From Candidatus Anaeroferrophillus wilburensis (GTDB lineage: Bacteria > Desulfobacterota > Anaeroferrophillalia > Anaeroferrophillales > Anaeroferrophillaceae): a DNA stretch of 64,000 nucleotides. The notes under the pieces are model-generated. The model was not told where the DNA came from. It saw only the letters and a list, made by a program, of their open reading frames with translations, and did no database searches. The stretch spans positions 1 to 64,000 of the forward strand of contig JAFGSY010000044.1 in assembly GCA_016934315.1 (NCBI GenBank). The letters are read 5' to 3'. The first letter of the stretch is position 1. Each line of letters begins with the position of its first letter. The position numbers were made by a program, and so were the translations under genes. Shown here in pieces: positions 1 through 64,000 of the stretch.

Positions 1-85
1 TGCCATGGAGGATGGGCTGCGTTTTGCGATCCGTGAAGGCGGCCGGACTGTTGGTGCCGGGGTCGTCAGCGAGATTATTGAATAA
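1..85 (+). CDS. tuf: Elongation factor Tu, C-terminal end (partial)
   Basis: Only the last 27 codons are in the window, read from base 2 to the TAA at 83-85. They encode the very conserved EF-Tu C-terminus (AMEDGLRFAIREGGRT, then VGAGVVSEIIE), which belongs to the beta-barrel domain 3 that contacts tRNA and EF-Ts. EF-Tu delivers aminoacyl-tRNA to the ribosome as a GTP complex in the cytoplasm. Its position 52 bp before rpsJ is the common str-S10 operon junction. The 5' part is cut off by the window edge. Confidence 0.95.
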   Translation, partial: AMEDGLRFAIREGGRTVGAGVVSEIIE

Positions 86-137
86 CGACGGCTGGCCATA
101 AACGGGGAATGATAGAGGAAACACGGAGTAGGTGAAG

Positions 138-452
138 ATGACCATTACCAACCAGAAAATCAGAATCAGATTGAAGGCTTACGATCATAAAATTCTTGAT
201 CAGTCGGTCCTTGAGATTGTCAATACGGCGAAAAGAACCGGAGCCAGGATTGCCGGCCCGATTGTGTTGCCGACCAGTATAAACAAGTATTGTGTCCTGC
301 GTTCCCCCCATGTCAATAAGAAATCTCGTGAGCAGTTCGAGGTGCGGACCCATAAGCGCCTTATTGATATCGTCGAGCCGACCCAGCAGACTGTTGATGC
401 GCTGATGAAGCTGGATTTGTCCGCCGGGGTAGATGTTGAGATAAAACTGTAA
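138..452 (+). CDS. rpsJ: 30S ribosomal protein S10
   Basis: The 104-residue product carries the S10 signature [13 protein letters not shown] near the N-terminus and VDIEIKL-type ending (VDVEIKL); the family is usually about 103 residues. S10 sits in the 30S head and also acts as NusE in transcription antitermination. The ATG at 138 is preferred over the in-frame GTG at 132 because GGAG at 125-128 is 9 nt from the ATG but only 3 nt from the GTG. First gene of the S10 block, directly after tuf. Confidence 0.95.
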
Positions 453-494
453 GGGCAGGCTGCGTTAGTCTGCGGACGGGTTGAGGATAGAGTG

Positions 495-1127
495 ATGGCC
501 CAGATAAAGGGACTGTTAGGTAAAAAGATTGGTATGACCCAGATTTTTAATGAGCTGGGTGAGGAGATCCCGGTAACCGTGGTCAAGGTTGGCCCTTGTA
601 CGGTGGTCCAGATCAAGCGTGATGCCAAAGATGGCTATAACGCTGTGCAGCTCGGCTTTGATGAAAAGAAGCTGCAGTTGGCCATAAAGCCTGAAATCGG
701 ACATTGTGCCAAGGCCGGCAAAGGGGTTTTTCGCACCCTTAAGGAAGTCAAGGTCGACAACCCCGATGACTATCAGGTGGGTGACCAGCTGAGTGCCGAG
801 ATGTTTGCCACCGGTGATCTTGTTCATATCAGCGGTACCAGCAAGGGTAAAGGCTTTGCCGGGGTTATGAAGCGCTGGGGGTTCAGGGGTGCCGGTGCTT
901 CCCATGGCGTCCATAAGGTCCATCGTTCGGGTGGCTCGGTGGGGACTTCCGCCTGGCCGGCCCGGGTTTGGAAAGGCAAGAAAATGGCCGGCATGCTGGG
1001 TGACCAGACGGTGACCATGAAAAACCTGACGGTTATCGGTGTTCGTCCGGAGCAGGGCTTGCTGCTTATCAAAGGTGGCGTTCCGGGCAGCAAAAATGGC
1101 GTTCTGTTTATTAAAAAAGTGCAATAA
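495..1127 (+). CDS. rplC: 50S ribosomal protein L3
   Basis: The 210-residue product begins with the L3 hallmark LLGKKIGMTQIF and has the conserved central loop around residues 110-150 (ISGTSKGKGFAGVMKRW, then SHGVHKVHRSGGSVG) that reaches toward the peptidyl-transferase centre. L3 is an early 50S assembly protein. The ATG at 495 is chosen over the GTG three bases upstream because GAGG at 483-486 gives an 8-nt spacing. Lies between rpsJ and rplD in the standard S10 order. Confidence 0.95.
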   Translation: MAQIKGLLGKKIGMTQIFNELGEEIPVTVVKVGPCTVVQIKRDAKDGYNAVQLGFDEKKLQLAIKPEIGHCAKAGKGVFRTLKEVKVDNPDDYQVGDQLSAEMFATGDLVHISGTSKGKGFAGVMKRWGFRGAGASHGVHKVHRSGGSVGTSAWPARVWKGKKMAGMLGDQTVTMKNLTVIGVRPEQGLLLIKGGVPGSKNGVLFIKKVQ

Positions 1128-1151
1128 TTAAGGCAGTTGGTGGAGTATCCC

Positions 1152-1772
1152 ATGGCCGTTGTTGATCTGTACAATATGAAAAAGGAAAAAGTTGGCGAGG
1201 TCGAGCTGTCCGAGGCAATATTCAATGCTGAAGTCAAGGAGCACCTCATCCAGGAGATGGTCATCTGGCAGCTGGCCAAACGTCGCAGTGGTACGGCGGC
1301 GGTTAAGAGCCGCTCGCAGGTTCGCGGCGGCGGCGCCAAGCCCTGGCGCCAGAAGGGATCTGGACGGGCCCGCAGTGGTACCAGCCGGTCACCCATTTGG
1401 CGGAGCGGCGGCGTTGTTTTTGGCCCCCAGCCGCGCAGCTACGACTATAAACTGCCCAAGAAGGTGAAGCGGCAGGCTTTGATCTCGGTGTTGACCCAGA
1501 AGCACCTGCAGGGGAAACTGCTGGTGCTGGATGCTTTTGCCATTGATGAGATCAAGACCAAAACCGTTGCAGAGATGCTGTCTACTTTCGGGGTCAGCAG
1601 CGCCATGCTGGTCTGCGATGACAACCGCAACCTTGCCTTGTCGGCCCGCAACCTCCCCCGGGTGATGACCGTTGGTCATCGGGGTGTAAACGTCTATGAC
1701 CTCATGAAGCATGATCATCTGCTGATTTCGGCAGATGCCCTTGCCAGCATCCAGGGAGCATTGGTACAATGA
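1152..1772 (+). CDS. rplD: 50S ribosomal protein L4
   Basis: The 206-residue product shows the L4/L1e fold signature: an N-terminal [18 protein letters not shown] segment, the basic extended loop at residues 50-90 ([20 protein letters not shown]) that lines the peptide exit tunnel, and a C-terminal Rossmann-like half. The ATG at 1152 follows GGAG at 1142-1145. In Escherichia coli L4 represses its own S10 operon; nothing comparable to that leader could be recognised here. The stop overlaps rplW by 4 nt (ATGA), which suggests translational coupling. Confidence 0.94.
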
Positions 1773-2065
1773 AAAAATCAGCATACTATGATTTGATTCG
1801 CTATCCCATGCTGACGGAAAAGACCATGGAAGCGAAGGAAGCCCACAATCAGTACGCCTTTGCTGTCGACCGCCAGGCTAATAAAGTGGAAATTAAAAAG
1901 GCGGTTGAAGCCCTTTTCAAAGTCAAGGTGCAGTCGGTTCGCACCCAGATGGTGAGGGGCAAAGTGAAACGGGTCGGCCGCAACATGGGCAAACGGCCAG
2001 ACTGGAAAAAGGCTGTGGTTACCTTGCTGCCTGAGCAGAAGATAGAGTTTTTTGAGGGCGTGTAG
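1769..2065 (+). CDS. rplW: 50S ribosomal protein L23
   Basis: The product is 98 residues, the usual L23 length. It has the typical opening [17 protein letters not shown] and the [18 protein letters not shown]-like core ([18 protein letters not shown]). L23 lies at the tunnel exit and is the main docking site for trigger factor and SRP. It overlaps rplD by 4 nt and precedes rplB by 39 bp. Confidence 0.94.
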
Positions 2066-2104
2066 GGCGCTGGCAGTTCGATCGGTTGTTAAGGAGAGTG
2101 GCAG

Positions 2105-2926
2105 ATGGCATTGAAAAAATATAAACCAACATCACCGGGAAAGCGGTTCCAGACGTCATCCAGTTTTGATGAAATCACCAAAACGACGCCGGAAAAATCG
2201 CTGCTGGAACCGTTGAACAGCAAAGCCGGCAGGAATAATGCCGGCCGGATTACCGTCCGTCACCGCGGCGGCGGGGTGCGGCGCAAGTATCGGTTGATCG
2301 ATTTCAAGCGCTGCAAGGATAATATCCCGGCGACCGTTACGGCCATTGAGTACGATCCGAACCGCTCGGCCCGGTTGGCGCTGCTTCAGTATGCCGATGG
2401 TGAGAAACGCTACATCCTGGCACCGCTGAAAATTAAGGTTGGCGACCAGGTTGAGTCGGGCGAAAATGTCGATATCAAGCCGGGCAACTGCCTGCCCCTG
2501 AAAAATATCCCACTGGGCAGCATCATTCATAATATTGAGCTGAAGATCGGCAAGGGTGCCCAGATGGTGCGCAGCGGCGGCAGCTATGCCCAGTTGATGG
2601 CCAAAGAGGGAACCCAGGTACAGGTCAAACTGCCGTCCGGTGAGGTTCGTCTGGTGCACCATCTGTGTCGGGCCACCCTTGGCCAGCTGGCCAATATCGA
2701 ACATGAAAACATCTCCATCGGCAAGGCTGGCCGCAGCCGCTGGCTGGGACGTCGTCCCTCTGTTCGAGGTGTGGCCATGAATCCGGTTGATCATCCCCAT
2801 GGCGGCGGTGAGGGGAAATCATCGGGCGGCCGGCATCCGGTTACCCCCTGGGGCGTGCCCACCAAGGGTCACAAAACCCGGAATAACAAGGCAACTGACA
2901 AGCAGATAGTTAAACGGCGCAAATAA
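2105..2926 (+). CDS. rplB: 50S ribosomal protein L2
   Basis: The 273-residue product matches L2 throughout. It has the N-terminal [14 protein letters not shown], the central RNA-binding repeats, and the near-invariant C-terminal segment [13 protein letters not shown] with the histidine linked to peptidyl-transferase centre assembly. L2 is required for subunit association. The ribosome binding site AAGGAG lies at about 2092-2097. Confidence 0.96.
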
Positions 2927-2975
2927 CCAGTGACAGCGGGGTTATGGCTGCCAGCTCTTGATTGAGGAGGATTTC

Positions 2976-3254
2976 GTGGCGCGTTCAGTACATAAAGGTC
3001 CCTTTATTGATGCTCACCTGCTGACCAAGGTGGAAAAGCTGGTCAACAGCAATAATAAGATGATCAAAACCTGGTCCCGGCGGTCGACGATTATTCCGGA
3101 GATGGTTGGCTATACCATTGCGGTCCACAACGGACGCAAGTTTATTCCGGTGTTTGTTACCGAGGAGATGGTGGGCCACAAGCTGGGAGAGTTTGCCCCC
3201 ACCAGAACTTACTACGGGCATGCTGCCGATAAAAAATCCAAGGTGCGGCGGTAA
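2976..3254 (+). CDS. rpsS: 30S ribosomal protein S19
   Basis: The product is 92 residues from a GTG start and begins [15 protein letters not shown], the S19 hallmark; it also contains [22 protein letters not shown]19 forms a complex with S13 in the 30S head near the A site. The GTG at 2976 is preferred because an ideal GAGGAGG at 2964-2970 lies 5 nt upstream. An upstream TTG at 2958 would overlap that site. Located between rplB and rplV as usual. Confidence 0.94.
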
Positions 3255-3284
3255 TCCGTTCTAGAACAACACAAGGAGTTGTCC

Positions 3285-3620
3285 ATGCAAGTACAAGCAC
3301 GCCTTCGCCATTATCGGGCGTCTGCCCGCAAGGTTCGTCTGGTTACCGATATGGTAAAAGGGATGGACGTGGCCCGGGCCATTGAAACTCTGCGGTTTAC
3401 CCAGAAGAAATCTGCGGCTGCCGTAATGAAATTGTTGCAATCCGCGGTTGCCAATGCTGATCAGCAGGGGACGGTGGATGTTGATGCCCTGTATGTTCAT
3501 AATGCTTATGTCGATGAAGGTCCCACCCTGCGCCGTTTTCAACCCCGGGCCATGGGACGGGCCAACCGGATACGCAAACGTACCAGCCACATTACCGTCA
3601 TCTTGGATGATGAGCGCTAA
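3285..3620 (+). CDS. rplV: 50S ribosomal protein L22
   Basis: The 111-residue product has the L22 features: an N-terminal helix region ([18 protein letters not shown]) and the long beta hairpin with the conserved [16 protein letters not shown] motif. This hairpin extends into the exit tunnel and is a known site of macrolide-resistance mutations. The ATG at 3285 follows AAGGAG (3273-3278) by 6 nt; a TTG at 3279 is too close to the site to be the start. Confidence 0.94.
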
Positions 3621-3652
3621 CAACCAGTAAAACCCGTGAGAGGAGTTGGAAC

Positions 3653-4306
3653 TTGGGACAGAAAGTTAACCCCATAGGCTTTCGCTTAGGTATTGTCAAA
3701 ACATGGAGTTCTCGTTGGTACGCCGACAAGGACTTTAAAACGTTCCTCCATGAAGATCTGCGGCTGAAGAAGTACCTCAAGAAGAAGATGTACCACGCCG
3801 GGATTTCCAAGATTGAGATTGAACGGGCAGCCAAGCGTATCCGGATCAATATCTTTGCCGCCCGTCCCGGGATTATCATCGGGAAGAAGGGGTCGGAGAT
3901 CGAGACGCTGAAAAAAGAGCTCCAGAAGCTGACCACCGGTGAGCTGTTTATCAATATCAATGAGGTGAAACGGCCGGAAACTGATGCCCAGCTGATTGCC
4001 GAAAATGTTGCCCTGCAACTGGAACGCCGGGTTGCCTTTCGTCGGGCGATCAAACGCAGCGTCGGCATGGCCATGAAGCTCGGTGTTAAAGGTGTCAAGG
4101 TGGCGGTTGCCGGGCGTCTGGGTGGTGCTGAAATAGCCCGTTCAGAATGGTATCGCGATGGTCGGGTGCCTCTGCATACGCTCCGGGCGGATATCGATTA
4201 TGGGTTTGCGGAGGCAAACACCACCTATGGGATTATTGGTGTCAAGGTGTGGGTTTTTAAAGGTGAGATTGTTGCTCAGAAAGGTGAACTGGCCGCCGGC
4301 GCCTAA
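3653..4306 (+). CDS. rpsC: 30S ribosomal protein S3
   Basis: The 217-residue product starts [18 protein letters not shown] and contains a KH domain with the GXXG motif ([14 protein letters not shown], about residues 75-90) and the S3 C-terminal domain ([22 protein letters not shown]). S3 lies at the mRNA entry channel and contributes helicase activity. The start codon is TTG, supported by AGGAG at 3641-3645 with a 7-nt spacing and by the conserved N-terminus immediately after it. Confidence 0.95.
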
Positions 4307-4355
4307 TAATAGGGGCAGCGTCGGCTGGTAAGCACGGGAAGGTAGGATTCATGCC

Positions 4356-4778
4356 ATGTTAATGCCTAAAAAGGTTAAATATAGAAAACAGCAGAAGGGA
4401 CGCATCAAGGGCAACGCCAAGCGGGGTTCAAGTCTCTCATTCGGTGATTACGGTCTGCAGGCCCTGGAACCGGGACGGATTACCAACCGGCAGATCGAAT
4501 CTGCCCGTATTGCCATCACCCGCTATATCAAGCGTGGCGGCAAGGTTTGGATACGTATCTTCCCTGACAAGCCGTTGACCAAAAAACCGGCTGAAGTGCG
4601 GATGGGAAAAGGGAAGGGCTCACCGGAAGAGTGGGTGGCAGTGGTGAAGCCCGGCAGAATGCTCTATGAAATGGAGGGGGTGGACCGCGAGCGGGCCATG
4701 GAAGCTCTCCGACTGGCAGCTCATAAGCTGCCCATCAGAACCAAAATGGTAGCGCGGGAGATGAGTAATGAAGGCTAA
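4356..4778 (+). CDS. rplP: 50S ribosomal protein L16
   Basis: The 140-residue product opens with [16 protein letters not shown] and carries the conserved segments [17 protein letters not shown] and [18 protein letters not shown] of L16/L10e. L16 helps to organise the A-site finger and tRNA accommodation. The first ATG (4356) matches the family N-terminus. Its 3' end overlaps the start of rpmC by 11 nt, a tighter arrangement than in many genomes. Confidence 0.94.
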
Positions 4779-4962
4779 AGAGATCCGACTGTTGTCGCCA
4801 GAAGAGATGCAGCAGAAGGTGGAAGCATTATCACACGAGCTGTTCAATCTCCGTTTTCAGAAATCCAGCGGCCAGTTGCAGGATACGGCCAAGTTAAAGG
4901 AACTCAAACGGGACCGGGCTCGATTAAAAACGATCATCCGTGAACACGAGATCCAGGAATAA
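4768..4962 (+). CDS. rpmC: 50S ribosomal protein L29
   Basis: The product is 64 residues, the usual L29 size, with the diagnostic [18 protein letters not shown] helix and an [15 protein letters not shown] second helix. L29 sits next to L23 at the tunnel exit. The gene starts inside the last codons of rplP (11-nt overlap) and is followed 11 bp later by rpsQ, so translation is probably coupled. Confidence 0.93.
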
Positions 4963-4973
4963 GGTGGAATGAG

Positions 4974-5240
4974 ATGCAGGAAGCAAAACGACGCATAAAA
5001 CGGACGATGGTTGGGGTGGTGGTCAGTGACAAGATGGACAAGACGGTAGTGGTCCGGGTGTCCGCCAAGGTGAAGCACCCGACCTATAAAAAGTATGTCC
5101 AGCAGAGTAAAAAATACAAGGCGCACGACGAAGTAAACCAGTGCAGCATTGGTGACAAGGTCCAGATTACTGAATGCCGGCCGCTGAGCAAGGACAAATG
5201 CTGGCGGATCAGCAAAGTGGTGGAAAAAGCTCTAGCTTAG
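4974..5240 (+). CDS. rpsQ: 30S ribosomal protein S17
   Basis: The 88-residue product has an OB-fold S17 pattern: [19 protein letters not shown] near the N-terminus, then [19 protein letters not shown], then the [19 protein letters not shown] motif. S17 is a primary 16S rRNA-binding protein on the 30S body. It lies in the standard rplP-rpmC-rpsQ-rplN order. Confidence 0.94.
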
Positions 5241-5288
5241 CAATCGGTTGCCGTTTTCCGGCAGTAATAGCCGGGAGGGAGAAGGAAG

Positions 5289-5657
5289 ATGATTCAGGTA
5301 GAAACTGTTCTCGATGCTGCTGATAATTCAGGGGCCAAAAAGGTGCAGTGCATTAAGGTTCTGGGCGGTTCACGGAAGCGATATGCTACGGTCGGCGATA
5401 TTATCAAAGTGTCGGTAAAGGAGGCGGCTCCCAATTCCAAAGTGAAGAAGGGCGACGTCATGCAGGCGGTAGTGGTTCGTACGGCCAAGGAGATCCGGCG
5501 GAGCAACGGCAGCTACATCAAATTTGACTGCAATTCGGCGGTGCTGATTAATGCCCAGCAGGAGCCTATTGGCACCCGTATTTTCGGCCCGGTGGCCCGT
5601 GAACTGCGCGCCAAGCGCTTTATGAAAATTATTTCCCTGGCTCCGGAAGTTTTATAA
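5289..5657 (+). CDS. rplN: 50S ribosomal protein L14
   Basis: The 122-residue product has the usual L14 length. It starts [20 protein letters not shown] and carries [18 protein letters not shown] near the C-terminus. L14 forms part of the inter-subunit bridge with 16S rRNA and is the binding site of the silencing factor RsfS. A GGGAGGGAGAAGGAAG stretch just upstream serves as the ribosome binding site. Confidence 0.95.
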
Positions 5658-5682
5658 GACCGAGAAATTGGAGACGTTGACA

Positions 5683-6003
5683 ATGGCAACAGCACGGATA
5701 AAAAAAGGCGATAAGGTCATGGTTATCGCCGGCAAAGATAAAGAGAAAAGCGGCAAAGTAAAAAAAGTCGACTTTGAAAAACAGCGGGTTATCGTGGAGA
5801 AGCTTAATATCATCAAGCGCCACACGAAACCTGGGATGGGTACTCAGGGTGGCATTCTGGAGAAGGAAGCCTCCATCCACCTGTCCAATGTCATGATGTT
5901 CTGTGATAAATGTGATAAGCCGGTGCGGATCGGTTTTAAGACCTTGACTGACAAGTCAAAGGTCCGTTTCTGTAAAAGCTGTAACGAACTGCTGGATAAA
6001 TAG
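5683..6003 (+). CDS. rplX: 50S ribosomal protein L24 with two CxxC pairs
   Basis: The 106-residue product has a KOW motif at its N-terminus ([20 protein letters not shown]) and the L24 core. L24 initiates 50S assembly. The C-terminal third carries two Cys pairs, CDKC and CKSC, separated by about 20 residues, a zinc-ribbon-like layout found in some bacterial L24 proteins. The ATG at 5683 is chosen because GGAG at 5670-5673 is correctly spaced and the family N-terminus follows; a TTG at 5668 overlaps that site. Confidence 0.93.
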
Positions 6004-6029
6004 TACGGATCAGGGAGGCGGGTTGGACG

Positions 6030-6569
6030 ATGAGTGTCCTGAAAGATACATATATCAATGAAGTGGTTCCGGCGTTGACCAAACAGTTTGGTTATCGCAA
6101 CTGCATGCAGGTGCCGCGGTTGGAAAAGGTTGTGGTCAATATGGGCCTTGGCGCCGCGGTGCAGAATATCAAGATTCTCGATTCTGCGGTGGAAGAACTG
6201 GCGGCCATTACCGGCCAGAAGCCGGTGATTACCAAGGCGCGCAAGTCGATCGCGTCCTTCAAATTGCGTGAAGGGATGCCCATTGGCTGCATGGTTACCC
6301 TGCGCCGGGATACCATGTACGAATTTCTCGAACGGCTGGTTGGCGTTGTTCTGCCCCGGATACGAGATTTCAAGGGAATCTCGGGCAAGGCGTTTGACGG
6401 CCGGGGCAATTATACTCTTGGACTTCGCGAGCAAACGGTGTTTCCCGAAATTGATCTGGAAAAAGTGGATACAGTCAAGGGGATGAATATTGTCGTGGTG
6501 AATACGGCCAAAACAGACGAAGAGGGGAAGGCCATGCTGACCATGCTTGGTTTTCCGTTCCGCAAATAA
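6030..6569 (+). CDS. rplE: 50S ribosomal protein L5
   Basis: The 179-residue product matches L5: [15 protein letters not shown], then [22 protein letters not shown], then the [18 protein letters not shown] motif. L5 binds 5S rRNA in the central protuberance and contacts P-site tRNA. It stands between rplX and rpsN as in the canonical spc operon. Confidence 0.96.
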
Positions 6570-6595
6570 CCTTGATTGGGGCAAGGGAGATATAG

Positions 6596-6781
6596 ATGGC
6601 TAAGAAGTCAATGATGATCAAGGCGGTACGGCCGAAGAAATTCAAGGTTCGGGACCATAACCGTTGTCCACTGTGCGGCCGGCCACGGGGATACCTGCGT
6701 AAGTTTGATATGTGTCGTATCTGTTTTCGGAGCCTTTCATCCCAAGGTGAAATTCCCGGGGTCGTCAAATCAAGCTGGTAA
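6596..6781 (+). CDS. rpsN: 30S ribosomal protein S14, zinc-binding type
   Basis: The 61-residue product is the short (C+) form of S14 with a zinc finger CPLC-(12)-CRIC, in contrast to the roughly 100-residue Cys-free form of enterobacteria. S14 is located in the 30S head. GCAAGGGAGA upstream provides the ribosome binding site. Keeping the zinc form suggests that zinc is not limiting in the habitat, or that a C- paralogue lies elsewhere; neither can be decided from this window. Confidence 0.94.
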
Positions 6782-6796
6782 GAAGGATAGAACATT

Positions 6797-7198
6797 ATGT
6801 CGATGAATGATCTGCTTGCCGATCTGCTGACGCGGGTGCGCAATGCGCATATGGCAAAACACGAAAGTACGGATGTTATCTTTTCCCGGATGAATCAAAG
6901 CATTGCTGAGATTCTCAAAGAAGAGGGTTACATCAAGAATGTCAAGGTGATAAAAGACGGCAAAACCTACGGAGTCTTGCGTCTTTATCTGAAATATGAT
7001 GACCAGGGCAAGCCGGTGATCTCCGGGTTGCGGCGGGAAAGCAAGCCCGGGTTGCGGAAATATGTTGGAGCTGATCAAATTCCCCCTATTCTTAATGGGT
7101 TGGGGATTGCTGTTCTGTCAACCTCGAAAGGGGTCATTACCGGAGAGCAGGCCAGAAAGCTCAATGTTGGCGGAGAATTTCTCTGCTCAGTCTGGTAG
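6797..7198 (+). CDS. rpsH: 30S ribosomal protein S8
   Basis: The 133-residue product has the S8 N-terminus ([19 protein letters not shown]) and the C-terminal [20 protein letters not shown] motif that contacts helix 21 of 16S rRNA. In Escherichia coli S8 represses the spc operon by binding near rplE; an equivalent site was not identified. ATG at 6797 and a second ATG at 6803 are both possible starts; the first is used. Confidence 0.94.
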
Positions 7199-7228
7199 TC
7201 GTCGTTTCATGTGGTAAGGAGATAAACC

Positions 7229-7762
7229 ATGTCCCGCATTGGTAAACAACCAATTCCCCTGGCTCAGGGGGTAGAAGTGCAGATTCAAGATGGGGCCGTT
7301 GTCGTCAAAGGACCGAAGGGTGAGTTGCGCCAGTCCCTGGTGGAGCGCGTTCAGGTGGCGGTGGAGGACAATGCTGTTGTTGTTACCCGGCAGAGCGATG
7401 ACCGGCGGTCCCGGTCGTTCCATGGGTTGATGCGCGCCTTGATTGCCAATATGGTTACCGGGGTTTCCACCGGGTTCACCAAAACGCTGGAGCTCAACGG
7501 TGTCGGTTATCGGGCCGAAGTCAGCGGTGATGTTCTGAATATGAACCTGGGGTTTGCCCATCCCATTAACTGCCCCATCCCTGATGGGATTGCCGTCTCG
7601 GTGGAGCGGGAAAAAATTACCGTTCAGGGTATTGACAAACAGCAGGTTGGTGCTGTGGCCGCCAAAATCAGAGGGTATCGGCCGGTTGAACCCTACAAGG
7701 GCAAAGGCATTAAGTACGCTAATGAACGCGTTCTGCGTAAAGCCGGTAAAGCCGGGAAATAG
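7229..7762 (+). CDS. rplF: 50S ribosomal protein L6
   Basis: The 177-residue product opens MSRIGKQPIPLAQGVEV and contains the duplicated L6 fold with the C-terminal motif AAKIRGYRPVEPYKGKGIKY. L6 lies near the sarcin-ricin loop and the factor-binding site. The ribosome binding site is AAGGAG at about 7215-7220. Confidence 0.95.
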   Translation: MSRIGKQPIPLAQGVEVQIQDGAVVVKGPKGELRQSLVERVQVAVEDNAVVVTRQSDDRRSRSFHGLMRALIANMVTGVSTGFTKTLELNGVGYRAEVSGDVLNMNLGFAHPINCPIPDGIAVSVEREKITVQGIDKQQVGAVAAKIRGYRPVEPYKGKGIKYANERVLRKAGKAGK

Positions 7763-7777
7763 ATGTGAGGTGTGGTG

Positions 7778-8140
7778 GTGAACAGGATTAAAAAACGCAG
7801 CCAGCTGCGGGCTAAAAAAAAGATCAAGATCAGAAGTCGGATATCCGGCCAGGGAGATTGTCCGCGGCTTTCCGTTTACCGATCTGCCAGCCATATCTAT
7901 GTGCAGGCGATTGATGACCTGGCGGGTCGGACTCTGGCCAGTGCCGGGACAACGGAACGGGATTTTACCGATGCCAATGGCGGCAATGTCAAGGCGGCCC
8001 AGCAGGTGGGGAAGCTGATTGCCGGCCGTCTGCTTGAACTGGGGATCAAGAACGTGGTTTTCGACCGGAATGGTTTTTTGTATCATGGCCGGGTGAAGGC
8101 GCTAGCCGATGCCGCGCGGGAAACCGGGCTGCAGTTTTAG
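7778..8140 (+). CDS. rplR: 50S ribosomal protein L18
   Basis: The product is 120 residues from the GTG at 7778. It contains the L18 segments [18 protein letters not shown] and [21 protein letters not shown], which bind 5S rRNA in the central protuberance. Three in-frame GTG codons occur at 7772, 7775 and 7778; GAGG at 7767-7770 favours the last one. It is followed by rpsE after an 83-bp gap in which nothing else was recognised. Confidence 0.93.
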
Positions 8141-8223
8141 CAGGGGTCGACGGTAGAGCGTACTACCGTGTAAACAAAAAGAGCAATCTGGACGGATAAC
8201 GTCGGAAAGTCAGGGGAGGTAGA

Positions 8224-8724
8224 TTGTTGGACACTGCCAGAGTCGGAGAGGTTGAACTGATCGATCGAGTGGTCAAGATTAACCGGGTGGCCAAGGTTGT
8301 TAAGGGTGGCCGTCGTTTTAGTTTTAGTGCGTTGGTTGTTGTTGGTGATGGCCATGGCCGGGTTGGTTTTGGCCTCGGCAAGGCGAATGAGGTTCCCGAA
8401 GCGGTTCGTAAAGGTGCCGAAGCGGCTCGCCGGACCATGGTGAAGGTTTCCATGCTGGGGACCACCATTCCTTTTCAGGTTACCGGTCACTATGGGGCCG
8501 GCAGAGTGCTTTTGCGGCCTGCATCCCCCGGAACCGGGGTTATTGCTGGCGGCGCGGTACGGGCGGTACTGGAATCAGCCGGCATTAAGGATATCCTGAC
8601 CAAGTGTCTTGGTTCAAATAATCCTCATAACGCGGTGCGGGCTACCATTGAGGGCCTGTTGCAGCTGAAAACAGCGGCGGATGTTTCTCGCAATCGCAAT
8701 AAGCCGGTGAACGTTGCCTCGTAA
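8224..8724 (+). CDS. rpsE: 30S ribosomal protein S5
   Basis: The 166-residue product has the S5 double-stranded RNA-binding-like N-terminal domain ([19 protein letters not shown]) and the C-terminal segments [18 protein letters not shown] and [17 protein letters not shown]5 contributes to decoding accuracy and mRNA unwinding. Two adjacent in-frame TTG codons (8224 and 8227) follow a strong AGGGGAGG at 8212-8219; no ATG fits the conserved N-terminus, so TTG is the start. Confidence 0.93.
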
Positions 8725-8765
8725 GGTTGATCGGCAGACTAACAGCTAGTGCAAGGTGTAAGGGT

Positions 8766-8951
8766 ATGTTGAAAATAACACTGAAAAAAAGTTGTGCCGG
8801 CCGGCTGAAAAAGCATGTGGCGACGGCCCAGGCTCTGGGATTGCGGCGGATCAGACAAAGCGTTATCCATCGGGAAACGCCGCAGATCAGGGGAATGGTT
8901 GACAGTATCTCCTATCTGGTTGACGTCGAACAGCTGCCGGATGCGGAATAA
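8766..8951 (+). CDS. rpmD: 50S ribosomal protein L30
   Basis: The 61-residue product begins [13 protein letters not shown] and has the L30 core ([36 protein letters not shown]). L30 is a small 50S protein found in most but not all bacteria. ATG at 8766 is preferred to upstream in-frame codons because the predicted product then has the usual length. It sits between rpsE and rplO as expected. Confidence 0.92.
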
Positions 8952-8994
8952 GTTATAGACAGTTGCAATAGTGATCCTGAGGTGAGAGGATACC

Positions 8995-9447
8995 ATGGTT
9001 GAATTAGCGAATTTAGGTAAAAATCCCGGAGCCGGCAGTAAGCGAAAGAGAATCGGCCGGGGAACTGGTTCCGGTTATCATAAAACCGCCGGCCGGGGAC
9101 ATAAAGGACAGAAATCACGTTCCGGCGGGACCATTCCTGTCTGGTTTGAGGGGGGACAGATGCCCCTGCAGCGCCGGTTGCCAAAACGGGGCTTCAACAA
9201 CATTTTCCGTACTGAATATGAGATTCTCAATGTTCACCAGCTGAATTGCTTTCAGGATGGTGATATTGTTGATCTGGCGGCCCTGCAGGCGAACGGTTTG
9301 GTGCGCAAAAGCAGCTCGCTGGTGAAAGTCCTTGGCAACGGACTGTTGAGTAGAAAAATAACGGTTAAAGTGCACAAATTCAGTGCGACGGCCCGGGACA
9401 AGATTGTTCAGGCCGGAGGTCAGGCTGAGGAGATCTCCCTTGCTTAA
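8995..9447 (+). CDS. rplO: 50S ribosomal protein L15
   Basis: The 150-residue product has the glycine- and basic-rich L15 N-terminus (KRIGRGTGSGYHKTAGRGHK), the GQKSRSGG motif and the FEGGQMPLQRRLPKRGF block. L15 is a late 50S assembly protein. Its last codons overlap the start of secY by 8 nt, which couples ribosomal protein and translocon synthesis. Confidence 0.94.
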   Translation: MVELANLGKNPGAGSKRKRIGRGTGSGYHKTAGRGHKGQKSRSGGTIPVWFEGGQMPLQRRLPKRGFNNIFRTEYEILNVHQLNCFQDGDIVDLAALQANGLVRKSSSLVKVLGNGLLSRKITVKVHKFSATARDKIVQAGGQAEEISLA

Positions 9448-10744
9448 AGGAATGGAGAATATCGGCAGCATCCCTGAGCTGCAGCGGAAGATCGGCTGGA
9501 CCTTTTTCCTACTGTTTATCTATCGTGTCGGTATTCATGTCCCCACTCCGGGTATTGACGGCCAGGCCCTGGCATCTTTTTTTGCCGAGGCCAAAGGGAC
9601 TCTGCTGGGCATGTTCGATATGTTTGCCGGTGGTGGCCTGAGCCGGTTGTCGGTATTTTCCCTCGGGATTATGCCCTATATCAGTGCTTCAATTATCATT
9701 GAACTGCTGGCCATGGTCATTCCCACCCTTGAGCGTTTGAAGAAGGAAGGGGAAGCCGGTCGGCGGAAGATTGTCACCTATACCCGCTATGGCACCATCC
9801 TGCTGAGTACGGTACAGAGTTTTGGTATTGCTGTAGGTCTAGAAAGCATGCAGGGACCGGCGGGGGAGATGGTGGTTATGTTTCCCGGCTGGGGGTTCCG
9901 TCTACTGACGGTGATTACCCTGACCAGTGGCACTGCTTTTATCATGTGGATCGGTGAGCAGATTACCGAACGGGGGATCGGCAATGGCATTTCGCTGATC
10001 ATTTTTGCCGGAATTGTTGCCCGGACCCCGGCGGCGGTAATCAATACCATCAGGCTGATAAAAACAGGTGAAATGAGTGTTTTTGTCATGCTGATGCTGC
10101 TGGTGCTGATGACCGCGGTGGTGGCGATTATTGTTTTTGTTGAAACCGGGCAGCGGCGTGTGCCGATCCAGTATGCCAAGCGGGTGGTGGGCCGCAAAAT
10201 GTACGGCGGCCAGAGTACCCATCTGCCCATTAAAGTCAATACGGCTGGGGTTATACCGCCCATTTTTGCGTCATCAATTATTATGTTTCCGGCTACCATT
10301 GCCAACTTTATCGATCTGCCGATCATGAAAAAAGTTTCGGCCCTTTTCATGCCGTCAACCATTACCTATAACCTTTTTTATGTTGCCCTGATCTTCGCCT
10401 TCTGCTACTTCTACACGGCTGTGACCTTCAAGCCCGATGATGTGGCTGATAATCTGAAAAAATACGGCGGCTATGTGCCTGGCATCCGGCCGGGCAAAAA
10501 AACTGCTGAATACCTTGATCGTATCCTGACCCGCCTGACCTTCTGGGGGGCGGTCTATGTCAGCGTCGTCTGCGTGCTGCCGATGATTTTTATCGGCAAG
10601 TTTAATGTCCCGTTCTATTTTGGTGGTACCGCCCTGTTGATTATAGTCGGGGTTGGCATTGATACGATTCAGCAGATCCAGTCGCACCTGATTGTCCGCA
10701 ACTATGACGGGCTGATGAAAAAAGGAGCTCGTGGCCGCCGGTAA
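9440..10744 (+). CDS. secY: Protein translocase subunit SecY
   Basis: The 434-residue polytopic membrane protein is the channel-forming subunit of SecYEG. It has about ten hydrophobic segments, the signature VGIHVPTPGIDG before the first periplasmic region, the plug region, and the cytoplasmic loop GQRRVPIQYAKR needed for SecA/ribosome contact. The TTG at 9440 is chosen because GAGGAG at 9427-9432 lies 7 nt upstream and LLKGMENI matches the family start; an ATG at 9452 would remove it. It overlaps rplO by 8 nt. Confidence 0.95.
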   Translation: MLKGMENIGSIPELQRKIGWTFFLLFIYRVGIHVPTPGIDGQALASFFAEAKGTLLGMFDMFAGGGLSRLSVFSLGIMPYISASIIIELLAMVIPTLERLKKEGEAGRRKIVTYTRYGTILLSTVQSFGIAVGLESMQGPAGEMVVMFPGWGFRLLTVITLTSGTAFIMWIGEQITERGIGNGISLIIFAGIVARTPAAVINTIRLIKTGEMSVFVMLMLLVLMTAVVAIIVFVETGQRRVPIQYAKRVVGRKMYGGQSTHLPIKVNTAGVIPPIFASSIIMFPATIANFIDLPIMKKVSALFMPSTITYNLFYVALIFAFCYFYTAVTFKPDDVADNLKKYGGYVPGIRPGKKTAEYLDRILTRLTFWGAVYVSVVCVLPMIFIGKFNVPFYFGGTALLIIVGVGIDTIQQIQSHLIVRNYDGLMKKGARGRR

Positions 10745-10812
10745 GAATGATTATTGGCTCGGCGCTGAGCTGTAGATAGACCAATTAGAGGCTAAAAAAA
10801 GGAGGGAAGGGC

Positions 10813-11451
10813 ATGAACTTGATTTTGTTGGGACCTCCCGGGGCCGGCAAGGGCACCCAGGCAAAAAAAATGGTCGATCAGCTGAAGATCCCGCAGATTT
10901 CCACTGGCGATATTCTCCGCGCTGCTGTTAAAGACGGCACCCCGATGGGGATTGAGGCCAAAAAGTATATGGACGCCGGTCAGTTGGTTCCCGATGAGGT
11001 GGTTATCGGCATCATTGCCGATCGCATCAAAGAGAGTGACTGTGCCGCTGGTTACATCCTTGATGGGTTCCCCCGGACGGTTGCCCAGGCTGAAGCGTTG
11101 GAGAAGATGCTCAATACGATGAATCAGGACATTGACCATGTGGTTAGTATTGACGTCCCTGATGGCGATCTTCTGGCCCGTTTGACCGGCCGACGTATGT
11201 GTTCCTGTGGTGCCAGCTTCCATGTCATGTTTAATAAACCGAAAAAAGAAGGTGTCTGTGATCTGTGTGGTGGAGCCCTGTACCATCGTGACGATGACCG
11301 GGAGGAAGCAATCACCGAACGACTGGTCAACTACCATAAACAGACAGCACCGTTGATTGAGTTCTATTCCAACAGGGATAAGGTTCGGCCCATTCCGGGT
11401 ACCGGAAGTGTTGATGATATCTTTGCTGCGATAATGAATGCCGTTACATGA
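10813..11451 (+). CDS. adk: Adenylate kinase
   Basis: The 212-residue product interconverts ATP + AMP and 2 ADP. It contains the P-loop GPPGAGKGTQAKK (residues 7-19), the NMP-binding region, DGFPRT, and the LID domain. The LID carries four cysteines (CSCG...CDLCG), the zinc-binding LID form common in Gram-positive bacteria and several other phyla rather than the Cys-free enterobacterial form. AAAGGAGG precedes the ATG. It overlaps map by 4 nt; the secY-adk-map order is a conserved arrangement. Confidence 0.95.
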   Translation: MNLILLGPPGAGKGTQAKKMVDQLKIPQISTGDILRAAVKDGTPMGIEAKKYMDAGQLVPDEVVIGIIADRIKESDCAAGYILDGFPRTVAQAEALEKMLNTMNQDIDHVVSIDVPDGDLLARLTGRRMCSCGASFHVMFNKPKKEGVCDLCGGALYHRDDDREEAITERLVNYHKQTAPLIEFYSNRDKVRPIPGTGSVDDIFAAIMNAVT

Positions 11452-12200
11452 TTACCCTGCGCTCGAGGCGCGAGATTGAAAAGATCCGGGCGGCAAACCA
11501 GATTGTTGCTGAAGTCCTGGAGCGTCTGCGGGAAGCAGTACAACCGGGAATATCAACCCTCGAGCTTGATGCCATCACCGAGAAGCTGATTCGCGAACGC
11601 GGTGGCACACCCGCTTTCAAGGGCTATGCCGGTTTTCCGGCCAGCCTCTGTGCCTCGGTCAATGAAGTTATTGTCCATGGCATTCCCCGTGCGGATATTA
11701 TCTTAGCCGCCGGTGATATTATCAGTCTTGATGTGGGAGCCAAATTGCACGGCTATTACGGTGATGCAGCGATCACGGTGCCGGTGGGTGAGGTCAGTGA
11801 CGCGGCCCGGAGATTAATGCAGGTAACCGAGGAATCTCTGGCTGAGGGTATCCAGGCTGCCTGGCCCGGTGAGCATCTCTTTACCGTCTCGGCGCGTATT
11901 CAGCGTTATGTGGAAGCACGTGGTTACAGTGTCGTCCGCGATTTTGTCGGTCATGGGATCGGCACCCAGCTCCATGAGTCGCCGCAGGTGCCCAACTTTG
12001 GCGTTGAGGGTACCGGGATACGCCTGAAAGCAGGCATGGTCATCGCCATTGAACCGATGGTCAATATGGGGACCCATGAAGTTGACGTCCTGGCTGACGG
12101 CTGGACTGCAGTGACCAGAGACCGGCTTTTATCGGCTCACTATGAACATACGATTGCCATTACGGATGGTGGACCGGAGATTTTGAGCAAAAGGTTATGA
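11448..12200 (+). CDS. map: Methionine aminopeptidase, type I
   Basis: The 250-residue metalloenzyme removes the N-terminal Met from nascent proteins. The dinuclear metal ligands are visible in context: D in [16 protein letters not shown] (two Asp), H in [13 protein letters not shown] in AIEPMV, and the final Glu in HYEHTIAIT. The substrate-pocket sequence [17 protein letters not shown] is typical of type Ia. The ATG overlaps the end of adk (ATGA). Confidence 0.95.
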
Positions 12201-12243
12201 TGGAGGTGTCGGATGGTGCTGGCACAACAATGGTGAGGAGATA

Positions 12244-12465
12244 ATGGCAAAAAAAGAGGATGTTATCGAGGTGCAGGGAAAGGTGCTTGAAACCCTGCCG
12301 AATGCCATGTTCCGGGTTGAACTGGAAAACGGCCACCGGGTGCTGGCTCATATCTCCGGGAAAATGCGCATGCATTTTATTAAGATCCTCCCCGGCGATA
12401 CGGTGACCATGGAATTATCTCCTTACGATCTGAGCCGGGGAAGGATTGTCTACCGGGCGAAGTAG
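12244..12465 (+). CDS. infA: Translation initiation factor IF-1
   Basis: The 73-residue OB-fold protein begins [19 protein letters not shown] and contains [20 protein letters not shown] and the terminal GRIVYRAK, all characteristic of IF-1. It binds the 30S A site during initiation. Position between map and rpmJ is typical. GGTGAGGAG directly upstream is the ribosome binding site. Confidence 0.95.
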
Positions 12466-12522
12466 TGGGTTCCAAAGATGAAGTGCGATGCTGTTATGGC
12501 ATAGACGAGGCGGAGAGAAGAA

Positions 12523-12636
12523 ATGAAAGTACGGGCATCGGTAAAAAAAATCTGCGACAGATGTAAAATAATCAAGCGGCGCGGAGTTGTCAGGGTGATC
12601 TGTGAAAACCCGAAACATAAACAGCGTCAGGGATAA
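12523..12636 (+). CDS. rpmJ: 50S ribosomal protein L36
   Basis: A 37-codon gene from ATG 12523 to TAA 12634-12636. The product starts [15 protein letters not shown] and ends with the conserved [11 protein letters not shown]. It has the zinc-ribbon residues CxxC (11 and 14), Cys27 and His32, so it is the zinc-binding C+ form. L36 is the smallest 50S protein and contacts 23S rRNA. GGCGGAGAGAAG upstream is the ribosome binding site. The infA-rpmJ-rpsM order is standard. Confidence 0.93.
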
Positions 12637-12659
12637 TGTAACCAGAGGAGGAACGGCAA

Positions 12660-13028
12660 TTGGCTAGAATTGCAGGGGTAGTTTTACCGAATAAACGGAT
12701 AGTGATCGCCCTTACCTATATCTATGGGGTTGGCAAAAGTCGGGCTCAGGCAGTACTTGATGCGGCTCAGGTCAGCCACGATATCCGTGCAGATCAGCTG
12801 CAGGATGATGAACTGGGACGTATTCGTGAAACCCTGGAGGGAACCTATAAAATTGAAGGCGACCTCCGACGGGAAATCAGTGGAAATATCAAACGGCTGA
12901 TGGACATCGGCTGTTATCGCGGTTTGCGCCACCGCCGGTCACTGCCGGTTCGGGGACAGCGGACCAAAACCAACGCCAGAACCCGCAAAGGACCAGGCAG
13001 AAATCCGGTGGCCCGCAAGAAAAAATAG
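12660..13028 (+). CDS. rpsM: 30S ribosomal protein S13
   Basis: The 122-residue product shows the S13 helix-two-turns-helix pattern: [28 protein letters not shown], and C-terminal [20 protein letters not shown] with a basic tail. S13 contacts the P-site tRNA and bridges to the 50S. The start is TTG at 12660, preceded by AGAGGAGG at 12644-12651 (8 nt); no ATG fits. It is unusually far (145 bp) from rpsK. Confidence 0.94.
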
Positions 13029-13035
13029 CAATCCA

Positions 13036-13094
13036 CTCCCGAGGGGCTGCGAGATGGTAGAGCTGCCAGTCGCGGCAGCACGTTCGGGGGAGGA
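13036..13094 (+). promoter_or_regulatory. Possible structured leader RNA before rpsK-rpsD-rpoA-rplQ
   Basis: The 145-bp rpsM-rpsK gap contains a perfect 6-bp hairpin GCTGCC/GGCAGC (13062-13067 with 13074-13079, loop AGTCGC). It is flanked by CTCCCGA at 13036 and TCGGGGGAG at about 13084-13092, which can close an outer helix with a bulge. A second GGGCTGC at 13044-13050 could compete for the same 3' strand, giving alternative folds. Ribosomal protein S4 commonly regulates such genes by binding a leader; assigning that role here is inference only. Confidence 0.35.
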
Positions 13095-13173
13095 TTGATT
13101 GCCATAGAAGACAACTGCTCTGCGGGGCAGAGATACTAAACATCGTCAGGGTTATCAGTGGTGGGGAGAAAAG

Positions 13174-13566
13174 ATGGCCAAGCCAAAGAAAAAATCGGCA
13201 AAAGCAAAAGTTAAAAAGAATATTCCGGTGGGGGTAGCCCATATTCAAGCGACCTTTAATAATACGCAGGTTACGTTCACCGATATCAAGGGTAATGTGG
13301 TGGCCTGGGCAACGGCAGGAGTGGTCGGCTTCAAGGGATCACGGAAAAGTACGCCGTTTGCTGCCCGGCAGACCGCAGAAGAAGCCGCCCGGCGGGCAAT
13401 GGATCATGGCATGCGCAGTGTCGACGTCCATGTGAAGGGTCCTGGGTCCGGGCGCGAATCGGCTATTCGGGCGATTCAGGCCGCCGGTTTAACCATTAAT
13501 GTTATTCGCGATATAACGCCTATTCCGCATAACGGCTGTCGGCCGCCGAAGCGGAGAAGGGTCTAA
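13174..13566 (+). CDS. rpsK: 30S ribosomal protein S11
   Basis: The 130-residue product carries a basic N-terminus and the S11 blocks [20 protein letters not shown] and [18 protein letters not shown], then [21 protein letters not shown]11 forms the 30S platform near the E site. GGTGGGGAG precedes the ATG. The stop codon TAA merges into the AAGGAGG ribosome binding site of rpsD. Confidence 0.95.
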
Positions 13567-13576
13567 GGAGGCTGTT

Positions 13577-14203
13577 TTGGCACGATATAGGGAATCAGTA
13601 TGCCGGCTTTGCCGCCGGGAGGGAGTGAAACTTTTTCTAAAAGGTGACCGTTGCTATACGGACAAATGTGCCGTTGACCGGCGGGCGTATGCTCCCGGCC
13701 AGCATGGCCAGCGGCGCAGCAAATTTTCCGAGTATGGTGTGCAGCTGCGGGAAAAGCAGAAAGTGCGGCGGATTTACGGCCTGCTGGAAAAACAGTTCCG
13801 CCGTTATTTTCAACAGGCTGACAGACAGAAGGGAGTGACAGGTGAAAACCTGCTGATCCTGGTGGAACGTCGGCTGGATAACATTGTTTATCGGCTGGGA
13901 TTTACCAATACCAGGAGCGAGGCGCGGCAGCTGGTTCGCCATGGCCACTTTCTGGTCAATGGACGCCAGGTTGATATTCCCTCCTTTCAGGTGAAAGTCG
14001 GCGATGTTATTGAACTGCGGGAAAAGAGCCGCAAGGTAGGGCGTATTGTTGAGGCCTTGGAGGCTGCAGGTCGTCGTGGATTGCCGGCATTTCTTGACCT
14101 GGACAAGGATAACTTCAAAGGTACGGTGAACGCTCTGCCTAAACGTGATGACATTGCTCAGGCAATCAATGAACAGCTGATTGTTGAATTCTATTCTCGT
14201 TAA
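13577..14203 (+). CDS. rpsD: 30S ribosomal protein S4, Cys-containing form
   Basis: The 208-residue product has the S4 N-terminal domain with four cysteines (CRLC at the N-terminus, then C and C about residues 25-31), a zinc-binding form, followed by the S4 RNA-binding domain ([20 protein letters not shown], then [15 protein letters not shown]). S4 initiates 30S assembly. The TTG at 13577 is preceded by AAGGAGG at 13565-13571 with a 5-nt spacing. It is followed 9 bp later by rpoA. Confidence 0.95.
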
Positions 14204-14212
14204 GGGAAAGCT

Positions 14213-15265
14213 ATGGATAAATCATTGATGTATAAAAATTGGCGGGAACTGATCAAGCCGTCGGGACTGCAGATAGATCAGGAAACCCTGACCACGGAGT
14301 ACGGCAAATTTACCATAGAGCCCCTTGAAATCGGTTACGGTGTGACTTTGGGCAATGCTCTGCGGCGGGTTCTGCTGGCTTCGCTCCAGGGAGCCGCCAT
14401 TACGTCGGTTCATATCGACGGGGTTCAACATGAATTTTCCACCATTCCCGGAGTGGTTGAGGATGTTACCAGAATTGTTCTCAATCTCAAAGGGGTCTGT
14501 TTGAAGATGCATGTGGACAAACCAAAAACCATGTTTCTTGACGTGAAAGGTTCCGATAAGCAGATTATCACCGCCGGTGATATCAAAACCGACAGCAACG
14601 TGGAGATTCTCAATCCCGATCATTATATCGCCACCCTGAACAGTGATGCTGTCCTGAAAATGACCCTGACTGCAGAGACCGGCAAGGGGTATGTGCCGGC
14701 TGAGGAAGCGGTTGAAAAACAGAAGCTTCCCCTGGGAACGATTGTCATTGATGGTGTTTTTTCGCCCATCAAGAAGATGACCTATGTGGTTTCCAACGCC
14801 CGGGTTGGTCAGCAGACGGATTATGATAAGCTGACGATCCAGATCTGGACCGACGGCAGTGTCAGACCTGAAAATGCCTTGGGGTATGCGGCGAAGATTC
14901 TCAAGGATCAATTGATGGTGTTTATCAATTTTGATGAGGATATTGAACCGCCGGTGGTGGTTGAGGTGGACGAGGAGCCGCCGGTGGCGGTCAATGAGAA
15001 CCTCTACCGTGGCGTCGATGAGCTTGAATTGTCAGTGCGCTCGGCCAATTGTCTCAAAAATGCCAATATCTCGTTGATTGGTGAGCTGGTACAGAAGACC
15101 GAGACGGAGATGCTGACGACGAAAAACTTCGGCCGCAAATCACTCAATGAAATCAAGGATATCCTGAGTCAGATGGGACTTTCCCTGGGGATGAAGGTTG
15201 TGGACTTTGATCCTGAAAATGCAGAAATGATCAAAAAAGTAATGGTTGACGACTACGAAGAGTAG
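14213..15265 (+). CDS. rpoA: DNA-directed RNA polymerase subunit alpha
   Basis: The 350-residue product has the N-terminal assembly domain ([20 protein letters not shown], then [19 protein letters not shown]) and a C-terminal helix-hairpin-helix domain ([15 protein letters not shown], then [17 protein letters not shown]) that binds UP elements and activators. Length is slightly above the usual 329-340. A proline/valine-rich linker at about residues 245-262 ([15 protein letters not shown]) is longer than usual. It lies between rpsD and rplQ as in the alpha operon. Confidence 0.96.
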
Positions 15266-15343
15266 GAAACCCCCAGGGACCATGTTTGCAGGAAGGTGTC
15301 TGGTGAATGTAGTGCTGTCAGGGAACAAGGAGATGATGAAGAG

Positions 15344-15892
15344 ATGCGACATCGTGTGGTAGGAAGAAGGTTGGGGTATGGACCCAGCCACCAGAAAGCT
15401 ATGATGCGGTCCCTGGCTGGGTCGCTGATCAAATATGAGACCATTGAAACGACGTTGGCGCGGGCCAAAGAGCTGCGGCGGCTTACCGATCGTCTGGTGA
15501 CGATGGGTAAAAAAGACAGTCTCCATGCCCGGCGGCAGGCGTATAAGGTACTCAATGATCATGGGCTGGTGAAAAAGCTCTTTGACGAGATCGCCCCGCG
15601 GTTCAAGGAGCGTCCCGGCGGTTATACCCGGCTGATCAAAACACGTTTCAGAGTCGGTGATAACGCGCCCATGTCGCTGGTTACCTTTTCAGCCAAAGAG
15701 CTGGTGAAGAAGGAGAAGGCGGCAGCTAACAGAGCGACAAGCATTGCCGATGAGGTGAAGAAGGGTGTTGAGGCGGAACTGGCGGCGGAAGCGCCGGCAG
15801 CTGGGGCGGTTGCCGCCAATGAGGAGACGCCTGCGGCAGAACCTGTGGCTGAAGAAGTTGCTGAGGACACAGCTGAAAAAACCAAAGAATAG
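15344..15892 (+). CDS. rplQ: 50S ribosomal protein L17 with acidic C-terminal extension
   Basis: Residues 1-120 are a normal L17 (MRHRVVGRRLGYGPSHQKAM, LIKYETIETTLARAKELRR, LVTFSAKELV). The family usually ends near residue 120, but here 62 more residues follow. They begin basic and become Ala/Glu/Pro/Val-rich and low in complexity. ATG at 15344 matches the family start and lies downstream of AAGGAG at 15327-15332; in-frame codons upstream would add an unrelated leader. Last gene of the ribosomal run, followed by a terminator. Confidence 0.94.
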   Translation: MRHRVVGRRLGYGPSHQKAMMRSLAGSLIKYETIETTLARAKELRRLTDRLVTMGKKDSLHARRQAYKVLNDHGLVKKLFDEIAPRFKERPGGYTRLIKTRFRVGDNAPMSLVTFSAKELVKKEKAAANRATSIADEVKKGVEAELAAEAPAAGAVAANEETPAAEPVAEEVAEDTAEKTKE

Positions 15893-15922
15893 TTTCCGCC
15901 ACCCGGTTGGCGGTAAGATTTC

Positions 15923-15953
15923 AAAAGCATGGCCTGCGGGCCATGCTTTTTTT
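15923..15953 (+). terminator. Rho-independent terminator after rplQ
   Basis: A perfect 12-bp stem AAAAGCATGGCC (15923-15934) with GGCCATGCTTTT (15939-15950), loop TGCG, is followed by a run of T residues to 15953. The stem also begins with AAAA, so it can work in both directions between rplQ and the convergent phosphotransferase gene. Confidence 0.93.
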
Positions 15954-16062
15954 ATGGCCGGGTTAAGGCTGCCGGTTGTGCGGCGCAATCCCGCAGTATA
16001 TTTTCCCTTGATACCTGTTTGTGTACTCGTGCCGCCATGGCAGCAGTGCCAATGCTATGATG

Positions 16063-17181
16063 TCAGTTGCTCTCGTCTGGTGGGCAGGTCGGGATATGGC
16101 TGAGGCGGCGAATCAGGCGGGCTAAAGTCGGAATCTGGGGGGCAAGGGGGGCATCGGCAGCCAAGCGCTGCAACTGAAGGAGGGCTTGGGGAATATGCTG
16201 GCGAAAATGGAGCCGTTTTTTCACCGTTGAGAGAAAACCAAAAGCACCAAGAACCTGCATGCCGCGGATAAGGGAATAGCAGCTGACGTTATGGTTGAAG
16301 ACCCCAGGTTCAGGCAGCGAAAGCTGTGCCCGGGGTGCCGCCGTATGGTAATAGTATTCCAGCAGTTCCTGCTGAAGTGCCGGAGGCATGGCGACATAGG
16401 GGTCGGTGAGCAGTGCAGCCAAGTCGTAATAGATGGGTCCCAGTCGGGCGCCCTGGAAATCGATCACCCGGATATGCTTGGTGCAGATCATCAAGTTTTT
16501 TGCCTGGAAATCGCGATGGAGAAAAAAATGACCCGGCGCCTGCAGGGCAACGTCTGCCAGGAGGGCACAATCTTTCCTGAACTGCCGGCGTTGAGCAGCG
16601 GAGAGTTCTATCCGGCCCAACGGAATGGCAAAGGAATTGAGAAAATACTCCAGTTCACCGGCAATGATCAGCTGCCGGTCATAATGGCCACCAGCGTAGC
16701 ACCATGAGGGATCAAAGCCCTCAGCGGCCTGTTGCTGCAGTGCCGCCAACAGGCAGAGCGCCTGCTGATAGTGGGCGATGGTTGCCGTGCTCCACTGATC
16801 ATTGGCGGCCAGATCATAGAGGGTGGTATCGCCGAGATCCTCCAAAAGATAATAGCAGGCGCAGGGACTACTGGCCAGCACCTTGGGAATGGGGAATTGT
16901 AGGGTGGCAAGGTGCTGAGCCACCAAGAGGAAGGAGTGGTTTTCGGTAACCAGATGCTGGCCAAGGCGGCGAAATTTTTGGCTGCCGCCATGGGCATCGA
17001 CGGCGATCAGCGGCTGGGAATGAAAGGCTGATCTAATGCGGAAATAGCGTCGATCGGAGCCGTCTCCAGCCAGCAGGGCAGCGGAAAAAGTCCCCTTGCC
17101 GGCCGTCGGGATGGTTAAAAAACCAGCGACCAGAGCAGCCAGGGGTTCGGGCAGATCATTTTGAGAGATAGATGCGTTCAT
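16063..17181 (-). CDS. Aminoglycoside phosphotransferase-fold kinase (AmgK-like)
   Basis: The 372-residue product has the small-molecule kinase fold: a nucleotide-binding N-lobe, a hinge (YYLLEDLGDTTLYDL), the catalytic loop HRDFQAKN, and the metal-binding segment IDFQGARLGPIYYDLAALL. This pattern matches the COG3178 group, which includes the cell-wall sugar kinase AmgK (anomeric phosphorylation of MurNAc/GlcNAc). No MurU-like nucleotidyltransferase is next to it, so the substrate is unknown. The ATG at 17181 lies inside the end of cobT (26-nt overlap); longer reading would be antisense-like sequence within cobT. Its place at the end of a cobalamin operon is unexplained. Confidence 0.75.
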   Translation of the reverse strand: MNASISQNDLPEPLAALVAGFLTIPTAGKGTFSAALLAGDGSDRRYFRIRSAFHSQPLIAVDAHGGSQKFRRLGQHLVTENHSFLLVAQHLATLQFPIPKVLASSPCACYYLLEDLGDTTLYDLAANDQWSTATIAHYQQALCLLAALQQQAAEGFDPSWCYAGGHYDRQLIIAGELEYFLNSFAIPLGRIELSAAQRRQFRKDCALLADVALQAPGHFFLHRDFQAKNLMICTKHIRVIDFQGARLGPIYYDLAALLTDPYVAMPPALQQELLEYYYHTAAPRAQLSLPEPGVFNHNVSCYSLIRGMQVLGAFGFLSTVKKRLHFRQHIPQALLQLQRLAADAPLAPQIPTLARLIRRLSHIPTCPPDESN

Positions 17182-18316
17182 AGATGACTTCGATGGCCGG
17201 CAGCAGGGCATGGTTGTCCAGCTGCCGATAGAGCATGGCCGCCAGCGCCATCGCTCCGGCGCCGACCCCTTCCTTGACAAAGCCCTGCTCATAGAGTTGT
17301 AGATTTCGATGCCGGGAGGCAGAGAAGTTGAGTCGTGCGGCAAACATCGGCATTGCCGTGGGCAGCTGGCGGGCCAGCCCTCTGATGTCGGCATGCGGAT
17401 CTTCCGAAACCCAGCCGGTGGTTGCCACGGCAATGTTGGTTGTCGCCGCACGGCGCAGCACCGTTGCCACCCGCTCTTGGTGCAGTGCTGTGATGTTGTC
17501 GATGTTTTTCTCCGCCATCATAGCCCCGATGAGGGCAGCTACTGCCAGCATCTGACTGCCGCCGCCAAGGAGGACCGGTGTCCGGTGGCTGGCTGCCAGA
17601 GCCATGCCGGCCTGCACCACCTGCATGGGATCCCCCAGCAAGGCGACGGCGGCCAACGGATCGGTGGCCAATGAACCGCGGATCAGGCCTTTGTCAACCA
17701 TAGCCCGGGTAACCACCTGTTCTTTCAGCGAAGGGTTGTTGCCCGGCATGCTGCCGCTTATTTTGCCAAAAGAATCCAGCCCGAGCCCCTCCATTAATGA
17801 TAGGGCGGTGGTCGTGCCGCCGGGAACGCTTTCCCCGATAATCAGGGTATGGCCAAGGAGTCCGAGGTTTTCACCAATAATCATGCCCTGAAGCAGCAGT
17901 TCATGGACGTTTTCCACCGGCAACGAATCGGTGATTGCCTTTCCGGGGGTGCGGCCGGCAACCAGCAAGGGAACCTGGGGGGTGATGGAGTTCCCTGCGT
18001 CGACGATTACCGTCGGGCAGGAAAGCAGCAGCTGGGCTGCCATGGTAATAATAACCGGAGAGGGTGGGCCGCTGGGGTTTTCCGGAATTTTTTCCAGGCA
18101 GCGGGCCCGACCATAGTAGAGTGCCTCCACATCGGCGGCGGCCGTGTAACGGATAAGCTCAGCATTGGCGCCGGCCGCCGAAATGCCGGGGATGGCCGCT
18201 GTTTCGGTGGTGGCAATGGTGCAGATGAAAAGCGGCGGCCGTCCGAGAGCATGCTGGAGAAAATCGGCAGCCGCTGCTTGGTCATCGGTAACCGTGATGA
18301 TGTCTGGATGGGACAT
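17156..18316 (-). CDS. cobT: Nicotinate-nucleotide-dependent phosphoribosyltransferase, archaeal-type CobT (UPF0284/TIGR00303)
   Basis: The 386-residue product carries the motifs GESVPGGTTTALSLMEGLG and GSMPGNNPSLKEQVV of the UPF0284/TIGR00303 family. This family occurs mainly in archaea, cyanobacteria and some deep-branching or anaerobic bacteria and replaces the classical bacterial CobT. It activates the lower-ligand base as its riboside phosphate for cobamide assembly. It is encoded with cobU, cobS and a phosphatase, consistent with nucleotide-loop assembly. Family assignment is from motifs; which base it activates cannot be read from sequence. Confidence 0.85.
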   Translation of the reverse strand: MSHPDIITVTDDQAAAADFLQHALGRPPLFICTIATTETAAIPGISAAGANAELIRYTAAADVEALYYGRARCLEKIPENPSGPPSPVIITMAAQLLLSCPTVIVDAGNSITPQVPLLVAGRTPGKAITDSLPVENVHELLLQGMIIGENLGLLGHTLIIGESVPGGTTTALSLMEGLGLDSFGKISGSMPGNNPSLKEQVVTRAMVDKGLIRGSLATDPLAAVALLGDPMQVVQAGMALAASHRTPVLLGGGSQMLAVAALIGAMMAEKNIDNITALHQERVATVLRRAATTNIAVATTGWVSEDPHADIRGLARQLPTAMPMFAARLNFSASRHRNLQLYEQGFVKEGVGAGAMALAAMLYRQLDNHALLPAIEVIYERIYLSK

Positions 18317-18411
18317 GGCAGTTCCTTTATGATCGCGGAGAGTATGTCCGAGAGTAGGGTTCTTTCCCTGGAAAGAGATGGTTTGTTTCCTGCTGCAGCG
18401 TCTGCGGGCTG

Positions 18412-19098
18412 CTACTGGTCATGGTCCTGAATAATGACGATGGCTTGATAGCCCCTGGCTCGCAGCCTGTCAGCCAGGTCTTCGGCCTGGTCACGGTTGG
18501 AGAACCAGCCGGCCCGTACCCGGTAGCAGGTGTTGTTGCCACAGTCGGCAGTCTGCATGAAAAGCGAGTTGGTGAACGGCTGCAGGTTTTCGTACAGTTG
18601 GCGGGCGTTGTCCCGCTCGGCAAAGGATCCCAACTGGACGCCAAAGTAGCGCGTCTGGGAAAACCGGGTTTGCCCGGCTACCGGGGCTTCAAGAAGGGTT
18701 ATGCGCACCAGGGCAGTGCCCTGGTCAACCATGTCCAACGCTTCGGCTGCCGCATGGGAAAGGTCGATGATCCGGCCCTTGATGAATGGTCCCCGGTCAT
18801 TGATGAAAACCGTGACACTCTTGCGATTTTCCAGGTTGGTAACCTTGACGCGGCTGCCCAGGGGGAGTTCCTTATGAGCGGCGGTAAGCTGGTGCATGTC
18901 ATAAAGCTCGCCGCTGGCGGTTGACTTGCCGTGAAAATCACTGCCATACCAGGATGCAATCCCTTCCTGGCTTGCCAGGAGGCGCGGCTTGGCCGGCAGG
19001 GAATAATCATACCGGGAATGCTTGGCCATGCATCCCCAGCAGCCGGTGGCCAGCAGCGCCAGCAGCCAGAACCATTTCATTTTTTTCAGGGCAGACAT
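18412..19098 (-). CDS. rlpA: RlpA-family lipoprotein with SPOR domain
   Basis: The 228-residue product begins with a lipoprotein signal peptide (LLALLATGC, lipid Cys at residue 20). A double-psi beta-barrel domain follows at about 46-135 (GIASWYGSDFHGKSTASGE, then VTVFINDRGPFIKGRIIDLS), and then a C-terminal SPOR domain (FGVQLGSFAERDNARQLYE, then YRVRAGWFSNRDQAEDLA). RlpA is a septal lytic transglycosylase acting on denuded glycan strands that SPOR domains bind; the catalytic Asp in NDRGP is present. It sits between cobalamin genes and overlaps the phosphatase gene by 13 nt, so it is probably co-transcribed with them without a functional link. Confidence 0.88.
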   Translation of the reverse strand: MSALKKMKWFWLLALLATGCWGCMAKHSRYDYSLPAKPRLLASQEGIASWYGSDFHGKSTASGELYDMHQLTAAHKELPLGSRVKVTNLENRKSVTVFINDRGPFIKGRIIDLSHAAAEALDMVDQGTALVRITLLEAPVAGQTRFSQTRYFGVQLGSFAERDNARQLYENLQPFTNSLFMQTADCGNNTCYRVRAGWFSNRDQAEDLADRLRARGYQAIVIIQDHDQ

Positions 19099-19718
19099 GA
19101 GCCGTTGAGCAGGCTGACTTGGGAAAAGTCAGGAAAATAATCGATCCGGTTGATGCAGCAGAAATCCTGCTTCAGGCGGAAAAGGTGATCTGCAGCCAAG
19201 GTCAAGGCCCGGCAGAGAATGAGCATGTTGATGCCGCCATGAGCCACGAGGATCATGTGTTCTCCCGCATGGTTTGCCAGAATCTGATCCAGGGCGCCAA
19301 ATACCCGTGCTTCAACCTCTGGAATTGTTTCCCCCCCGGGAATGCGATAGTTGATAAAATTTGAAAATTTCTTTTTTATATCGTCTGGATAACGTTCCTT
19401 TACCTCGGCAAAGGTCAATCCTTCCCAGCGCCCCATCTTGATTTCGCGAAATGCTGCCAGTGATGTGTGGGGCAGATCAAGGTGGCGGGCAATAACCGCC
19501 GCCCCCTGGTAACTGCGGGACAAATCGCTGGAAAAAACCCGGGTGATGGGATAGGCAGCCAGCTGGCTTGCCATGGTTTCCATGGTTTGCAGCGATTTAT
19601 CAGTGACCTCGATGTCAATGTGGCCGTTGTAACGAAACTCGCCGTCAAGGGTGTTGATCGTTTGCCCATGGCGGAGGAGAAAAAGCGTGGTGGCTGGCGC
19701 GTCGGTCATAGTTTTCAT
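19086..19718 (-). CDS. cobC: Histidine phosphatase family protein, probable alpha-ribazole phosphatase
   Basis: The 210-residue product has the phosphohistidine signature LFLLRHGQT near the N-terminus and the second catalytic histidine in ILVAHGGINMLIL. These match the histidine phosphatase superfamily, which includes CobC, the alpha-ribazole-5'-phosphate phosphatase. Function is inferred from the cobU-cobS neighbours; sequence alone cannot separate CobC from other phosphoglycerate-mutase-like phosphatases. No convincing ribosome binding site was found: ATG 19718, ATG 19709 and TTG 19739 are all possible. It overlaps rlpA by 13 nt. Confidence 0.72.
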   Translation of the reverse strand: MKTMTDAPATTLFLLRHGQTINTLDGEFRYNGHIDIEVTDKSLQTMETMASQLAAYPITRVFSSDLSRSYQGAAVIARHLDLPHTSLAAFREIKMGRWEGLTFAEVKERYPDDIKKKFSNFINYRIPGGETIPEVEARVFGALDQILANHAGEHMILVAHGGINMLILCRALTLAADHLFRLKQDFCCINRIDYFPDFSQVSLLNGSCLP

Positions 19719-19836
19719 AATGCACGACGGCCGTGACAAAACTGCGGGCAGCCGTTGCTATAAAAGGGGGTACTCTTTCGATGTGAAACCATTACGATAA
19801 TGGAGTTCATCCGATGTTCAGCAGCGCAGGGTAATG

Positions 19837-20583
19837 CTAGCCATAGAGCACCAGCCAGCCGACCAGGGCCAGGGCTTCGCTGGTTTCACAGACAAAGCCC
19901 AGCAGATCGCCGGTGACGCCGCCAAGCCGCCGGTGAAAATAGCGGCTTGCCCCCCAGCTGTATATGCCGACCGCCCCCATGAGCAGAAGTGCGGACAGGC
20001 CGCTGACCATGAGGGTTGCTACTGCGGTGATTGTGGCGGCGGTCCATAGTTCCCGAATGGTTACCTGTTCAGTGATTGATTGCCCCAGCCCTCCCTCGGG
20101 TCTGGCATAGACAGAGAGGTGGGCCATAATGACAATGGCAAACCGGCCATAGGCCGGCAGCAGGATCAGGCAGGAAACCATAGTGTGCCCGGGAAGGTTG
20201 GACAAGGCGGCATATTTCAGCAGCAGAACAGTGATTAGTGCCAGAGCACCCATGGTGCCGATGGCACTGTCTTTCATAATCTTAAGAATATCATCCCGGC
20301 AGTCGCGGCCGCTGAGCAAGCCGTCGGCGGTATCCGCCAGCCCGTCGAGGTGGAAGCCGCCGGTAAGCAGAATCTGGACAGGCAGCAGCAATGCGGCAAT
20401 GACAGCCTTGGGCAGCAGGGGAGCGAGCAGCAGGTAGACAACGGCAAGGATGACGCCCAGCAAAAGCCCCACCAGGGGAAAACAGCACAGTGAGGCGCCG
20501 ATTTCCCTGGGAGTCAGGGTTTTCTGTACAGGGAACGGCAGGATCGTCAGAAAGGAGAGGGCAAAATGAAACGAGGTGAACAT
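19837..20583 (-). CDS. cobS: Adenosylcobinamide-GDP ribazoletransferase (cobalamin synthase)
   Basis: The 248-residue, highly hydrophobic product is an integral membrane enzyme joining adenosylcobinamide-GDP with alpha-ribazole (or its phosphate). It has the family opening FHFALSFLTILPFP, the acidic motif GGFHLDGLADTADGLLSG with the metal-binding Asp residues, and GVTGDLLGFVCETSEALAL near the C-terminus. Its ATG lies 1 bp after the stop of cobU, which indicates tight coupling. Confidence 0.93.
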   Translation of the reverse strand: MFTSFHFALSFLTILPFPVQKTLTPREIGASLCCFPLVGLLLGVILAVVYLLLAPLLPKAVIAALLLPVQILLTGGFHLDGLADTADGLLSGRDCRDDILKIMKDSAIGTMGALALITVLLLKYAALSNLPGHTMVSCLILLPAYGRFAIVIMAHLSVYARPEGGLGQSITEQVTIRELWTAATITAVATLMVSGLSALLLMGAVGIYSWGASRYFHRRLGGVTGDLLGFVCETSEALALVGWLVLYG

Positions 20584-20584
20584 C

Positions 20585-21115
20585 TTATTTAAGTTTCAGC
20601 GGCAAGCCGCAGCAGACCAGGTATACCTCCTGGCAGACGGCAGCCAGCCGCTGATTGGCGGTGCCGGCCAGATCACGGAAGGCGCGTCCTAGGGGGTTGT
20701 CGGGAACGATGCCGCTGCCCACTTCATTGGTGACGAAGATAATGGTTGCCGGAATTTGCGGCAGAGAGCTGAGAAACGCATCCACGAGCCTCAAAACGGC
20801 GGTAGGATTGTGCTCGTTGCTCAGCAGCAGGTTGGTCAGCCAGAGGGTTATGCAGTCCACCAAGATGACCTGGTACTGCGAGGCGGCTTGCTGCAGGGTG
20901 TCATGCAGCTGGTAGGGTTCCTCAATGGTGGCCTGCCAGGCGCTGCCACGCAGTTCCTGATGTCTGGCAACCCGGACGGCCATTTCCTGGTCGTGGATCT
21001 GGGCGGTTGCCAGATAAGCCCGTGGCCCGGGCAGCTGCTCAGCCAGCTGCTGGGCAAAGGTGCTTTTACCGCTGCGGGCCCCGCCGGTTATCAAAATTGT
21101 TGATTGATGATCCAT
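20585..21115 (-). CDS. cobU: Bifunctional adenosylcobinamide kinase / cobinamide-phosphate guanylyltransferase
   Basis: The 176-residue product shows the P-loop GGARSGKSTFAQQLA, the RVARHQELR motif with the guanylylated His, VDCITLWLTNLL, and FVTNEVGSGIVPDNPLGRAFRDLAG, all typical of CobU. It phosphorylates and guanylylates adenosylcobinamide in the cytoplasm. It is the first gene of the minus-strand cobalamin cluster. I looked for a cobalamin riboswitch upstream (21116-21420) and did not see its conserved core. Confidence 0.93.
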   Translation of the reverse strand: MDHQSTILITGGARSGKSTFAQQLAEQLPGPRAYLATAQIHDQEMAVRVARHQELRGSAWQATIEEPYQLHDTLQQAASQYQVILVDCITLWLTNLLLSNEHNPTAVLRLVDAFLSSLPQIPATIIFVTNEVGSGIVPDNPLGRAFRDLAGTANQRLAAVCQEVYLVCCGLPLKLK

Positions 21116-21507
21116 AATCGTTTGCTAACCATCTATGTTTATTGACATTATTCACCTAACCCAAATAGTGCTCAGTGTCAATGCCTTTTTATTGTTTGTG
21201 GCGGTCTGCCTTTCCCGTCCGCCCATGTCCGCGCCTGGTGTCTTTGTTGTCCGTAGGGGTCCGGTAGCTTTGCAAGCGCTTGGTCCCTGACCATGTTGCT
21301 GGGCGCCATACCCATTCACCTGCTTTTGTTTGTGGTAAGGTGGGCGAATCAATGGTATGATAGTCAGCTGGAAACATGTCAAGTTTTCCTTCCTTTTTGC
21401 CGATGTAACATCTGTTTGCAGTGGGATGCCGGCGGCCATCGGCTCAGGGGCTTCTCCATTTTAGCACATCCTTGCCATTCGTTGTTGTCTTTGGGGATCG
21501 TAGGTGT
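21116..21507. other. Divergent intergenic region between cobU and the HD-GYP gene
   Basis: This 392-bp gap separates divergent genes. It has a plausible extended -10 (TGG-TATGAT, 21353-21361) pointing toward the HD-GYP gene, with only a weak -35. A helix-forming pair GCCGATG and CATCGGC lies in the likely leader near 21402-21444. A segment at 21200-21273 resembles 45606-45672 upstream of motA (see findings). No riboswitch consensus and no convincing coding sequence was found. Confidence 0.4.
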
Positions 21508-22986
21508 ATGAATATTCTGCTCGTAGATGATAATCCTCCTGTTGTTGAAATGTTATCACAGGTACTTATGGCGGAGGGCTATCAAATTGCCACCGCCCAT
21601 GACGGTGTTGCCGCCCTGGAGCGATTGCAGCAGAAAAATTTTGACCTGGTGCTCACCGATTTGAAGATGCCGCGGATGGGCGGGATGGAACTGCTGGGTG
21701 AGATCAGGAAACTGCGGAATCCCCCTGTGGTTATCGTCGTTACCGCCTATGCCACTATGGAAACGGCAATCGACTCCATTAAACTGGGGGTTTATGATTA
21801 TCTGGTCAAACCCTTCAATATGGATCAGGTGCTCCATGCGGTTCATCGGGCGGTGGAAAAAAGGCGGCTGGAGAAGGAAAATGTTCAGCTCAAAGAGATG
21901 GTGGTGCTGTATAATGCCAGCGAAGCCATCAGTTCCAGTTTGCAGACGTCAACGATTATCGATGTGATGCTGGAAGCCGCTTTTGCTCAATCGAGGGCGG
22001 ATCTTGCCGTTCTTTACCTGCGTGAGGATGATGGCTCACTGCTTTCGGTTGCCCGCCACCGGTCCGGCGATTTTGCTGAGCTGGAGGGGGCTGAATTCAT
22101 GCAGTCCCTGGCCCGTGATATTGATATTTCGTGGCTACCGGATATTTTTGACGGCCAGGGGTCAAGGATTTTCGACCCTGGAGATCGCTCGGTTGAGCCC
22201 ATGATGCGTACCTCGTCAACCGAGCAGCAATTTCACTCTTTGCTGAGCATCTCATTGAAAGCCAACAACCGTTATTTGGGCATCCTTAATCTCTTTTCCC
22301 TGACCCCCGGTTTTACCTTCAGTGAGAAAGAAAGCCGGGCCTTGTATATCTTGTCGGCCAAAGGCGCCTCGGCAATTCAAAATGCCTTTTTGTATGAAAA
22401 TACCCAGCAGAACTATCTGCAGACAATCAAAAGTTTTGCCTATGCTCTGGAGGCAAAAGATCAGTATACCCATGGCCACTCCCAGCAGGTGACCCGCTAT
22501 GCGGAAATCCTGGCCCAGGGATTGAAGCTTGATCCCCAGCAGATCAACCTGCTGACTCAGGCCGCGCTGCTCCATGACATTGGTAAAATCGGCATTAGCG
22601 AGGCAATCCTCAATAAACCGGGGCGGTTGACTGACGAGGAATTTCAGGTTATCAAAAAGCATCCGGTTACCGGTAAACACATCCTGACGCCGATCAGTTC
22701 GCTGGCGCCCATTGTTCCCATTGTTTACCACCACCATGAGCGATGGGATGGCGGGGGATATCCGGAAGGACTGCAGGGAGAGAAGATCCCTTTAATGGCC
22801 AGGATTCTCACGGTTGCTGACGCTTTTGACGCCATGACCTCAAACCGGGCCTACCGCCAGCCCATGGCAACCGAGGAGGCCTTTCAGGAGTTGGGTGCTT
22901 GTGCCGGGTCCCAATTTGATCCCCTGCTGGTCGGTATTTTTCAACGTCAGCGTCAGGTCGTTGAGCAGTTGATGGTGTTACGTTGA
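21508..22986 (+). CDS. Response regulator with GAF-like and HD-GYP domains (c-di-GMP phosphodiesterase)
   Basis: The 492-residue product has a receiver domain (1-115; phospho-acceptor Asp51 in LVLTDLKMP, Lys101), a coiled linker, a GAF-like sensor region (about 135-300), and an HD-GYP domain (305-490) with the metal-binding LLHDIGKIGI (His356-Asp357) and the HHHERWDGGGYP motif (408-419). HD-GYP enzymes hydrolyse c-di-GMP to pGpG or GMP. No kinase gene is adjacent. ATG at 21508 is used because the receiver domain begins at once; upstream in-frame sequence does not look coding. Likely controls the motile/sessile switch, by inference. Confidence 0.9.
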   Translation: MNILLVDDNPPVVEMLSQVLMAEGYQIATAHDGVAALERLQQKNFDLVLTDLKMPRMGGMELLGEIRKLRNPPVVIVVTAYATMETAIDSIKLGVYDYLVKPFNMDQVLHAVHRAVEKRRLEKENVQLKEMVVLYNASEAISSSLQTSTIIDVMLEAAFAQSRADLAVLYLREDDGSLLSVARHRSGDFAELEGAEFMQSLARDIDISWLPDIFDGQGSRIFDPGDRSVEPMMRTSSTEQQFHSLLSISLKANNRYLGILNLFSLTPGFTFSEKESRALYILSAKGASAIQNAFLYENTQQNYLQTIKSFAYALEAKDQYTHGHSQQVTRYAEILAQGLKLDPQQINLLTQAALLHDIGKIGISEAILNKPGRLTDEEFQVIKKHPVTGKHILTPISSLAPIVPIVYHHHERWDGGGYPEGLQGEKIPLMARILTVADAFDAMTSNRAYRQPMATEEAFQELGACAGSQFDPLLVGIFQRQRQVVEQLMVLR

Positions 22987-23021
22987 CCAGGGGTCCGAGG
23001 GTGTGTCCGGCCATAAAGTCC

Positions 23022-23051
23022 TTGACAAAAGTCCAGCCGATTTGCTATATC
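23022..23051 (+). promoter_or_regulatory. Sigma-70 type promoter for the parA-like operon
   Basis: A perfect -35 TTGACA (23022-23027) is followed, 18 nt later, by TATATC (23046-23051) preceded by TGC, an extended -10. Predicted transcription start is near 23058, about 32 nt before the TTG start codon. Confidence 0.7.
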
Positions 23052-23089
23052 GTCTCAGTTTCTTCAATCCTATCTGATTAAAACAGCCT

Positions 23090-23836
23090 TTGAGGAAAAT
23101 AGCCTGCCAAAATTTGAAGGGTGGTACAGGAAAGACCACTACGGTGGTCAATCTTGCCCATTATCTGGCCCAGCAGGGGCGGAAGGTTCTGGTTGTCGAC
23201 CTTGATGCCCAGGGCAGTGTGGGGGTAAGCCTTGGCGTCGAGGCTGAACATGGCCTCTATGAGCTGCTCATTGATAACTGTCCATTAGCCGATTGCGTTA
23301 TCGAAGCCCGGGAGAATCTCTACTGTCTTCTCTCAGATCAGTCGGTGGCAGCCTGTGAAACCATTTTGGTGGCCAAGACCCGCAGGGAAGAAATCCTGAG
23401 CCGTGGCTTGTCCCAGGTTGCAGAGGTGCTGCCCGGGGTGGAGGTGGTGTTGCTGGACTGTTCACCTTCCCTTTCTATTCTCAGTCAGAATGCCCTGGTG
23501 TATGCCGATGAGCTGATTATCCCGGTCAGTATGGATTTCCTGGCACTTGTCGGAGCCAACCATGTCTTTGATAACCTGGGGATGATTGAGGAGTATTTCC
23601 ATAAAAAACTGAAAATATTAGGTATTGTTCCGACGTTTTTTGATAAGCGGGTCAATATGAGTAAGGAAGTGCTGGCTGCTTTGCGGGAGCAGTATGGTTC
23701 TCTGGTTATGTCGCCGGTACGTGTTGATACGAAATTGAAACAGGCATCGAGTGCCCGCCAGACAATCTTTGAGTTCCATGAGAAGAGTCGGGCAGCTTTC
23801 GATTACCTGCAGGTTGGTGAGGAGTTGTTCCCATGA
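23090..23836 (+). CDS. Orphan ParA-family ATPase
   Basis: The 248-residue product has a deviant Walker A motif KGGTGKTTT (residues 10-18) with the signature lysine, the A' motif VLVVDLDAQGS (33-43), and Walker B in VVLLDCSPS (Asp123). It is thus a ParA/Soj-type dimerising ATPase that binds DNA or membrane in its ATP state. No ParB gene is present. The only plausible start is TTG at 23090, with no clear Shine-Dalgarno. The next gene overlaps by 4 nt and encodes a membrane protein, so the pair probably works together, for instance in positioning a cargo. The cargo is unknown. Confidence 0.88.
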   Translation: MRKIACQNLKGGTGKTTTVVNLAHYLAQQGRKVLVVDLDAQGSVGVSLGVEAEHGLYELLIDNCPLADCVIEARENLYCLLSDQSVAACETILVAKTRREEILSRGLSQVAEVLPGVEVVLLDCSPSLSILSQNALVYADELIIPVSMDFLALVGANHVFDNLGMIEEYFHKKLKILGIVPTFFDKRVNMSKEVLAALREQYGSLVMSPVRVDTKLKQASSARQTIFEFHEKSRAAFDYLQVGEELFP

Positions 23837-24576
23837 GTGCAACCAAACGCCGGAAACCGGCAGCTGGGACAGGCAAGAGGAAAAAGGCCTTGGCCGAGGT
23901 CCCTGAACGGGCTCCGGTAGCTAGACAGAAAATGGCCGCTTTTTTTGACTCTGAAACCCGGGAGGGAGATATGATGGCTGGAAAAACCAAAGATAGTACA
24001 CCGATTCCTGAGACTGAAAAACATCTGGCAAAAGTTGCGGTAAAAGTGGATGTGAAGAACCTGCCCGCTGAGCCCCCCAAGGCAGCGGCAGCCAAAGAAC
24101 CGCTGTCAGCAGTAAAACCGTCCCCTGGGAAAGCGGGGGCCAAAGATAATCGGCAAGAGAGTGTAAACAAAAACGATTCAGCGAAAGGTGATGCGAAGAT
24201 GTCAGGAAAAACACAGGGAAGCTGTCAACGTAATGATGGTGGATCAAATATGGTGGGTTTTGTGGCCTTGTTTGCGGCGATTGCCGCTTTGGCATTGGTG
24301 TGGTTTTACGCCTCAACCGCAACCGGCTCCCCCTCGGTGCTCAATGATCTGCAGAAGAGCAAGGTTGAGCTGGTGGAGAAGATTGATGCGCTTGATGCCA
24401 AGGTAAGCGCGTTGGATGCCAAGTTTGTTGCCGCTGAAAAGGCAAAACTGGTCAAATCGGTGAATGACTCTCTGGAAGCCATTAATGCTCTGGCTGCCAA
24501 TGCTGATCCTAAAACTGCTGAGCTGCTGAAAAAGATGCAGGTGGAGATGCAAAAATCACTTGTGGAGCTGAAATAA
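23833..24576 (+). CDS. Single-pass membrane protein, putative partner of the ParA-like ATPase
   Basis: I do not recognise a family. The 247-residue product has a strongly basic N-terminus (residues 4-18, KRRKPAAGTGKRKK), a long Ala/Pro/Lys-rich disordered cytoplasmic region to about 138, one transmembrane helix (about 140-160, VGFVALFAAIAALALVWFYA), and a C-terminal coiled coil (172-247; IDALDAKVSALDAKF) predicted to lie in the periplasm. Basic N-terminal peptides of ParB-type partners stimulate ParA ATPases, so the layout fits a membrane-anchored ParA partner; this is inference. It overlaps the ATPase gene by 4 nt, and a terminator follows. Confidence 0.8.
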   Translation: MSATKRRKPAAGTGKRKKALAEVPERAPVARQKMAAFFDSETREGDMMAGKTKDSTPIPETEKHLAKVAVKVDVKNLPAEPPKAAAAKEPLSAVKPSPGKAGAKDNRQESVNKNDSAKGDAKMSGKTQGSCQRNDGGSNMVGFVALFAAIAALALVWFYASTATGSPSVLNDLQKSKVELVEKIDALDAKVSALDAKFVAAEKAKLVKSVNDSLEAINALAANADPKTAELLKKMQVEMQKSLVELK

Positions 24577-24603
24577 TAGTTTAGAGTTGTTTCTGATGCT
24601 CAT

Positions 24604-24637
24604 AGAGGGCGGCGCTGATAGTGCCGCCCTCTTTTTC
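24604..24637 (+). terminator. Rho-independent terminator after the parA-like operon
   Basis: Stem GAGGGCGGC (24605-24613) pairs with GCCGCCCTC (24623-24631), extended by one A-T pair, with a 9-nt loop and a T-rich tail (TTTTTCTT). Confidence 0.9.
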
Positions 24638-24704
24638 TTGGGAAGATGCGGCTTCGGGGCGAGCATGCTGAACTCAAGTGGGTGGCCGCCTTGGACGACA
24701 TGCT

Positions 24705-25565
24705 TTACTGCCGTATCTTGGCTTTCATGTTTTCATAGGTTTGCAGGATAGCATTTTGGATAAGAGCTGCCTGCTGTGGATCGAAATGCAAGGTGCCCAA
24801 GGTTTTCAAGGGGGCCAGCTCCATCAGAGAACTGCTTAAAAAGCCGCCCCGATAGCGGGATATGGTCGCCATGGGAATCGGTTCAATCCGGCAGTTGATT
24901 TCCGCAGTCCGGCAGCATTCGATGATTGCCGCTCGGGTGATCCCCGGCAACAGTCCGGCTTCCACCGGCGGCGTCACCAGGCAATTGTCTTCCGTCAGCA
25001 GAAAAAGGTTGGAGAAGGTCCCTTCACACAGGTGGTCATCCTGATTGAGAAAGATTCCCTCATCAGCACCCTGCCGGACAGCAAGGCGCCGGCCGAAAAG
25101 ATTATCCAGATAATTGAGACTTTTGATCCGCAGCAGGGGGTGGTGGCCATCCCGTCTCCATGGCAGAAAAATGGTTTTCAGTCCCTGTTGACGCTGCTGT
25201 TGGGTTTTCAGGTCGAGAGGCAAAACCTGGACGATGCAGGTTGACTGATGGTCGGTATCCGGCAACGGTCCGCTGCTGACCACAATCCTGGCCATGGCAT
25301 CAGATGACGACAGCTTGTTGAGTGTCAGTAGATGGTCAATGATGGCCTCGAAGTCAGCGGGCATTGACGGCAGGGCAATGTTCAGGATCGCCAGTCCCTG
25401 TTGCAGCCGTTCCAGATGGCGCTGCAGGAGAAAGGGGATGCCCTGGTAGAGGCGGATGGTTTCAAAAACACCGTTGCCGTACAAAAACCCGCCATCAAAA
25501 GGCGAGATAGCCGCTTTGTCAGCCGGCAGATAACGGCCGTTTTGGTACAGGTGGATTGTTGCCAT
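24705..25565 (-). CDS. pabC: Class IV aminotransferase-fold enzyme, probable aminodeoxychorismate lyase
   Basis: The 286-residue PLP enzyme has the fold-type IV signature: DGGFLYGNGVFETIRLYQG near the N-terminus, the PLP lysine in RIKSLNYLDNL, EGTFSNLFLL, and LPGITRAAIIECC. The superfamily includes PabC (4-amino-4-deoxychorismate to 4-aminobenzoate plus pyruvate), branched-chain and D-amino-acid aminotransferases. The adjacent pabB 46 bp upstream favours PabC. No pabA is found here. Sequence alone does not exclude another class IV activity. Confidence 0.78.
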   Translation of the reverse strand: MATIHLYQNGRYLPADKAAISPFDGGFLYGNGVFETIRLYQGIPFLLQRHLERLQQGLAILNIALPSMPADFEAIIDHLLTLNKLSSSDAMARIVVSSGPLPDTDHQSTCIVQVLPLDLKTQQQRQQGLKTIFLPWRRDGHHPLLRIKSLNYLDNLFGRRLAVRQGADEGIFLNQDDHLCEGTFSNLFLLTEDNCLVTPPVEAGLLPGITRAAIIECCRTAEINCRIEPIPMATISRYRGGFLSSSLMELAPLKTLGTLHFDPQQAALIQNAILQTYENMKAKIRQ

Positions 25566-25611
25566 ACGGACCTTTTTCCAGGATGGTTCCTTGCCTTGCC
25601 CGGCAAGCGGT

Positions 25612-27018
25612 TTATGCCTTCAGGGTTTTGAGAAAGGATTCGGCCTTGGTAATGGTTTCTTCGTATTCCATCTGGGGGTCTGAGTCGGCGACAATGCCGC
25701 CGCCTACTTGGAAATATAGCTGCTGCCGGTGGTGGACCGCCGTGCGGATGGCAATATTCAGGTCGCTGTCGCCGGAAAAATCCAGATAGCCGATGGAGCC
25801 GGTATAGACCCCGCGGCAGCACGGTTCAAGCTCATCAATGATTTCCATGGAACGGAGCTTGGGGGCACCGGTAATGGAGCCGCCGGGAAAAGAGTTGATG
25901 ATGCAGTCGATGGTGCTGTAGCGGGGGTCGATCCGGGCGGCGACGGTGGATACCAGATGATGGACGTTGGCATAGGACTCAATGATTTCCATTTCCGATA
26001 CCTGAACGCTGCCATACCGGGCGATCCGCCCAAGATCATTGCGCTCTAGATCAACAATCATGATATGCTCAGCCAGATCTTTGCTGCTCTGCTGTAACTC
26101 CTGCTGCAGACGGTTGTCTTCCTCAGGAGTCGTTCCCCGGGGGCGGGTGCCCTTGATGGGACGGGTTTCAATGTAGTCCCCCTGAATCAGCAGGTAGCGT
26201 TCCGGCGAGTTGCTCATTACCGTGTGGTTATCAGTGACCAGGTAGGCGCCAAAGGGAGCTGGACTCAGTGTCCGAAATCTACGGTAGAAATCCCAGGGGT
26301 TGCCGTTGCAATCTATGACAAAGCGTTGGGACAGGTTCACCTGATAAATATCGCCGGCCCTGATATATTCAAGAATTTTTCCGATGGCGGTGTTGTACTG
26401 GTCGTGGGTGAAATTGCAACTCACCGTGCTGCCCACCTGTAGTGGCCGGGGCGGCAGGAGGGGTGCGCTCCGGTTTCCTGCCCGACTGACGATGTGCTCC
26501 AGCCAGCGGCGGCGATCAGCCGCCCGGTGCTTCCTGGATTTTTCATCGGTCAGGGGCCAACCGGTTGAAATAATATATGATTTCTGTTCCAGATGGTCAA
26601 TTGCCAGGATGGTGTCATAAAATGAGAGAAAAGCATCGGGCATCTGCAGATCATTGACGGTGGTTTGGGGAAACTGCTCGATCAGATGTCCCAGTTCGTA
26701 ACCAAAGTAACCCACGGCTCCGGCTTCAAAGGGCAGCAGGGTTGTTGTTTTAGGGCGCTGCCAGCGGCATAGCAGCTCCTGCAACAAGGTGAAAAGCGGC
26801 TTTGTAGAGATTTTTTCACTTCCGGTCAGGAAGTTTGTTGTTCTGACCTGTCGGTCATCGGCAACAACCTGGAAAAAAGGATCCGCTCCAAGAAAAGAGA
26901 AGCGTCCCAGTTTCTGGTGGTCAACCCCCGAGTCAAGCCAGAAAGGATAGGGCTGGGAATGGAGCTGTTCAACGACGGCGACGGGGTCAGGAACCCATGA
27001 TAATTCAATAATATCCAT
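25612..27018 (-). CDS. pabB: Aminodeoxychorismate synthase component I
   Basis: The 468-residue product is a chorismate-utilising enzyme with the C-terminal blocks SPERYLLIQG, the PIKGTRPRG motif (the catalytic Lys that distinguishes aminodeoxychorismate synthase from anthranilate synthase), GGSITGAPKLRSMEIIDELE, YTGSIGYLDFSGDSDLNIAI and GGGIVADSDPQMEYEETI. It forms 4-amino-4-deoxychorismate for folate synthesis and needs an amidotransferase (PabA), absent here. ATG at 27018 begins the family-like MDIIELSW; the upstream in-frame stretch lies in the leader. Transcribed with pabC from the promoter at 27200-27228. Confidence 0.9.
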   Translation of the reverse strand: MDIIELSWVPDPVAVVEQLHSQPYPFWLDSGVDHQKLGRFSFLGADPFFQVVADDRQVRTTNFLTGSEKISTKPLFTLLQELLCRWQRPKTTTLLPFEAGAVGYFGYELGHLIEQFPQTTVNDLQMPDAFLSFYDTILAIDHLEQKSYIISTGWPLTDEKSRKHRAADRRRWLEHIVSRAGNRSAPLLPPRPLQVGSTVSCNFTHDQYNTAIGKILEYIRAGDIYQVNLSQRFVIDCNGNPWDFYRRFRTLSPAPFGAYLVTDNHTVMSNSPERYLLIQGDYIETRPIKGTRPRGTTPEEDNRLQQELQQSSKDLAEHIMIVDLERNDLGRIARYGSVQVSEMEIIESYANVHHLVSTVAARIDPRYSTIDCIINSFPGGSITGAPKLRSMEIIDELEPCCRGVYTGSIGYLDFSGDSDLNIAIRTAVHHRQQLYFQVGGGIVADSDPQMEYEETITKAESFLKTLKA

Positions 27019-27199
27019 GCGATTGTGTGCAGCAGTCAGGTGCGGGTAAAAGAGCGATCTTGGTGCCGGCGAGCCCCCATGCTGGTGAAAATGGGAAAAC
27101 CAAACTCCCCTCCTGCCATGGGCTGTTGCCAAGCAGACCGACCATGATGATTTCAGGCGGCAATGAGCCCGCTGGCTTTGGTTCAGGTCGCCGGGTCAC

Positions 27200-27228
27200 C
27201 CTATACCGAAGTGACTGGTCGGTGTCAA
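27200..27228 (-). promoter_or_regulatory. Sigma-70 promoter for pabB-pabC
   Basis: On the minus strand TTGACA (27223-27228) is separated by exactly 17 nt from TATAGG (27200-27205). The -35 overlaps the last codons of lnt. Predicted start near 27193 would leave a leader of roughly 175 nt before pabB, in which no known riboswitch was recognised. Confidence 0.75.
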
Positions 27229-28796
27229 GAAAAACCATCATTTTTGCTGGTTTCCAGGCATATGCCGGTGATCGCCGCCATGACTGCCAGACAGACAATG
27301 AACCCGTAGGGATGGCGGGCATAGAATGTCGGGGTGGTCATCGGGGTGATGGCGGCCTGTAAAACACCCCGGCAATTCAGGGGCAGTTGGTCGATGATTC
27401 TGCCGGTAGGGTCAATTATCGCCGAAATGCCGGTATTTGCACAGCGGAGCAGGTAGCAGCGGTGTTCTATGGCCCGCATCCTTGTGTTGGCCAGATGCTG
27501 ACGGGGACCGGCACTCAGGCCGAACCAGGCGTCATTGGTGATGTTGACCAGAAAACCGGCCCCATCGGCCATGGCCCCGGCGATGAATTCGGGAAAAATC
27601 CCTTCAAAGCAGATTGACGGAACAAAGGGAGTGCCGTTCAGAAAAGGAGTTATAACCTGATTGCCGGGGGAAAAGTCAGCCCCCGGAACCATTTTACCCA
27701 GAAATGGCAGGAGTTCTGCCAGCGGGGTGAATTCGCCATAGGGGACCAGCTTGATCTTATCATAAAGGCTGGCTATGGTGCCTTCAGGAGTAAAGAACAT
27801 GGCGCTGTTGTAATAGCGGTACGGGGGGGAATCTTCACAGCCGAGATGGCGCGGTGAACCGGCCAGGAGATAACTGTTGGTGCTGGCCAGCAGGAGGGCA
27901 ATTGCGGTCTGGAAATCCGGCGCATCCTGGAGGAAGTCGGGAATTGCCGCTTCCGGCCAAATGATCAGATGAGGGGAGTCTGGGGAGGTCTGTAATGCTG
28001 CTTGCCGGCTTAGCTGCTCGAGAACGGCAAAATTCTGTTCGCGAAAAGCTGGGGCCCATTTTTCCGCCTGGGGAATATTTGGTTGGACAATAGTGACCTG
28101 GATCGTCTGTCGGTTCAGTTGGGCAACAGGAGACAGACCCATAGCTGCAAAGAGAGCAAAGAGGGCGGGCACGGTGAGCAGCAAGGCCGCTTGCCGAAGA
28201 AAATCCATTGCTTGGTGCCGGCGGTTGAACAGGACAAAGAGTGCCAGGTTGCCATAGATGACCAGGAAAGACAGGCTGTAGATGCCGCCATAGGGCAGAA
28301 TGTTCAGGTAGAAGGAGTGCTCGCCGACCGTATACCCCAGGAGGTTCCAGGGAAAACCGTAGAGAATTGTTCCCCTGAGCCATTCCAGCAGGGTCCAGCT
28401 GGCAGCCAGAAAAAGAGTGCCAATCCAGCTGCCAGGGGGGTGTCTTGCCACCAGCAGGGCGAACAGTCCGTAATAGAGGCTGAGATAGGCGGCCAAGAGA
28501 GCCATGATCAGCAGGGTTGCCACCAGGGGGAGGCTGGTGAAATTGCGGATGGCGTTGGTAATCCAGCATAAGTTGATGGCTGAGAAGATAAAGCCGGTGA
28601 TCATCCCCTGGATAAACGCCGGCAGGGTGTTAGTGCGGGTGATGGACCAGAAGAGGGGCAGAAAAGCAAACCACGAGCAGAGGCCGGCGGACGGTACGGC
28701 GAAACCCGCATGGAGCAGCAGGGCGCTGGCCATTGGCAGGAGGATGGGCGGCAACCGGTGAAACCAACGCTGCGACAGTCGTGCTGACTGCATCAT
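27225..28796 (-). CDS. lnt: Apolipoprotein N-acyltransferase
   Basis: The 523-residue product has about six N-terminal membrane helices (residues 15-225) and a periplasmic carbon-nitrogen hydrolase domain. The Glu-Lys-Cys triad is visible: Glu282 in IIWPEAAIPDF, Lys347 in YDKIKLVPYGE and Cys396 in PSICFEG. VNITNDAWFG near residue 435 is also typical. Lnt adds the third acyl chain to outer-membrane lipoproteins, which fits the RlpA lipoprotein nearby. Its start overlaps the CorC-like gene by 4 nt, an association seen in many proteobacteria. Confidence 0.94.
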   Translation of the reverse strand: MMQSARLSQRWFHRLPPILLPMASALLLHAGFAVPSAGLCSWFAFLPLFWSITRTNTLPAFIQGMITGFIFSAINLCWITNAIRNFTSLPLVATLLIMALLAAYLSLYYGLFALLVARHPPGSWIGTLFLAASWTLLEWLRGTILYGFPWNLLGYTVGEHSFYLNILPYGGIYSLSFLVIYGNLALFVLFNRRHQAMDFLRQAALLLTVPALFALFAAMGLSPVAQLNRQTIQVTIVQPNIPQAEKWAPAFREQNFAVLEQLSRQAALQTSPDSPHLIIWPEAAIPDFLQDAPDFQTAIALLLASTNSYLLAGSPRHLGCEDSPPYRYYNSAMFFTPEGTIASLYDKIKLVPYGEFTPLAELLPFLGKMVPGADFSPGNQVITPFLNGTPFVPSICFEGIFPEFIAGAMADGAGFLVNITNDAWFGLSAGPRQHLANTRMRAIEHRCYLLRCANTGISAIIDPTGRIIDQLPLNCRGVLQAAITPMTTPTFYARHPYGFIVCLAVMAAITGICLETSKNDGFS

Positions 28797-29680
28797 CTGT
28801 CCCCAGGGGGGGTAGTTTCATCAGTATCGGCATTGTCTGCCAGGGGTGTGAAAAGAACTTTTTCAACCCGCCGCTCATTAGCGGCGGTGACGGTGATGGC
28901 GAATCTATTGTAGGTGGTCTGTTCGCCGGCTGCCGGTATTTTGCCGAAAAGATAGATAACCAGGCCGCCGACGCTTTCAAATTTCCCCCGGTTGTCCACT
29001 TCGAAATGGAAGAGATCTTCAATGGCTTCGATTTCAGTTTTGCCGGCTACCAGATAGGAGCCATCATCCTGAGGAATAATGTTTTTCTCCTCAATTTTTT
29101 GGCTGGGAGCTTCCTCGTAGATTTCGCCAATAATCTCTTCCACCAAATCGCTGAGTGTAACCAGCCCGGAGGTGCCGCCGTACTCATCCACAGCAACCGC
29201 AATGTGGATCCCTTTTTTGCGTAATTCCTGCAGCAGTTCCTGGATCTTCTTGGTTTCGGGGATGAAATACACCGATCTCATGATTTGACGCACCGGGACT
29301 TTGGCTAAATCATCCTGGAGATATTTCAGCAGGTCCTTGGCATAGAGAATGCCGATAATGTTATCAAGATTTTCCTCGTAGACCGGATAGCGGGAATAAC
29401 CATAGGTGCCGATAATGGCGACCATTTCCTGCAGCGAGGTTGCAGCTTTCACCGCAACGAAGTCGGTCCGCGGGATCATCACCTCCTGAACCAGAGTTTC
29501 CTTAAACTCAATGATGCTGCTTAACATTTCATGGGTGTCCCCGGTGATAAAACCGGCTTCGCCGCTGGTGTCGATAATCTCCTGGAGGGCCTCTTCCGTC
29601 ATTGGCTGGCCGTCATTTTTCTTCAGCAGATTTTTCAATCGTTCAATGAAACTGGTTCCCGTAAGCATGTTTTTTACCAT
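28793..29680 (-). CDS. corC: CorC/HlyC-family CBS-domain protein
   Basis: The 295-residue soluble product has two CBS domains (VMIPRTDFVAVKAATSLQE at about 66-130, then VRQIMRSVYFIPETKKIQE at about 130-190) and a C-terminal CorC/HlyC transporter-associated domain (VGGLVIYLFGKIP). It resembles CorC (YbeX), which is linked to Mg/Co efflux and ribosome maturation in enterobacteria, and has nearly the same length (292 in Escherichia coli). It is encoded immediately upstream of lnt with a 4-nt overlap. The precise role is not established by sequence. Confidence 0.85.
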   Translation of the reverse strand: MVKNMLTGTSFIERLKNLLKKNDGQPMTEEALQEIIDTSGEAGFITGDTHEMLSSIIEFKETLVQEVMIPRTDFVAVKAATSLQEMVAIIGTYGYSRYPVYEENLDNIIGILYAKDLLKYLQDDLAKVPVRQIMRSVYFIPETKKIQELLQELRKKGIHIAVAVDEYGGTSGLVTLSDLVEEIIGEIYEEAPSQKIEEKNIIPQDDGSYLVAGKTEIEAIEDLFHFEVDNRGKFESVGGLVIYLFGKIPAAGEQTTYNRFAITVTAANERRVEKVLFTPLADNADTDETTPPGDR

Positions 29681-29991
29681 TAGTCAACAACGTGCCGATT
29701 TCCATGATCGTGTCTAAACCCTCTCTGCGCCTGCAGAATCAGCTCCGGGGCGGCTAAACAGGACGGCTGGTGGGAGAATATATAGCAAAAAAAGGGGAAA
29801 AACAAGCACCTATTCTCTGCCCGGCCGCCTGGTATCGCCATTGACCGCCGGGTATGGCTGGGCGACGAAACAGCATTGCCTCATGGTGACGCCAAGTTAC
29901 CGCTTGTCAAAGGAAGGGTGTTTCGGTTAGTATGCTTTGGCATATCGATGGCCAGCTGGTGGGACTCCCGGCTGGTGGAAAGGAGGAATGC
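29681..29991. other. Divergent intergenic region between corC and selD
   Basis: This 311-bp region separates the divergent corC and selD genes. It contains the predicted selD promoter at 29904-29933 and an A-rich stretch near 29788-29805. No RNA gene or conserved coding sequence was recognised. Confidence 0.5.
29904..29933 (+). promoter_or_regulatory. Predicted selD promoter
   Basis: TTGTCA (29904-29909) and TAGTAT (29928-29933) are separated by 18 nt, about 60 bp before the selD start codon. Confidence 0.5.
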
Positions 29992-31047
29992 ATGGACGAT
30001 GCCGGCAAGATTCGCCTGTCAGCCCAGTCTGCCGCTTCCGGGTGAGCGGCAAAAATAGGTCCGTCGGACCTGTCGAAGATATTGTCGGGATTGTCGCTGC
30101 CCGTTGATTCCCGCCTGCTGGTCGGCATTGAGGGTGCTGATGATGCCGGCGTATTTCGGCTCGATGACCAGCGGGCGCTGGTCCAGACGCTGGATTTTTT
30201 CACGCCCATCGTCGATGATCCCTACCGTTTTGGCCAAATAGCGGCCGCCAACGCTTTCAGCGATGTCTATGCCATGGGCGGCGAGCCGCTCACAGCGATG
30301 AATATTGTTGCCTTTCCTATTGCCAAGCTTGACCATGGGATTCTGCGGGCTATTTTAGCTGGTGGGATTGCCATCATCCGCGAAGCGGGGGCGGTGTTGG
30401 CCGGTGGGCACAGCATTGATGATCCTGAGATCAAGTATGGCCTGTCCGTTACCGGATTAGTCCATCCTGAGCATTTGTGGCGCAATACCGGTGCCCACGA
30501 CCAGGATGTGCTGCTGTTGACCAAGCCTGTGGGGAATGGCGTCCTGGCCACCGCCCTGAAAGCAGGATTCTGCTGTGAGGATGGGATTGAGGATGCCCTG
30601 GCGTTGATGGCCAGACTGAATAAACTGCCGCCGGAACCGCCCGGCGGGGAGTGGCGTCAGGGAGTTCATGCCTGTACTGATATTACCGGTTTCGGGCTAC
30701 TCGGTCATCTCAATGAGATGGTGGCTGATGAAAAAATCGGTGTGGTGCTTGATGGGGCGCGTGTTCCTTTGATACCCAAAGTACGGACCTACTGTTCCAT
30801 GGGGTTATTTCCTGAGGGAGGAGTTCGGAACCGGAATTTTTTCAGTTGCCGGGTCACCCGTGGAGAGACCTGCGATGATATCCTCTATGATCTGCTCTTT
30901 GATCCCCAGACTTCCGGTGGGTTGCTGCTGGCCGTTGATCCCCAAGGGGTGGCCTCGGTCTGCCGGGCTTTTGCCGCCAGCGGCCAGGAGTGCTGGGAAA
31001 TCGGCCATTGCACAGCTGAATTTCCCGGCCGCATCAGGGTTGTCTGA
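29992..31047 (+). CDS. selD: Selenide, water dikinase (selenophosphate synthetase), selenocysteine-containing
   Basis: SelD makes selenophosphate from selenide and ATP. Reading from ATG 29992 (AAAGGAGG at 29979-29986) through an in-frame TGA at 30043-30045 gives a full-length 351-residue protein. Its N-terminus, SAASG-Sec18-AAKIGPSDL, matches the SelD active-site motif in which Cys or Sec precedes AAKIGP. Downstream are the AIR-synthase-like motifs DDAGVFRL, QTLDFFTPIVDD, FSDVYAMGG, AGGHSIDD and TDITGFGLLGHLNEM. Starting after the TGA (for example TTG 30082) would delete the catalytic residue. A SECIS-like hairpin follows the TGA. The U32 gene begins 18 bp later. Confidence 0.92.
30046..30071 (+). 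promoter_or_regulatory. Putative bacterial SECIS element in selD
   Basis: Immediately after the UGA codon lies a hairpin with a 6-bp perfect stem AGGTCC/GGACCT (30057-30062 with 30066-30071) and a 3-nt loop GTC whose first base is G. The loop starts 17 nt after the UGA. Bacterial SECIS elements are short stem-loops at about this distance with a G at the start of the apical loop, recognised by SelB. Confidence 0.7.
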
Positions 31048-31065
31048 AAGCACGGTGCCTCAATT

Positions 31066-33159
31066 ATGAAGAAGCCTGAACTGCTGGCGCCGGCCGGTAA
31101 TCTGGAAACCTTTTTTGCCGCTCTCGATGCCGGTGCTGACGCGATCTATCTGGGAGGCAAGGAGTTCAGTGCCCGGCAACGGGCCAAAAATTTTTCCTCC
31201 TATGAACTGGAACGCATGATTCCCTACGCCCACCAGCGGGGAGTGAAAATCTATGTGACGGTCAATACGCTGCTGAAGGAGGAGGAGCTTCCTTCCCTCT
31301 ACCGTTTTTTCAGCTTTCTCCGGCGGTTGGAGGTTGATGCCCTTATTGTTCAGGATCCCGGGGTTATCCACCTGCTGAGGCGGGATTTTCCCGAACTCCC
31401 GGTCCATATCTCCACCCAGGCCAGCATCCATAACGCCTGGGGGGTTGCGCGAATGGACCGCTTGGGCTGCAAGCGGGTGGTGCTGGCCCGGGAGCTCTCG
31501 CTGGAAGAGATCGCCGCCATCAGCCGAGAGACCTCCCTGGAACTGGAAGTTTTTGTCTTTGGTGCTTTGTGCCTGTCAGTCGCCGGTTTGTGTCTGTTCA
31601 GCAGTTTTCTCGGCGGGCAGAGCGGCAATCGTGGGCGCTGTACCCAGCCGTGTCGGCGCCTCTATGCCCAGAGCCGCAAAACGGGCTACTATCTTTCGCC
31701 TGCCGATTTCAGTGCTTTGCCCTTTCTTCCCCAACTGATGGCATTGGGTATCACTTCCTGTAAAATTGAAGGACGTCTGAAAAGTTCTCACTATGTGGGC
31801 ACCGTAACCGGGGTGTTTCGCCAGGCCATCGATGAAATTGTTCGGGATGGTGTTCTGCAGCCTGAGCGGCAGGCGGCTCTGGCCCGGCGGTTGCGCAGTG
31901 CTTTTACCCGGCCACTGAACAGTGCCAACTTGTCGGGTGTTTATTCGCCGGTGATGATTGATCCCCGCCAGCACGGCAGTATGGGACAACAGATTGGCAC
32001 GGTGTTGGCGGTTCGTAACCGGAGCGTCCGGGTCAGTCTGTCGGATGATCTGCTGGCCGGCGATCGGCTAAAAGTGATCAGTGGTGGGCGGGATGGCAAG
32101 GATAACGCCTTTACGATTAGCAAAGGGGTTGAGGGGAATGGATTGCATGGTAAAGAGGTGTGGCTGCCGGTGCCAGTTGACTGCCATCCTGGTGATTTGC
32201 TGGTGAAGGTGGGGGGCAAGGACTATTACAGCAGTAAGGGATCCCGCTTCTGGCTGGAGAAATTGAAGCAGGAGGTTTCCGTCGCCCCGTGCTCCCCGGC
32301 CGGTCCGAAATGCTATGATCTACAGCGGTTGCTGGTTTCCACACCGGCAGCGGTGACAACCAACCGTGGCACTCACCGGACCAGATGGCGGCTGAAAGTT
32401 GCATCCTGGGAGCATGTGCAGCAGTTTTCCCGGGAAGAAGACTGTACTCTGATTGCGGATTTGAACCTGCGCCTGATTGCCCAGCTTGCCGGCCAGGAAG
32501 CAGCCATCTTCCGCCGCTATCGCCGCCGGCTTGCCTGGTGGCTGCCGCCGGTGCACTTTCCTGGTCAGGAACAGTCGTTGGCTGAGGCGGTCAAGCGCTT
32601 GTTGGCGGCCGGATTCCGGCAATTTTATCTCAATAACCTGGGCCAGCTGGAGCTGTTTGCCGACCGCTCACCAAAGGGACTGCACCTGGCAACCGGTTCC
32701 TTTCTGCCGGCAACCAACCTGGCGGCAGTGGCTGCTTATCGATCCTGGGGCTTTACCAGCGTCATGCTGTCAGCAGAGATGGATCGGCAGTCGCTGAAAG
32801 TGCTCTGTGAACGGTCGCCGGCTGACCTTGAATTGATGGTGCTGGCTTTTGGCTTCCAGCCACTGCTGGTGACCCGCATGAGTCTGCCGGTTTCGGCCAA
32901 AAAAATCCCTTTAACCTCACCCCATGGGGAAATCTTCCACCCAATTATCCGTGATGGCCTTACCTACCTGGTCCCCGGCCAGCCGCTGATGGTGACTTCT
33001 CTGTTGAAGAAACTTTTTCCTCATACGTCACCTGCCTTTCTGCTTGATTTCTCCTGGTATCCTCCCGGCTGGAAGCCAGCCGCCATGCTGGCCGCGATCC
33101 GCCAGGGAAAACCGATTTCCGGGGCTTCATCCTTTAATTTATCGCGAAAATGGCAGTAA
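31066..33159 (+). CDS. U32 family peptidase-like protein (RlhA/TrhP type)
   Basis: The 697-residue product starts with the U32 N-terminal domain (KPELLAPAGNLETFFAALDAGADAIYLGG). It contains the cysteines that bind an iron-sulfur cluster in this family: GALCLSVAGLC, then GRCTQPCR, then TSCKIEGRLKS. Members such as RlhA and TrhP hydroxylate rRNA or tRNA bases using prephenate-derived chemistry; others are annotated as collagenase-like proteases. Length and the DUF3656-like C-terminal part resemble RlhA. Exact substrate is unknown. It follows selD closely and is probably in the same transcript. Confidence 0.85.
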   Translation: MKKPELLAPAGNLETFFAALDAGADAIYLGGKEFSARQRAKNFSSYELERMIPYAHQRGVKIYVTVNTLLKEEELPSLYRFFSFLRRLEVDALIVQDPGVIHLLRRDFPELPVHISTQASIHNAWGVARMDRLGCKRVVLARELSLEEIAAISRETSLELEVFVFGALCLSVAGLCLFSSFLGGQSGNRGRCTQPCRRLYAQSRKTGYYLSPADFSALPFLPQLMALGITSCKIEGRLKSSHYVGTVTGVFRQAIDEIVRDGVLQPERQAALARRLRSAFTRPLNSANLSGVYSPVMIDPRQHGSMGQQIGTVLAVRNRSVRVSLSDDLLAGDRLKVISGGRDGKDNAFTISKGVEGNGLHGKEVWLPVPVDCHPGDLLVKVGGKDYYSSKGSRFWLEKLKQEVSVAPCSPAGPKCYDLQRLLVSTPAAVTTNRGTHRTRWRLKVASWEHVQQFSREEDCTLIADLNLRLIAQLAGQEAAIFRRYRRRLAWWLPPVHFPGQEQSLAEAVKRLLAAGFRQFYLNNLGQLELFADRSPKGLHLATGSFLPATNLAAVAAYRSWGFTSVMLSAEMDRQSLKVLCERSPADLELMVLAFGFQPLLVTRMSLPVSAKKIPLTSPHGEIFHPIIRDGLTYLVPGQPLMVTSLLKKLFPHTSPAFLLDFSWYPPGWKPAAMLAAIRQGKPISGASSFNLSRKWQ

Positions 33160-33246
33160 TAAGGTTGAAATCGAAGCTATGGGATATTAATCATTTCTTT
33201 TATCCATTATCAGATATTAATAATCTTTAACCTGCTTTTTTCATGC

Positions 33247-33275
33247 TTGATTTTTCATCGCAACCTGTGTAGTAT
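33247..33275 (+). promoter_or_regulatory. groESL promoter
   Basis: TTGATT (33247-33252) and TAGTAT (33270-33275) are separated by 17 nt. The predicted start falls at the first bases of the CIRCE operator, the usual position for HrcA control. Confidence 0.7.
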
Positions 33276-33283
33276 TCGCTTCG

Positions 33284-33310
33284 TTAGCACTCCACGGTAG
33301 TGAGTGCTAA
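33284..33310 (+). promoter_or_regulatory. CIRCE operator (HrcA-binding site)
   Basis: An exact CIRCE inverted repeat: TTAGCACTC (33284-33292), 9-nt spacer, GAGTGCTAA (33302-33310). HrcA represses chaperonin genes by binding this element and is released on heat shock. hrcA itself is not in the window. Confidence 0.97.
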
Positions 33311-33421
33311 TAATGATGCCCAGCCGGGGGCGGTTGTTCTGCCGGCGGTCATGGTGGTTGACTTGAACCATGAAAACAACGTAAACACTTTGAAAAAAGA
33401 ACAGGTTGAGGAGGAAAGAGG

Positions 33422-33745
33422 ATGAATATCAGACCGCTGCAGGATCGACTGATTGTCAAAAGGGTTGAGGAAGAGGAAAAAACCAAAGGTGGGATCATTA
33501 TTCCTGATGCTGCCAAGGAAAAGCCCATGCAGGGTGAAGTGATTGCCGTTGGCAAAGGCAAGGTTGGTGAGGATGGTAAAGTGATGCCCCTCGATGTGAA
33601 GGCTGGTGACCGGATTCTGTTCGGCAAGTATGCCGGTACCGAGATCAAAATGGACGGGGTTGAATATCTGATTATGCGTGAAGATGATGTACTTGGTGTT
33701 ATTGGTGAAGGTGACTGTGGTTGTGGCTGCGGTTGCAGCGCCTAA
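33422..33745 (+). CDS. groES: Co-chaperonin GroES with Cys-Gly C-terminal tail
   Basis: The 107-residue product has the GroES fold: [20 protein letters not shown], the mobile loop [18 protein letters not shown], and the [13 protein letters not shown] block. It forms the heptameric lid of GroEL. Normal GroES ends near residue 95-97. Here the chain continues with an alternating Cys-Gly tail, cysteines at 99, 101, 103 and 105, ending SA. The tail resembles a soft-metal-binding motif; the Helicobacter GroES also has a metal-binding tail, but with a different sequence. Ribosome binding site GAGGAGGAAAGAGG precedes the ATG. Confidence 0.95.
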
Positions 33746-33772
33746 GACCCCCGGGATCGGACACCACCTTAA

Positions 33773-35452
<1,680 letters not shown>

Positions 35453-35487
35453 AGGCTTTCCCACCGTAGTTTTGGTGTCAAAAAAAC

Positions 35488-35527
35488 AAAAAGCTCCCCG
35501 ACCCTGGTGGTCGGGGAGCTTTTTTTG
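35488..35527 (+). terminator. Rho-independent terminator after groEL
   Basis: Stem AGCTCCCCGACC (35492-35503) pairs perfectly with GGTCGGGGAGCT (35509-35520), loop of 5 nt, followed by a T run. The A-run preceding the stem makes it potentially bidirectional, serving also the convergent small gene at 35545. Confidence 0.95.
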
Positions 35528-35544
35528 TTTGCTGGCCGGTGGCC

Positions 35545-35838
35545 TTATTCATGTTTGAGTACGGGTTCGCCCATCTCCTGAAAGGAAAAGTTGAGAAAGA
35601 TGTGGCTGCCGATATAGTCAAGTACCCGCATATCATTTTTCTCGCTGAGATCCTGGGCAACCAGTTCGTAATAGTTGCCGTATTTCTGCTGGCAGGAGTT
35701 GATGGGCACTTCGTACATGATAAATTTACGGATATTCTTGCTTTCCAGTTTGGTGATAAAATCGTTATCGGTCAAGACGTCATAGGTAGTGAGAATAAGA
35801 ATCGGGCCGGTACCGGTAAACAGAATTGCCGCCTTCAT
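35545..35838 (-). CDS. Conserved hypothetical cytosolic protein
   Basis: The 97-residue product has no recognised catalytic motif. It starts MKAAILFTGTGPILILTTYD and contains FIMYEVPINSCQQKYG and VLDYIGSHIFLNF. From memory, similar short proteins occur in sulfate-reducing and related anaerobes as unnamed cytosolic proteins. No signal peptide or transmembrane helix is evident. AAGGAGG lies 7 nt before the ATG at 35838, so the start is well supported. It is a single gene convergent with groEL. Confidence 0.8.
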   Translation of the reverse strand: MKAAILFTGTGPILILTTYDVLTDNDFITKLESKNIRKFIMYEVPINSCQQKYGNYYELVAQDLSEKNDMRVLDYIGSHIFLNFSFQEMGEPVLKHE

Positions 35839-36079
35839 GGTATTGCCTCCTTGTTCTGGTTGTCCCAACGAAAAATGGCCGGGATGTCGAGGTTTATCTG
35901 TCTACAACCATAGCAGGGAATTATAATTTGTCAAGGGCCCTTCTGTGGCACAATGGATGGTGACTGGTCATGCTTTTACGGTGCTGGTTTGCGTGAAAAG
36001 TGGAAATGCGATTGACGGATGGCCGCCCGCACTGGTAATGTCTGCGGTGAAAGCAACCTCTTAGTATAAGGAGTAGCCG

Positions 36080-36553
36080 ATGGAGGAAACAATAGATCGT
36101 TCAGAGATGATCTCCATTGATCGTCAGGGACGGTGGTGGTATCAGGGAAACCAGATTATTCATCAGGATGTCTTGGCCTATTTTAAAAAGTCACTGCAGA
36201 GAGACCCTCAGACCGGAGACTATGCTATCCATGCCCAAGGTAAAACCGCCCCGGTCGAGGTTGCCCTGTGTCCTTTTTTTATTCATGATATTGAGCTTGT
36301 CCGGGATCCCGACGACAGACCGAAAGAGGTGATCCTGCTGCTTGATGATCAGAGTCGGGAAACACTAGATCCCCGAAAGCTGACCATGGATAAGGAGGGG
36401 GTGCTGCAGGCACTGGTAAAAGAAGGCAGATTTTGTGCCCGCTGCCAGCCGACAGCCCACTTTCGGCTGGCGGAACTGCTGGAAGAAGATGCTGAGGGTA
36501 TCTTCCATCTGTATCTTGGTGGAGAAAACTTTCGGATCGGTGTTAGCCCCTAG
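36080..36553 (+). CDS. DUF1285-like hypothetical protein
   Basis: The 157-residue soluble product contains ISIDRQGRWWYQGNQIIHQD, a central PVEVALCPFFIHDIEL strand pair and a C-terminal GIFHLYLGGENFRIG. The N-terminal pattern, asp-x-x-gly-x-trp followed by gly-x-x-ile and a helix, resembles DUF1285 proteins of unknown function. Two cysteines in FCARCQP may be incidental. AAGGAG lies a few bases before the ATG. Assignment to DUF1285 is tentative; the gene stands alone between divergent neighbours. Confidence 0.7.
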   Translation: MEETIDRSEMISIDRQGRWWYQGNQIIHQDVLAYFKKSLQRDPQTGDYAIHAQGKTAPVEVALCPFFIHDIELVRDPDDRPKEVILLLDDQSRETLDPRKLTMDKEGVLQALVKEGRFCARCQPTAHFRLAELLEEDAEGIFHLYLGGENFRIGVSP

Positions 36554-36605
36554 TTGTCAATGGTTCCCGATAGCCCAAAGATGCTAGAACTGATGGTGGG
36601 GGAGG

Positions 36606-36848
36606 TCACTCTTCAGGGGTCACCCAGACAATGTGATTTTTGCTGACGACGAACGTTTGTCCCCCGCGGCCCTGTTGCATAGCGTTGAAGACGACAATAA
36701 AAGGGCTGGTTCCTTTGGTGAACAACTCGCTCAGCCGGTTGATGCCTCCTTCAGCCAGCAGGTTAACCTCGCCGAGGATCATCGAACCGTCGGTCAACCG
36801 TATTTTTACTTTGACGCTTTTAGTGGGGGTCATTTTTACTTCATTCAT
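36606..36848 (-). CDS. Small conserved hypothetical protein
   Basis: The 80-residue product starts MNEVKMTPTKSVKVKIRL and includes an LTDGSMILGEVNLL strand region and FTKGTSPFIVVFNA, suggestive of a small beta-barrel; SM-like folds show a similar gly-x-ile/val-x pattern, but this is only a resemblance. AAAGGAAG upstream supports the ATG at 36848. No function can be assigned. Confidence 0.7.
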   Translation of the reverse strand: MNEVKMTPTKSVKVKIRLTDGSMILGEVNLLAEGGINRLSELFTKGTSPFIVVFNAMQQGRGGQTFVVSKNHIVWVTPEE

Positions 36849-36988
36849 GCCGATTGGCTTCCTTTATGTTCCAGGCTGGAGCCGGGGTGAGTGGTGGCAG
36901 TTGTTCTTCTACTTCTATCGGCAGAAAGCAATTGTAATTGAGCTTAAAAGTAAGTTTTTCAAAAAGTTCCTACGCCAGGGGAGAAGCG

Positions 36989-37420
36989 ATGGACGACAAC
37001 CGACGACAGTTTTTGCGAACCGACTTTCGGCAGGGTTTCCCCGCTTTTTGCGGCATTGATGTGGTGCAGGTGGAGGCGGGTCTTTTTGTTACCTGTCTTC
37101 CGGTGCAGCCGCACCATTGTCAGCAGGACGGCTTGGTGCATGCCGGGGTGATGGCCACCATGGCAGACCATACTGCTGGATATGCAACCTATACCCTCGT
37201 TGACAGTGGTGCCCGGGTGCTGACCATCGAGTTTAAGATCAACTACCTCAAACCGGCTGCCGGTGATCTGATTACCTGTAGCAGCCGGGTGATCAGCCGT
37301 GGAAAGAAAATCATGGTGGCCGAATCTGATCTTCATGCTGCCGGCGATGGGCGGGAGAAAATCGTTGCCAAAGCCATGGTTACCCTGATGGTCCTGCCAG
37401 CCGCCCACTTTTCTTGCTAG
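36989..37420 (+). CDS. PaaI-type hot-dog thioesterase
   Basis: The 143-residue product has the hot-dog fold pattern LVHAGVMATMADHTAGYATYT (helix with Asp as the likely catalytic residue) followed by TIEFKINYLKPAAGD, the strand signature of PaaI/YbgC-like acyl-CoA thioesterases. Such enzymes hydrolyse acyl-CoA, often aromatic or medium-chain; the substrate is unknown. ATG 36989 follows AGGGGAG; an in-frame ATG at 36938 would add 17 unrelated residues. Confidence 0.82.
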   Translation: MDDNRRQFLRTDFRQGFPAFCGIDVVQVEAGLFVTCLPVQPHHCQQDGLVHAGVMATMADHTAGYATYTLVDSGARVLTIEFKINYLKPAAGDLITCSSRVISRGKKIMVAESDLHAAGDGREKIVAKAMVTLMVLPAAHFSC

Positions 37421-37504
37421 ATGCCCTGTTTTTTCGATGACCGCTGCCTCCGGCAGACAGCAGCTGGCAGAGGCAGCATGAAGACGGCTTGCACGAAGAA
37501 GTTT

Positions 37505-37990
37505 TTATGCCTCGCTGATGGTCATGCTGGTGATGTCGTCACCCTGGGTAATGGCGTCAACCACCTCCTGCCCGGAAATTACCTTGCCGAAGACGGTGTG
37601 GCGGCCATCAAGATGCGGCTGCGGGGAGTGGGTAATGAAAAACTGACTGCCGTTGGTGTTGGGACCGGCATTGGCCATGGAAATGACTTTGGCTTCGTGG
37701 GTCAGTGGGTTGCCGGTGAATTCATCGGCAAATGAATAGCCGGGACCACCCATGCCGGTGCCGGTGGGATCGCCACCCTGGATCATGAAATCATTGATGA
37801 CCCGGTGAAAAGTGACGCCGTCATAATAGCCCTCCCGGGCCAGGAAAACAAAATTATTGACCGTTTTGGGAGCGTATTCCGGATAGAGGTCCAGGGTAAT
37901 GACTCCTTTGATTGTTGCCAGGGTCGCCCGGTAGGTTTTAGTTGGTTCAATCTGCATTGCCGGCGGTGTGTCCCATTGCTTTTTTATCAT
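37505..37990 (-). CDS. Peptidyl-prolyl cis-trans isomerase, cyclophilin type
   Basis: The 161-residue product carries the cyclophilin core: [40 protein letters not shown] with the catalytic Arg, and [22 protein letters not shown]. No signal peptide is seen, so it is probably cytoplasmic (PpiB-like). ATG at 37990 is chosen because AAGGAG lies 6 nt upstream; a GTG at 38005 overlaps that site. Confidence 0.9.
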
Positions 37991-38125
37991 CTGAAACTCC
38001 TTCACGCTAAGATCATGTTTTGCGGTAAAAAAAGGGATCGGAAATAGTCGTGCCCCTTTTGTTGATGATTCCCATGGGCTGACTCAGCGGCCGCATGGTG
38101 ATTTTCAGGCGGCTATTGCCTGGCT

Positions 38126-39538
38126 TCACTCTTTGCGCTGCAGCTGCGTCAGCTTATGCCAGATATCCTCAACCTGTTGTTTAGTCTCAGCTACATCCTT
38201 GGTATTGTCAACAACAAAATTGGCAAATTGCAGTTTTTCATCAATCGGCAGTTGGGCTTTGAGAATCGTTGCCGCTGCCTCTTCGGTGATGCCATCCCGC
38301 AGGGCCAGCCGTTCAATCTGGGTTGCCGCCGGTACATGGACGACAATCAGCTGGTCAAAGAGATATTGCAGATTCAGCTCCACCAGTAAGGGGATGGCCA
38401 CTTGGATGATGGCGTTGGGATCTTTGGCGGCAATGGCATCAGCCTGCTTGAAAAACTCTTCATAGATGGGCGGGTGGGTGAAGCCTTCCAGCTTTTTTCG
38501 CTTTTCCATATCGCCAAAGACGATATCGGAAAGTTTTTTGCGATCAAGAGCGCCGTGCTCATCCAGTACCTGGGAGCCGAAATAGTCAACAATTTTAGCC
38601 AGTCCCGGGGTGCCCGGCTCAACCACCTGGCGGGCGATAAGATCAAAATCGATCAGTGGTGCGCCGAATTCCTCCAGCATCTTTGAAACGGTACTCTTGC
38701 CGCTGGCGATCCCTCCGGTTACCCCCACCAGCAGCCGTTGGTCCTGGCCGCGTACTTTGGCCATCATCTCATCCAGCTTTTTATAGGTAACCGGAAATTC
38801 GACCGACAGGTCGCCTTCGGCGCCGGCAAAACTGATGGGATAGCGGACTCCGCGCCGGTAGAGGGCTTCCATGCCTGACAAGGCTTTGGTCATCAGGGCT
38901 GCCGGGACGGCCATCACCAGTTCATCATCCTGAGCATGACCGTACCGCCGTTCACCATAGCAGGGGATACCCAGCGATGGTTTGCCGCTCTGGTAACAGC
39001 GGACGATGGCATCGGAACAGGACGATTCTCCGACGCAGCCAAATTGCATTGCCTCGTAGTTGCTGAACTGCAGAGCGTTGATCAGGAGCATAATCTGGGC
39101 CGGGTTGGCGTAAATGAGGACAATATCCGGTTCGAAAGGGTTGTAGACCAGGGGAGCCATGGCCAGGGCTTCATAGCGGCCCACCGGCAGCCGGGGAATT
39201 GCCTGCTCAAACTTTCTGCCATCTTCCTTGGTGGCTACCCAGACAATGTTGCGGAAGGTTCCATCCTGATGGGTTGCAGGAACCTCCTGCAATCCAATGA
39301 TGGAGGAGCAGGAGGGGAAAAGGAAGTCATCCAGGTCGGCACCCACGGTCCAGTCAAAATTGCGGGCTAAGTTGATCATCTGGCACATGGTCATTTTGTT
39401 TTGCGGCCGTCGGAGAAAGGAAATTTTGTCCAGATCTTCCTTTTTCTCCAGCATTTTAAAAGCCACGGGAAATGACTTCAAACGCATCAGGCGTTCGATC
39501 CGCTGAATTATCTTTCCCCAGTCACGTGTTGTTTCCAT
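38126..39538 (-). CDS. coaE: Fusion of a DUF169 domain with dephospho-CoA kinase
   Basis: The 470-residue product has two parts in one frame. Residues about 5-250 form a DUF169 domain (MTMCQMINLARNFDWTVG, NPAQIMLLINALQF, GESSCSDAIVRCYQSGKPSL) rich in conserved cysteines and of unknown function. Residues about 268-470 are a complete CoaE: P-loop GVTGGIASGKSTVSKML (272-288), DFDLIARQVVEPGTPG, and IIQVAIPLLVELNLQYLFD. CoaE catalyses the last step of CoA synthesis. ATG at 39538 follows AGGAG; no stop or frameshift lies between the domains. No other coaE is in the window. Confidence 0.88.
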   Translation of the reverse strand: METTRDWGKIIQRIERLMRLKSFPVAFKMLEKKEDLDKISFLRRPQNKMTMCQMINLARNFDWTVGADLDDFLFPSCSSIIGLQEVPATHQDGTFRNIVWVATKEDGRKFEQAIPRLPVGRYEALAMAPLVYNPFEPDIVLIYANPAQIMLLINALQFSNYEAMQFGCVGESSCSDAIVRCYQSGKPSLGIPCYGERRYGHAQDDELVMAVPAALMTKALSGMEALYRRGVRYPISFAGAEGDLSVEFPVTYKKLDEMMAKVRGQDQRLLVGVTGGIASGKSTVSKMLEEFGAPLIDFDLIARQVVEPGTPGLAKIVDYFGSQVLDEHGALDRKKLSDIVFGDMEKRKKLEGFTHPPIYEEFFKQADAIAAKDPNAIIQVAIPLLVELNLQYLFDQLIVVHVPAATQIERLALRDGITEEAAATILKAQLPIDEKLQFANFVVDNTKDVAETKQQVEDIWHKLTQLQRKE

Positions 39539-39708
39539 GGTAGCATCTCCTGCATGAAACGAGGTAATTGATCGAAAAAGCACTGTTGTTCAGTTGAACC
39601 ATTGTCGTTAATGCTGTCTGGCCTGACAAAGCGTGTTTCCGGTAACTTCAATGGTTTTTCATCAGCTGCCTCACTGACGGGATTTTTTACATCCTGTTAG
39701 GGAGCTGT

Positions 39709-40908
39709 TTAACGAAAAGCGACCGGTTTGTATCTACCCGCTTTCAGAGCCGCCACCAGTTCTGTTTCGTTGTTGATCGGCTGGTCAAAACGGGTCGCGT
39801 AAACGCCAACAGTGGTTTCATCGTGGGCATCACTGCCGCCGGTGGCCGGCAGGTTCAGGCGTTCGGCAACTTCGGCGGCTAAGCCGTTTTCCTTATCAGT
39901 CACTTTGCCGTTTCGTGCTTCGATGGCATCAACAAAGCGGAACATCTCCCGGCCAATCGCCTGGTCGGTGGTGAGTCCCACATCGCCCGCACCGAAGGTC
40001 AGAAAGCCCCGAAAGGGATGGGCGGCGGCAAGAAAGCCTCCGGCTGCAGCCACCCGCCGTTTCAGTTCTTCAAGCTTGATGACCCCCTGGATATCCTCAT
40101 CAAAGCCAAACACCAGCATGTCGCCCTGGTTGGTAACGATTTCATTGCCCCGCAGAATAACAAAATCATACTGTTGCCGCAACGTCTCAATCTGTTCAGC
40201 GGTCCATACATGGTTATGGTCCGTCAGGCAGATGCCATCAAGGCCGATGCGCATCGCTTCCTCAATCATGGTTTCTGCGGAGGCCGATGCGCAGGGGGAT
40301 GCCGGCGACGTGTGAACATGGAGATCAATGATAAAAGGTCCAGCTTGCTTGTCTTGCCGCATTCTGGCGGCGGTTGTCGTTCTGCTTGATTCAGGCTTTT
40401 GGTTTGCCGGCGCCGTGAAAGGTGGTATTGGCGTTGCTGACCCTGGTTGTGGGCTGCTGTCGGCTGCAATTGATGGCGCCGCCGGTTTGTGCGTTGCTGT
40501 TGCCAGTAAAGATCGGCTATTGTTCCCGCCATCCTTCTGCTGGTTAATGATTTTCACCGCTTCCCGGGCAGCATGGGCACATTCGATCAGGAGATTGGCG
40601 TAGTGGCGGCAGGATTTGCGACCGATGGTTTTGTGGATGGTATCCTCAATGCCGGCGGCCAGGCAGAAGCCGGCGGCTTCCCCAAGAAAGTCCAGGGCAC
40701 GCGGGCATTCGGGTGTCGTCCAGCGCAGCCAGCGGCCGACGATGGAGGTGCAGACCAGGTTGTCAATGGTAACCGTAAGATCAATTTCAAGACTGTAGAT
40801 TGAATCATCCAATACAGCATGTACCAGGATTGTTTCATCATCCCGGCGAGCCACACTGACCAGTTTGTTGCGCATGAATTCCCGCATGGTAGTATTCTCA
40901 AGCCTCAT
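39709..40908 (-). CDS. DUF2889-like domain fused to a PHP phosphoesterase domain
   Basis: The 399-residue product has an N-terminal DUF2889-like region (about 1-125), a low-complexity Ala/Pro/Ser/Thr linker (about 130-190), and a C-terminal PHP domain. The PHP part starts DLHVHTSPASPCASAS and continues GICLTDHNHVW, GNEIVT, AAAHPFRG and GGSDAHDETTVG, which supply the metal-binding His and Asp residues expected of PHP phosphoesterases. Substrate unknown. A paralogue of the N-terminal domain is encoded at 41012-41536. ATG 40908 is used; ATG 40887 is a possible alternative. Confidence 0.82.
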   Translation of the reverse strand: MRLENTTMREFMRNKLVSVARRDDETILVHAVLDDSIYSLEIDLTVTIDNLVCTSIVGRWLRWTTPECPRALDFLGEAAGFCLAAGIEDTIHKTIGRKSCRHYANLLIECAHAAREAVKIINQQKDGGNNSRSLLATATHKPAAPSIAADSSPQPGSATPIPPFTAPANQKPESSRTTTAARMRQDKQAGPFIIDLHVHTSPASPCASASAETMIEEAMRIGLDGICLTDHNHVWTAEQIETLRQQYDFVILRGNEIVTNQGDMLVFGFDEDIQGVIKLEELKRRVAAAGGFLAAAHPFRGFLTFGAGDVGLTTDQAIGREMFRFVDAIEARNGKVTDKENGLAAEVAERLNLPATGGSDAHDETTVGVYATRFDQPINNETELVAALKAGRYKPVAFR

Positions 40909-41011
40909 AAAGGGTTAACTGTTGCCGGCCACGTGACTGCAGCATCCAACTGGTACTCACCAACCATCTTGGTTGGCCATGGAACGTTGTTTGCGGCAGC
41001 AGGATGTCGAT

Positions 41012-41536
41012 TTACCGGGGGGCGCCAGTCGTTTTTTCAGCCGCCGCCTCAAGTTCCCGTACCAGTGGCCCTCCTTTGGCAAACGCGGCGCAGCGATCGT
41101 AGAGTCGGATGCTGTTTTGGACCATATCGGAATAGAATCTCACTTTCCCCGGCTCGTCATCCGGTGCTTTTAACAGCACTTTCCTGGTCAGTGAGAGGAT
41201 AATGCCGTGGCAGCACTCCTCGACCATGTAGACCACCTGCTCAAGGTTGTCATCACTGCCGATGAGGCCTTTAATGATCTTCAGCATACCGGCACCGACG
41301 CGGGTTCCAACAACGTGCTGGAGCCGTGCCTGAAGGTTGTCAACCGGTTCAAAATACGTGTGATGAAAAAAACCATCGATGGCCGAGATTTCTAAATCGG
41401 GCATTTTTACCCTGATCCGGATCTCGGCGTTGGTGACGGTATCTGTCAGCCGGCAAACCGATTCCAGCATCTGGTCATTAATCTTTTCCACGCTGGTGTT
41501 GCGGTTCATGGAAAATATCAGGATATTGTTGGACAT
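41012..41536 (-). CDS. DUF2889-like protein
   Basis: The 174-residue product aligns by eye with the N-terminal part of the neighbouring PHP fusion. Both have a run of beta strands with alternating acidic/hydrophobic residues (RIRVKMPDLEISAIDGFFHH), followed by a helix region with a conserved Cys and the ECCHGIILSL/ECAHAAREAV block. This resembles DUF2889, of unknown function. AAAAAGGAGATC supports the ATG at 41536; no upstream extension is needed. It lies 103 bp upstream of the PHP gene and is probably co-transcribed with it. Confidence 0.72.
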   Translation of the reverse strand: MSNNILIFSMNRNTSVEKINDQMLESVCRLTDTVTNAEIRIRVKMPDLEISAIDGFFHHTYFEPVDNLQARLQHVVGTRVGAGMLKIIKGLIGSDDNLEQVVYMVEECCHGIILSLTRKVLLKAPDDEPGKVRFYSDMVQNSIRLYDRCAAFAKGGPLVRELEAAAEKTTGAPR

Positions 41537-42088
41537 TGTCAGGGATCTCCTTTTTGTCAGATGCCAGTTTACGGAAACTGTTAAAGAGTAGCATGTCTGC
41601 TGAAGGGCTGTCAAGGAGTTCCGCCGTACCTGAATTGGTAAGTTGAGCATTTTGCTGGCAATTTGTCGTTGACAAATTGTTGTTGAACGTCTATTTTGCC
41701 AGTTTGCTGTAAGCGGTGCTCTTGATGATCATTGTTCAAGGCAGTTGCCGGAGTTCGCGGGGCATCCAGGTTCTGTCAACCAAGGTGAGGGATGGCACCA
41801 GGCGTCTGTCGAGCGACGTTTTCCGTTGCACTAGAGAATGTGCCCACCTGCAGATTGAAGTCGGTGGCAGCTCGTACCATCAATTGCACAATGGTGGCCA
41901 CCCTTGTTAAAGGATGTTCGGCACCGGATGGTTTTCTGCCATTGTCGATCAGCATGTGGAGGCTAGGTTTCAATAACCAGGCGGTTAAGAAGACCGGGAC
42001 CGCAGATTAGCCAACCGAACATGGTTGTTTTCCGGTTGGCAACGATGTCGCCCGGCGGGTTTTGTCGGCGGTAAGTGGAGAAGAGGTA
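41537..42088 (+). other. Long intergenic region with a promoter and 5' leader of the vor operon
   Basis: This 552-bp region lies between a minus-strand gene and the vor operon. With the promoter at 41669-41697 the transcript leader would be about 385 nt. The leader has an 8-bp hairpin GCCAACCG/CGGTTGGC (42010-42017 with 42033-42040) and a 10-bp palindrome GGTGGCCACC near 41893-41902. Short reading frames on both strands overlap each other and look spurious. I do not recognise RNase P, tmRNA, 6S, SRP RNA or a known riboswitch. Confidence 0.5.
41669..41697 (+). promoter_or_regulatory. Sigma-70 promoter upstream of the vor operon
   Basis: TTGACA (41669-41674) is separated by 17 nt from TATTTT (41692-41697); predicted start near 41704, about 385 nt before the ferredoxin gene. 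Confidence 0.65.
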
Positions 42089-42292
42089 ATGCCCAAAGTT
42101 GAGATTAATCAGGAGCGTTGTAAAGGTTGCGGTCTTTGTCTTGCCGCCTGTCCGGAAGACATTCTGCGGGTGGGGGAAGAGGTCAACCTGAGCGGCTATT
42201 ATTACGCCGTGGTACTCAATCCGGAAGGCTGCAGCGGCTGTGCCCTGTGCGCAGAAATGTGTCCGGATCTGGCCATTACGGTGTGGAGGTAG
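42089..42292 (+). CDS. vorD: 2-oxoacid:ferredoxin oxidoreductase delta subunit (2x[4Fe-4S] ferredoxin)
   Basis: The 67-residue product has two ferredoxin cluster motifs, CKGCGLCLAACP and CSGCALCAEMCP, for two [4Fe-4S] clusters. It passes electrons between the TPP enzyme and free ferredoxin. ATG 42089 has GGAGAAGAGG just upstream. It stands 5 bp before the alpha subunit, in the D-A-B-C order usual for this enzyme. Confidence 0.9.
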   Translation: MPKVEINQERCKGCGLCLAACPEDILRVGEEVNLSGYYYAVVLNPEGCSGCALCAEMCPDLAITVWR

Positions 42293-42297
42293 GCAAG

Positions 42298-43371
42298 ATG
42301 CCAGCATTGAAGAAGGTTTTTCTCAAAGGCAATGAGGCCATCGCCCTAGCAGCGATCAACGCCGGCTGTCATTACTATTTTGGTTATCCCATCACGCCGC
42401 AGAATGAAATTCCTGAATACATGGCCAAACATCTGCCCGAGGTGGGGGGGGAATTTCTCCAGGCGGAAAGTGAAATTGCCTCAATTAATATGATGCTTGG
42501 AGCGGCCGCCACCGGCGTCCGGGTGATGACCTCTTCCAGCGGTCCAGGAATTTCCCTGATGCAGGAAGGCTTCTCCTATTTTGCCGGTAATGAACTGCCG
42601 GCCCTAGTGGTCAATATGAGCCGCCAAGGTCCCGGTCTTGGGGGCATCAATGCGACCCAGGGGGATTACTTCCAGGCGGTTAAGGGGGGCGGCCATGGGG
42701 ATTACCATCTCATCGTCCTGGTGCCGCACACTGGCCAGGAGTTGTATGACCTGACCATCAAGGGGTTTGAACTGGCGGAAAAGTATCGTTGTCTGACCCT
42801 GCTGCTGGGGGATGCGATTCTCGGCCAGATCAAGGAACCCATCGATCCCTGGAAGCCGGAACAGGTTGGTGGCGATCCTGACCGTGACTGGCTGATTACC
42901 GGTGCCAAAGGACGGCCGCCCCGGCTGATCAAATCCCTGTACCTTGCTGATGGGGAGATGGAAAAACATAACTGGCGGCTGCAGAAAAAATACCAGCGGA
43001 TGGCGGCTGAGGATGTGATGGTGGAAACCAGGGATACGGATGATGCCAAACTGGTGGTGGTTGCCTTTGGCAGCATGGCCAGGATTGCCAAAACAGCCAT
43101 TGTCCGGGCTCGGGAACAGGGGATGCAGGTGGGACTGATTCGGCCTATCACTGTTTTTCCCTTTCCTGGTGAGATCATCAGCATGATTTCTGAATCTGTT
43201 CCACGATTTCTTGTCTGTGAAATGAATACCGGTCAGATGGTAGAGGATGTTCGTTTGTCAGTAAGCCGCAATGCGACCGTTGATTTTTATGGCCGGCCGG
43301 GGGGTTCTGTGCCGACCCCGGAAGAAATTTTTGACCGCATCAAAGAGGCCTATGACGCGTGCCGGCAGTAG
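42298..43371 (+). CDS. vorB: 2-oxoacid:ferredoxin oxidoreductase alpha subunit (VorB/KorA type)
   Basis: The 357-residue product shows the pyrimidine-binding and transketolase-C-like domains of the alpha subunit: KGNEAIALAAINAGCHYYFG, YPITPQNEIPEYMAKHLPE, FLQAESEIASINMMLGAA, MTSSSGPGISLMQEG, RQGPGLGGINATQGDYFQAV. The pattern is closest to branched-chain (VorB) or 2-oxoglutarate (KorA) enzymes; the exact keto acid cannot be read. The enzyme oxidatively decarboxylates a 2-oxoacid to acyl-CoA with reduced ferredoxin and is typical of anaerobes. Confidence 0.88.
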   Translation: MPALKKVFLKGNEAIALAAINAGCHYYFGYPITPQNEIPEYMAKHLPEVGGEFLQAESEIASINMMLGAAATGVRVMTSSSGPGISLMQEGFSYFAGNELPALVVNMSRQGPGLGGINATQGDYFQAVKGGGHGDYHLIVLVPHTGQELYDLTIKGFELAEKYRCLTLLLGDAILGQIKEPIDPWKPEQVGGDPDRDWLITGAKGRPPRLIKSLYLADGEMEKHNWRLQKKYQRMAAEDVMVETRDTDDAKLVVVAFGSMARIAKTAIVRAREQGMQVGLIRPITVFPFPGEIISMISESVPRFLVCEMNTGQMVEDVRLSVSRNATVDFYGRPGGSVPTPEEIFDRIKEAYDACRQ

Positions 43372-43437
43372 CATCCCGTATGGTACACTGGTAATTATCT
43401 GCCGTTACTGTAAACCGTTTCCTTATGGGGAGTTTTC

Positions 43438-44190
43438 ATGAAACAAGTTGTTAAAAGGCCGGCATCACTGACGGATAAAGCTTTCCATTTCTGCCCCGGA
43501 TGTCATCACGGGATTGTCCACCGTTTGGTTGCCGAAGCGCTGGATCATTTTAATGTCCGTGAATCAACCATCGGTGTTGCATCGGTGGGCTGTTCCGTCT
43601 TTCTCTACGACTATTTTGCCATTGATGTTATTGAGGCCCCCCATGGGCGGGCTTCGGCGGTGGCCACCGGCACCAAGCGGGTTCTAGATGACCGGGTGGT
43701 GTTTACCTACCAGGGAGATGGCGATCTGGCGGCCATCGGTACGGCGGAGATTATCCACGCAGCCAACCGGGGCGAAAATATCACCGTGATTTTTGTCAAT
43801 AACTCCATCTACGGAATGACCGGTGGCCAAATGGCCCCTACCACGCTGCTGGGCCAGCGGAGTACGACCTCTCCCTACGGCCGGGATTATCATCGTGACG
43901 GTTATCCGATCAAAATGACCGAGATGCTGGCGGCCCTTGAAGGTCCATCGCTGGTGGCGAGGGTGGCGGTGGATAAACCGGCCAATGTCAAGAAAGCCCG
44001 CAAGATTATCCGCCAGGCATTTCAAATGCAGGTTGACAATAAAGGTTTTTCCTTTGTTGAGGTGCTGTCTGCCTGTCCGACCAATTGGGGCTTGAGTCCC
44101 CAGGAGGCGACCAAGCGGGTCAGTGATGAAATGATTCCCTATTTCCCGTTGGGGATTTTCAAACAGAAAGATGTAGTTGATGTGCTGTGA
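43438..44190 (+). CDS. vorA: 2-oxoacid:ferredoxin oxidoreductase beta subunit (TPP-binding)
   Basis: The 250-residue product has the N-terminal [18 protein letters not shown] with a cluster-region CxxC, the TPP/Mg motif [19 protein letters not shown], then [16 protein letters not shown]. It binds thiamine diphosphate and works with the alpha, gamma and delta subunits encoded alongside. It follows the alpha gene by 66 bp, in which GGGGAG precedes the ATG. Confidence 0.9.
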
Positions 44191-44235
44191 TTTCCCGGTG
44201 CAGGTAGACGAGCCGGTGGAGAGAAGGAGTGATGA

Positions 44236-44778
44236 ATGTATAGCGATGTAATCATGGCTGGTTTTGGCGGCCAGGGGATTATGCTGATCGGCAATCTGCT
44301 GGCCTATGCGGCTATCCATGAGGAAAAAAATGTCACCTTTCTGCCGTCATACGGGGTGGAAATGCGGGGTGGTACGGCCAACTGTTCAGTGGTTATCTCT
44401 GATCGTGAGATCGGCTCGCCGGTGGTTGGCCTGCCGAGTTCGTTGATCATCATGAACCGGCCGTCACTGGTCAAGTTTGAAGCGTGGATGAAGCCGGGGG
44501 GAGTGTTGATTCTCAACTCATCTCTGGTCCCTGCGGAGGAGGGCAGCCGTGACGATATCGAGATGATTGCGCTGCCCCTCATCCAGATAGCGCAGGAAGA
44601 GGTTGGCAACTCCAAACTGGCCAATATGGTTGCCCTGGGGGCATATGTGGAGAAAACCGGGGTGGTTGCTGTTGCTGCGGTCCTTGCCGCCTTGGAGGAT
44701 GCCCTGAACCCTAAATACCATAGCATGATACCGGTGAATCAGCGAGCCATTGAGCAGGGTGCTGCTCTGGTACGCTGA
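44236..44778 (+). CDS. vorC: 2-oxoacid:ferredoxin oxidoreductase gamma subunit
   Basis: The 180-residue product matches the gamma domain: MAGFGGQGIMLIGNLLAYAA, VTFLPSYGVEMRGGTANCSVV, SSLIIMNRPSLVKFEAWMKPG, and NMVALGAYVEKTGVV. It completes the four-subunit enzyme together with the three genes upstream. GAGAAGGAGTG precedes the ATG. Confidence 0.9.
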   Translation: MYSDVIMAGFGGQGIMLIGNLLAYAAIHEEKNVTFLPSYGVEMRGGTANCSVVISDREIGSPVVGLPSSLIIMNRPSLVKFEAWMKPGGVLILNSSLVPAEEGSRDDIEMIALPLIQIAQEEVGNSKLANMVALGAYVEKTGVVAVAAVLAALEDALNPKYHSMIPVNQRAIEQGAALVR

Positions 44779-44823
44779 TCTTACCTCTTTCTACCGCATC
44801 TTTTCAGACTATGCAGGGAGTGG

Positions 44824-45411
44824 ATGATGACTTGTGAGACGAAGCCCGTTGAAGCTGTTAAAGTAGGAGAGGCGATCAAGAAAATCAGGGAAAATCAGGG
44901 GGTTTCCCTGCAGGAACTGGCCCAGCGGACCGGTTATTCAACCGCTGTTCTCTCGCAGATTGAGAACCATCTGGTTTCCCCCTCCCTGGGAACCATGGTC
45001 CGTCTGGCAAAGGCTTTGCATGTCCCCCTGGGCGGCTTTTTCAACCGGGAGGATACGGAACCTTTTACCATTATCCGTCAGCATGAGCGGCAGACGGTTT
45101 CCCGTTTTGCTTCAAAAGAGGGGGTACGCTACGGTTATACCTATGAATCCCTGGGGGCTGGCAAGAAAGACCGGAAGATGGAGCCTTTTGTGGTGACCCT
45201 TGAACCGGCAACCATTAAGTCTGATACCTGTTCCACCCATGATGGGGAGGAGTTTATCTATGTCCTCGAGGGTAAGATCGATGTGACCATCCTGGAGCAT
45301 ACTGATCTGCTGGAGGCCGGTGACAGTATCTACTATGAATCGAGCATTCCCCATCTGGTCCGCTGCCATGGTGACCAGTCGGCGAAAATTCTGGCAGTAG
45401 TCCACCCCTGA
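44824..45411 (+). CDS. XRE-family transcriptional regulator with cupin sensor domain
   Basis: The 195-residue product has an N-terminal helix-turn-helix (about 14-68; RENQGVSLQELAQRTGYSTA, VLSQIENHLVSPSLGTMVRLA) and a C-terminal cupin (about 125-193; THDGEEFIYVLEGKIDVTI, GDSIYYESSIPHLVRCHG). This architecture is common in regulators of organic-acid and acyl-CoA metabolism. Location directly after the vor genes suggests it controls them, possibly with a 2-oxoacid or CoA ester as ligand; this is inference. The Cys/His content in the cupin could bind a metal. Confidence 0.88.
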   Translation: MMTCETKPVEAVKVGEAIKKIRENQGVSLQELAQRTGYSTAVLSQIENHLVSPSLGTMVRLAKALHVPLGGFFNREDTEPFTIIRQHERQTVSRFASKEGVRYGYTYESLGAGKKDRKMEPFVVTLEPATIKSDTCSTHDGEEFIYVLEGKIDVTILEHTDLLEAGDSIYYESSIPHLVRCHGDQSAKILAVVHP

Positions 45412-45947
45412 CGAGGGCCGCTGCTTTCAGCTACCCTGATAGCATAGCTATCTCATGAGATTCCGCCATGGGGTCCAGGGACTTTTTTGCTTTTGTCTGC
45501 AACTGCAGGCGCCACCGCCGTATAAGGTCGTGAGGAATGATGGTTCTCCTTTACGCTCTTCCTCCTGTTTTGTAACCGCCGCATCAAATGACTAGGACTG
45601 CCCAGGGTGGTCTGGGTCCGTCTGCCACCCATGCCGGCCAGCCGTTCCCGGCCGATAGTGCCGTAGCTTTCCCATATCACTATAAGTTTCCCCATGGCAA
45701 AATTGCTTGGCCGTAGGTGCTGGAGCTTTGCTATCCCGGTACTTGTTCCCATGGAGGTGATGGCCAACCAGCGCCATGGTCGTGGCCGCCGGCGATGGTG
45801 ATAATCGTCAAAAAACTGACCTGCTATGGTGGTGTTTTTGACTTTCTTTTTCTCAAGAATTATGGGGAATGGGCGAATATTAAAGGGTTAGAGAATTCAT
45901 AACTACGGTATGCGTTTTGCAATATGATTTTTCAGAAGGGAGAGAGA
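45412..45947 (+). other. Intergenic region before the flagellar cluster
   Basis: This 536-bp region holds a perfect small hairpin GATAGC-ATA-GCTATC (45438-45452) just after the XRE gene, without a T tract. A segment at 45606-45672 resembles one at 21200-21273. A sigma-54-like site lies at 45906-45921 before motA. Reading frames on the minus strand (for example 45453-45767) overlap in several frames and have no recognisable family; I regard them as noncoding. Confidence 0.5.
45906..45921 (+). promoter_or_regulatory. Possible sigma-54 promoter of the motA-flagellar operon
   Basis: CGG-TATG-CGTT-TTGCA has the invariant GG (45907-45908) and GC (45919-45920) separated by exactly 10 nt, with a good -12 (TTGCA) and a weaker -24. 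Predicted start near 45932, just before the GAAGGGAGAG ribosome binding site of motA. A sigma-54 activator gene is at 62230. Confidence 0.4.
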
Positions 45948-46706
45948 ATGGATTTTTCAACCATCATTGGCGTTATTTCCGCCTTTTTTCTGGTTTTTCT
46001 GGCGATTGCCGGTGGCAGCGGTTTTGCTGTGTTCTGGAACTATCCCTCATCGTTGATTGTTCTGGGTGGAACATTGGGGGCTACCTTTATCAACTATCCT
46101 TTGACGGAAGTTATTGGCATTCTCAAGGTAGTGAAAAATGCTTTTTTTGAAAAATCCTTCCCGGTGTGGGAAACTATCGATGAATTGGTGGAATTATCCC
46201 GTAAGTCGCGTAAAAGCGGCATCCTGGCTTTGGAAGATGCCAGCCAGGTGGCCAGCGATCTGTTCCTGCGAAAGGGTCTGACCCTGTTGGTTGATGGCCT
46301 GGATTCAGCGGCAATTGAAGATATTATGATCATTGATATGGACTCCACCAGGGAGCGTCACCAGTTGGGTGCTGAGGTGTTGACCAGTATGGGTAATATG
46401 GCGCCGGCCATGGGGTTGATCGGCACCCTTATCGGACTGGTGCAGATGCTGCAGACCATGGATGAGCCTGCCGGTATTGGCCCGGCAATGGCCGTTGCTT
46501 TGCTCACCACTTTTTATGGGGCCATCCTGGCAAATTTTATTTTCCTGCCCCTGGCCGGCAAGTTAAAGCGGAAGAGCCAGCAGGAAATCTTTGTCAAAGG
46601 GTTGGTTCTTGAAGGGGTCCTATCCATTGCCCGGGGAGAAAATCCTCGGATCATGCAGCATAAGCTGGAAGCTTTTCTGCCCCCAGCGATCCGTCGGGAG
46701 GGATAA
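45948..46706 (+). CDS. motA: Flagellar motor stator protein MotA
   Basis: The 252-residue product has four transmembrane helices and the MotA/PomA signatures: FVLGGTLGAT-like segment (SLIVLGGTLGATFINYP), TSMGNMAPAMGLIGTLIGLV in helix 3, and LLTTFYGAILANFIFLPLAGKL in helix 4. It forms the ion channel with MotB. ATG 45948 has AGAAGGGAGAGAG upstream. Short PomA-like length suggests either proton or sodium coupling; not decidable here. Confidence 0.93.
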   Translation: MDFSTIIGVISAFFLVFLAIAGGSGFAVFWNYPSSLIVLGGTLGATFINYPLTEVIGILKVVKNAFFEKSFPVWETIDELVELSRKSRKSGILALEDASQVASDLFLRKGLTLLVDGLDSAAIEDIMIIDMDSTRERHQLGAEVLTSMGNMAPAMGLIGTLIGLVQMLQTMDEPAGIGPAMAVALLTTFYGAILANFIFLPLAGKLKRKSQQEIFVKGLVLEGVLSIARGENPRIMQHKLEAFLPPAIRREG

Positions 46707-47492
46707 ATGGCCGCTCAGCTCGACAGCGCTAAAAACAGATATCGCTCATTGATGTCGACCGGTGGTCAGGACAGTTTTGCTGTTTTAATGGCAGCGTTGA
46801 GTATGATTTTATTGGCTTTCTTTATTCTGCTCTATTCCATTGCAGTTATTGACGATCAGCGGCGGTTGGCGGCGCTCGATTCCCTGCTCGGCAGTTTTGG
46901 TTTTATGCCGGGCGGCTTCAGTGTTTCCGAAAATCAGCGCGATCGTCTTTTGCAGCTACCATCGCTGGTCAGCGACAATGCCAACGCGCTGGATACGGCC
47001 CTGCGGGATTTTCTCGTCCAGCGGGGCATTGCCGATGGGGTCACCGTCCGCCAGCTGAAGGATGGGGTTGCCGTTGACTTGGAGAATACGCTGCTTTTTT
47101 CTTCAGGCTCCTATGACCTGTCCGCGGATGGTGAGCAGGTGCTGCTCAAGCTTGCCAATCTGCTGCGTCCAGTAGAGGAACTGCAGCTGAGCATTAAAGG
47201 GTATTGTGATGCGGTGCCGGTAAAAGCCGGAAATCCTGTGCCATCCAATATATCGCTGGCAGCCCTGAGGGCGGCCACCGTTTTTCGCCAGTTGGTTCAT
47301 CATGGCGGCCTTGATCCTGACAGGATGCAGGTCCAAGGATTTGGTTCAACCGGAAGTACCGCCGGGGAAGGATCAGCAACGCAGCGGCGGGTTGAAATCG
47401 TGATTAGGGGAGGAGCGATTGCCGCCGATCAGCGTCGGCAGCAGAGGACGTATCGCTTTAAAGGTTTTTCCCTTCCCATTACCGGAAAATAA
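46707..47492 (+). CDS. MotB-like OmpA-domain protein lacking the channel Asp
   Basis: The 261-residue product starts directly after the motA stop. It has one N-terminal transmembrane helix (about 23-48, FAVLMAALSMILLAFFILLY) and a C-terminal OmpA/peptidoglycan-binding domain (LRPVEELQLSIKGYCDAVP, SNISLAALRAATVFR, QRRVEIVIRG). Alignment of its AFF with the TFF of the next gene puts Ala30 where MotB has its essential ion-carrying Asp. It may therefore form a stator only together with the second MotB-like protein, or be a non-conducting accessory. Confidence 0.82.
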   Translation: MAAQLDSAKNRYRSLMSTGGQDSFAVLMAALSMILLAFFILLYSIAVIDDQRRLAALDSLLGSFGFMPGGFSVSENQRDRLLQLPSLVSDNANALDTALRDFLVQRGIADGVTVRQLKDGVAVDLENTLLFSSGSYDLSADGEQVLLKLANLLRPVEELQLSIKGYCDAVPVKAGNPVPSNISLAALRAATVFRQLVHHGGLDPDRMQVQGFGSTGSTAGEGSATQRRVEIVIRGGAIAADQRRQQRTYRFKGFSLPITGK

Positions 47493-47535
47493 CGAATGAT
47501 TGATCCGGCAAGGGTGGATCAGGTGAAGGTGGCGC

Positions 47536-48303
47536 ATGGCAAGTCGGAAGCGTAGGGGGCAGTATCAGATGTCGGGCAGGAATAATGCCTGGATGGTGAC
47601 CCTGTCAGACCTGCTGGTACTGATGCTTACCTTTTTTGTCCTGTTGATTTCCATGTCTTCGATGGATAAAAAAACTTTCAAGAAGATGTTTGGGGTGCTG
47701 CCCGCTTCGCTCGGGGTTCTCCATCTTGGGGGGGGGACGCCATCAGTGGACAGGAAGGAGACGTTGATTGTGCCGTCGACCCTCAGTCCCCGGGCCATTA
47801 CTGATCTGGCGGCCCTGCGTAAACTGTCTCCCGCCTTATCCCGGCTGTTGGATGACCTGGAGACTCAGGCGCCACCGGACAGTCTGGTAGTGAAGGCAGT
47901 GAATGATGACTTGGAACTCGAAGTTGCCGCGGATTTTCTTTTTGGCACCCTTGATGCGACCCTGAAAAAAGCTGGCCGGCCGTTTTTAGCGTTGCTGGCA
48001 GCATTCATTGCCGATCAGTCTGATCCCCTGCTCATTGAGGTGTACACCGATAACTTTCCCCTGCATACGGCAGCCTTTCCTGATAACTGGGTATTGGCTG
48101 CGGTTCGCGGTCATGTCATCGCCAGCCAACTGAGGCAGCAAGGTATTAAAGAGGATCGCATGTCTTTGGCGGCTTTTGGCCCTGACCGGCCACTGGTGGC
48201 CAATGATACCCCGGAACACCGGTCCCGTAACCGGCGGATTGTTATGAAGTTGTCCGGTTGGGTTAGCCGACTGAATCCACCGGCCGAAAATAGTGACAGC
48301 TAA
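47536..48303 (+). CDS. motB: Flagellar motor stator protein MotB
   Basis: The 255-residue product has a short basic cytoplasmic N-terminus, a transmembrane helix (WMVTLSDLLVLMLTFFVLLI) with the ion-carrying Asp25, a linker, and an OmpA-like domain (DPLLIEVYTDNFPL, then HRSRNRRIVMKL). The peptidoglycan-binding TDN and NRRI motifs are retained in reduced form. It is the likely partner of MotA in torque generation. The first MotB-like gene lies between it and motA. Confidence 0.85.
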   Translation: MASRKRRGQYQMSGRNNAWMVTLSDLLVLMLTFFVLLISMSSMDKKTFKKMFGVLPASLGVLHLGGGTPSVDRKETLIVPSTLSPRAITDLAALRKLSPALSRLLDDLETQAPPDSLVVKAVNDDLELEVAADFLFGTLDATLKKAGRPFLALLAAFIADQSDPLLIEVYTDNFPLHTAAFPDNWVLAAVRGHVIASQLRQQGIKEDRMSLAAFGPDRPLVANDTPEHRSRNRRIVMKLSGWVSRLNPPAENSDS

Positions 48304-48386
48304 CCCCTGTGTTGCTGACGCCTTAAGAGTAAGAAGAATACTGCCACTGGTATGGTGAGCAGAAAGCGTTGACGAGGAGATCTCTC

Positions 48387-48905
48387 ATGGCAAAAAAAGA
48401 AACCAGTGAAGAAAATTCTGAAGTTACGGAACAGGATGGGGGAAAGAAGCCCAAAAAACTGTTTCTGATCATCATTATCATTATTGCCCTGCTGGTGGTG
48501 GGTGGCGGTGGTTTTGCAATCTATTACTTTTTTCTGGCGCCGAAACCGCCGACCGCTGAAGAGCTGGCCCAGATGGAAGCAGCCAAAAGGCCAAAACCGG
48601 AGATTCTGCCGGTGTTTTCCCTGAAGCCGTTTGTGGTGAATCTGGCAGGTGGCTCCGGCCGCCGATATCTGAAAGTGAGTATGAAACTGGAATTGAGTTC
48701 GGAAGACCTGCTGGCGGAAATTGATAAACGACAGCCGCAGATACGCGACGTGATTCTGACGCTCTTGAGTTCTAAGACGTCTGATGAGGTGAACTCCATG
48801 GAGGGCAAATTCATTCTCCGGGAGGAGATTGTCAAACGTGTCAATACGTTTCTCATCACCGGCAAGATAACCAAAATTTATCTGGAAGAGTTTGTTGTCC
48901 AGTAG
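48387..48905 (+). CDS. fliL: Flagellar basal body-associated protein FliL
   Basis: The 172-residue product has a charged N-terminal segment, a transmembrane helix (LFLIIIIIIALLVVGGGGFAI), and the periplasmic FliL domain (FSLKPFVVNLAGGSGRRYLK, VSMKLELS, RDVILTLLSSKTSDEV, LREEIVKRVN). FliL supports stator function around the motor. ATG 48387 lies after GAGGAG; an in-frame start at 48369 would overlap it. Confidence 0.9.
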   Translation: MAKKETSEENSEVTEQDGGKKPKKLFLIIIIIIALLVVGGGGFAIYYFFLAPKPPTAEELAQMEAAKRPKPEILPVFSLKPFVVNLAGGSGRRYLKVSMKLELSSEDLLAEIDKRQPQIRDVILTLLSSKTSDEVNSMEGKFILREEIVKRVNTFLITGKITKIYLEEFVVQ

Positions 48906-48926
48906 CGGATCAACGGTGCGCAAACC

Positions 48927-49919
48927 ATGAGTCAAGTACTGACCCAACAAGAAATTGACGCCCTGCTCCAAGGCGTGAGTGACGGTGATATTGAAACGGA
49001 GGCCGGGTTTGAACCCGTGGCCGAGGAAGATGTCAGCCGGTATGATCTCACCAGCCAGGAGCGGATTATCCGGGGGAAAATGCCCACCCTGGAGATTATC
49101 AATCAGCGCTTTTCGCGCAATTTCAGGGCGGCGCTTTCCGGCCTGCTTCATCGGGTCATCGACGTGACCCCTCTGGTTACCGACATGATGAAATTCGGTG
49201 AATTCCTGAAAACCATTCCCGTGCCGGCCAGTATCCACCTCTTTAAGATGGATCCTTTAAGGGGGCTGGCCTTGATGGTGGTTGAAAGCAAGCTGGTATT
49301 TTCCCTCATTGATATGTTCTTTGGCGGCAGCGGCCGGGATACGGTTAAAGTTGAGGGCCGGGATTTCACCTCTATCGAGGAACGGGTGATTAAGAAAGTG
49401 GTGGAAGCGGCATTGCATTGTATGGAGGAAGCCTGGAATCCAATCCACGATCTGCAGTTTTCCTTTGTCCGTTCGGAAATCAATCCCCAGTTTGTCAGTA
49501 TTGTGCCGCCCAGCGATGTGGTCATTCTTTCCACCTATACTCTGGAGATGGAGGAGTTTTCCGGGGCGATTACTGTTTGTCTGCCCTACTCCTTAGTGGA
49601 ACCGATGCGCAACAAGCTGTATGCGGGATTTCAAAGTGAGCGGCTTGAAGTTGATGTGACTTGGCTGGAGCGGTTGATCAGCCGGTTGATGGAGGTTGAT
49701 GTGGAGCTGTCTGCCACCCTTGGGACGACCTCCGTAACGCCCCGGCAATTATTGGGTCTTGAGGTTGGCGATATCATAACCCTGCAGCAGGATTCAACGG
49801 AACTTCCCCTGCTGAAGATTGAACAACTGAAGAAGTTCAGGGGGGTGGCAGGTTTTTCCAAAGGTTCCAAAGCGGTCAAAATCAGCAGGAAAATTACCGG
49901 GATTGAGGGAGGCAAGTAA
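48927..49919 (+). CDS. fliM: Flagellar motor switch protein FliM
   Basis: The 330-residue product starts with the CheY-binding-region-like MSQVLTQQEIDALLQGV, continues with the central CheC-like domain (RISRNFRAALSGLL-type sequence, FSRNFRAALSGLLHR; MDPLRGLALMVVESKLVFSLID) and ends in a SpoA domain (LEVGDIITLQQDSTELPLLK). FliM is the middle layer of the C-ring. Its stop overlaps the ATG of fliN by 1 nt. Confidence 0.93.
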   Translation: MSQVLTQQEIDALLQGVSDGDIETEAGFEPVAEEDVSRYDLTSQERIIRGKMPTLEIINQRFSRNFRAALSGLLHRVIDVTPLVTDMMKFGEFLKTIPVPASIHLFKMDPLRGLALMVVESKLVFSLIDMFFGGSGRDTVKVEGRDFTSIEERVIKKVVEAALHCMEEAWNPIHDLQFSFVRSEINPQFVSIVPPSDVVILSTYTLEMEEFSGAITVCLPYSLVEPMRNKLYAGFQSERLEVDVTWLERLISRLMEVDVELSATLGTTSVTPRQLLGLEVGDIITLQQDSTELPLLKIEQLKKFRGVAGFSKGSKAVKISRKITGIEGGK

Positions 49920-50437
49920 TGGTCGATGACCTGTTTGAACAAGTGAATCAAGAGTTGGAAGAGGGTGAGGCGACCGGCGAGGCAGCGGAGAAAAGTGCCG
50001 CTGAAATGGTTGAGGAGATTTCCTGGGATGATGTTGCCGCTGATTTGGATCAGCAGCGGCAGATGATCAAGGACGAAGCCAAAGGTGGTGCCGCCGGTAA
50101 GCGGGCGGTAGCCGATGAGGGCCGCAAGGAGAATGGCATGCTGCCGTCCCTGGATGCCGAACAGCGAAGGGCGCTGCCCCCCAATATTAACTTTATCCTG
50201 GATATCCCGCTGCAACTTTCGGTGGAACTGGGGCGTACCAGAATGATTATTAATGACCTGCTGCAGCTGGGGCAGGGATCGGTGGTTGAACTGGAAAAAC
50301 TTGCTGGAGAACCCCTGGACGTGCTGGTGAACAATAAACTGGTGGCCCGGGGGGAAGTTGTGGTGGTCAATGAAAAATTTGGTATCCGGCTGACCGATAT
50401 TATCAGTCCCATCGAAAGGATAGAACAGCTCAAATGA
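49919..50437 (+). CDS. fliN: Flagellar motor switch protein FliN
   Basis: The 172-residue product has an acidic N-terminal half without clear homology (to about residue 85) and the SpoA domain at the C-terminus (NINFILDIPLQLSVELGRTR, LLQLGQGSVVELEKLAGEPL, NKLVARGEVVVVNEKFGIRL). It is longer than the usual 130-140 residues because of the N-terminal extension. It forms the bottom of the C-ring. Overlaps fliM and fliO. Confidence 0.92.
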   Translation: MVDDLFEQVNQELEEGEATGEAAEKSAAEMVEEISWDDVAADLDQQRQMIKDEAKGGAAGKRAVADEGRKENGMLPSLDAEQRRALPPNINFILDIPLQLSVELGRTRMIINDLLQLGQGSVVELEKLAGEPLDVLVNNKLVARGEVVVVNEKFGIRLTDIISPIERIEQLK

Positions 50438-51486
50438 TCAGAATCTGCCGCCTGTTTGCCCTGCTTATGCTTTTGGGTAGTTGGTTTTTCTGCCTGGCTG
50501 TTCCGGTGATTGACGCTTCTTCAAGTGGTCATCCCCTGATGACGACCAATGATGAGCAGATATTCTTCACAGTGCCGGTCAACCCCGGGGGAGGGGAGGT
50601 GGAGGCCCGTTTTATTGATGCCGGCACCCAGGTATGGCTGCCGCTTCCCCACGGTCTGCTGATCAACCCCGAACCGATCTACACCCGTTGTAATGATGAA
50701 TGGCTCAGTGGTTACGGGCTCCAGCAGCGCGATGGCAGCTGGTACTGGCAATTTGATAAAAGGGATGCCGCTCTCTCCCTCACCAGATATCTGGCAGTTC
50801 ATCGCGATGCCGGCCAGCTTATCGTCACCCTCTTTAAACCGTACCGGCCGCTGGCAGTTGAAAGTCAGCCAGCATCATCCGGGGCAGGGTTGCCCTCTCA
50901 GGCGCCGTCGGTCAACCAGGAAAAACTGGCAAAAATCAATACCCTGCTGGCCGGTGCTGTGCTGCCTTCAGTAGCCAAGGAAGATGTTGTTGAGGTCTCA
51001 TCTCCCAACCTGCTTTCTTCAGGACTGAGAATCTTCGGGGTTCTGGCGGTGTTGGTTGCCCTTATTCTGTTCAGTTACAGGCCGATTAAAAGGCTGCTCC
51101 GCAAGACCGGCGGCACTGCTGATGAACGCTTGGTTACCGTGCTGCAAACGGTTCCCATCGGCATGAAACGTCAGGTCATGTTCCTCGATATTGCCGGTGA
51201 GGTGCTGGTGGTGGGTATCTCCGGTGACACCCTTTCCATGCTTACCAAGATTGATGACCCGGAAAAGGTCGAGGCCTTGCGCCTGCTGCAGACCAAGCCC
51301 GGGAAGCAGCCGTCGTTTATGGCGGTTATTCGCTCCCTCGGGACCGGCACGATGACCGTCCCAAAAGCCATGAATGATGAGTTCGTGTCCGGCCATGCCG
51401 GCTATGCCGAGGCGGTTGAACCGGATTGCTACCGGCAGGTGGTGGACCAGATCAAGGACCGGCTGCACGGGTTGAACCAGATTTAA
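50434..51486 (+). CDS. fliO: Flagellar biosynthesis protein FliO-like with long periplasmic N-terminus
   Basis: The 350-residue product has an N-terminal signal-like helix (RLFALLMLLGSWFFCLAV), a roughly 170-residue extracytoplasmic region (30-195) with no recognised family, a transmembrane helix (197-216, LRIFGVLAVLVALILFSY), and a cytoplasmic FliO domain (RLVTVLQTVPIGMKRQVMFL, VLVVGISGDTLSMLTKID). FliO aids FliP assembly into the export gate. Common FliO proteins are 100-250 residues, so this form is long. Overlaps fliN by 4 nt. Confidence 0.82.
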   Translation: MIRICRLFALLMLLGSWFFCLAVPVIDASSSGHPLMTTNDEQIFFTVPVNPGGGEVEARFIDAGTQVWLPLPHGLLINPEPIYTRCNDEWLSGYGLQQRDGSWYWQFDKRDAALSLTRYLAVHRDAGQLIVTLFKPYRPLAVESQPASSGAGLPSQAPSVNQEKLAKINTLLAGAVLPSVAKEDVVEVSSPNLLSSGLRIFGVLAVLVALILFSYRPIKRLLRKTGGTADERLVTVLQTVPIGMKRQVMFLDIAGEVLVVGISGDTLSMLTKIDDPEKVEALRLLQTKPGKQPSFMAVIRSLGTGTMTVPKAMNDEFVSGHAGYAEAVEPDCYRQVVDQIKDRLHGLNQI

Positions 51487-51546
51487 GGTGGGCAGTGGTC
51501 AGTCGCCTGCCGGCCGACATGGTATAACGGGAAAAAAGGATAGGTC

Positions 51547-52308
51547 GTGATTTCAGGAAGAGGAACGTGTCTGATTTTTGTTGTCGCCCTGATCCTTTGT
51601 TGGATTATGGCTCCGGCAGCGGCCGCCGAGGAGATGGTGATGCCGGCACTTCAGGTCGGTCTGAGTGGTTCGTCCGATCCCCAGCAGATTTCGGTAGCAA
51701 TGCAGATTCTGCTGCTGCTGACCGTCTTGACCCTGGCACCGGCAATTTTGGTGCTGATGACCTCTTTCACCCGGCTGGTAGTGGTTTTTCATTTTCTCCG
51801 CCAGGCCCTGGGCACCCAGCAGATGCCCCCCAATCAGGTGCTGGTCGGGTTGAGCCTTTTTTTAACATTCTTTATCATGTTTCCCGTTTTTCAACAGATC
51901 AATGTTCAGGCGGTACAGCCCTATCTGGCCAAGGAAATTAACCAGCAGGATGCCTATGAAAAGGCGATGGCGCCGGTGCGGCAGTTCATGTTTCATGAAA
52001 CCAGGGAGCAGGATCTGGCCATGTTTATCTCGATGGCCAAACTGGAGCAGCCCCGCAATGTCAGTGACATTCCAACCTATGTTATTATTCCGGCCTTTGT
52101 TATCAGCGAGTTGAAAACCGCTTTTCAGATTGGTTTTCTCATCTATATCCCGTTCCTTATCTTGGATATGGTGGTGGCCAGTGTGCTGTTGTCCATGGGG
52201 ATGATGATGCTGCCGCCGATCATGATTTCACTGCCGTTCAAGCTGATTCTTTTTGTGCTGGCTGATGGCTGGCATATGATGGTCGGTTCTCTGATGAAAA
52301 GTTTTTAG
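51547..52308 (+). CDS. fliP: Flagellar export gate protein FliP
   Basis: The 253-residue product (GTG start) has a cleavable-type signal peptide, then the FliP signature: TLAPAILVLMTSFTRLVVVF, FLRQALGTQQMPPNQVLVGL, VIIPAFVISELKTAFQIGF and MGMMMLPPIMISLPFKLILF. Five FliP copies form the core of the export gate. An AAAGGATAG just upstream may serve as ribosome binding site. Confidence 0.94.
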   Translation: MISGRGTCLIFVVALILCWIMAPAAAAEEMVMPALQVGLSGSSDPQQISVAMQILLLLTVLTLAPAILVLMTSFTRLVVVFHFLRQALGTQQMPPNQVLVGLSLFLTFFIMFPVFQQINVQAVQPYLAKEINQQDAYEKAMAPVRQFMFHETREQDLAMFISMAKLEQPRNVSDIPTYVIIPAFVISELKTAFQIGFLIYIPFLILDMVVASVLLSMGMMMLPPIMISLPFKLILFVLADGWHMMVGSLMKSF

Positions 52309-52334
52309 CTCCCAATCCGGTCTCAGGAGAGAGC

Positions 52335-52604
52335 ATGACTGCTGATTTTGTTGTCGGCTTTGCCAAACAGGCCCTGGAAACCACCCTGCTCATTTCGGCG
52401 CCCATGCTGGGTTTCGGTCTGGTGGTTGGCTTGCTGGTCAGTATTTTCCAGGCGGTTACCTCTATCCAGGAGATGACCCTGACCTTTATTCCAAAGATTC
52501 TGGCGGTTTTTTTAGCCATTATCATCTTTTTCCCCTGGATGCTGCGCTATCTGGTTGACTTTACCGTGCGTCTGCTAGCCAGCATTCCATCGATTGTCGG
52601 GTAG
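52335..52604 (+). CDS. fliQ: Flagellar export gate protein FliQ
   Basis: The 89-residue protein has two transmembrane helices and the FliQ pattern (ALETTLLISAPMLGFGLVVG, VSIFQAVTSIQEMTLTFIPK). It wraps the FliP-FliR complex. Only 26 bp follow fliP and 6 bp separate it from fliR. Confidence 0.94.
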   Translation: MTADFVVGFAKQALETTLLISAPMLGFGLVVGLLVSIFQAVTSIQEMTLTFIPKILAVFLAIIIFFPWMLRYLVDFTVRLLASIPSIVG

Positions 52605-52610
52605 CGGCAG

Positions 52611-53405
52611 ATGATCACCATCCCGGCCTTTTCCATTGCTGAGGTAGAGCTTTTTGTCCTGATTGTGTTTCGTGTTGCCGGGATGATTTTTATGGTGCCC
52701 ATCTTTAATGACCAGGCAATTCCGGCACTATTAAAAACTGGTATCAGCCTGCTGCTGGCTATAGTGCTGTTTCCCTTTCTGCGCCAGACTTCATTCACAC
52801 CCCTCTTCGCCGGTGGGCTGGTTATGGTTCTGCTGCAGATTATCCGTGAACTGGCTATCGGGGTTACCGTCGGTTTCCTGGCCGCCATGCTGCTGGCGGC
52901 GGTGCAGACTGCCGGCCAGTTGATGGGTTTCCAAATGGGTTTTTCGATTGTCAATGTCATTGATCCGGTTTCCAGCGTCCAGGTTTCCATTATTGCCCAG
53001 TTCCAGTATTTGATTGCGTTGCTGGTCTTTTTGTCGCTTGGGGCCCACCGTTGGTTTATCAAGGCGATGAATGACAGCTTTCAGCTTATTCCACTGGGCG
53101 GCTTTACCTTGTCGGATGAGCTGCTTGCGATGCTCATGACTTATGCCGCCAATATCTTTATCGTTGCTATCAAGCTGGGGGCGCCGTTGATGGTGGCCCT
53201 GTTGCTCTGTAACGTCATCCTCGGGGTGTTGGCCCGTACCGTTCCCCAGATGAATATTTTTATCGTTGGCTATCCCCTGCAGATCGGCTTGGGCCTGCTG
53301 GTGCTAGCTTTTTCAACCCCCTACATGCTGGCCATGTTCCGGGGGCTTTATGTGAACCTTTTTAATGATATTTTTCTGGTGCTGCAGGCATCAGGGAGCG
53401 GTTGA
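52611..53405 (+). CDS. fliR: Flagellar export gate protein FliR
   Basis: The 264-residue hydrophobic protein matches FliR: FVLIVFRVAGMIFMVPIFND, IIRELAIGVTVGFLAAMLLA, MGFSIVNVIDPVSS, QFQYLIALLVFLSLGAHRW and MNIFIVGYPLQIGLGLLVL. It completes the export gate. The following flhB is separated by a 91-bp gap. Confidence 0.93.
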   Translation: MITIPAFSIAEVELFVLIVFRVAGMIFMVPIFNDQAIPALLKTGISLLLAIVLFPFLRQTSFTPLFAGGLVMVLLQIIRELAIGVTVGFLAAMLLAAVQTAGQLMGFQMGFSIVNVIDPVSSVQVSIIAQFQYLIALLVFLSLGAHRWFIKAMNDSFQLIPLGGFTLSDELLAMLMTYAANIFIVAIKLGAPLMVALLLCNVILGVLARTVPQMNIFIVGYPLQIGLGLLVLAFSTPYMLAMFRGLYVNLFNDIFLVLQASGSG

Positions 53406-53496
53406 ACGGGCTGCCTTGGTAGAATTTTTCTGGTGGTAATAATGGTTGGTGGCTGCAATGCAGCACCATGTACGTTCTTGCGAGGAGCAGCAATAG

Positions 53497-54558
53497 ATGG
53501 CCCGTGATCCCAGCAAAACTGAAAAACCAACCCCGAAAAAAATTCGTGATGCCCGGAAGGAGGGGCAGGTGGCCCGTAGTATGGAAGTATCATCGGCGAT
53601 GATTCTCCTGGCCAGCCTGATGTTTTTCTACTTCGGCGGCCAGTGGTTCATGACGACTTCCAGCCGGCTGCTGCAGAATATTTTCCAGAATTATCTGACT
53701 ATGGACCTGGGGGCGGATGGTTTTTATCAGCTGGTGCTTTTTTCCCTGCAGCAGTTTCTCCTGCTGCTCGCGCCCCTGATGGCGGGTTTGGCAGTGGTGG
53801 GGGTGTTGGCCAACGTCTTGCAGGTTGGCTTTATGCTGAGCAGCAAACCCATTGCGCCCAAGTTTTCCAAAATAAATCCCGTAACCGGTTTTGGCAGGAT
53901 TTTTTCCCTTCGTTCGCTGGTTGACCTGTTTAAATCGCTTTTCAAGATTATTGTCCTTGGTTATGTGGCCTTCACGGTGTATCGGGCCCATTTTCATGAG
54001 TTTTTCGGGCTATTGAACCAGCCGGTTGCCGAGATTTTGCGATTTTTGGCCGCCATTTCGTTCCAGATTCTCTGGCGGTGCGGGCTGGTTTTGACGATGC
54101 TGGCCATCTTTGATTATCTCTACCAGCGCTGGGAGTGGACCCAGGATTTGAAAATGACCAAGGATGAGGTGAAGGATGAATTCAAACAGATGGAGGGTGA
54201 TCCTCAGCTGAAGGCCAGGATTCGCAGCCTGCAGATGGCAGCCGCTCGTCAACGGATGATGCAGGAAGTTCCCCGGGCTGACGTGGTGATTACCAATCCG
54301 GTCCATCTGGCGGTGGCGCTTTTGTATGACAAGAAGAAATCCGCTGCTCCGCTGGTGGTTGCCAAAGGTGCCGGGGTGATTGCGGAAAACATCAAGAAGG
54401 TTGCCCGGCAACACCAGGTGCCGATTATGGAAAACAAACCCCTGGCCAGGGTTCTTTTTAAAATGGTCAATATCAACGAAATGATTCCGGCCGATCTTTA
54501 CCAGGCGGTGGCCGAAATTCTGGCGCATGTCTACCGCTTAAAGGGTAAAAAACTGTAA
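53497..54558 (+). CDS. flhB: Flagellar export apparatus protein FlhB
   Basis: The 353-residue product has the charged N-terminus (KTEKPTPKKIRDARKEGQVA), four transmembrane helices, the linker (RWEWTQDLKMTKDEVKDEFK) and a cytoplasmic domain. The self-cleavage motif usually written NPTH is NPVH here (Asn267-Pro268-Val269-His270), keeping the Asn-Pro pair that is cut. FlhB switches export specificity from hook to filament. GAGGAGCAG precedes the ATG. Confidence 0.93.
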   Translation: MARDPSKTEKPTPKKIRDARKEGQVARSMEVSSAMILLASLMFFYFGGQWFMTTSSRLLQNIFQNYLTMDLGADGFYQLVLFSLQQFLLLLAPLMAGLAVVGVLANVLQVGFMLSSKPIAPKFSKINPVTGFGRIFSLRSLVDLFKSLFKIIVLGYVAFTVYRAHFHEFFGLLNQPVAEILRFLAAISFQILWRCGLVLTMLAIFDYLYQRWEWTQDLKMTKDEVKDEFKQMEGDPQLKARIRSLQMAAARQRMMQEVPRADVVITNPVHLAVALLYDKKKSAAPLVVAKGAGVIAENIKKVARQHQVPIMENKPLARVLFKMVNINEMIPADLYQAVAEILAHVYRLKGKKL

Positions 54559-54661
54559 GTGAACGGCATTAGATACAGGTTCAAGGTGTGGGGCAGGCGG
54601 CTTTTGCCCGTGTACAGTATACCCTCTATCATGTAGGGCTGTTTCATAAAGGATGGAGTTC

Positions 54662-56749
54662 ATGGCTGAACGGTTAGCGAAGTTGTCATTGAGCGATTTT
54701 CTAGAAAACAAGGATGCCTTCCTGGCTTTGGGCGTTATCGGCATTTTGCTGATCATGATTGTGCCGTTGCCGACTATTATGCTGGATGCCTTCCTCAGCA
54801 TGAATATCACCTTGGCCATTGTTATTCTGCTGATCTCCATGTATGTCCTTAAAGCGCTGGATTTTTCAATTTTCCCCTCGATGCTGCTGATTGCCACCAT
54901 GTTTCGTCTTTCCCTCAATGTGGCTTCCACCAGGTTGATCCTCCTTAGGGGCAACGAGGGCGCCGCGGCGGCGGGCCAGGTTATCAGGGCCTTTGGCCAG
55001 TTTGTGGTCGGCGGCAATTATGTCGTCGGGACGATCATTTTTCTGATTCTGGTGCTGATCAATTTTATTGTCATCACCAAGGGTGCCGAGCGGATCGCCG
55101 AGGTGGCGGCTCGCTTTACCCTTGATGCCATGCCCGGCAAGCAGATGAGCATTGATGCCGATCTCAATGCCGGTTTGATCAGCGAACAGGATGCCCGCCA
55201 GCGGCGGGAAGATATCCGCCGGGAAGCCGATTTCTACGGTGCCATGGACGGGGCGGCAAAGTTTGTCCGCGGCGATGCCATTGCCGGGATTATCATTACC
55301 CTGATCAATATTATGGGCGGCTTTGTTATCGGTACCTTTCAGCAGGGGCTGTCCATGGGAGAAGCGGCCCAGACCTATACGATCCTGACCGTCGGTGACG
55401 GACTGGTGACCCAGATACCGGCGCTGATTATTTCAACCGCAGCCGGTATTATTATTACCCGGACCGCCTCCAAAAACACCATGGGAGAAGATCTTGGTTC
55501 CCAGTTGACCGCCTATCCCCGGGCGTTGATGCTGGCGGCGGTCGCCCTGCTCCTTTTTGCGATTATTCCCGGGTTGCCGAAATTATCCTTTTTTGCCCTG
55601 GCGGTGGTGGTCGGACTTGGTTCGTATGTGCTTGTTCGCAAGGAGAAGAAAAAAGAGCGGCTGACGGCGATGGAACAGGAGAAGGAGGAGAAGGTCAGTG
55701 AGACGCCGGAACAGGTGGAAAACCTGTTGGGAGTTGATTCCCTCGAACTGGAAGTCGGTTACGGCCTGATTCCCTTGGTTGATGCATCCCAGGGCGGTGA
55801 TCTGCTGGAGCGGATAAAGATGATCCGTCGGCAATTTGCCCTTGATATGGGATTCATCCTGCCCTCCGTGCATATTCGGGACAACCTGCAGCTGAAACCC
55901 AATGATTACGTTTTGAAAGTGAAGGGCAATGAAGTGGCTTCAGGCGAGGTGATGGTCGGCTACTGCCTGGCCATGAATCCCGAAGAGGAGACGGCGTCCT
56001 TGGAGGGCATTCCGACGACGGAACCGGCTTTTGGTCTGCCGGCCCTCTGGATTGAGGAACGCCAGCGGGAACGAGCCCAACTGGCCGGCTATACGGTTGT
56101 CGATCCCTCGACGGTGGTGGCCACCCATCTGGTCGAAAAGATTCGCGAATTTGCCCATGAGCTTCTCAGTCGTCAGGATGTGCAGAAACTGGTGGAAAAC
56201 CTTAATCGGGAGCACTCCCGGGCGGTGGAAGATCTGGTTCCCAGTGTGGTGCCGTGGGGCAGTCTGCAGAAGGTGCTGCAGAACCTGCTGCGGGAACAGG
56301 TGCCGATCAAGGACTTGATGACCATTGTGGAAACCCTTTCCGAGTACACCAGCCAGATTCGTGATGCGGATGTTCTGACAGAATATGTCCGTCAGGAACT
56401 GGGGCGGACCATAACCAGTGAATATGTGGGTGAAGGCAACCTGTTGTATGTTATGACCCTGGATCCAAAGCTGGAAGAGTTGATCAATAATTCAATCCAG
56501 CGAACCGACCATGGGGCTTTCCTCTCTCTGGAGCCGAATATTGTCTATGAAATGGTGGAAAAGGTGAAGCAGCTGTCGGACAAGTTCGCGATTATGAATG
56601 CCAGGCCGGTGTTGCTGGGAGTACCGATTGTCCGTTTTCACCTGCGTCGGCTGCTGGAACGTTTTATTCCCCGTCTGGTGCTGATTTCCCACAATGAAAT
56701 TCCACCATCAATCAAAGTGCAGTCGTTAGGCAGAATTTCTTCAGGTTAG
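54662..56749 (+). CDS. flhA: Flagellar export protein FlhA
   Basis: The 695-residue product has an N-terminal membrane domain with the conserved cytoplasmic loop (GAERIAEVAARFTLDAMPGK, DADLNAGLISEQDARQRR) and a C-terminal cytoplasmic domain (VDSLELEVGYGLIPLVD, IRRQFALDMGFILPSVHIRD, MTLDPKLEELI). FlhA forms the nonameric substrate-docking ring. ATG 54662 is chosen over ATG 54653 because of spacing from AAGG (about 9 nt) and the family start MAERL. Confidence 0.94.
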   Translation: MAERLAKLSLSDFLENKDAFLALGVIGILLIMIVPLPTIMLDAFLSMNITLAIVILLISMYVLKALDFSIFPSMLLIATMFRLSLNVASTRLILLRGNEGAAAAGQVIRAFGQFVVGGNYVVGTIIFLILVLINFIVITKGAERIAEVAARFTLDAMPGKQMSIDADLNAGLISEQDARQRREDIRREADFYGAMDGAAKFVRGDAIAGIIITLINIMGGFVIGTFQQGLSMGEAAQTYTILTVGDGLVTQIPALIISTAAGIIITRTASKNTMGEDLGSQLTAYPRALMLAAVALLLFAIIPGLPKLSFFALAVVVGLGSYVLVRKEKKKERLTAMEQEKEEKVSETPEQVENLLGVDSLELEVGYGLIPLVDASQGGDLLERIKMIRRQFALDMGFILPSVHIRDNLQLKPNDYVLKVKGNEVASGEVMVGYCLAMNPEEETASLEGIPTTEPAFGLPALWIEERQRERAQLAGYTVVDPSTVVATHLVEKIREFAHELLSRQDVQKLVENLNREHSRAVEDLVPSVVPWGSLQKVLQNLLREQVPIKDLMTIVETLSEYTSQIRDADVLTEYVRQELGRTITSEYVGEGNLLYVMTLDPKLEELINNSIQRTDHGAFLSLEPNIVYEMVEKVKQLSDKFAIMNARPVLLGVPIVRFHLRRLLERFIPRLVLISHNEIPPSIKVQSLGRISSG

Positions 56750-56767
56750 AGAGTTTTGGATAGCGAG

Positions 56768-57898
56768 ATGAAAGTAAAACATTTTCGTGGCGAAAACATC
56801 AACCAGGTGATGCAGGAGGTCAAACGGGAGTTTGGCCGTGATGCGGTTATTCTGGAAACCAGGCAGGAGATTGCCACTGCCAATGCCGGTGCGTTGGTGG
56901 AAATTGTTGCGGCAATCGACTTCCCCGACCAGCATGTTGCGGGTGTTGCCAAGGGAAAACCGACTATCTGTGCGGTTTCTGGTGCTGATGATGATCGTTG
57001 CTCGTTGGGGCAGTCATCAGGTTGGTGGCGAGGTGGAGGTTATCGTGAACTGCGCCGGGAAGTTCAACTGATGAAAGGCATGTTGAATCGGCTGCTGGAA
57101 ACGACCGGGGTGGCGGGGGAGTGGACCGTCAGTGATGCCGGCTGCAACCTCTATCAGCATCTGCTTGGCCAGGGACTAGCTGAAGAGGTTGCCCGTACCT
57201 TGCTTGATCAGGTTATGGCACAGCTCCCTCCGGCGGTGGCGGTAACCAGGGAAATGCTCATGGGGTGCTTGGCGCGTTATTTGATTGACAATGTTCCGCT
57301 GTTTGCGGTTGACCGGATCGGCCGGCTGGTGACCCTGGTAGGTCCCACAGGGGTTGGCAAAACAACCTCGGTGGCCAAACTGGCCGCCTTTTTTCAGCAC
57401 CGCGGTGAGCGGGTTGGCTTAATTACCGTTGATGCCTTTCGCCTGGGGGCTCTGGCCCAGATCAAGGAGTATGCCCGGCGCTTGAGGATTCCCGTGTGTC
57501 AGGTTAAGAACCGGGTTGAACTGGAGCAGGCGTTGTGTGATTTTGGGGCGATGGATCGAATTATTGTTGATACCACTGGCCGCAGTCACCATGATGACCA
57601 AGGCCTTCAGGCTTTGAAGCAGATTCTTCCTGCTGATCAGGGAACATCTTTTCTGGTGGTACCGGCCGGTATCCGGGAAGATGACCTGCTGGATGTCTTG
57701 GTGCAGTTTCGTCGTTTTTCTTACGGGGCCCTGCTGTTTACCAAGCTGGATGAAACCATGGGCCATGGCATGCTGCTGCGCGGTTCGCAGATTGCCAACC
57801 TCCCTTTAGCCTTTTTTGCCACCGGCCAACTGGTCCCGGAAGATTTTGAAGAGGCCACTGGTGAGCGGGTTGCCAGCCTGTTGTTGAATATCGGTTGA
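56768..57898 (+). CDS. flhF: Flagellar GTPase FlhF
   Basis: The 376-residue product has the FlhF N-terminal domain (MKVKHFRGENINQVMQEVKREFG, truncated here to key residues) and an SRP-type NG GTPase domain with P-loop VGPTGVGKTTSVAKLAAFF, VDAFRLGALAQ, VDTTGRSHHD and TKLDETMGHG. FlhF marks the pole for flagellum assembly and is antagonised by FlhG. ATG 56768 matches the family start; TTG 56756 is four codons earlier. A basic linker between domains is typical. Confidence 0.92.
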   Translation: MKVKHFRGENINQVMQEVKREFGRDAVILETRQEIATANAGALVEIVAAIDFPDQHVAGVAKGKPTICAVSGADDDRCSLGQSSGWWRGGGYRELRREVQLMKGMLNRLLETTGVAGEWTVSDAGCNLYQHLLGQGLAEEVARTLLDQVMAQLPPAVAVTREMLMGCLARYLIDNVPLFAVDRIGRLVTLVGPTGVGKTTSVAKLAAFFQHRGERVGLITVDAFRLGALAQIKEYARRLRIPVCQVKNRVELEQALCDFGAMDRIIVDTTGRSHHDDQGLQALKQILPADQGTSFLVVPAGIREDDLLDVLVQFRRFSYGALLFTKLDETMGHGMLLRGSQIANLPLAFFATGQLVPEDFEEATGERVASLLLNIG

Positions 57899-57917
57899 AT
57901 GAAGGTAGGTTAGTCTT

Positions 57918-58151
57918 GTGGCTGAACCTCCGCTGGAGATAACGGAGCAGTCAGGTGATCATCTGGCTGCACGAAGGTATTTTGTCTTTTCCGGACAGCC
58001 CGAGGCCGTGATGGGTTATACCCTGGGTGAGAAAATACTGGACAAACTGACGATTGAGCTGGTAGCTGACAATCGTCAGTTGCATGCTGAAGAGATAGAG
58101 GAATACAATGGATCAAGCCGCTTCGTTATTGTCAAGAAAGCAACCAGCTAA
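57918..58151 (+). CDS. Small hypothetical protein between flhF and flhG
   Basis: The 77-residue product from a GTG start has no recognised family. It is mixed alpha/beta in character, with RRYFVFSGQPEAVMGYTLGE and LTIELVADNRQLHAEEIEEY. AAGGTAGG (57902-57909) lies 8 nt before the GTG. Its 3' end overlaps flhG by 44 nt, more than usual for this operon, which lowers confidence, yet without it a 209-bp gap would stand in an otherwise compact operon. Confidence 0.5.
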   Translation: MAEPPLEITEQSGDHLAARRYFVFSGQPEAVMGYTLGEKILDKLTIELVADNRQLHAEEIEEYNGSSRFVIVKKATS

Positions 58152-58953
58152 AGTTATTGCCGTAACCAGCGGCAAAGGTGGGGTTGGTAAAACCAACATA
58201 GTTGCAGGGTTGGCCTGCTCCCTGGCCGATATGGGGCGCAGAGTCATGATCCTGGACGCAGACCTGGGGTTGGCAAATCTGGATGTTCTGCTTGGCTTTG
58301 CCCCGAAGTATAACCTTTCCCATGTTTTTTCCGGCGAGATGGGGTTGGCGGAGATCATTGTTGACGGTCCCAAAGGGATCAAGGTGATTCCCGCATCATC
58401 GGGGCTTCAGGAAATCACCCACATGGGACCCCAGGAACAGCGGATTCTGCTCGATCAGATGGAGGCGCTGGAGAATCAGATCGACTACCTGTTTATTGAC
58501 ACGGCGGCCGGGATCTCTGAAATGGTTACCAGCTTTCTGGTCGCATCCCATGCTGCTATTGTGGTGGTTACCCCGGAGCCAACGTCGATGACCGATGCCT
58601 ATGCTTTGATGAAAGTGATGCACACCAGGTTTGGTCGTCATGATTTTCACTTATTGCTCAATGTTGTGCAGAGTCAGAGTGAAGCAGTTAATGTCTTTAC
58701 AAAGCTTAACCTTGTTTGTGAAAAATTCCTTGACATCTCCGTGGATTTTTTGGGATATATACCGCTGGATAAGGCTGTTCGTGAGGCTGTTCGTCAGCAG
58801 CGGGCGGTAGTAGATCTGTTCCCCGAGGCGCCGGCAAGCCAGCAGCTCATGGTTGTTGCCCGGGAACTGGAAGGCTTGCCGGTGAAGCAGCTGACCGGTG
58901 GGTTGCAGTTTTTCTGGCGGAGATTACTGAATGGAGAGCCTGCTCGAGAATGA
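58108..58953 (+). CDS. flhG: Flagellar number regulator FlhG (MinD-like ATPase)
   Basis: The 281-residue product has a deviant Walker A VTSGKGGVGKTNIVAGLACS, the A' motif LDADLGLANLDVLLG, Walker B LFIDTAAGISEMV, and TPEPTSMTDAYALMK. It matches FlhG/FleN, which limits flagellar number by antagonising FlhF and, in some species, a master activator. A membrane-targeting helix in the C-terminus is likely but not clearly read. Overlaps fliA by 23 nt. Confidence 0.93.
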   Translation: MDQAASLLSRKQPAKVIAVTSGKGGVGKTNIVAGLACSLADMGRRVMILDADLGLANLDVLLGFAPKYNLSHVFSGEMGLAEIIVDGPKGIKVIPASSGLQEITHMGPQEQRILLDQMEALENQIDYLFIDTAAGISEMVTSFLVASHAAIVVVTPEPTSMTDAYALMKVMHTRFGRHDFHLLLNVVQSQSEAVNVFTKLNLVCEKFLDISVDFLGYIPLDKAVREAVRQQRAVVDLFPEAPASQQLMVVARELEGLPVKQLTGGLQFFWRRLLNGEPARE

Positions 58954-59707
58954 TGGTCAGTCCCAACGTGATGATGGCGCGCAAGCTCTAGTCGTCGAGT
59001 ATTTGCCGCTCATTCAGCGCATCGCTCAACGGATCGCATCCCGCCTTCCTGATAATGTTGATATCAATGACCTGGTGAACAGTGGCGTCATCGGTCTGAT
59101 TGATGCCATATCCAAGTTTGATCCCTCCCGTCAGATAAAGTTCAAAACCTACGCCGAGATCAGGGTCAGAGGAGCGATTCTTGATGAATTGCGGGCCCAG
59201 GACTGGGCATCCCGCAGTCTGCGCAGTGACAGCAACCTGCTCGAAAATACCTATAGCTATCTGGAACAGAAATTTGGCCGGCCACCGGAAGATGAGGAAG
59301 TGGCCGAATCGCTTGGCGTATCCATGGAGGATTTTTATAAGCTACTGGGTAAAGCCAAAGGGATTTCGCTGATTAATTTTGAGGACATGCATTTTGAAAA
59401 CGGCGAAGAGCTCAGGGACCCCTATGAGTTTGTCCGCTTTCTCGAGGGAGATGATCCCTTCGCCTTGTTCAAAGATAAGGAGTTGCATACCTTTCTGGTG
59501 GAATCCATTGATCAGCTGCCGGAACGGGAGCGGTTGGTATTGTCACTGTATTATTTTGAAGATCTGAACTTGAAAGAGATTGGTATGATCCTGGGGGTTT
59601 CCGAGTCCCGTGTGTGCCAGTTGCGTACCAAGGCTATTATCCACTTGAAGGGCAAGACAAAGCGGGCTCGTATGGCGAAACAAAAGGGACAGAGTTATGA
59701 ATCGTGA
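58931..59707 (+). CDS. fliA: Flagellar sigma factor FliA (sigma-28)
   Basis: The 258-residue product carries sigma regions 2, 3 and 4: [49 protein letters not shown], and the region 4 helix-turn-helix [20 protein letters not shown]. This pattern is that of FliA/WhiG. It directs late flagellar genes such as flagellin. No anti-sigma flgM gene is in the window. Overlaps flhG and cheY. Confidence 0.94.
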
Positions 59708-60074
59708 TATGAAGATTTTAATCGTTGATGATTTTTCAACCATGAGGCGGATCATTAAAAATATTCTTCGCCAGCTTGGCTTCAACAATGTTCAGGAAGC
59801 TGATGACGGGGCAACGGCATGGCCGAAGATTCAGTCTGAACCATATGACCTTATTGTCACCGATTGGAATATGCCGAAAATGTCCGGCTTGGAATTACTC
59901 AAGGCAATCAGAAGCGATGAAAATCTGAAGGATATTCCGGTGCTGATGGTGACGGCTGAAGCGTTGAAAGAAAATATTATTGAGGCGGTGAAGGCAGGGG
60001 TCAGTAACTACATTGTTAAACCTTTTACTGCGGAAACTATGCAGGAGAAATTGAAAAAAATTTTTGGTGAGTAA
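59697..60074 (+). CDS. cheY: Chemotaxis response regulator CheY
   Basis: The 125-residue single receiver domain has the acidic pair DD (11-12), phospho-acceptor Asp56 in LIVTDWNMP, the Thr in MVTAEA and Lys in YIVKPF. WNMP and the GLELLKAIR pattern are typical of CheY that binds the FliM N-terminus. Overlaps fliA by 11 nt; a terminator follows, so it ends the cluster. ATG 59697 and 59709 are both possible. Confidence 0.92.
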
Positions 60075-60132
60075 GCCGGTTGTTATGGCTGCTTTGCCGT
60101 TATTGTACCGTTTTTTGTTGAGTCCATAATCG

Positions 60133-60170
60133 AAAGCCGTGCCCGCCGTGTTGTGGGGTATGGCTTTTTT
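60133..60170 (+). terminator. Rho-independent terminator after cheY
   Basis: Stem AAAGCCGTGCCC (60133-60144) pairs with GGGTATGGCTTT (60156-60167) using two G-T pairs, followed by a T run. It lies between cheY and the convergent pcm gene. Confidence 0.75.
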
Positions 60171-60214
60171 GTCTGGCGATGGTCTTTGCTCCGACACGGC
60201 CTTTCGCGCCACGT

Positions 60215-60859
60215 TCATCCGGCTTGCCAGCCATTGTTTCCCACCAGCGGTACAAATGAACAGAGAAACAGTTCCTCGGTGATCAGTTTGCCGCCGGTTT
60301 TGGTGATCAGTGTCAGCATCTGATAGCCCCGGGAGCCGACCGGAATTACCAGTCGACCGCTGTCTGTCAGCTGTTCGGTCAGTGCCTGGGGGATATGGGG
60401 AGCCCCGGCAGTGACCATGATGGCATCGTACGGTGCCTGGGCTTCGTAGCCGAGGGTGCCGTCAGCAATAATGATGGTGATATTGTGATAACCAATCTCA
60501 GCCAGGGTTTTTTGTGCTTGTTCAGCCAGTTCCGGGTGAAGTTCCAATGAGATCACCCGGGCTGCCAAGTATGCAAGAATAGCTGTCTGATAGCCGGAGC
60601 CGGTGCCGATCTCCAAGACTTTCTTGCTTTTCGAAAGGGCAAGCTGCTCGGTCATGGCAGCGACCATGTATGGTTGGGAAATGGTCTGGCCTTTGCCAAT
60701 GGGCAAAGGGTGGTCGGCATAGGCGGCCTGCTGTAGCCGGTGGGGGACGAAACGGTGTCGCTCAACGGTGCCCATGGCCTCAAGAACCAGAGGGTCGCGG
60801 ATTCCCCGGGTGATAAGTTGTCGATTAACCATTTCCCGGCGCAGGTGTTCGTTGTCCAT
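60215..60859 (-). CDS. pcm: Protein-L-isoaspartate O-methyltransferase
   Basis: The 214-residue SAM-dependent enzyme repairs isoaspartyl residues. It has RHRFVPHRLQQAAYADHPLP, GQTISQPYMVAAMTEQL, the SAM motif VLEIGTGSGYQTAIL and IMVTAGAPHIPQAL, all typical of Pcm. Convergent with the cheY transcript. The ATG at 60859 starts the family-like MDNEHLRREMVNRQL. Confidence 0.92.
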   Translation of the reverse strand: MDNEHLRREMVNRQLITRGIRDPLVLEAMGTVERHRFVPHRLQQAAYADHPLPIGKGQTISQPYMVAAMTEQLALSKSKKVLEIGTGSGYQTAILAYLAARVISLELHPELAEQAQKTLAEIGYHNITIIIADGTLGYEAQAPYDAIMVTAGAPHIPQALTEQLTDSGRLVIPVGSRGYQMLTLITKTGGKLITEELFLCSFVPLVGNNGWQAG

Positions 60860-61141
60860 GATGTGTACCTTGTGGTGAAGGAATTATTTGCCGCAAGAGG
60901 TATGTTGGCCATCCATGGCTCATAGTATAACAGCTATGATGGCAAATAAAAGGTTTTTGATCCCCGCCTTGCATTTTATCCTGATTGGTGATAGTTGCGT
61001 AAGAGTATGATTTCCTTTGTAAGTTCCGGCGTTAATCCGGGTTGGTAAAGAAATATGAGGTGGTTGTGGCTGGCTGCGGGCAGGGTCGTCGCTGTCGCTC
61101 TGCTGAGCGGATAATAGAAGACAACAGGAGTGGTTGGCAAC

Positions 61142-62227
61142 ATGGCGGCAGATAATCCATCTCCCGCGCTGCGGCTGCAGACGGTGCTGGACAGTATCGA
61201 AGAGCCCATGTATATCATTGACCGGCAGCATCTGGTTGTCTATGCCAACCGGGTTGCCGGCAAACGGGCTGGTGGGACAAAGGGAGTACTGCTTGGCAAA
61301 TCATGCCATTTAGTGATTTTTGATCAGCCGGCTGCCTGTCCTTTTTGTCAGTTGGAGAGCGTCTTTGCTGCGGGAAAAAGCAGTAAAACCAACTTCAGCC
61401 TGTTGGATACCGATGGCAAAAATCACGTTATGGAGCTTTCCTTCTATCCGATTCAGGAACCGGGGCAGCAGGTTGACTGCTGTTTGGTCATGTCCCGGGA
61501 TATCAGTGAAAACGTCGGCTTATTTGCTGAAATTTCCCGTCTTAAAGGGTTGGCCGCGATGGGTAAATATGCCGCTGAGCTGACCCATGAAATACGTAAT
61601 CCCCTCAATTCCATTGAAATTCAAATGATGTTGCTCAAACGGCTGATCCAGAATCTACCGACCGACAAACAGTCGGTAGTGGCCGATATAGTCGAAGTGG
61701 TGCGAACGGAAAACCAGCGACTCAATTCACTGGCCAATGATTTCTTGATGATCAAAAAATCCCGGGAACTGACCATGTCACAGGTTGAGGTGTCATCGCT
61801 GTTGCAGGAGGTTGTCAGCTTGCTGGCTGAAGAGGCTGCCGGGCAGCAGGTGGCACTGACCTTGGTTGCCGGTCAGCGCCGGTTTCAGATCCGGGGTGAC
61901 CGGGATAAGCTGAAACAGGCATTTGTCAATCTGGCAAAAAACGCCATTGAAGCCCTTGCCGGCCTAGGGGATGGGCGACTGACGATGATGGTGAACGAGG
62001 AGAATGGACTGGCGCGGGTGGAATTTTCTGATAACGGTCCCGGAATTCCTTATGAAAAACAACCTAAAATTTTCAACCTTTTTTATACGACTAAAGTCCA
62101 TGGTACCGGTATTGGCCTCTATGTTTGTCGAGATATTATTGAAGCCCATGGTGGAACACTCTCTTTTATGAGCGATGAAAAGGGGACGTCTTTTGTGCTT
62201 CGGCTTCCCATGATTGAGGGTGCCTGA
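61142..62227 (+). CDS. PAS-domain sensor histidine kinase
   Basis: The 361-residue soluble kinase has a PAS domain (about 12-125), a dimerisation domain with His149 in ELTHEIRNPLNSIE, and an ATP-binding domain (N box LAKNAIEAL, G1 DNGPGIP, F/G2 FYTTKVHGTGIGLYV). The PAS contains CPFC and CC residues that could coordinate a cluster or sense redox; this is inference. No transmembrane segment is seen. It is 2 bp from the response regulator gene, and the two resemble FlrB/FlrC or AtoS/AtoC pairs near flagellar genes. Confidence 0.88.
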   Translation: MAADNPSPALRLQTVLDSIEEPMYIIDRQHLVVYANRVAGKRAGGTKGVLLGKSCHLVIFDQPAACPFCQLESVFAAGKSSKTNFSLLDTDGKNHVMELSFYPIQEPGQQVDCCLVMSRDISENVGLFAEISRLKGLAAMGKYAAELTHEIRNPLNSIEIQMMLLKRLIQNLPTDKQSVVADIVEVVRTENQRLNSLANDFLMIKKSRELTMSQVEVSSLLQEVVSLLAEEAAGQQVALTLVAGQRRFQIRGDRDKLKQAFVNLAKNAIEALAGLGDGRLTMMVNEENGLARVEFSDNGPGIPYEKQPKIFNLFYTTKVHGTGIGLYVCRDIIEAHGGTLSFMSDEKGTSFVLRLPMIEGA

Positions 62228-62229
62228 AG

Positions 62230-63606
62230 ATGATTAAGCCGCGCATACTGGTTGTTGATGATGAATCGCGGGCCGTTGCCGGTCTAATTTCCCTGCTCCA
62301 GCTGGATGGTTACCACGCTGAGGGACTTAGCGACCCTCTGGCGGCCCTGCAGCGCTTGGGTCAGGGGGGAGTTGACATTCTGCTGACCGACCTTAAAATG
62401 CCCGGCATGAGTGGCATGGAGCTGCTTGCTGAAGCCAAAAAAGTTGATCCGCACCTTAGCGTGGTTATGATTACCGGTCAGGGTGGGGTTGCTGACGCGG
62501 TGACGGCGATGAAACAGGGGGCTGAGGACTATCTGGCCAAGCCGGTAAATATTGAAGAACTGGAGATTATTCTGGCCCGCATTTGGGAGCGGGTATCATT
62601 GATCCGTCAGAACCAGTCACTGAGGGCATCGTTGACCAATACGCCGGCGATGGATGGTTTTATTGGTACAGCCCCGCAGATGGGGAAAATATTTCACACT
62701 ATTCAGGAGGTGGCACCAACCTCGGCAACCGTGCTTATCGAAGGGGAGACCGGTACCGGCAAAGAGCTGGTGGCCCGTTCCCTCCATGCCCTGAGCCTGA
62801 GAGCTGGCAAGCCGTTGATTGCTGTCAATTGCGCCGCCCTGACGGAAAGCCTGCTGGAAAGTGAGCTGTTCGGCCATGTGCGGGGCGCTTTTACCGGTGC
62901 GGTTCGCGATAAAAGGGGCAAGTTTTCCCTGGCTGACGGTGGGACCTTGTTTCTTGATGAAATTGGCGAAATGTCGCTGGCCACCCAGGCAAAACTTTTG
63001 CGGGTTTTGGTTTCCGGGGAATACCAGCTGGTTGGCGGTGAAAAAACCGATTTTGCTGATGTCCGCATTATTGCGGCCACCAATAAAAGGTTGCGGCAGG
63101 AAGTTGAGCAGGGTCGTTTTCGCGAAGACCTTTACTACCGTCTGAATGTCATTGAGATTATGCTGCCACCACTGAGGGATCGTCTCGAGGATATCCCCCT
63201 GCTGGTAAAACACTTCATTGATCAAAGTGCCGCCCGGGAGCAGGTTCCGCCCCGCTATCCTGACCGGCAGGTGTATGATGTGCTACAAGGTTATGACTGG
63301 CCCGGCAATGTCAGAGAACTTGAGAACGTCATTGAACGTGCGTTGATTTATGCCAAGGAGCATCCTATACAACCGGGAGATCTTTCCTTTCAGGGGTTGG
63401 CAAACTCCCGTTTGTCAACCCCTGCCATGGTTGCTGCCGATCCGGTAGCATGGCAGGGACTCACCTTGAAGGAGATGGAGAAAAAAATGATTCTTCTGGC
63501 TCTGGAGCGATTGGGGAGTAAAAAGCAGGCTGCCAAAGCCTTGGGCATTAGCGTTCGTAAGATAGAGTATAAGCTGCGAGAGTGGGACAACGGCAAAAAA
63601 AATTAA
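62230..63606 (+). CDS. Sigma-54-dependent response regulator (FlrC/AtoC type)
   Basis: The 458-residue product has a receiver domain (Asp54 in LLTDLKMP), a sigma-54 AAA+ domain with Walker A GETGTGKE (172-179), the sigma-54-contacting GAFTGA loop (219-224) and Walker B LFLDEIGEM, and a C-terminal Fis-type helix-turn-helix (KKQAAKALGISVRKIEYKL). It likely activates sigma-54 flagellar promoters such as the candidate before motA. rpoN is not in the window. Confidence 0.93.
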   Translation: MIKPRILVVDDESRAVAGLISLLQLDGYHAEGLSDPLAALQRLGQGGVDILLTDLKMPGMSGMELLAEAKKVDPHLSVVMITGQGGVADAVTAMKQGAEDYLAKPVNIEELEIILARIWERVSLIRQNQSLRASLTNTPAMDGFIGTAPQMGKIFHTIQEVAPTSATVLIEGETGTGKELVARSLHALSLRAGKPLIAVNCAALTESLLESELFGHVRGAFTGAVRDKRGKFSLADGGTLFLDEIGEMSLATQAKLLRVLVSGEYQLVGGEKTDFADVRIIAATNKRLRQEVEQGRFREDLYYRLNVIEIMLPPLRDRLEDIPLLVKHFIDQSAAREQVPPRYPDRQVYDVLQGYDWPGNVRELENVIERALIYAKEHPIQPGDLSFQGLANSRLSTPAMVAADPVAWQGLTLKEMEKKMILLALERLGSKKQAAKALGISVRKIEYKLREWDNGKKN

Positions 63607-63631
63607 AGTTTTTTCCTGTGGTTGTCGATTT
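63604..63631 (+). promoter_or_regulatory. Weak sigma-28-like promoter candidate
   Basis: TAAAGTTT (63604-63611) matches the sigma-28 -35 perfectly, and GTCGATTT (63624-63631) matches 5 of 8 bases of the -10, but the 12-nt spacer is one longer than the usual 11. The -35 overlaps the stop codon of the regulator gene. Confidence 0.25.
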
Positions 63632-63685
63632 ATCTACCTTACTACGGTTGTCATCAGCAAACCCCTAACCGGAACAGGTATCCTT

Positions 63686-63985
63686 ATGGTGGAGTTCATT
63701 ATTCCGTCAATCATGCCGAATCCCCCGGTTTCTTTCGGCAAGAGTGAAGCCCGTCCGGGGGCGCTGCGTGGTAAAATCATTTCAACAAGAAAAGGTCGCC
63801 GCCGGCAACGGCGCTATTCCCTGACCAGGCATGGGGGAGAGGAACGACGCAAGTTCCGTGAAAAAAGGCGAACCCCAGTGGGGATTGACAATCAGAGTGT
63901 GCGCATTATCACCCTGCAGGTTACCGCTGATTATGACCTGGACAGCCTGGTTGGCAAGGAAGCCATCATTCGTGTGCTTGGCTGA
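63686..63985 (+). CDS. Small basic hypothetical protein
   Basis: The 99-residue product has no family I recognise. It is strongly basic in the middle (GKIISTRKGRRRQRRYSL, then EERRKFREKRR) with a more hydrophobic C-terminus (RIITLQVTADYDLDSLVGKE). ATG 63686 lacks a clear Shine-Dalgarno. A weak sigma-28-like motif lies upstream. It may be a flagellar or DNA-binding accessory, but it may also be noncoding; the window ends 15 bp after its stop. Confidence 0.45.
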   Translation: MVEFIIPSIMPNPPVSFGKSEARPGALRGKIISTRKGRRRQRRYSLTRHGGEERRKFREKRRTPVGIDNQSVRIITLQVTADYDLDSLVGKEAIIRVLG

Positions 63986-64000
63986 TGCCATGGCGGGCGG

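Follow-up and report, generated by a model that had tools for sequence, protein, structure and literature searches.

An orphan ParA-type ATPase and its membrane-anchored partner in Candidatus Anaeroferrophillus wilburensis, a candidate positioning system for membrane cargo

ParA/MinD ATPases have extremely diverse partners, which as a rule act through an N-terminus that is disordered and positively charged (PMC10241942). The McdAB system of the carboxysome and the PpfA–TlpT system of a chemotaxis cluster position protein cargo rather than DNA (PMC10241942, PMC7333895). A partition protein can also be made from alternative in-frame starts, as with IncC1 and IncC2 of plasmid RK2 (PMC2666795). 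The ParA positioning systems compared here move DNA or cytoplasmic assemblies. The locus described below pairs an orphan ParA with a predicted membrane protein, and its best reading, with a probability of roughly 0.55, is a ParA-type positioning system dedicated to membrane cargo through this membrane-anchored partner.

The locus is found in Candidatus Anaeroferrophillus wilburensis (GCA_016934315.1, contig JAFGSY010000044.1). The whole stretch analyzed, forward-strand positions 1–64,000 of the contig (64,000 nt), is called the window, and all features given here are on its + strand. The unit consists of two genes, one encoding a ParA-type ATPase (23090–23836) and the other a single-pass membrane protein (23833–24576), which overlap by the ATGA at 23833–23836. 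It is preceded by a predicted promoter (23022–23051) with TTGACA at 23022–23027, an 18-nt spacer, and an extended -10 element of the form TG-C-TATATC, read as TGCTATATC at 23043–23051. It closes with an intrinsic terminator (24604–24637), in which a 13-pair stem at 24604–24632 is followed by a T tract. An earlier note made from the sequence had described promoter, ATPase, overlapping membrane-protein gene, and terminator as a single unit, and each element was found in the place given for it.

A strict promoter scan of the locus returned nothing, under a rule that demands a second hexamer ending in T. TTGACA and GATTTGCTATA are unchanged in all six sequences of the window's family, one of two families of the pair, amid flanking intergenic DNA that has drifted. 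As an indication of a promoter, such invariant cores in drifting DNA outweigh a consensus match. The ParA gene starts with TTG and has no obvious Shine–Dalgarno sequence, features common to the window's family, and ParA may possibly be under leader-level control there. Between the -10 element and the ParA start (23052–23089), a GTTTCTT block is invariant in the six sequences of this family. Sister-family ParA genes have GGAGG upstream and mostly start with GTG.

The first gene encodes an orphan ParA/Soj-type ATPase of 248 aa with a KGGTGKTT P-loop, an assignment based on Pfam family AAA_31 (5e-43), the predicted fold, and a phylogenetic tree. It falls below the equivalog cut-off of every NCBIfam match among those listed. 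The AlphaFold model (pTM 0.87) is closest to Soj structures among PDB folds, with a TM score of about 0.85 to 2bej, and it also matches ParA-ATP and McdA structures. The deviant Walker A motif with its signature lysine, the Walker A' Asp, and the Soj fold mark the protein as a Walker A cytoskeletal ATPase. Judged by eye, the protein ends in the last helix of the domain (234–246) with no extra tail of the MinD type. In the alignment across the order, the P-loop lysines K10 and K15 do not vary, nor do D39 and R234, and every sequence has a basic residue at position 215. By our reading of an alignment with Soj, the basic position 215 and R234 correspond to R189 and R218 of Bacillus subtilis Soj, and the conservation of these two basic positions would be in line with a presumed non-specific DNA binding. 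One genus (L010, L012, L013) has KGGTAKTT in place of KGGTGKTT.

In the tree, the window ParA groups with its relatives in a single clade (support 100/100), which has a long stem and is distinct from Soj. The nearest neighbor of the clade is L033 (G051, support 88/83), a ParA-like gene with an atypical ParB-like protein encoded next to it. The genome's own Soj, with an adjacent ParB, is on another contig (G000:C38) and is 31% identical to the window ParA. The earlier note had asked whether the ATPase sits beside a true ParB elsewhere in the genome; the Soj–ParB found is a separate ATPase. A duplicate Soj with a degenerate ParB was also considered and ruled out, because no ParB profile matches the partner and the ATPase falls in a clade of its own.

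The distribution of the pair was searched in 59 genomes, including 21 relatives from the same order, and in 395 genomes sampled from the phylum. A ParA of this clade is present in 19 of the 21 relatives at 67–76% identity. The two relatives without it are 61% (G020) and 78% (G017) complete, and in G017 the 3' end of the partner gene is found at a contig end. When the 395 genomes were searched with the ParA, an E-value of 1e-50 was reached only by members of this order. The best matches outside the order are 35–38% identical, and those with neighbors read are mostly Soj beside Spo0J. The partner gene directly follows the ParA gene, with the ATGA overlap, in 17/17 relatives where the contig continues, and two further ParA genes stop at contig ends. 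The pairing is thus exclusive and conserved. The co-occurrence across Desulfobacterota on which the earlier note had made its proposal depend is borne out within one order and is confined to it, rather than being phylum-wide.

The statement that the locus has no ParB and no parS-like repeat also stands: all 17 readable relatives have the membrane partner as the next gene, the window holds no parS-like site at three or fewer mismatches, and no repeats were found in the locus. With neither a ParB neighbor nor a parS, the pair is by these tests not a ParABS system. The gene upstream of the pair usually encodes a response regulator or a sensor, and in the window's family it encodes an HD-GYP response regulator; downstream there is a convergent class IV aminotransferase gene in both families. 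A plasmid or mobile remnant is ruled out by this shared placement of the pair between signaling genes and the aminotransferase gene, in keeping with the earlier view that there is no plasmid context. On three contigs (G010:C10, G011:C109, G014:C221), an MCP gene is about 9 kb away from a different ParA-like gene (24–25% identity), which perhaps encodes a chemosensory-cluster ATPase.

The partner (23833–24576) is a protein of 247 aa that matches no Pfam or NCBIfam family. Its best Pfam match is DUF948 at E = 0.008, with 16.7 bits of the 37.2 needed; there is no NCBIfam match, and the best PDB match (E 0.62) is not significant. The partner family that the earlier note did not recognize therefore corresponds to no described family in these three databases. 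The N-terminus is basic, with a net charge of +8 in 32 residues (23833–23928), it stays net positive in the relatives, and it is the part presumed to contact ParA. It is followed by a conserved KMAAFF motif (23929–23946), predicted to form a short helix within a disordered region. The hydropathy maximum at residue 140 marks a single, family-conserved transmembrane helix at residues 140–160 (24250–24312). Beyond it are predicted periplasmic, coiled-coil-like helices at residues 167–246 (24331–24570, pLDDT about 80–88), a block conserved in the window's family. AlphaFold gave disorder, a short helix at 31–38, a helix at 138–163, and helices at 167–223 and 226–246; this model comes from a six-sequence alignment with a low pTM of 0.26, and its secondary structure alone was used. 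Sequence and model agree with the earlier description of a basic N-terminus, a disordered region, a transmembrane helix at 140–160, and C-terminal helices. That description overlooked the KMAAFF motif, the probable internal start considered below, and the repeats of the sister family.

Partners are barely alignable between the window's family and the sister family (L015–L028), whereas per-column conservation of ParA across the order is about 84%. What the two families share is the N-terminal region and a membrane helix. The 31–51 residues before KMAAFF carry a net charge of +4 to +13 in 17/17 partners with a readable N-terminus, KMAAFF is found in every partner covering that region, and the transmembrane helix lies 51–168 residues after it in partners of both families. 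Because this N-terminus is common to both families alongside the shared ParA, it is likely the part that binds ParA and hence cytoplasmic. Past the membrane helix the families differ. The window's family has its conserved helical block, and the sister family has a basic tail of charge +5 to +34 in which SFxKAPxPFW occurs two or three times, with an acidic linker in most members. The basic tail and acidic linker leave more than one topology possible in the sister family. When the genomes were scanned with the APxPFW pattern for a shared ligand, matches outside the partner gene were about as frequent as with the reversed pattern used as a control.

The variable linker of the partner contains a further conserved element. 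A K-G-[EDG]-x-x-M sequence occurs 15–23 residues before the membrane helix in 15/18 partners and is missing in the other three. At the DNA level it reads as in-frame AAAGG[T/C]-N9-ATG, and 11 of the 15 have AAAGGTGA, which is Shine–Dalgarno-like with 7-nt spacing. In the window this probable internal start (24184–24201) has AAAGGTGA at 24184–24191 and ATG, codon 123 of the partner gene, at 24199–24201, with a predicted short form of 125 aa. The Lys codon is AAA in 15/15 and the Gly codon GGT in 14/15. The control was the set of invariant columns of the ParA gene in 13 of the same genomes, where invariant Gly columns keep one codon in at most 10/13 and invariant Lys columns in at most 9/13. Just 3/68 fourfold-type and 3/40 twofold invariant ParA columns are as codon-conserved as the internal site, and the KMAAFF codons vary in the same partner genes. 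These near-invariant third positions point to a constraint at the nucleotide level. The residue after the internal Met is Ser, Thr, or Ala in 14/15, and these residues are common after Met at real translation starts. A short membrane form without the presumed ParA-binding end, made from this start, is given slightly better than even odds.

KG[EDG]xxM could instead be a motif of the peptide, serving for instance for binding or cleavage close to the membrane, and this reading falls somewhat short of an even chance. Conservation does exist at the protein level, and in a shuffle test the site pairs with the anti-Shine–Dalgarno sequence no more strongly than synonymously recoded versions of its peptide do (mean z -0.3, computed with the standard anti-Shine–Dalgarno, which may not be the order's). 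No 16S was found by the Rfam model on this genome or by a 3'-end pattern on the genomes of the order. The codon usage at the site, so unlike that of KMAAFF and of the columns in which ParA has an invariant Gly or Lys, and the Ser, Thr, or Ala that mostly follows Met argue instead for a translation start. Two further in-frame ATGs at codons 47–48 of the window's partner gene (23971–23976) are preceded by GGGAGGGAGAT; they have the strongest predicted anti-Shine–Dalgarno pairing in that gene but are not conserved.

In the positioning system favored here, ParA would dimerize with ATP and then bind the nucleoid non-specifically. The partner would be anchored in the inner membrane, and its basic, disordered N-terminus with the KMAAFF helix would face the cytoplasm, where it would bind ParA-ATP and stimulate ATP hydrolysis. 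The periplasmic part, made of helices in the window's family and of the basic SFxKAPxPFW tail in the sister family, would attach to or cluster with an envelope structure. Through the ParA cycle, that structure would be spread, centered, or polarized from inside the cell. In most species an internal ribosome-binding site would yield a short membrane form without the ParA-binding end, and this form would set the number of ParA contacts per cluster. The conservation pattern of the partner fits such a scheme, with a basic N-terminus and KMAAFF common to both families and tails that differ. A more specific version is put forward tentatively and is clearly less than an even bet: across the order, the partner would be a two-form adaptor for a non-flagellar cargo, in which the long form engages ParA, the short form cannot, and their ratio tunes the spreading or centering of envelope clusters.

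A different role for the same parts would be a tether between nucleoid and membrane, with the partner anchoring ParA-coated DNA, the chromosome itself as the cargo, and the pair acting as a division or segregation helper. The near-universal presence of the ParA in the order, its retention without flagella, and its Soj-type DNA-binding positions would all suit such a tether. There are precedents as well in HubP (transmembrane and polar) and TipN (polar), which cooperate with ParA ATPases (PMC7333895). The tether nonetheless appears unlikely, given that the genome already owns a Soj–ParB and that the locus is without a parS-like site or repeat. It is more doubtful still that this ParA is a stoichiometric regulator, that is, a nucleotide-dependent subunit of an envelope complex like BcsQ in cellulose secretion, with no movement over the nucleoid. 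BcsQ profiles match it (TIGR03371 at 3e-23, PF06564 at 2e-9) and BcsQ structures are among the folds matched, but Soj, ParA-ATP, and McdA are nearer in fold. With 82.6 bits against an equivalog cut-off of 157.85, and no secretion or bcs genes recognized among the neighbors, the ParA does not belong to BcsQ by these tests.

Positioning of flagella or chemoreceptors, the example offered in the earlier note, is very improbable: a flagellar cluster encoding FlhB, FlhA, and an FlhG-like ATPase does lie 29–34 kb downstream in the window, but that FlhG-like ATPase is a separate one, and G010, G011, and G016 keep the ParA of the pair despite missing FlhA and FlhB and having one MCP each. FlhA and FlhB are absent from G010, G011, G016, and G017 (completeness 94, 89, 94, and 78%), each of which has one or no MCP. 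Since the ParA persists without flagellar export genes, the flagellum is not an obligatory cargo. The broader idea of envelope positioning keeps its orphan ParA, its cognate membrane partner, and its distinct layout, and loses the flagellar motor as a required cargo. Type IV pili were tried as cargo and gave no discrimination, as PilT occurs in all the genomes, that of the outgroup among them.

If the positioning reading is true, a dedicated ParA with a membrane-crossing partner would bring nucleoid-guided positioning to the periplasmic face of the membrane in a simple two-gene system. The likely internal start would represent a possible way of tuning such a system. Diverged partners of other orphan ParAs could also be sought by KMAAFF, by a basic N-terminus, and by overlapping genes in this order.

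Compared with Soj/Spo0J ParABS systems, the pair shares the ParA fold and motifs, with Soj structures as the best PDB matches, and the basic N-terminal tail found in ParA partners generally. It differs in having a membrane partner and no ParB or parS, in belonging to a distinct long-stem clade, and in having a Soj–ParB elsewhere in the genome. The earlier claim of a layout distinct from both chromosome partitioning and McdAB is supported. In McdAB and PpfA–TlpT the partners are soluble. These systems resemble the pair in having a dedicated ParA with a cognate partner that acts through its N-terminus (PMC10241942, PMC7333895), and differ in that the partner here is a membrane-spanning protein that probably reaches into the periplasm. 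By sequence and by fold alike, Soj is a closer match to the ParA than McdA is, and the gene context of the pair is not a recognizable BMC locus, so membership in McdAB, judged from the ParA and its context alone, is unlikely. HubP and TipN are polar proteins that interact with ParA-type ATPases, and HubP is likewise transmembrane (PMC7333895). HubP serves three ATPases, whereas a dedicated ParA and its partner share one operon here, and the partner could be assigned to no described family of Pfam or NCBIfam. In the RK2 case it is ParA itself that has two forms, while the two forms proposed here are those of the membrane partner. The partner family, its membrane anchoring, and its probable two-form expression look like the new elements of this system.
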